Below, piece by piece: positions 1 to 9,567 of a DNA stretch of 9,567 bases (positions are counted from its first letter, which is position 1; every line of letters begins with the position of its first letter). Under the pieces are notes generated by a model. It saw nothing but the letters and a program-made list of their open reading frames with translations, was not told where the DNA came from and searched no databases. The DNA comes from Omnitrophica bacterium GWA2_52_8 (GTDB lineage: Bacteria > Omnitrophota > Omnitrophia > Omnitrophales > Aquincolibacteriaceae), in contig MHFC01000002.1 in the NCBI GenBank assembly GCA_001804025.1, positions 4,141-13,707 of the forward strand. Reading direction: 5' to 3'. Made by a program: the position numbers and the translations under genes.

Positions 1-1
1 G

Positions 2-112
2 CTGCCGATCATGGATGAGGTTTACAATATTCTTTTTCAGGGGAAGGACGCCCGGCAGGCCGTGATGGACCTTTTGCAGCGCGACGCCCACGAAGAATGG
101 AAGCAGTATTAG
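2..112 (+). CDS. gpsA: C-terminal end of NAD(P)H-dependent glycerol-3-phosphate dehydrogenase (5' truncated)
   Basis: This is the tail of a gene entering from the left; 36 codons and a TAG stop are present. The visible peptide runs LPIMDEVYNILFQGKDARQA and on to a DLLQR segment. It matches the closing helices of GpsA, where 'ELPI...VY.ILF.GKD...AV..LM.R' is the usual ending. GpsA reduces dihydroxyacetone phosphate to sn-glycerol 3-phosphate in the cytoplasm for phospholipid synthesis. The Rossmann fold and catalytic lysine lie outside the window, so the call rests on the tail alone. HU starts 48 bp downstream with no obvious terminator between them, so the two may share a transcript. Confidence 0.8.
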   Translation: MPIMDEVYNILFQGKDARQAVMDLLQRDAHEEWKQY

Positions 113-160
113 AAGTGACGGATATTCTCGTCTGAAATTTTTTTGAAGGGGGGTGACACA

Positions 161-433
161 ATGAATAAAGCGGATTTAGCGAATGAACTCGCCAGACGCT
201 CAAAGCTTTCGAAGGCCAAAGCTTGGGAAATTTTGAATGCTACTTTTGAGTCTATCAAGACGACTCTTAAGAAAGGGCAGAAGGTTTCTCTGATTGGTTT
301 CGGAACTTTCAGCGTTCGTCAGCGTAAGGCGCGGACAGGTCGTAATCCCAAGACGGGAGAAACGATCAAGATCAGCGCCCGCAAAGTTCCTGCTTTTAGT
401 GCAGGTTCTGCGCTTAAAGATGCGGTAAGATAA
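161..433 (+). CDS. HU-family nucleoid DNA-binding protein
   Basis: This 90-residue protein has the standard HU/IHF length. The N-terminal helical dimerisation part (residues 1-40, starting MNKADLANELA) is followed by the DNA-binding beta-arm signature GFGTFSVRQRKARTGRNP. Pro63 in GRNPKTGE is the residue that intercalates into and bends DNA in HU/IHF. Such proteins bind DNA as dimers, compact the nucleoid and assist replication, recombination and transcription. The ATG at 161 is preferred over an in-frame TTG at 143, because it has a strong Shine-Dalgarno (AAGGGGGGTG, 146-155) at normal distance and begins exactly at the family N-terminus. Whether it is HU-alpha-like, HU-beta-like or IHF-like cannot be decided here. 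No terminator T run follows it; a large hairpin lies in the gap to the next gene. Confidence 0.96.
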   Translation: MNKADLANELARRSKLSKAKAWEILNATFESIKTTLKKGQKVSLIGFGTFSVRQRKARTGRNPKTGETIKISARKVPAFSAGSALKDAVR

Positions 434-455
434 TCAATCGAGCAGTCATCAGTTT

Positions 456-507
456 TTCCGGGTACAGCGTCAAGTACCGGAGTACGGTCATGAGGCTGTG
501 CCCGGAA
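456..507 (+). promoter_or_regulatory. Long intergenic RNA hairpin covering the only nearby Shine-Dalgarno
   Basis: Arms 456-468 (TTCCGGGTACAGC) and 495-507 (GCTGTGCCCGGAA) pair over 13 consecutive positions with one G-U. After a 1x1 mismatch, TCA (470-472) pairs with TGA (491-493). ACCG (476-479) then pairs with CGGT (485-488) around a 5-nt loop. The 3' arm contains GGAA of the GGAAGG purine run (504-509), the only Shine-Dalgarno-like sequence before the next gene, so the fold would bury it. No T run follows, so it is not a classic intrinsic terminator. It could be a translational control element, an mRNA-processing site or a dispersed palindromic repeat. The fold is read by eye. Confidence 0.5.
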
Positions 508-518
508 GGCTGAAAGTC

Positions 519-545
519 ATGATTCAATCATCATGGACAATATAA
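519..545 (+). CDS. Possible 8-codon leader ORF overlapping the next gene
   Basis: ATG at 519 opens a reading frame for MIQSSWTI followed by TAA (543-545). It lies 9 bases after the GGAAGG purine run at 504-509, a good Shine-Dalgarno distance. The DUF2203 start at 533 lies inside it in another frame and has no close Shine-Dalgarno of its own. This suggests translational coupling, in which ribosomes loaded on the mini-ORF reinitiate nearby. Such short frames also arise by chance, and the same bases form an inverted repeat (ATGATT-C-AATCAT, 519-531). The call is tentative. Confidence 0.25.
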   Translation: MIQSSWTI

Positions 546-967
546 AAATTTTTTCTCTTCAGGAAGCCAACCGGCTTTTACCCGAATTAACGCGATTATT
601 GCAATCCTTGCAGGCATTGCGGATGGAAGTCCTTGCCAAGCAAGTCGAAATTGATGCGCTTGAGCTTGTGACCGATCCGGAGCCTTCTGCGATGACCATG
701 CCGCCCTTACTGCAGGACAAGCTTTTGGAATATGACGGAATGCTGGAGCGGTTCCGGACCGGACTGGAAGAAATTCAGGACACGGGCGCGGTTTTAAAAG
801 AGTTGGAATCGGGATTGATTGATTTTTATTCGGTCATCGACAGTCAGATCGGCTACCTGTGCTGGAAAATGGGAGAGCCCGAGATTCGCTTTTGGCATGA
901 AATCGGCAAAGGCTTTTCACACCGGCAAACCCTTCCCGTAAATCAGCAGGATCCTAACAATTCCTGA
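533..967 (+). CDS. DUF2203 family protein of unknown function
   Basis: This 144-residue protein matches DUF2203 over its length. The N-terminal motif FSLQEANRLLPEL sits at residues 7-19, followed by helical, Glu/Leu-rich, probably coiled-coil sequence (about 20-110). The C-terminal signature is IGYLCWKMGEPEIRFWHE followed by GF..RQ. The central G-V-L-K-E-L-E-S-G-L-I-D-F segment (about residues 85-97) is also typical. The biochemical role of the family is not established, and no signal peptide or membrane segment is visible. ATG 533 is the only plausible start: an in-frame TGA lies at 491 with no ATG, GTG or TTG between. Its Shine-Dalgarno is weak or hairpin-buried (see 456-507). The aspartase-family gene follows after 30 bp, so the two are probably co-transcribed. 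Confidence 0.88.
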   Translation: MDNIKIFSLQEANRLLPELTRLLQSLQALRMEVLAKQVEIDALELVTDPEPSAMTMPPLLQDKLLEYDGMLERFRTGLEEIQDTGAVLKELESGLIDFYSVIDSQIGYLCWKMGEPEIRFWHEIGKGFSHRQTLPVNQQDPNNS

Positions 968-997
968 TCTCATCGCGGATCAAGGAGGACGGGTTTC

Positions 998-2389
998 ATG
1001 AAAACTCGATTGGAAAAAGACTCTTTGGGGACGAAAACGGTCCCTGCGGATGTTTATTACGGCGTTGAAACGGCAAGGGCCATCGAAAATTATCCCATTT
1101 CCGGTCTGCGGTTTCACCCCGCATTTATAGGGGCGCTTGCGGTGATAAAAAAGTCCTGCGCGCTGGCCAATATGCGTCTGAAACGTTTGGATGGAAAACG
1201 CGGCCGCGCGATCGTGCGGGCATGCGACGAAATTATGGAGGGAAAGTTAAAAGACCAGTTCATCACCGATGTCCTGCAATCCGGCGCGGGCGTTTCGGCG
1301 CATATGAACGCCAATGAGGTGATCACCAACCGGGCTTTGGAACTGATGGGAAAAAAGAAGGGGGATTACGAATTCCTTCACTCCCACGATCACGTCAATA
1401 TGGGGCAGTCGACCAATGACGTCATTCCGACGGCGATCCGGCTGGGGGCCCTGAGTCTTGTTGCGGAGTTCAAACTTTCTTCCCAGGCCCTCGAAAAAGC
1501 ATTTGCCGGAAAGGCGGCGGAATTCAAGGCGGTCGTGAAGGCCGGCCGGACGCATATGCAGGACGCGGCGCCGATTACGCTCGGCCAGGAATTCAGCGGT
1601 TACGCCCGGCAGCTTGAAAAAGCGCGCGAACGGATTCTTGCGTTGTCTGAAAATCTTCGGGAACTCGGTATCGGCGGTTCTGCCGTAGGGACAGGTTTGA
1701 ATACCACGCTTGAGTACCGCAAGCAGGTGATCCGTTTTCTCAGGGAGCAATCGGGACTTCCGGTTAAAAGTGCAAAAAATTTATTTGAAGTCATGCAGTC
1801 CGATGCCGACATGGCGGGGCTTTCGGGAGGTTTGCGCAATTACGCCCTCGTGCTGATCCAGATTTCAAACGACCTCAGGCTGCTCAGCTCGGGTCCTAAA
1901 ACAGGATTTGCCGAGATTGTCCTGCCGGCGCGTCAGCCCGGCTCTTCCATTATGCCCGGCAAGGTCAACCCTGTGATGGCGGAAGTTACGGCGCAAGTGG
2001 CTTTTCAGGTGCTTGGTAACGACCAGGCCATTGCGTTTGCGGTCAACGGCGGACAATTGGAATTGAACGTTATGCGGCCGGTGATTGCGCATAATTTGAT
2101 GCAATCGCTCGAGATCCTGAAAAACCTGTGCCGCGTATTGCGGTTGTATTGCATCGAAGGCATTACGGCGGACAAGGGCCGGTGCCTTCATTATGCCGAA
2201 ACCAGTTACGGAATTGCCGCGGCGCTCAATCCTTATATTGGATACAGCAAGGGTGCCGAATGCGTGAAAGAGTCGGTGAAGAGCGGGAAGACCCTGAGGC
2301 AAGTGGTCCTGGATAAAGGCTATCTCGGCGCGCAGGAACTCGACCGGATTTTATCGCCGTCAAATTTGACCCGCCCCAAAATTAAATAA
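998..2389 (+). CDS. aspA: Aspartate ammonia-lyase (aspartase/fumarase superfamily)
   Basis: This 463-residue protein has the full length of class II fumarases and aspartases. Superfamily motifs appear in order: N-terminal LG...VPADVYYGVETARA, GQSTNDV (136-142), GRTHMQDA (183-190) and the active-site SS-loop GSSIMPGKVNPV (315-326). The N-terminal 'YYGVETARAIENYPISG', 'AEVTAQVAFQVLGND' after the SS-loop and a C-terminal 'ALNPYIGY' segment resemble aspartases more than FumC. Aspartase reversibly converts L-aspartate to fumarate and ammonia as a cytoplasmic tetramer. Fumarase activity cannot be excluded by eye. The ATG at 998 has an excellent Shine-Dalgarno, AAGGAGG (982-988), nine bases upstream. 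The peroxiredoxin gene starts 21 bp after the stop, suggesting one operon. Confidence 0.87.
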   Translation: MKTRLEKDSLGTKTVPADVYYGVETARAIENYPISGLRFHPAFIGALAVIKKSCALANMRLKRLDGKRGRAIVRACDEIMEGKLKDQFITDVLQSGAGVSAHMNANEVITNRALELMGKKKGDYEFLHSHDHVNMGQSTNDVIPTAIRLGALSLVAEFKLSSQALEKAFAGKAAEFKAVVKAGRTHMQDAAPITLGQEFSGYARQLEKARERILALSENLRELGIGGSAVGTGLNTTLEYRKQVIRFLREQSGLPVKSAKNLFEVMQSDADMAGLSGGLRNYALVLIQISNDLRLLSSGPKTGFAEIVLPARQPGSSIMPGKVNPVMAEVTAQVAFQVLGNDQAIAFAVNGGQLELNVMRPVIAHNLMQSLEILKNLCRVLRLYCIEGITADKGRCLHYAETSYGIAAALNPYIGYSKGAECVKESVKSGKTLRQVVLDKGYLGAQELDRILSPSNLTRPKIK

Positions 2390-2410
2390 ACGAACCTGAG
2401 ACAGGATGGC

Positions 2411-2881
2411 ATGACAAAACTAAAACTCGGCAATAAAGCCCCTGATTTTAAACTGCCGTCAACTGACGGCAGCGAAGTCAAACTGTCCGATTGGCGCGGC
2501 AAGAGCCATGTGGTTTTGTATTTTTATCCCAAAGACAGTACGCCCGGCTGTACGCAGGAAGCCTGCGATTTCCGGGACGCGATCAAAAAATTCCGGACCA
2601 AGGACGCCGTGGTTTTCGGAGTCAGCGCGGACCCGCTTTCCTCGCACGAGAAATTCAGAAAGAAATATGAACTGCCCTTTTCTTTGCTTAGCGATGAGGG
2701 GAAGTCGGCGCTTAAAGCCTACGGGGTTTGGAAAGAAAAATCTCTCTACGGCCGGACATTTATGGGGATTGAGCGGACGACCGTTGTGATTGACAAGGAC
2801 GGTGGCGTTGTCAGGGTGTTTCCGAAAGTCAAGGTTACGGGTCACGTCGAAGAGGTTCTCGCCGCTATTCCGCAGGCTTAG
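2411..2881 (+). CDS. bcp: Thioredoxin-dependent peroxiredoxin, Bcp/PrxQ type
   Basis: This 156-residue AhpC/TSA-fold protein has the Bcp signature YPKDSTPGCTQEACDFRD. The peroxidatic cysteine is Cys47 and the likely resolving cysteine Cys52 is five residues later, the arrangement of atypical 2-Cys PrxQ/Bcp enzymes. It begins with the family motif 'GNKAPDFKLPSTDG' (residues 7-20). Later family features are GVSAD (about residue 75), 'YGVW' and the 'G..R.T.VIDKDG' strand near the C-terminus. It reduces hydrogen peroxide and organic hydroperoxides with thioredoxin as electron donor, in the cytoplasm; no signal peptide is seen. The start has an AGGA (2403-2406) rather close to the ATG. It is probably the last gene of its operon, since an inverted repeat and a new promoter follow. 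Confidence 0.94.
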   Translation: MTKLKLGNKAPDFKLPSTDGSEVKLSDWRGKSHVVLYFYPKDSTPGCTQEACDFRDAIKKFRTKDAVVFGVSADPLSSHEKFRKKYELPFSLLSDEGKSALKAYGVWKEKSLYGRTFMGIERTTVVIDKDGGVVRVFPKVKVTGHVEEVLAAIPQA

Positions 2882-2888
2882 CATTTGT

Positions 2889-2942
2889 AACTTATTTAAA
2901 TAAAACATGTTACGTTAATTCCGATCCATTTTTAAATAAGTT
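2889..2942. repeat. 12-bp perfect inverted repeat after bcp
   Basis: AACTTATTTAAA (2889-2900) is exactly repeated in inverted form as TTTAAATAAGTT (2931-2942), with 30 bp between. It lies just after the bcp stop and about 30 bp upstream of the rpsB promoter -35. As RNA it would be a weak A-U stem without a proper T tail, so it is a poor intrinsic terminator. As DNA it could be a binding site for a dimeric regulator or an AT-rich upstream element. No function is demonstrated. Confidence 0.45.
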
Positions 2943-2973
2943 TGAGAAAAGGTCAGGTTAGCCCAGAAAAAAC

Positions 2974-3001
2974 TTGAGGCGATTCATTTATTTGTTATAA
3001 T
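2974..3001 (+). promoter_or_regulatory. Sigma70-type promoter for rpsB cluster
   Basis: The -35 box TTGAGG (2974-2979) and the perfect -10 box TATAAT (2996-3001) are separated by 16 bp. The bases before the -10 (TGT, 2993-2995) form an extended -10. Transcription would start near 3008, leaving a leader of about 125 nt before the rpsB start. This is the strongest promoter-like sequence in the window, as expected for a ribosomal protein cluster. Confidence 0.8.
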
Positions 3002-3046
3002 ATCACCCCAATTTCAAGCCTGGTCATAATTTGTGTTACGTCACGG

Positions 3047-3101
3047 GGCGGCGGAGAGCCGCCTAATTTATGTGGGGGACCGATTATCATGCGGGTGGTC
3101 C
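3047..3101 (+). promoter_or_regulatory. Two-hairpin leader upstream of rpsB (possible S2 autoregulatory site)
   Basis: Hairpin 1 pairs GGCGGC (3047-3052) with GCCGCC (3058-3063) around a GGAGA loop. Hairpin 2 pairs GGACC (3077-3081) with GGTCC (3097-3101) around a 15-nt loop. Both lie between the predicted transcription start and the rpsB Shine-Dalgarno. In other bacteria S2 represses its own operon through a structured rpsB leader, so this is a reasonable candidate. I did not recognise a specific known motif. Confidence 0.4.
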
Positions 3102-3122
3102 AAACAAGGCAAGATCGACGTT

Positions 3123-3137
3123 AAGGAGAATAAATTG
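3123..3137 (+). promoter_or_regulatory. Shine-Dalgarno and TTG start that set the rpsB N-terminus
   Basis: AAGGAG (3123-3128) lies six bases before TTG (3135-3137). No ATG is available at the S2 family N-terminus. An open frame reaching back to a GTG at 3033 would add 34 residues translated through the leader hairpins and unlike S2. The TTG is therefore the supported start. Confidence 0.85.
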
Positions 3138-4073
3138 TCAGAAACTACCATTAAACAATTACTGGAAGCTGGAGTTCATTTCGGTCATCAAACGCAGCGC
3201 TGGAACCCCAAGATGAAAAAGTATATCTTCGGCGAGCGCAACGGCATTTATATCATCAATCTTGAAATCACGCTCTCATTGATGAAACACGCGCTGGATT
3301 TTTTGCAGCAAACGGCCAAAGAGGGCAAAGAGATCCTCTTTATCGGGACCAAAAGACAGGCCCAGCAAATCGTGCGCGAAGCCGGAGAGTCCTGCGGCAT
3401 GCCCTATGTGAATCAGCGCTGGCTCGGCGGCATGCTGACGAATTTTGGAACCATCCGGAAATCCGTAGCGCGTCTCGATCAAATTGACTGCATGGAAAAA
3501 GACGGGAGTTTTCAGTTCCTCAAGAAAAAAGAATCCCTGATGCTGATTAAGGAACGCGAAAAACTTCTTAAAAATCTGCTCGGCATCCGCAAGATGAAAC
3601 GGCTCCCCGGAGCTATCTTTGTCATCGATTCAAAGAAAGAAGAAATTGCGATCCGCGAAGCGGCAAAGCTGGGTATTCCGATTGTGTCGATTGTCGATAC
3701 TAATTCGGACCCGGACCTGATTCAATTTCCGATTCCCGGCAATGATGACGCGATCCGGGCCATCAAATTATTCTGCAGTTTGGCGGCCAAGGCCGTTTTA
3801 GAGGGCCGGCCGATGGCGGTTGTGGCGGATACAAATGTGCCGGTGACAGAACCCGTTGCATTGGATAACGCGGCGGATGCGGCGGAGTCCGGCGAAGAGG
3901 GTGTCGGCGCCGCCGACGAACTTCCGGCCGCGAAGACGGTTGTGGCAACCCTGGATGTTGAAGGGCTCGATCCTGCGCTGCTTCAGGCCGAGAAACTGGC
4001 CGAACATTTTGAACCTGCGGAAGATGACGAAGAAGACAAAGACCGCCCCGTCGAAAAGCGCAAGAAAATATAA
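3135..4073 (+). CDS. rpsB: 30S ribosomal protein S2
   Basis: From the TTG start this is 312 residues. Residues 1 to about 230 are a typical S2: '[33 protein letters not shown]' at the N-terminus, then '[15 protein letters not shown]', '[14 protein letters not shown]', '[21 protein letters not shown]' and '[31 protein letters not shown]'. S2 binds the 30S head-body junction and is needed for S1 assembly and efficient initiation. About 82 further residues (231-312) form an Ala/Glu/Asp-rich, low-complexity tail ending in a Lys/Arg cluster. Several lineages extend S2 in this way, and the tail is probably disordered. It is the first gene of the rpsB-tsf-pyrH-frr cluster, preceded by a strong promoter and a structured leader. 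Confidence 0.97.
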
Positions 4074-4119
4074 TTCCCAAGGCTCATGAACGGTAATGAC
4101 CATGACGAGATCACAAACT

Positions 4120-4710
4120 ATGGATGTTAAAGACGCGATCGTTAAGCTTCGTGAAATGACCGGTGCCGGTATGATGGATTGTAAAAAAGCCATCATGGAG
4201 GCGCAAGGCGACATTAAAGCCGCGCAGGACCTTTTGCGCCAGCGGGGTCTGGACATTGCCAAAAAGAAATCCGGGCGCGAAGCGAAGGAAGGGCAGATTG
4301 TCTCTTATATTCACGGCGGCGCGAAACTCGGCGTGATGGTCGAGATTAACTGTGAAAGCGATTTTGTGGCCCGCAATGAAGAGTTTCAGCGTTTTGCGCG
4401 GGATATTGCGATGCAGATTGCGGCGGCCCACCCGCTTTACGTAAGTTCCGACGAATTGCCGGCCGAAGAGATAGCAAAGGAAAAAGCAGGGGCCCTTCAG
4501 GAACTGAAGGGAAAGCCGGCCAATGTTCAGGAAAAGATCATCGAAGGCCGGCTTAAGAAGCGGTTTGAAGAAATTTGTCTTCTGAACCAAAAGTTCATTA
4601 AGGATGATTCCCGCACGGTGCAGGACTATTTGACCGAAATGATCGCTAAAATCGGGGAAAATATTATTATTCGCAGATTTGTCCGTTATGAGTTGGGCGG
4701 TGATCGTTAA
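4120..4710 (+). CDS. tsf: Translation elongation factor Ts (short form)
   Basis: EF-Ts exchanges GDP for GTP on EF-Tu. The N-terminal UBA-like domain carries 'VKLREMTGAGMMDCKKAI.EA.GD...A...LR..G' (residues about 8-45). It is followed by 'AKEGQIVSYIHGGAKLGVMVEINCESDFVARNEEF', the core contact region. A C-terminal 'LLNQKFIKDDSRTVQDYL' precedes the ending 'IGENI.IRRFVRYELG'. At 196 residues it is the short type with a single reduced core subdomain, as in Thermus and cyanobacteria, rather than the roughly 280-residue E. coli form. Three in-frame ATGs (4096, 4102, 4120) compete and all have weak Shine-Dalgarno sequences. I chose 4120 because MDVKDAIVKL fits the family N-terminus; 4096 would add 8 residues. 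It lies 46 bp after rpsB. Confidence 0.95.
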   Translation: MDVKDAIVKLREMTGAGMMDCKKAIMEAQGDIKAAQDLLRQRGLDIAKKKSGREAKEGQIVSYIHGGAKLGVMVEINCESDFVARNEEFQRFARDIAMQIAAAHPLYVSSDELPAEEIAKEKAGALQELKGKPANVQEKIIEGRLKKRFEEICLLNQKFIKDDSRTVQDYLTEMIAKIGENIIIRRFVRYELGGDR

Positions 4711-4797
4711 CCAGGATGTTTTGATTCGTTAATTACCGTCAGTCTTTTCCGCCCATAAAATTCCGTGTGACCAAAAGATAGTTGATTAAGTCCTCAG

Positions 4798-5511
4798 ATG
4801 AAGAAGCCCGTATTTAAAAGAGTTGTTCTGAAGTTATCTGGGGAAGCCCTCCAAGGCGACCAGGGATATGGTGTGGATCCCAAAGTCGCGTCGTCTATTG
4901 CCCAGCAAATCAAAGAAATCCACGGTCTTGGGATCGATGTCGCGTGCGTCATCGGTGCCGGAAATATTTTCCGGGGCTTGCAGGCTTCCAAGGCGGGGAT
5001 GGACCGCTCCCAGGCGGATTACATCGGAATGCTGGCGACCGTGATCAATTCTCTGGTCCTGCAGGACGCCCTCGAAAAAATCGGCGTGCATACGCGCGTC
5101 CAGACAGCCATTGAAATCCGGGCCCTCGCGGAGCCGTACATCCGCCGGAAGGCCATGCGGCACCTGGAAAAAAAGCGGGTCGTAATTTTCGCGGCCGGTA
5201 CGGGAAACCCTTATTTTACGACGGATACCGCCGCGGCGCTGCGGGCGATCGAGATCGGAGCGGATGTGATCCTGAAAGCGACCAAAGTCGACGGCGTGTA
5301 TACGCATGATCCGGTGAAAGTCCGGCAGGCCAAGAAATATTTAAAATTAAGTTATTTGAACGTGTTGAAAAAAAGGCTGCAGGTTATGGATGCGACAGCG
5401 ATTTCGCTTTGCATGGACAACAAGCTGCCGATTATCGTATTCAATCTGACAAAACCGGGCAATATCCGGCGTGTGATGCTCGGAGAGTCAATCGGAACAA
5501 GAATCGAGTAA
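4798..5511 (+). CDS. pyrH: Uridylate kinase (UMP kinase)
   Basis: This 237-residue amino acid kinase family protein has the length of bacterial UMP kinases. Visible motifs are the N-terminal phosphate-binding '[13 protein letters not shown]', GAGNIFRG (53-60) and '[17 protein letters not shown]', the UMP-binding segment. '[17 protein letters not shown]' and '[21 protein letters not shown]' follow towards the C-terminus. It phosphorylates UMP to UDP with ATP in pyrimidine nucleotide synthesis and acts as a cytoplasmic hexamer, allosterically controlled by GTP and UTP in many bacteria. The 87-bp gap after tsf has no clear promoter, and the ATG lacks a strong Shine-Dalgarno. Its place between tsf and frr is the conserved order. 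Confidence 0.97.
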
Positions 5512-5543
5512 AGCCTCAGAAAGGCTTTAGTGCGGAGGGCGCT

Positions 5544-6116
5544 ATGATGGAAACAGCGGACACAAAAAAAGTTCTCGAAGAAACAAAGAAAAAAATGACC
5601 AAGGCCGTGGAAGCGACAAAACGGGAGTTTCAAAATCTCAGGACCGGCCGTGCTTCGATTGCTTTGATGGAGGGGATTCAAGTTGATTATTACAATACGC
5701 CGACGCCGATTAAAGGGCTCGCCAATATCTCGACACCCGATGCCAAAACCATTGCCATCCACCCCTGGGACCCGTCCGTGATCAATGATATTGACCGCGC
5801 CATCCTCAAGTCCGATCTGGGCTTAACGCCCGTTAATGACGGAAAAATCATCCGGATCCAAATTCCTGCCTTGACGCAGGAGCGCCGCAATGAATTGACG
5901 AAGCTGGTGCGGAAAGTCGCCGAGGAAGGGCGCGTTGCGGTCCGGAACGCGCGTCATGAAGCCATTGAAGGCATTAAAAAAATGGAAAAAAACAAAGTGG
6001 TTCCGGAAGACTTATCCCACGCAGCACAAAAAGACGTGCAAAAAGTGACGGATACATTTGTCGGGCAGATCGACGAAGCCCTGAAGCATAAAGAATCCGA
6101 GATACACGAAATTTAA
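5544..6116 (+). CDS. frr: Ribosome recycling factor
   Basis: This 190-residue protein spans the usual RRF length. Domain I helix 1 contains 'EFQNLRTGRASIALMEGI.VDYY.TPTPI', and domain II has 'LANISTPDAKTIAIHPWDPSVINDIDRAI'. It continues with 'SDLGLTPVNDGKIIRIQIPALTQERRNELTKLVRK' and the C-terminal helical part 'VRNARHEAIEGIKKMEK..VPEDL'. RRF with EF-G splits post-termination ribosomes. Two adjacent ATGs (5544, 5547) follow GGAGG (5534-5538); spacing favours 5547 slightly, a one-residue difference. A longer open frame back to 5409 lies inside pyrH and adds no family sequence. It is the last gene of the cluster, 32 bp after pyrH and followed by two terminator candidates. Confidence 0.97.
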   Translation: MMETADTKKVLEETKKKMTKAVEATKREFQNLRTGRASIALMEGIQVDYYNTPTPIKGLANISTPDAKTIAIHPWDPSVINDIDRAILKSDLGLTPVNDGKIIRIQIPALTQERRNELTKLVRKVAEEGRVAVRNARHEAIEGIKKMEKNKVVPEDLSHAAQKDVQKVTDTFVGQIDEALKHKESEIHEI

Positions 6117-6219
6117 CGGCAAGGCCGTATGCCGGTTGTTTTGCAAGCCTTCAGAACCGTGTCTGACGCCGTTCCGGCGGAAACGCGGGAATCACCGGCC
6201 GGTGTCTTCTGCGGCAGTC

Positions 6220-6240
6220 CTGGAAGCTTCCGGTTTTTTT
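6220..6240 (+). terminator. Candidate intrinsic terminator after frr (weak stem, T7)
   Basis: CTGGA (6220-6224) pairs with TCCGG (6229-6233), one G-U included, around AGCT. Seven T residues (6234-6240) follow directly. The stem is short, but CCGGT (6230-6234) could also pair with ACCGG at 6193-6197. It lies about 100 bp after the frr stop. Confidence 0.45.
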
Positions 6241-6284
6241 AGTCCGGTTTTTTCATCGATGAAGCGAATCGATAAGAAAACCGC

Positions 6285-6315
6285 TTTGGACGCATGGGGT
6301 TGCATCCAAATTTTT
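6285..6315 (+). terminator. Candidate intrinsic terminator for the rpsB-frr cluster
   Basis: TTTGGA-C-GCA (6285-6294) pairs with TGC-A-TCCAAA (6301-6310), giving 9 base pairs with one C/A mismatch around a TGGGGT loop. Five T residues (6311-6315) follow. The A-rich left arm could make it work in both directions only weakly. It is a better terminator than the one at 6220 and marks the likely end of the cluster. Confidence 0.6.
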
Positions 6316-6355
6316 GCGCCCGCGTTTTAACAGAGCGTGAAATACAACCCCCTGA

Positions 6356-6453
6356 GGTACAAATGGAAAAGCCTATTTGCACCACAGCCTACTCGAGGGC
6401 ATTTCCCATTGGCGATGAGAAATGCGGGGTAGTGAGAACGGTGAATATTTTTT
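6356..6453 (+). ncRNA. Unassigned structured RNA candidate upstream of tRNA-Lys
   Basis: Two strong hairpins stand side by side. Hairpin 1 pairs GGT-A-CAAATGG (6356-6366) with CTATTTG-C-ACC (6373-6383): ten pairs and one mismatch, with loop AAAAGC. Hairpin 2 pairs CTACTC (6389-6394) with GGGTAG (6427-6432). After an asymmetric bulge, GCATTTC (6399-6405) pairs with GAAATGC (6419-6425), then CAT with ATG around TGGCG. TATT and CACC (6374-6383) can alternatively pair with GGTGAATA (6440-6447), which would open hairpin 1 and close a long stem directly before six T residues (6448-6453). This looks like a small RNA with a terminator, or a switchable leader. I do not recognise 6S RNA, SRP RNA, tmRNA or a known riboswitch. 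No clear promoter was found. Confidence 0.45.
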
Positions 6454-6472
6454 GATGCCGTTTGTTTTTAAC

Positions 6473-6546
6473 GAGCCCGTAGCTCAGCCTGGCAGAGCAC
6501 ATCCCTTTTAAGGATGGTGTCGATGGTTCGAATCCATCCGGGCTCA
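6473..6546 (+). tRNA. tRNA-Lys (anticodon UUU)
   Basis: A complete 74-nt cloverleaf. The acceptor GAGCCCG/CGGGCTC is fully paired. The D arm is GCTC/GAGC and the anticodon stem CATCC/GGATG carries loop CTTTTAA, reading UUU. The T arm GATGG/CCATC has loop TTCGAAT, and the discriminator is A (6546). CCA is not encoded. No convincing promoter box stands directly upstream, so it may depend on transcription through the structured region before it. Its 3' end is the start of the repeated unit described at 6535. Confidence 0.97.
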
Positions 6547-6619
6547 CTTGATCTCATGATCAAGTACAGCGCCGTGACAGTTCAGGGAAAACTGTCTACG
6601 GCGGCCGCACTTTGTTCGC
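6535..6619. repeat. 85-bp direct repeat, copy 1 (begins inside tRNA-Lys)
   Basis: This stretch is base-for-base identical to 6681-6765, offset 146. Its first 12 bases are the 3' end of tRNA-Lys (CATCCGGGCTCA). The remaining 73 form two hairpins. The first is CTTGATC/GATCAAG (6547-6553 with 6558-6564, loop TCAT). The second is a 13-bp stem, CGCCGT-GACAGTT (6570-6582) with AACTGTC-T-ACGGCG (6590-6603, one bulged T), capped by a 7-nt loop. A G/C-rich linker to 6619 follows. No protein is encoded. Confidence 0.95.
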
Positions 6620-6687
6620 CGGATGATTCAGAGTGAAACTTCAAGTTTCACCTGAAAGTCCTTGCGCATAGGCGCAAGGGCATCCGG
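6619..6687 (+). other. Variable segment 1: predicted three-way junction
   Basis: This sequence between repeat copies folds completely. An outer stem pairs CCGGATG (6619-6625) with CATCCGG (6681-6687), the latter being the first bases of repeat copy 2. Hairpin a is TTCAG-A-GTGAAAC (6627-6639) with GTTTCAC-CTGAA (6645-6656). Hairpin b is CCTTGCGC (6660-6667) with GCGCAAGG (6672-6679), loop ATAG. Eight to twelve uninterrupted or nearly uninterrupted pairs per arm is far more than random spacer DNA shows. No family was recognised. Confidence 0.6.
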
Positions 6688-6765
6688 GCTCACTTGATCT
6701 CATGATCAAGTACAGCGCCGTGACAGTTCAGGGAAAACTGTCTACGGCGGCCGCACTTTGTTCGC
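6681..6765. repeat. 85-bp direct repeat, copy 2
   Basis: Identical to 6535-6619, including the 12-bp tRNA-Lys 3' end (6681-6692). The rest of a tRNA is absent: the sequence upstream (6620-6680) is the hairpin-rich variable segment and cannot supply D or anticodon arms. It is therefore a tRNA 3' fragment, not a second tRNA gene. Confidence 0.95.
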
Positions 6766-6852
6766 TGCTGCGATTTTTCTAATCGCGTACAGCGGGCGCC
6801 TTGCGGAGAGGAACCTCCGGTTTTGCCCGAAAAGCCGGTGCGCTCTAAGCAC
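6763..6852 (+). other. Variable segment 2: further run of hairpins
   Basis: After copy 2 the sequence diverges from segment 1 but is again full of dyads. CGCTG (6763-6767) pairs with CAGCG (6790-6794), enclosing GCGATT/AATCGC (6770-6775 with 6781-6786). CCGGTTTT (6817-6824) pairs with AAAA-G-CCGG (6830-6838), or alternatively CGGAG (6804-6808) pairs with CTCCG (6815-6819). GTGC (6838-6841) pairs with GCAC (6849-6852). The competing options mean the true fold is uncertain. Confidence 0.45.
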
Positions 6853-6857
6853 TGCGG

Positions 6858-6869
6858 CATCCGGGCTCA
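6858..6869. repeat. Third, 12-bp copy of the tRNA-Lys 3' end
   Basis: CATCCGGGCTCA occurs again here and stops matching exactly at the base equivalent to the tRNA discriminator A. The two bases before it (GG) also match copy 2. It closes the array like the distal attachment-site copy of an element inserted at a tRNA 3' end. Confidence 0.85.
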
Positions 6870-6883
6870 AATTTATTTTCTCC

Positions 6884-6956
6884 GGCGGAGTAGCTCAGTT
6901 GGTAGAGCAGAGGACTCATAAGCCTCGCGTCGGCGGTTCGATTCCGTCCTCCGCCA
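6884..6956 (+). tRNA. tRNA with CAU anticodon (probably elongator tRNA-Met; tRNA-Ile2 not excluded)
   Basis: A 73-nt cloverleaf. The acceptor is GGCGGAG/CTCCGCC, the D arm GCTC/GAGC and the anticodon loop CTCATAA, reading CAU. The T arm GGCGG/CCGTC has loop TTCGATT, and the discriminator is A. The anticodon stem GAGGA/GCCTC has an A31-G39 mismatch next to the loop. G1-C72 pairs normally, so it is not the initiator. Pairs 4-69 and 5-68 are G-C, unlike the C-G pairs that E. coli TilS prefers in tRNA-Ile2, which leans towards Met. CCA is not encoded. It ends 15 bp before tilS. Confidence 0.92.
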
Positions 6957-6971
6957 TATTTCCTCACGGGT

Positions 6972-7964
6972 ATGAACATCGAAACTCATTTCTTTCACGA
7001 CCTTCAAGCCCAGAATCTGATTCCGGAACAGTCCAGACTTCTTGTGGCGTGCTCCGGCGGCCCCGACTCGACGGCGCTTTTTCATTTGCTGCGCGCAGCC
7101 GCCCGGACCGGGCGCTACCGTTTGGCACTCGTGCATTTGAACCACGGTTTGCGTAAGCGCGGAGCACAGCGGGACGAACGTTTTGTGCGGGACCTCGGCA
7201 AGCGCTTTGACGTACCCGTTTTTTCCGGACGAAAAAAAATTACGGCCGAAAAAGAACGTCATGAATCCTGGGAGGAAGCCGCCCGGAGAGTGCGTTATGA
7301 CTTTATCACCCGTGTGGCCAAACGCAGGCGCTACAAAATCGTGGTTTTGGGGCATACGCAGGACGATCAGGCTGAGACCGTTTTAATGCGGCTTTTCCAG
7401 GGAAGCGGATTGCGCGGGCTAAGCGGCATCCGGGCCTCCCTGAAAAGGGACGGAGTGACGTATGTCCGCCCGCTTCTGAACTTTACGAAGAAAAACCTGA
7501 TCGCATACCTGAAAGACAAACGTTACAGCTATTGCCGCGACGGAAGTAATCAGTCCAAGCGCTTTGTCCGGAACAGGGTGCGGCTGGATTTTCTTCCCTG
7601 GATCGCCCGCGAAATTAACCCCCGGATTGTCGAGACGCTGGCCCGTGTCCCGAAAATTGTCGGCGAGGAAAATGAAATGATCCGGGACCTGGAAGCAAGG
7701 GCCTGGAAAAAAGTCCTGAAGCGCGGGGGCCGGGGGAAATTGTCGCTGCACCGTGATCTTTTTTCCAAGATGCCGGGACCGCTCCAATTCCGGATTTTGG
7801 ACAGGGCGCTGAAACGGCTTGATGTCCGCAGCGGTGCGGCCTTCGATTCGTGGCAAAATTTGCGACGGCAGCTGGCCCGCCGCCATTATAAGCAGACATT
7901 TCCGAGAAATATCGAATTCTGTCTAACCCCCGGCGCTTTAACCCTCTACCGGCGCACCGCTTAG
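6972..7964 (+). CDS. tilS: tRNA(Ile)-lysidine synthetase
   Basis: TilS uses ATP and lysine to convert C34 of tRNA-Ile(CAU) to lysidine, so that it reads AUA as isoleucine. The PP-loop ATPase signature SGGPDS is at residues 28-33, preceded by 'RLLVAC'. It is followed by 'LALVHLNHGLRKRGAQRDERFV', 'SWEEAARRVRYDFI' and 'VVLGHTQDDQAETVLMRLFQGSGLRGLSGI', all typical of the catalytic domain. 'VRPLLNFTKKNLIAYL' and 'DGSNQSKRFVRNRVRLDFLPW' complete it. At 330 residues it has the catalytic and linker parts but seems to lack most of the C-terminal domain of E. coli TilS (about 430 residues), as do shorter TilS proteins elsewhere. The Shine-Dalgarno is poor (ACGGG close to the ATG). A CAU tRNA lies directly upstream and ftsH follows. 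Confidence 0.93.
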   Translation: MNIETHFFHDLQAQNLIPEQSRLLVACSGGPDSTALFHLLRAAARTGRYRLALVHLNHGLRKRGAQRDERFVRDLGKRFDVPVFSGRKKITAEKERHESWEEAARRVRYDFITRVAKRRRYKIVVLGHTQDDQAETVLMRLFQGSGLRGLSGIRASLKRDGVTYVRPLLNFTKKNLIAYLKDKRYSYCRDGSNQSKRFVRNRVRLDFLPWIAREINPRIVETLARVPKIVGEENEMIRDLEARAWKKVLKRGGRGKLSLHRDLFSKMPGPLQFRILDRALKRLDVRSGAAFDSWQNLRRQLARRHYKQTFPRNIEFCLTPGALTLYRRTA

Positions 7965-8006
7965 CCGGAATCTTTGCGTCAATCGCAGTTCCGGGAATAA
8001 AGAAAA

Positions 8007-8035
8007 TTGCCTTATTTCATGAGGGGTGTTAAGAT
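8007..8035 (+). promoter_or_regulatory. Sigma70-type promoter for ftsH
   Basis: TTGCCT (8007-8012) and TAAGAT (8030-8035) are spaced by 17 bp, with an extended -10 TG at 8027-8028. Transcription would begin near 8042, about 35 nt before ftsH. The extended -10 layout is the same as that of the rpsB promoter. The -10 sits in the loop of the hairpin at 8021-8046. Confidence 0.65.
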
Positions 8036-8046
8036 ACACCTCTTTT
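8021..8046 (+). terminator. Hairpin with short T run after tilS, overlapping the ftsH -10
   Basis: GAGGGGTGT (8021-8029) pairs with ACACCTCTT (8036-8044) over nine positions with two G-U pairs, around loop TAAGAT. Four T residues (8043-8046) overlap the stem base. It could weakly terminate tilS transcripts. The same bases form an inverted repeat around the ftsH -10, so an operator is another reading. Confidence 0.4.
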
Positions 8047-8076
8047 AATGCCCTAAAGACAAGGTAAGTGGAGCGT

Positions 8077-9567
8077 ATGAGCGAACTTAAGAGAAGTCAG
8101 CCCCGCGGAGCCGGAGGCGCCAAAAAAGTTAAGAACGATCAGGACCCGGAACGCCGCCGTCTGGTGGCCTTATTTCTGATTCCGTTGATTTTTTTTATCA
8201 TCCTGCAGCTATTTGTTTTCCCGAGCCTTGAAATCCGCCAGGTCTCTTATTCCGAGTTTTATCAGATGCTGCTTCAGAACTCCCAGACCCAGGAGATCGT
8301 TTCCTGCGAACTTGTCGAGAATATTGTCCGAGGCAAGCTCACAAACGGGAGCTATTTCCACGTTAATCTTCCTGATAATGATCCGGAAATCATCCCCTTG
8401 ATGCGCCGCAACGTTGCCCAGTTTTCGGTGAATCAGCCCCAGACCTTTTGGCGCAATCTTGTTTATTCGGTCCTGCCGGTTCTGCTGCTGATCGGCTTCT
8501 TTTGGTTTTTTGTATACCGGGGCGTCCAGCAGGGCGGCGGCAAGATTTTTTCCTTCGGAAAATCGCGGGCCCGGCTTTGGGACAAAGCGGGCAACCGTCT
8601 CACTTTTTCGGATGTGGCCGGGGTGGACGAGGCCAAGGAAGAGCTCCAGGAAATTATCGAGTTTTTAAAAGATCCCCCGCGGTTTCAAAAGCTCGGCGGA
8701 AGAATCCCCAAGGGTGTGCTGCTGATGGGACCTCCGGGAACGGGGAAAACACTTTTGGCGAAAGCGGTCGCGGGCGAAGCGAACGTTCCGTTTTATTCGA
8801 TCAGCGGTTCGGATTTTGTCGAGATGTTTGTGGGTGTCGGCGCTTCGCGAGTCCGCGATTTATTTGATCAGGGCAAGAAAGCGGCCAAGGCGGGCGGTAA
8901 AGGGGCGATTATCTTTATTGACGAAATTGACGCCGTCGGGCGTCAGCGGTTTGCGGGAATCGGCGGCGGACATGACGAGCGCGAACAAACATTGAATGCC
9001 TTGCTCGTCGAGATGGACGGCTTTGATACGCATGCCGGAGTTATTTTGATCGGTTCTACCAATCGGCCGGATGTTTTGGACCCGGCGCTGCTTCGTCCCG
9101 GGCGTTTTGACCGGCAAATTGTGATCGAAAGGCCCGACATCAAGGGCCGGGAAGAAATCTTGAAGGTCCATGCCCGGCGGGTAAAGCTCGGCCCGGACTG
9201 CGACTTGGCGGTGATTGCACGGCAGACGCCCGGTTTTTCGGGTGCGGACCTTGCCAACCTTGTCAATGAAGCTGCTCTTTTGGCGGCGCGCCGTATCAAA
9301 GACTATGTGACGCAGCAGGAGCTTGAAGAATCTATTGAGCGTGTGATGGTTGGGCCGGAACGAAAAAGCCGCGTCATTTCCAAGCATGAAAAGAAGGTCA
9401 AGGCGGTCCATGAATCCGGACATGCGCTGGTCGCGTTGATGCTGCCCAGCACGGACCCTGTTCACAAAATATCCATCATCCCGCGTGGCTACGGCGTCGG
9501 GGGATACACGCTTCAGATGCCGCTTGAAGACAGACATTTGATTACTGAAAAAGAGCTGGCTGACCGG
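8077..9567 (+). CDS. ftsH: ATP-dependent zinc metalloprotease FtsH (3' truncated by window end)
   Basis: 497 codons are present and the frame is open at the window end. Two membrane segments (about 29-48 and 128-147) flank a periplasmic domain that begins '[14 protein letters not shown]'. The AAA+ module has Walker A GPPGTGKT (218-225), pore motif FVGVG, Walker B IIFIDE (278-283) and the second-region-of-homology segment '[22 protein letters not shown]'. The peptidase zinc site HESGH is at 445-449; the third zinc ligand lies beyond the window. FtsH is a hexameric inner-membrane protease degrading misfolded membrane proteins and regulators. A stretch KAGGKGA (271-277) before Walker B is about five residues longer than in E. 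coli. GGAG (8070-8073) precedes the ATG closely; AAGG (8061-8064) is further away. Confidence 0.97.

What the first reader, a model, noticed from the sequence alone, without database searches (positions are those of the whole stretch)
6535..6869. Tandem array seeded on the 3' end of tRNA-Lys: constant 85-bp repeat plus different hairpin-rich segments
Seen directly: the last 12 bases of tRNA-Lys (CATCCGGGCTCA) occur at 6535, 6681 and 6858. Copies 1 and 2 continue identically for 73 more bases, then diverge into segments of 61 and 92 bp. Copy 3 stops matching exactly at the tRNA 3' end. The layout is tRNA-end / constant / variable 1 / tRNA-end / constant / variable 2 / tRNA-end. Known: elements using tyrosine integrases insert at tRNA 3' ends, restore the tRNA and leave a direct repeat at the far side; repeated insertion gives tandem arrays. 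Inference: two very small (146 and 177 bp) non-autonomous elements sharing one end may have inserted in tandem. Alternatives are slippage duplication followed by divergence, or a functional repeated RNA with constant and variable parts. No integrase or other ORF lies inside, and the perfect 85-bp identity beside diverged flanks points to a recent event or strong constraint.
Basis: partly seen in the sequence, partly recalled or inferred. Interest (0 to 1): 0.8.

Follow-up and report, generated by a model that had tools for sequence, protein, structure and literature searches.

The report
Hairpin insertion units capping tRNA genes
Next to a lysine tRNA gene of an uncultured Omnitrophota bacterium sit two gene-free, hairpin-rich units of a family that also sits at the ends of many other tRNA and protein genes in the same order, likely tiny mobile elements that would copy the end of the gene they enter, making gene ends landing sites for DNA too small to carry any gene.

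Summary
Downstream of tRNA-Lys are two units (146 and 177 bp), each closed by a 12-nt copy of the tRNA 3' end; their first 85 bp are identical. Unit 1 is built from two two-hairpin modules, L and its inverted relative R; in unit 2 the R is decayed. Covariation supports both modules. Models find them in 33 and 30 of 47 genomes of this order and in 0 of 50 outside it, beside many tRNAs and at protein-gene 3' ends (nusG, nuoI, ahcY). 46 of 198 tRNAs, with 25 anticodons, carry a copy of their own tail downstream (control mean 2.1). nusG is occupied in 1 of 30 genomes read, empty in 29. R tends to be closed by a locus-specific stem between its 5' flank and the target copy. I read these as non-autonomous insertion modules that duplicate target on entry. 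The enzyme is unknown; RAYT and reverse transcriptase find little support, a tyrosine recombinase is untested. Closest precedent: the 178-bp repeats at E. coli tyrT, same layout, different modules. A processed functional RNA is the main rival.

The parts
6473..6547 (+). tRNA-Lys(TTT), host gene of the array; its last 12 nt (6535-6546) are the repeated tail
   Evidence: ARAGORN, Rfam tRNA 67.8 bits
6546..6612 (+). L module, copy 1: HP1 6546-6565 and HP2 6570-6603 with extrahelical T at 6597
   Evidence: model R1 81.6 bits; DNA fold
6619..6625 (+). inverted piece of the tRNA tail (CCGGATG), predicted 5' strand of the stem that closes R
   Evidence: DNA fold pairs it with 6681-6687; six of the pairs in the RNA fold
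6627..6680 (+). R module of unit 1: HP3 6627-6656 (extrahelical A 6632) and HP4 6659-6680
   Evidence: model R2 75.8 bits over 6627-6685; fold
6681..6692 (+). second copy of the tRNA tail; start of the 85-nt duplication 6681-6765
   Evidence: direct repeats
6692..6758 (+). L module, copy 2, identical to copy 1
   Evidence: model R1 81.6 bits; 85-nt repeat
6802..6862 (+). decayed R module of unit 2
   Evidence: weak match, model R2 28.9 bits, E 4.7e-5 over 38 sources
6858..6869 (+). third copy of the tRNA tail, followed by the 14-nt spacer to tRNA-Met
   Evidence: direct repeats; spacer
6884..6956 (+). tRNA-Met(CAT), downstream neighbour; directly follows tRNA-Lys in relatives G003 and G011

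Best explanation
The array is two gene-free, hairpin-built units stacked on the 3' end of tRNA-Lys, most likely non-autonomous insertion modules that would enter gene ends as folded single strands, are predicted to duplicate the target end on entry, and are likely moved by an enzyme encoded elsewhere. The building block is a ~60-nt two-hairpin module with an extrahelical base in the outer hairpin; it occurs in both orientations (L and R), alone, as L-R pairs, and in tandem. Shown by calls: module structure and covariation; presence beside many tRNAs and at protein-gene ends; flanking copies of the local gene end at a part of the copies; in most of these the copy starts at the end of HP4; an excess of complementarity between the 5' flank of R and the target copy; occupied against empty sites. 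Inferred: movement itself; the single-stranded intermediate (from the hairpins and the conserved bulge); the trans-acting enzyme; and the order of events in the window, an older tail-L-R unit (unit 2, R now decayed) and later entry of the unit-1 R with an 85-nt duplication that copied tail plus L, which would explain the perfect 85-bp identity. Slippage between tail copies probably adds and removes units later.
For: Covariation: L alignment 19 of 21 pairs with changes on both sides, R alignment 10 of 20, 0 of 500 shuffles reach either covariation score. Spread: 33 (L) and 30 (R) of 47 genomes of the order, 0 of 50 outside it. Tail copies: 46 of 198 tRNAs, 25 anticodons, control mean 2.1, maximum 9 of 500. 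Gene-end copies at nuoI, nusG, ahcY and others. Of 99 R copies tested, 25 pass the 99% point of 2000 mismatched pairs, and in 19 of these 25 the right copy starts 0-1 nt from the HP4 end (one of the 19, L286, is a neighbouring module rather than a target copy). Occupied/empty: nusG 1 of 30; window site empty in G003 and G011, one R plus tail in G009. Both orientations and tandem copies. 5' flank of R complementary to the target copy: mean longest match 4.64 against 3.49, sd 0.27, 0 of 2000.
Against: No excised form, junction or movement has been seen. No enzyme is identified. 74 of 99 R copies show no flanking duplication at the test's threshold; several that pass are module-to-module repeats (L279, L283, L286, L299) or a tRNA-body match (L041). 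For solo L modules the expected target copy is at best weak (4.70 against 4.40, permutation p 0.04). In four G017 protein loci 13 of 17 differences between the two gene-end copies fall on third codon positions (P 3.4e-4), which plain duplication followed by drift of the outer copy does not predict. The two L copies in the window are identical although the two R parts are not. No match in viral contigs, phages or plasmids (two exact patterns, one 171-nt query).
Confidence: 0.53

Rival explanations
1. The units are functional small RNAs co-transcribed with the tRNA and released by tRNA-processing enzymes; tail plus inverted tail would form a tRNA-like acceptor/T-stem end.
For: Strong RNA folding and covariation; tail copies with an inverted tail piece in between in 20 of 46 tRNAs (control mean 3.6, maximum 9 of 1000); the same layout at E. 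coli tyrV/tyrT, where an RNA, RttR, is annotated.
Against: Modules sit at only some tRNAs of a genome (own genome: beside 5 of 31) and vary in presence between close relatives; they also sit at protein-gene ends and inside other repeats. No transcript data here. Rfam holds no matching family.
Confidence: 0.2
2. The units are ends or deletion remnants of larger integrative elements that used tRNA and gene 3' ends as attachment sites for a tyrosine recombinase.
For: Insertion at tRNA 3' ends and gene 3' ends with a repeat at the far side is the habit of such elements (established knowledge); mostly third-position differences between the two gene-end copies look like an element-borne gene end; integrase genes or fragments lie 0.3-3 kb from a module in G018:C1, G016:C20, G002:C13, G021:C18 and G006:C13.
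Against: Phage_integrase is present in 25 of 25 genomes including 8 without modules, and several module-rich genomes (G042, G043, G037, G044) show only two matches each, which may be the host XerC/XerD pair (identity not tested). The compact size is uniform at many genes. I did not annotate the loci, so a long L-integrase-R element is not excluded.
Confidence: 0.15
3. The repeats arose in place by replication slippage or template switching at tRNA hairpins, without a mobile element.
For: Tandem arrays exist (tRNA-Lys in L022, tRNA-Ser in L132, nuoI in G004), and direct plus inverted copies are what template switching makes.
Against: The same module structure recurs at unrelated genes within one genome and across 33 of 47 genomes, with conserved loop and bulge positions, so a template must have spread.
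Confidence: 0.1

Closest known systems
E. coli tyrV/tyrT 178-bp repeats (RttR/rtT RNA; Rfam RtT)
   Same: Tandem units after a tRNA, each ending in a copy of the tRNA 3' end (19 nt at +178, +356, +534 in MG1655) and holding an inverted tail piece.
   Different: The L and R models do not match it and Rfam's RtT is not among the matches in the window or in 14 loci. One tRNA family in E. coli, many genes here. That the E. coli RNA is released during tRNA processing is recalled.
REP / REPIN / BIME elements moved by RAYT transposases
   Same: Short ORF-less palindromes, singlets, inverted pairs and clusters, mostly downstream of genes; no dedicated transposase is known for the CGTC class (PMC3733652, abstract, outline and passages; PMC3116915, passages).
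   Different: Two hairpins per ~60-nt module rather than one 20-40 bp palindrome; no GTAG before HP2 in 0 of 17 L sequences (the letters CGTC occur somewhere in 7 of 17, not tested as an end tag); copies of the target end; no module within about 1.5 kb of 30 Y1 transposase loci.
tRNA- and gene-3'-end integrative elements with tyrosine integrases
   Same: Target site, intact gene kept, repeat of the gene end at the far side.
   Different: No integrase or other gene inside; size 60-180 nt; structured hairpin pairs at the ends.
Integron attC sites and IS200/IS605 ends
   Same: Folded single-strand hairpins with extrahelical bases as substrates (titles and abstracts in the listing; IS200/IS605 details recalled, abstract of PMC6006769).
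   Different: No cassette; boxes, IntI and strand use not tested.

Membership tests
RtT RNA (Rfam; E. coli tyrT repeat) | match to the Rfam covariance model | tested here: not met
   RtT is not among the matches in the window at E up to 5 nor in 14 loci at gathering scores
RtT RNA (Rfam; E. coli tyrT repeat) | tandem units each ending in the tRNA tail, with an inverted tail piece inside | tested here: met
   window; E. coli; general test (20 of 46)
REP/REPIN | unpaired GTAG tag at one end of the palindrome | tested here: not met
   0 of 17 L sequences have GTAG in the 15 columns before HP2
REP/REPIN | unpaired CGTC tag at one end of the palindrome | tested here: inconclusive
   CGTC occurs in 7 of 17 L sequences; its place at the end of a palindrome was not scored
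REP/REPIN | repeats flank a RAYT (Y1) gene | tested here: not met
   no L or R match in 30 Y1 loci. Against this: one weak Y1 match outside those loci (G011:C58, 24.1 bits) lies about 450 nt from an R copy
Tyrosine-integrase integrative element | direct repeat of the gene 3' end on both sides | tested here: met
Tyrosine-integrase integrative element | integrase gene in the element or tracking it | tested here: inconclusive
   none inside the window's array; family present in 25 of 25 genomes, with and without modules; a few integrase genes lie near modules
Reverse-transcriptase-driven element | reverse transcriptase in the genome | tested here: not met
   RVT_1 in 4 of 25 genomes: 3 of 17 with modules, 1 of 8 without; draft genomes, so absence is not proof
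MITE of a DDE transposon | fixed-length target duplication | tested here: not met
   duplications of about 12 to 85 nt
Integron attC or casposon | attC boxes with IntI, or a solo Cas1 | not tested
   -

The most novel reading that the evidence does not exclude
The R module is a self-addressed insertion element: a ~60-nt folded strand whose 5' flank carries a short guide complementary to the gene end it enters, so that target choice is set by base pairing and the guide is rewritten from the new target at each insertion. It would be among the smallest guide-addressed mobile units, moved entirely in trans.
Probability: 0.13. Interest if true: 0.92.

Novelty: new variant of a known kind. Interest (0 to 1): 0.69.

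Why it matters
Gene 3' ends are the classic entry points for integrases with large cargo. Here the same ends carry units of 60-180 nt with no gene and a closing stem that tends to match each target. That makes it testable how a very small folded DNA could find gene ends, and it gives the E. coli tyrT repeat array a possible context: tRNA-tail arrays with inverted tail pieces recur at many tRNAs of a distant phylum.

Tried and rejected
RAYT/REP origin: no L or R in 30 Y1 loci, with the one near miss named in the membership test. Reverse transcription: RVT_1 in 4 of 25 genomes, not found in module-rich G000, G042, G043, G037. Integrase linkage: no discrimination at family level; 20 longer loci were searched for modules and tRNAs only and were not annotated for islands. 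Viral, phage and plasmid carriage: no match (narrow queries). Exact 40-mer of the constant part in genome contigs: none. Solo L as an insertion with its own target copy: weak. Rfam: in the window only tRNA reaches its cut-off; the mir-46 matches (19.9 and 21.7 bits) are far below theirs of 44.7. tilS neighbourhoods of named Omnitrophota records: one weak R match in 20 loci, no tRNA-Lys(TTT) in the 14 of them scanned for tRNAs. Stricter tail test (14 nt, at most 1 mismatch): 31 of 196 tRNAs against a mean of 1.7, maximum 7 of 200; it misses the window's own 12-nt copies. Literature: searches list no paper on these units in Omnitrophota that I could recognise from titles and abstract starts; the classical tyrT papers are not in the library and are recalled.

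Full report
Observation. The window lies at G000:C2:4141-13707. The closest TilS relatives (46-49% identity) are in Candidatus Omnitrophota records. tRNA-Lys(TTT) is at 6473-6547 and tRNA-Met at 6884-6956. An 85-nt repeat is identical at 6535-6619 and 6681-6765, and the 12-nt tRNA tail recurs a third time at 6858-6869. All coordinates of the finding hold. The stretch folds far better than shuffles (RNA z -11.5; unit 1 as DNA z -9.9).

Anatomy. Reading the same site and other tRNAs in relatives showed a common plan: tRNA tail, a hairpin that starts at the discriminator base (HP1), a second hairpin with a conserved extrahelical T (HP2), then often a further pair of hairpins (HP3, HP4) and a copy of the local tRNA's own tail. 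I call HP1+HP2 the L module and HP3+HP4 the R module. Covariation supports both: A1, 17 sequences, 19 of 21 pairs with changes on both sides, 89.0% of cells paired; A2, 10 sequences, 10 of 20 pairs, 99.0% paired; 0 of 500 shuffles reach either covariation score. The rows were chosen by me and the structures drawn from them, which favours them. Where the two models match the same site with more than about 25 bits, they do so on opposite strands, so L and R look like one kind of module in two orientations. In the window, unit 1 is L (81.6 bits) plus a well-kept R (75.8 bits); unit 2 is an identical L plus a weak R match (28.9 bits). In unit 1 an inverted tail piece, CCGGATG at 6619-6625, pairs with CATCCGG at 6681-6687 and closes a three-way junction around HP3 and HP4 (similar in the RNA fold).

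Spread. Among 97 genomes the L model (R1) hits 33 and the R model (R2) 30; all are among the 47 of the same order, none among the 50 others of the class and phylum (strict filters, so weak copies are missed, and the lists of matches are cut). The highest count is 54 R matches in G043. In the window's own genome 31 tRNAs were found, and modules sit beside tRNA-Lys(TTT), Lys(CTT), Gly(GCC), Gly(CCC) and Arg(CCG); one R copy (G000:C114) has no tRNA in the 3 kb read. Of the best L locus per genome shown, 23 of 30 have a tRNA within 300 nt and 14 abut its 3' end; of the best R loci, 17 of 30 have a tRNA within 300 nt (my count). Over the fetched whole-genome loci, 46 of 198 distinct tRNAs, with 25 different anticodons, have an 11-nt piece of their own tail within 400 nt downstream; dealing the downstream sequences out at random gives a mean of 2.1 and a maximum of 9 in 500 trials. 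The loci were chosen for module or tRNA matches, so this is not a genome-wide rate; two of the 46 (L015, L032) come from genomes without modules. In 20 of the 46 the stretch between tRNA and tail copy also holds an inverted 8-mer of the tail (mean 3.6, maximum 9 in 1000).

Copies away from tRNAs. Some R copies follow protein genes and are followed by a second copy of the gene's last codons: in G017 nuoI (57 nt), ahcY (KPDHYRY*), nusG (QVEKI*), a GGDEF protein and an aldehyde dehydrogenase-like gene (names from my reading of the translations; flanks). A flank test on 99 R copies found 25 at or above the 99% point of 2000 mismatched pairs; in 19 of these 25 the right copy starts 0-1 nt from the HP4 end. 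Four of the 25 are module-to-module repeats and one a tRNA-body match; the other 74 show no such copy, and many of them lie inside other palindromic repeats. Copies also lie at tRNA 5' ends (L310, L324, L331, L335; tRNA identity of L324, L331 and L335 by eye). Around 53 R copies that I chose, the 30 nt before the module are complementary to the sequence after HP4 beyond reshuffled pairs (mean longest match 4.64 against 3.49, sd 0.27, 0 of 2000; at 6 nt or more, 15 against a mean of 5.4 and a maximum of 13); a few of these matches come from host repeats or neighbouring hairpins rather than from a target copy.

Empty and occupied sites. At nusG 30 loci were read: only G017 has R and a second gene end; in 29 neither is seen in the 150 nt after the stop, and most run straight into rplK. 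At nuoI, G017 and its congener G004 carry units, G004 as a tandem array at a contig end; 10 others show none in 170 nt. At the window's own site G003 and G011 have tRNA-Lys and tRNA-Met with 10 and 58 bp between and no unit, while G009 has a single R with a tail copy at the same place. Hence 6547-6869 is extra material relative to these relatives.

Mechanism. The position rule (copy starts at the HP4 end) applied to the window says that the unit-1 R duplicated 85 nt, from CATCCGGG to TTCGC, on entry beside an existing tail-L-R unit. That would account for perfect identity of tail plus L next to differing R parts. Variable duplication length speaks against a DDE transposase; few reverse transcriptases (4 of 25 genomes) against target-primed reverse transcription; no module in 30 Y1 loci against RAYT, although one weak Y1 match in G011 lies about 450 nt from an R copy. 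Hairpins with an extrahelical base suggest recognition of a folded single strand; this step is inference from recalled properties of attC and IS200/IS605 ends. A result against the simple form: in four G017 protein loci 13 of 17 differences between the copies are at third codon positions (P 3.4e-4). Either the nearer copy came with the element, or the gene was later replaced by a related allele, or the copies take turns as the functional end through slippage. The first of these is what a tyrosine-integrase element would do, so that rival stays open; integrase genes lie near a module in five genomes and were not followed up.

Known systems. The nearest precedent is the E. coli tyrV/tyrT array: in MG1655 the 19-nt tRNA-Tyr tail recurs at +178, +356 and +534, each unit with an inverted tail piece. 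The layout is the same; the L and R models do not match and Rfam's RtT is not among the matches here. That the E. coli RNA is released during tRNA processing is recalled; one search shows only the annotation RttR. REP/REPIN elements share the behaviour but not the GTAG tag, the size or a RAYT linkage. Eight literature searches listed nothing recognisable on these units.

Verdict. The feature is real and not an assembly artefact of this MAG, since the same plan is read in other MAGs. It belongs to a family of gene-free two-hairpin modules of one Omnitrophota order, for which I found no description, that sit at gene ends, often with copies of those ends.

Noticed in passing
L117, L125, L126, L129, L015, L026: A second unit type after tRNAs: an inverted copy of the tRNA T-arm, a GGGAGC...GGGTGGCCGACC-like core with hairpins, then the direct tail copy; closer to the E. 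coli tyrT units in plan than L/R are. No model was built.
   Followed up: partly
L116, L125, L126, L127, L109: Head-to-tail arrays of two to three L modules after tRNAs, joined by sequence like the tail end (GCAC or GCCA).
   Followed up: partly
L310, L324, L331, L335, L120: R modules at the 5' ends of tRNAs (His, Pro, Gln and another), with copies of the leader and first tRNA bases.
   Followed up: no
L273, L275, L313, L064, L067, L075: R modules nested inside other dispersed palindromic repeats (GTCATTCCCGC/GGGGATGAC and GAAGCAATCTC types), as if those were landing sites.
   Followed up: no
L081 and L405 (G004, nuoI): Tandem [nuoI end + R] units at contig ends, with identical gene-end copies, while the congener G017 has one unit with mostly synonymous differences.
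   Followed up: partly
L033, L035: A third conserved hairpin type after tRNA-Lys units (ACACGAG...CGAG(T/C)G stem followed by an ACTTTT..AAAAGT hairpin), seen by eye.
   Followed up: no
L032 (G050, outside the order): tRNA-Lys followed by an inverted and a direct copy of its tail within about 60 nt, without L or R modules, so the tail-copy habit reaches beyond the order.
   Followed up: no
L353 (G018), L356 (G021), L357 (G006), L354 (G016), L355 (G002): Phage_integrase genes or fragments within about 0.3-3 kb of an L or R module; a possible lead to the enzyme.
   Followed up: no
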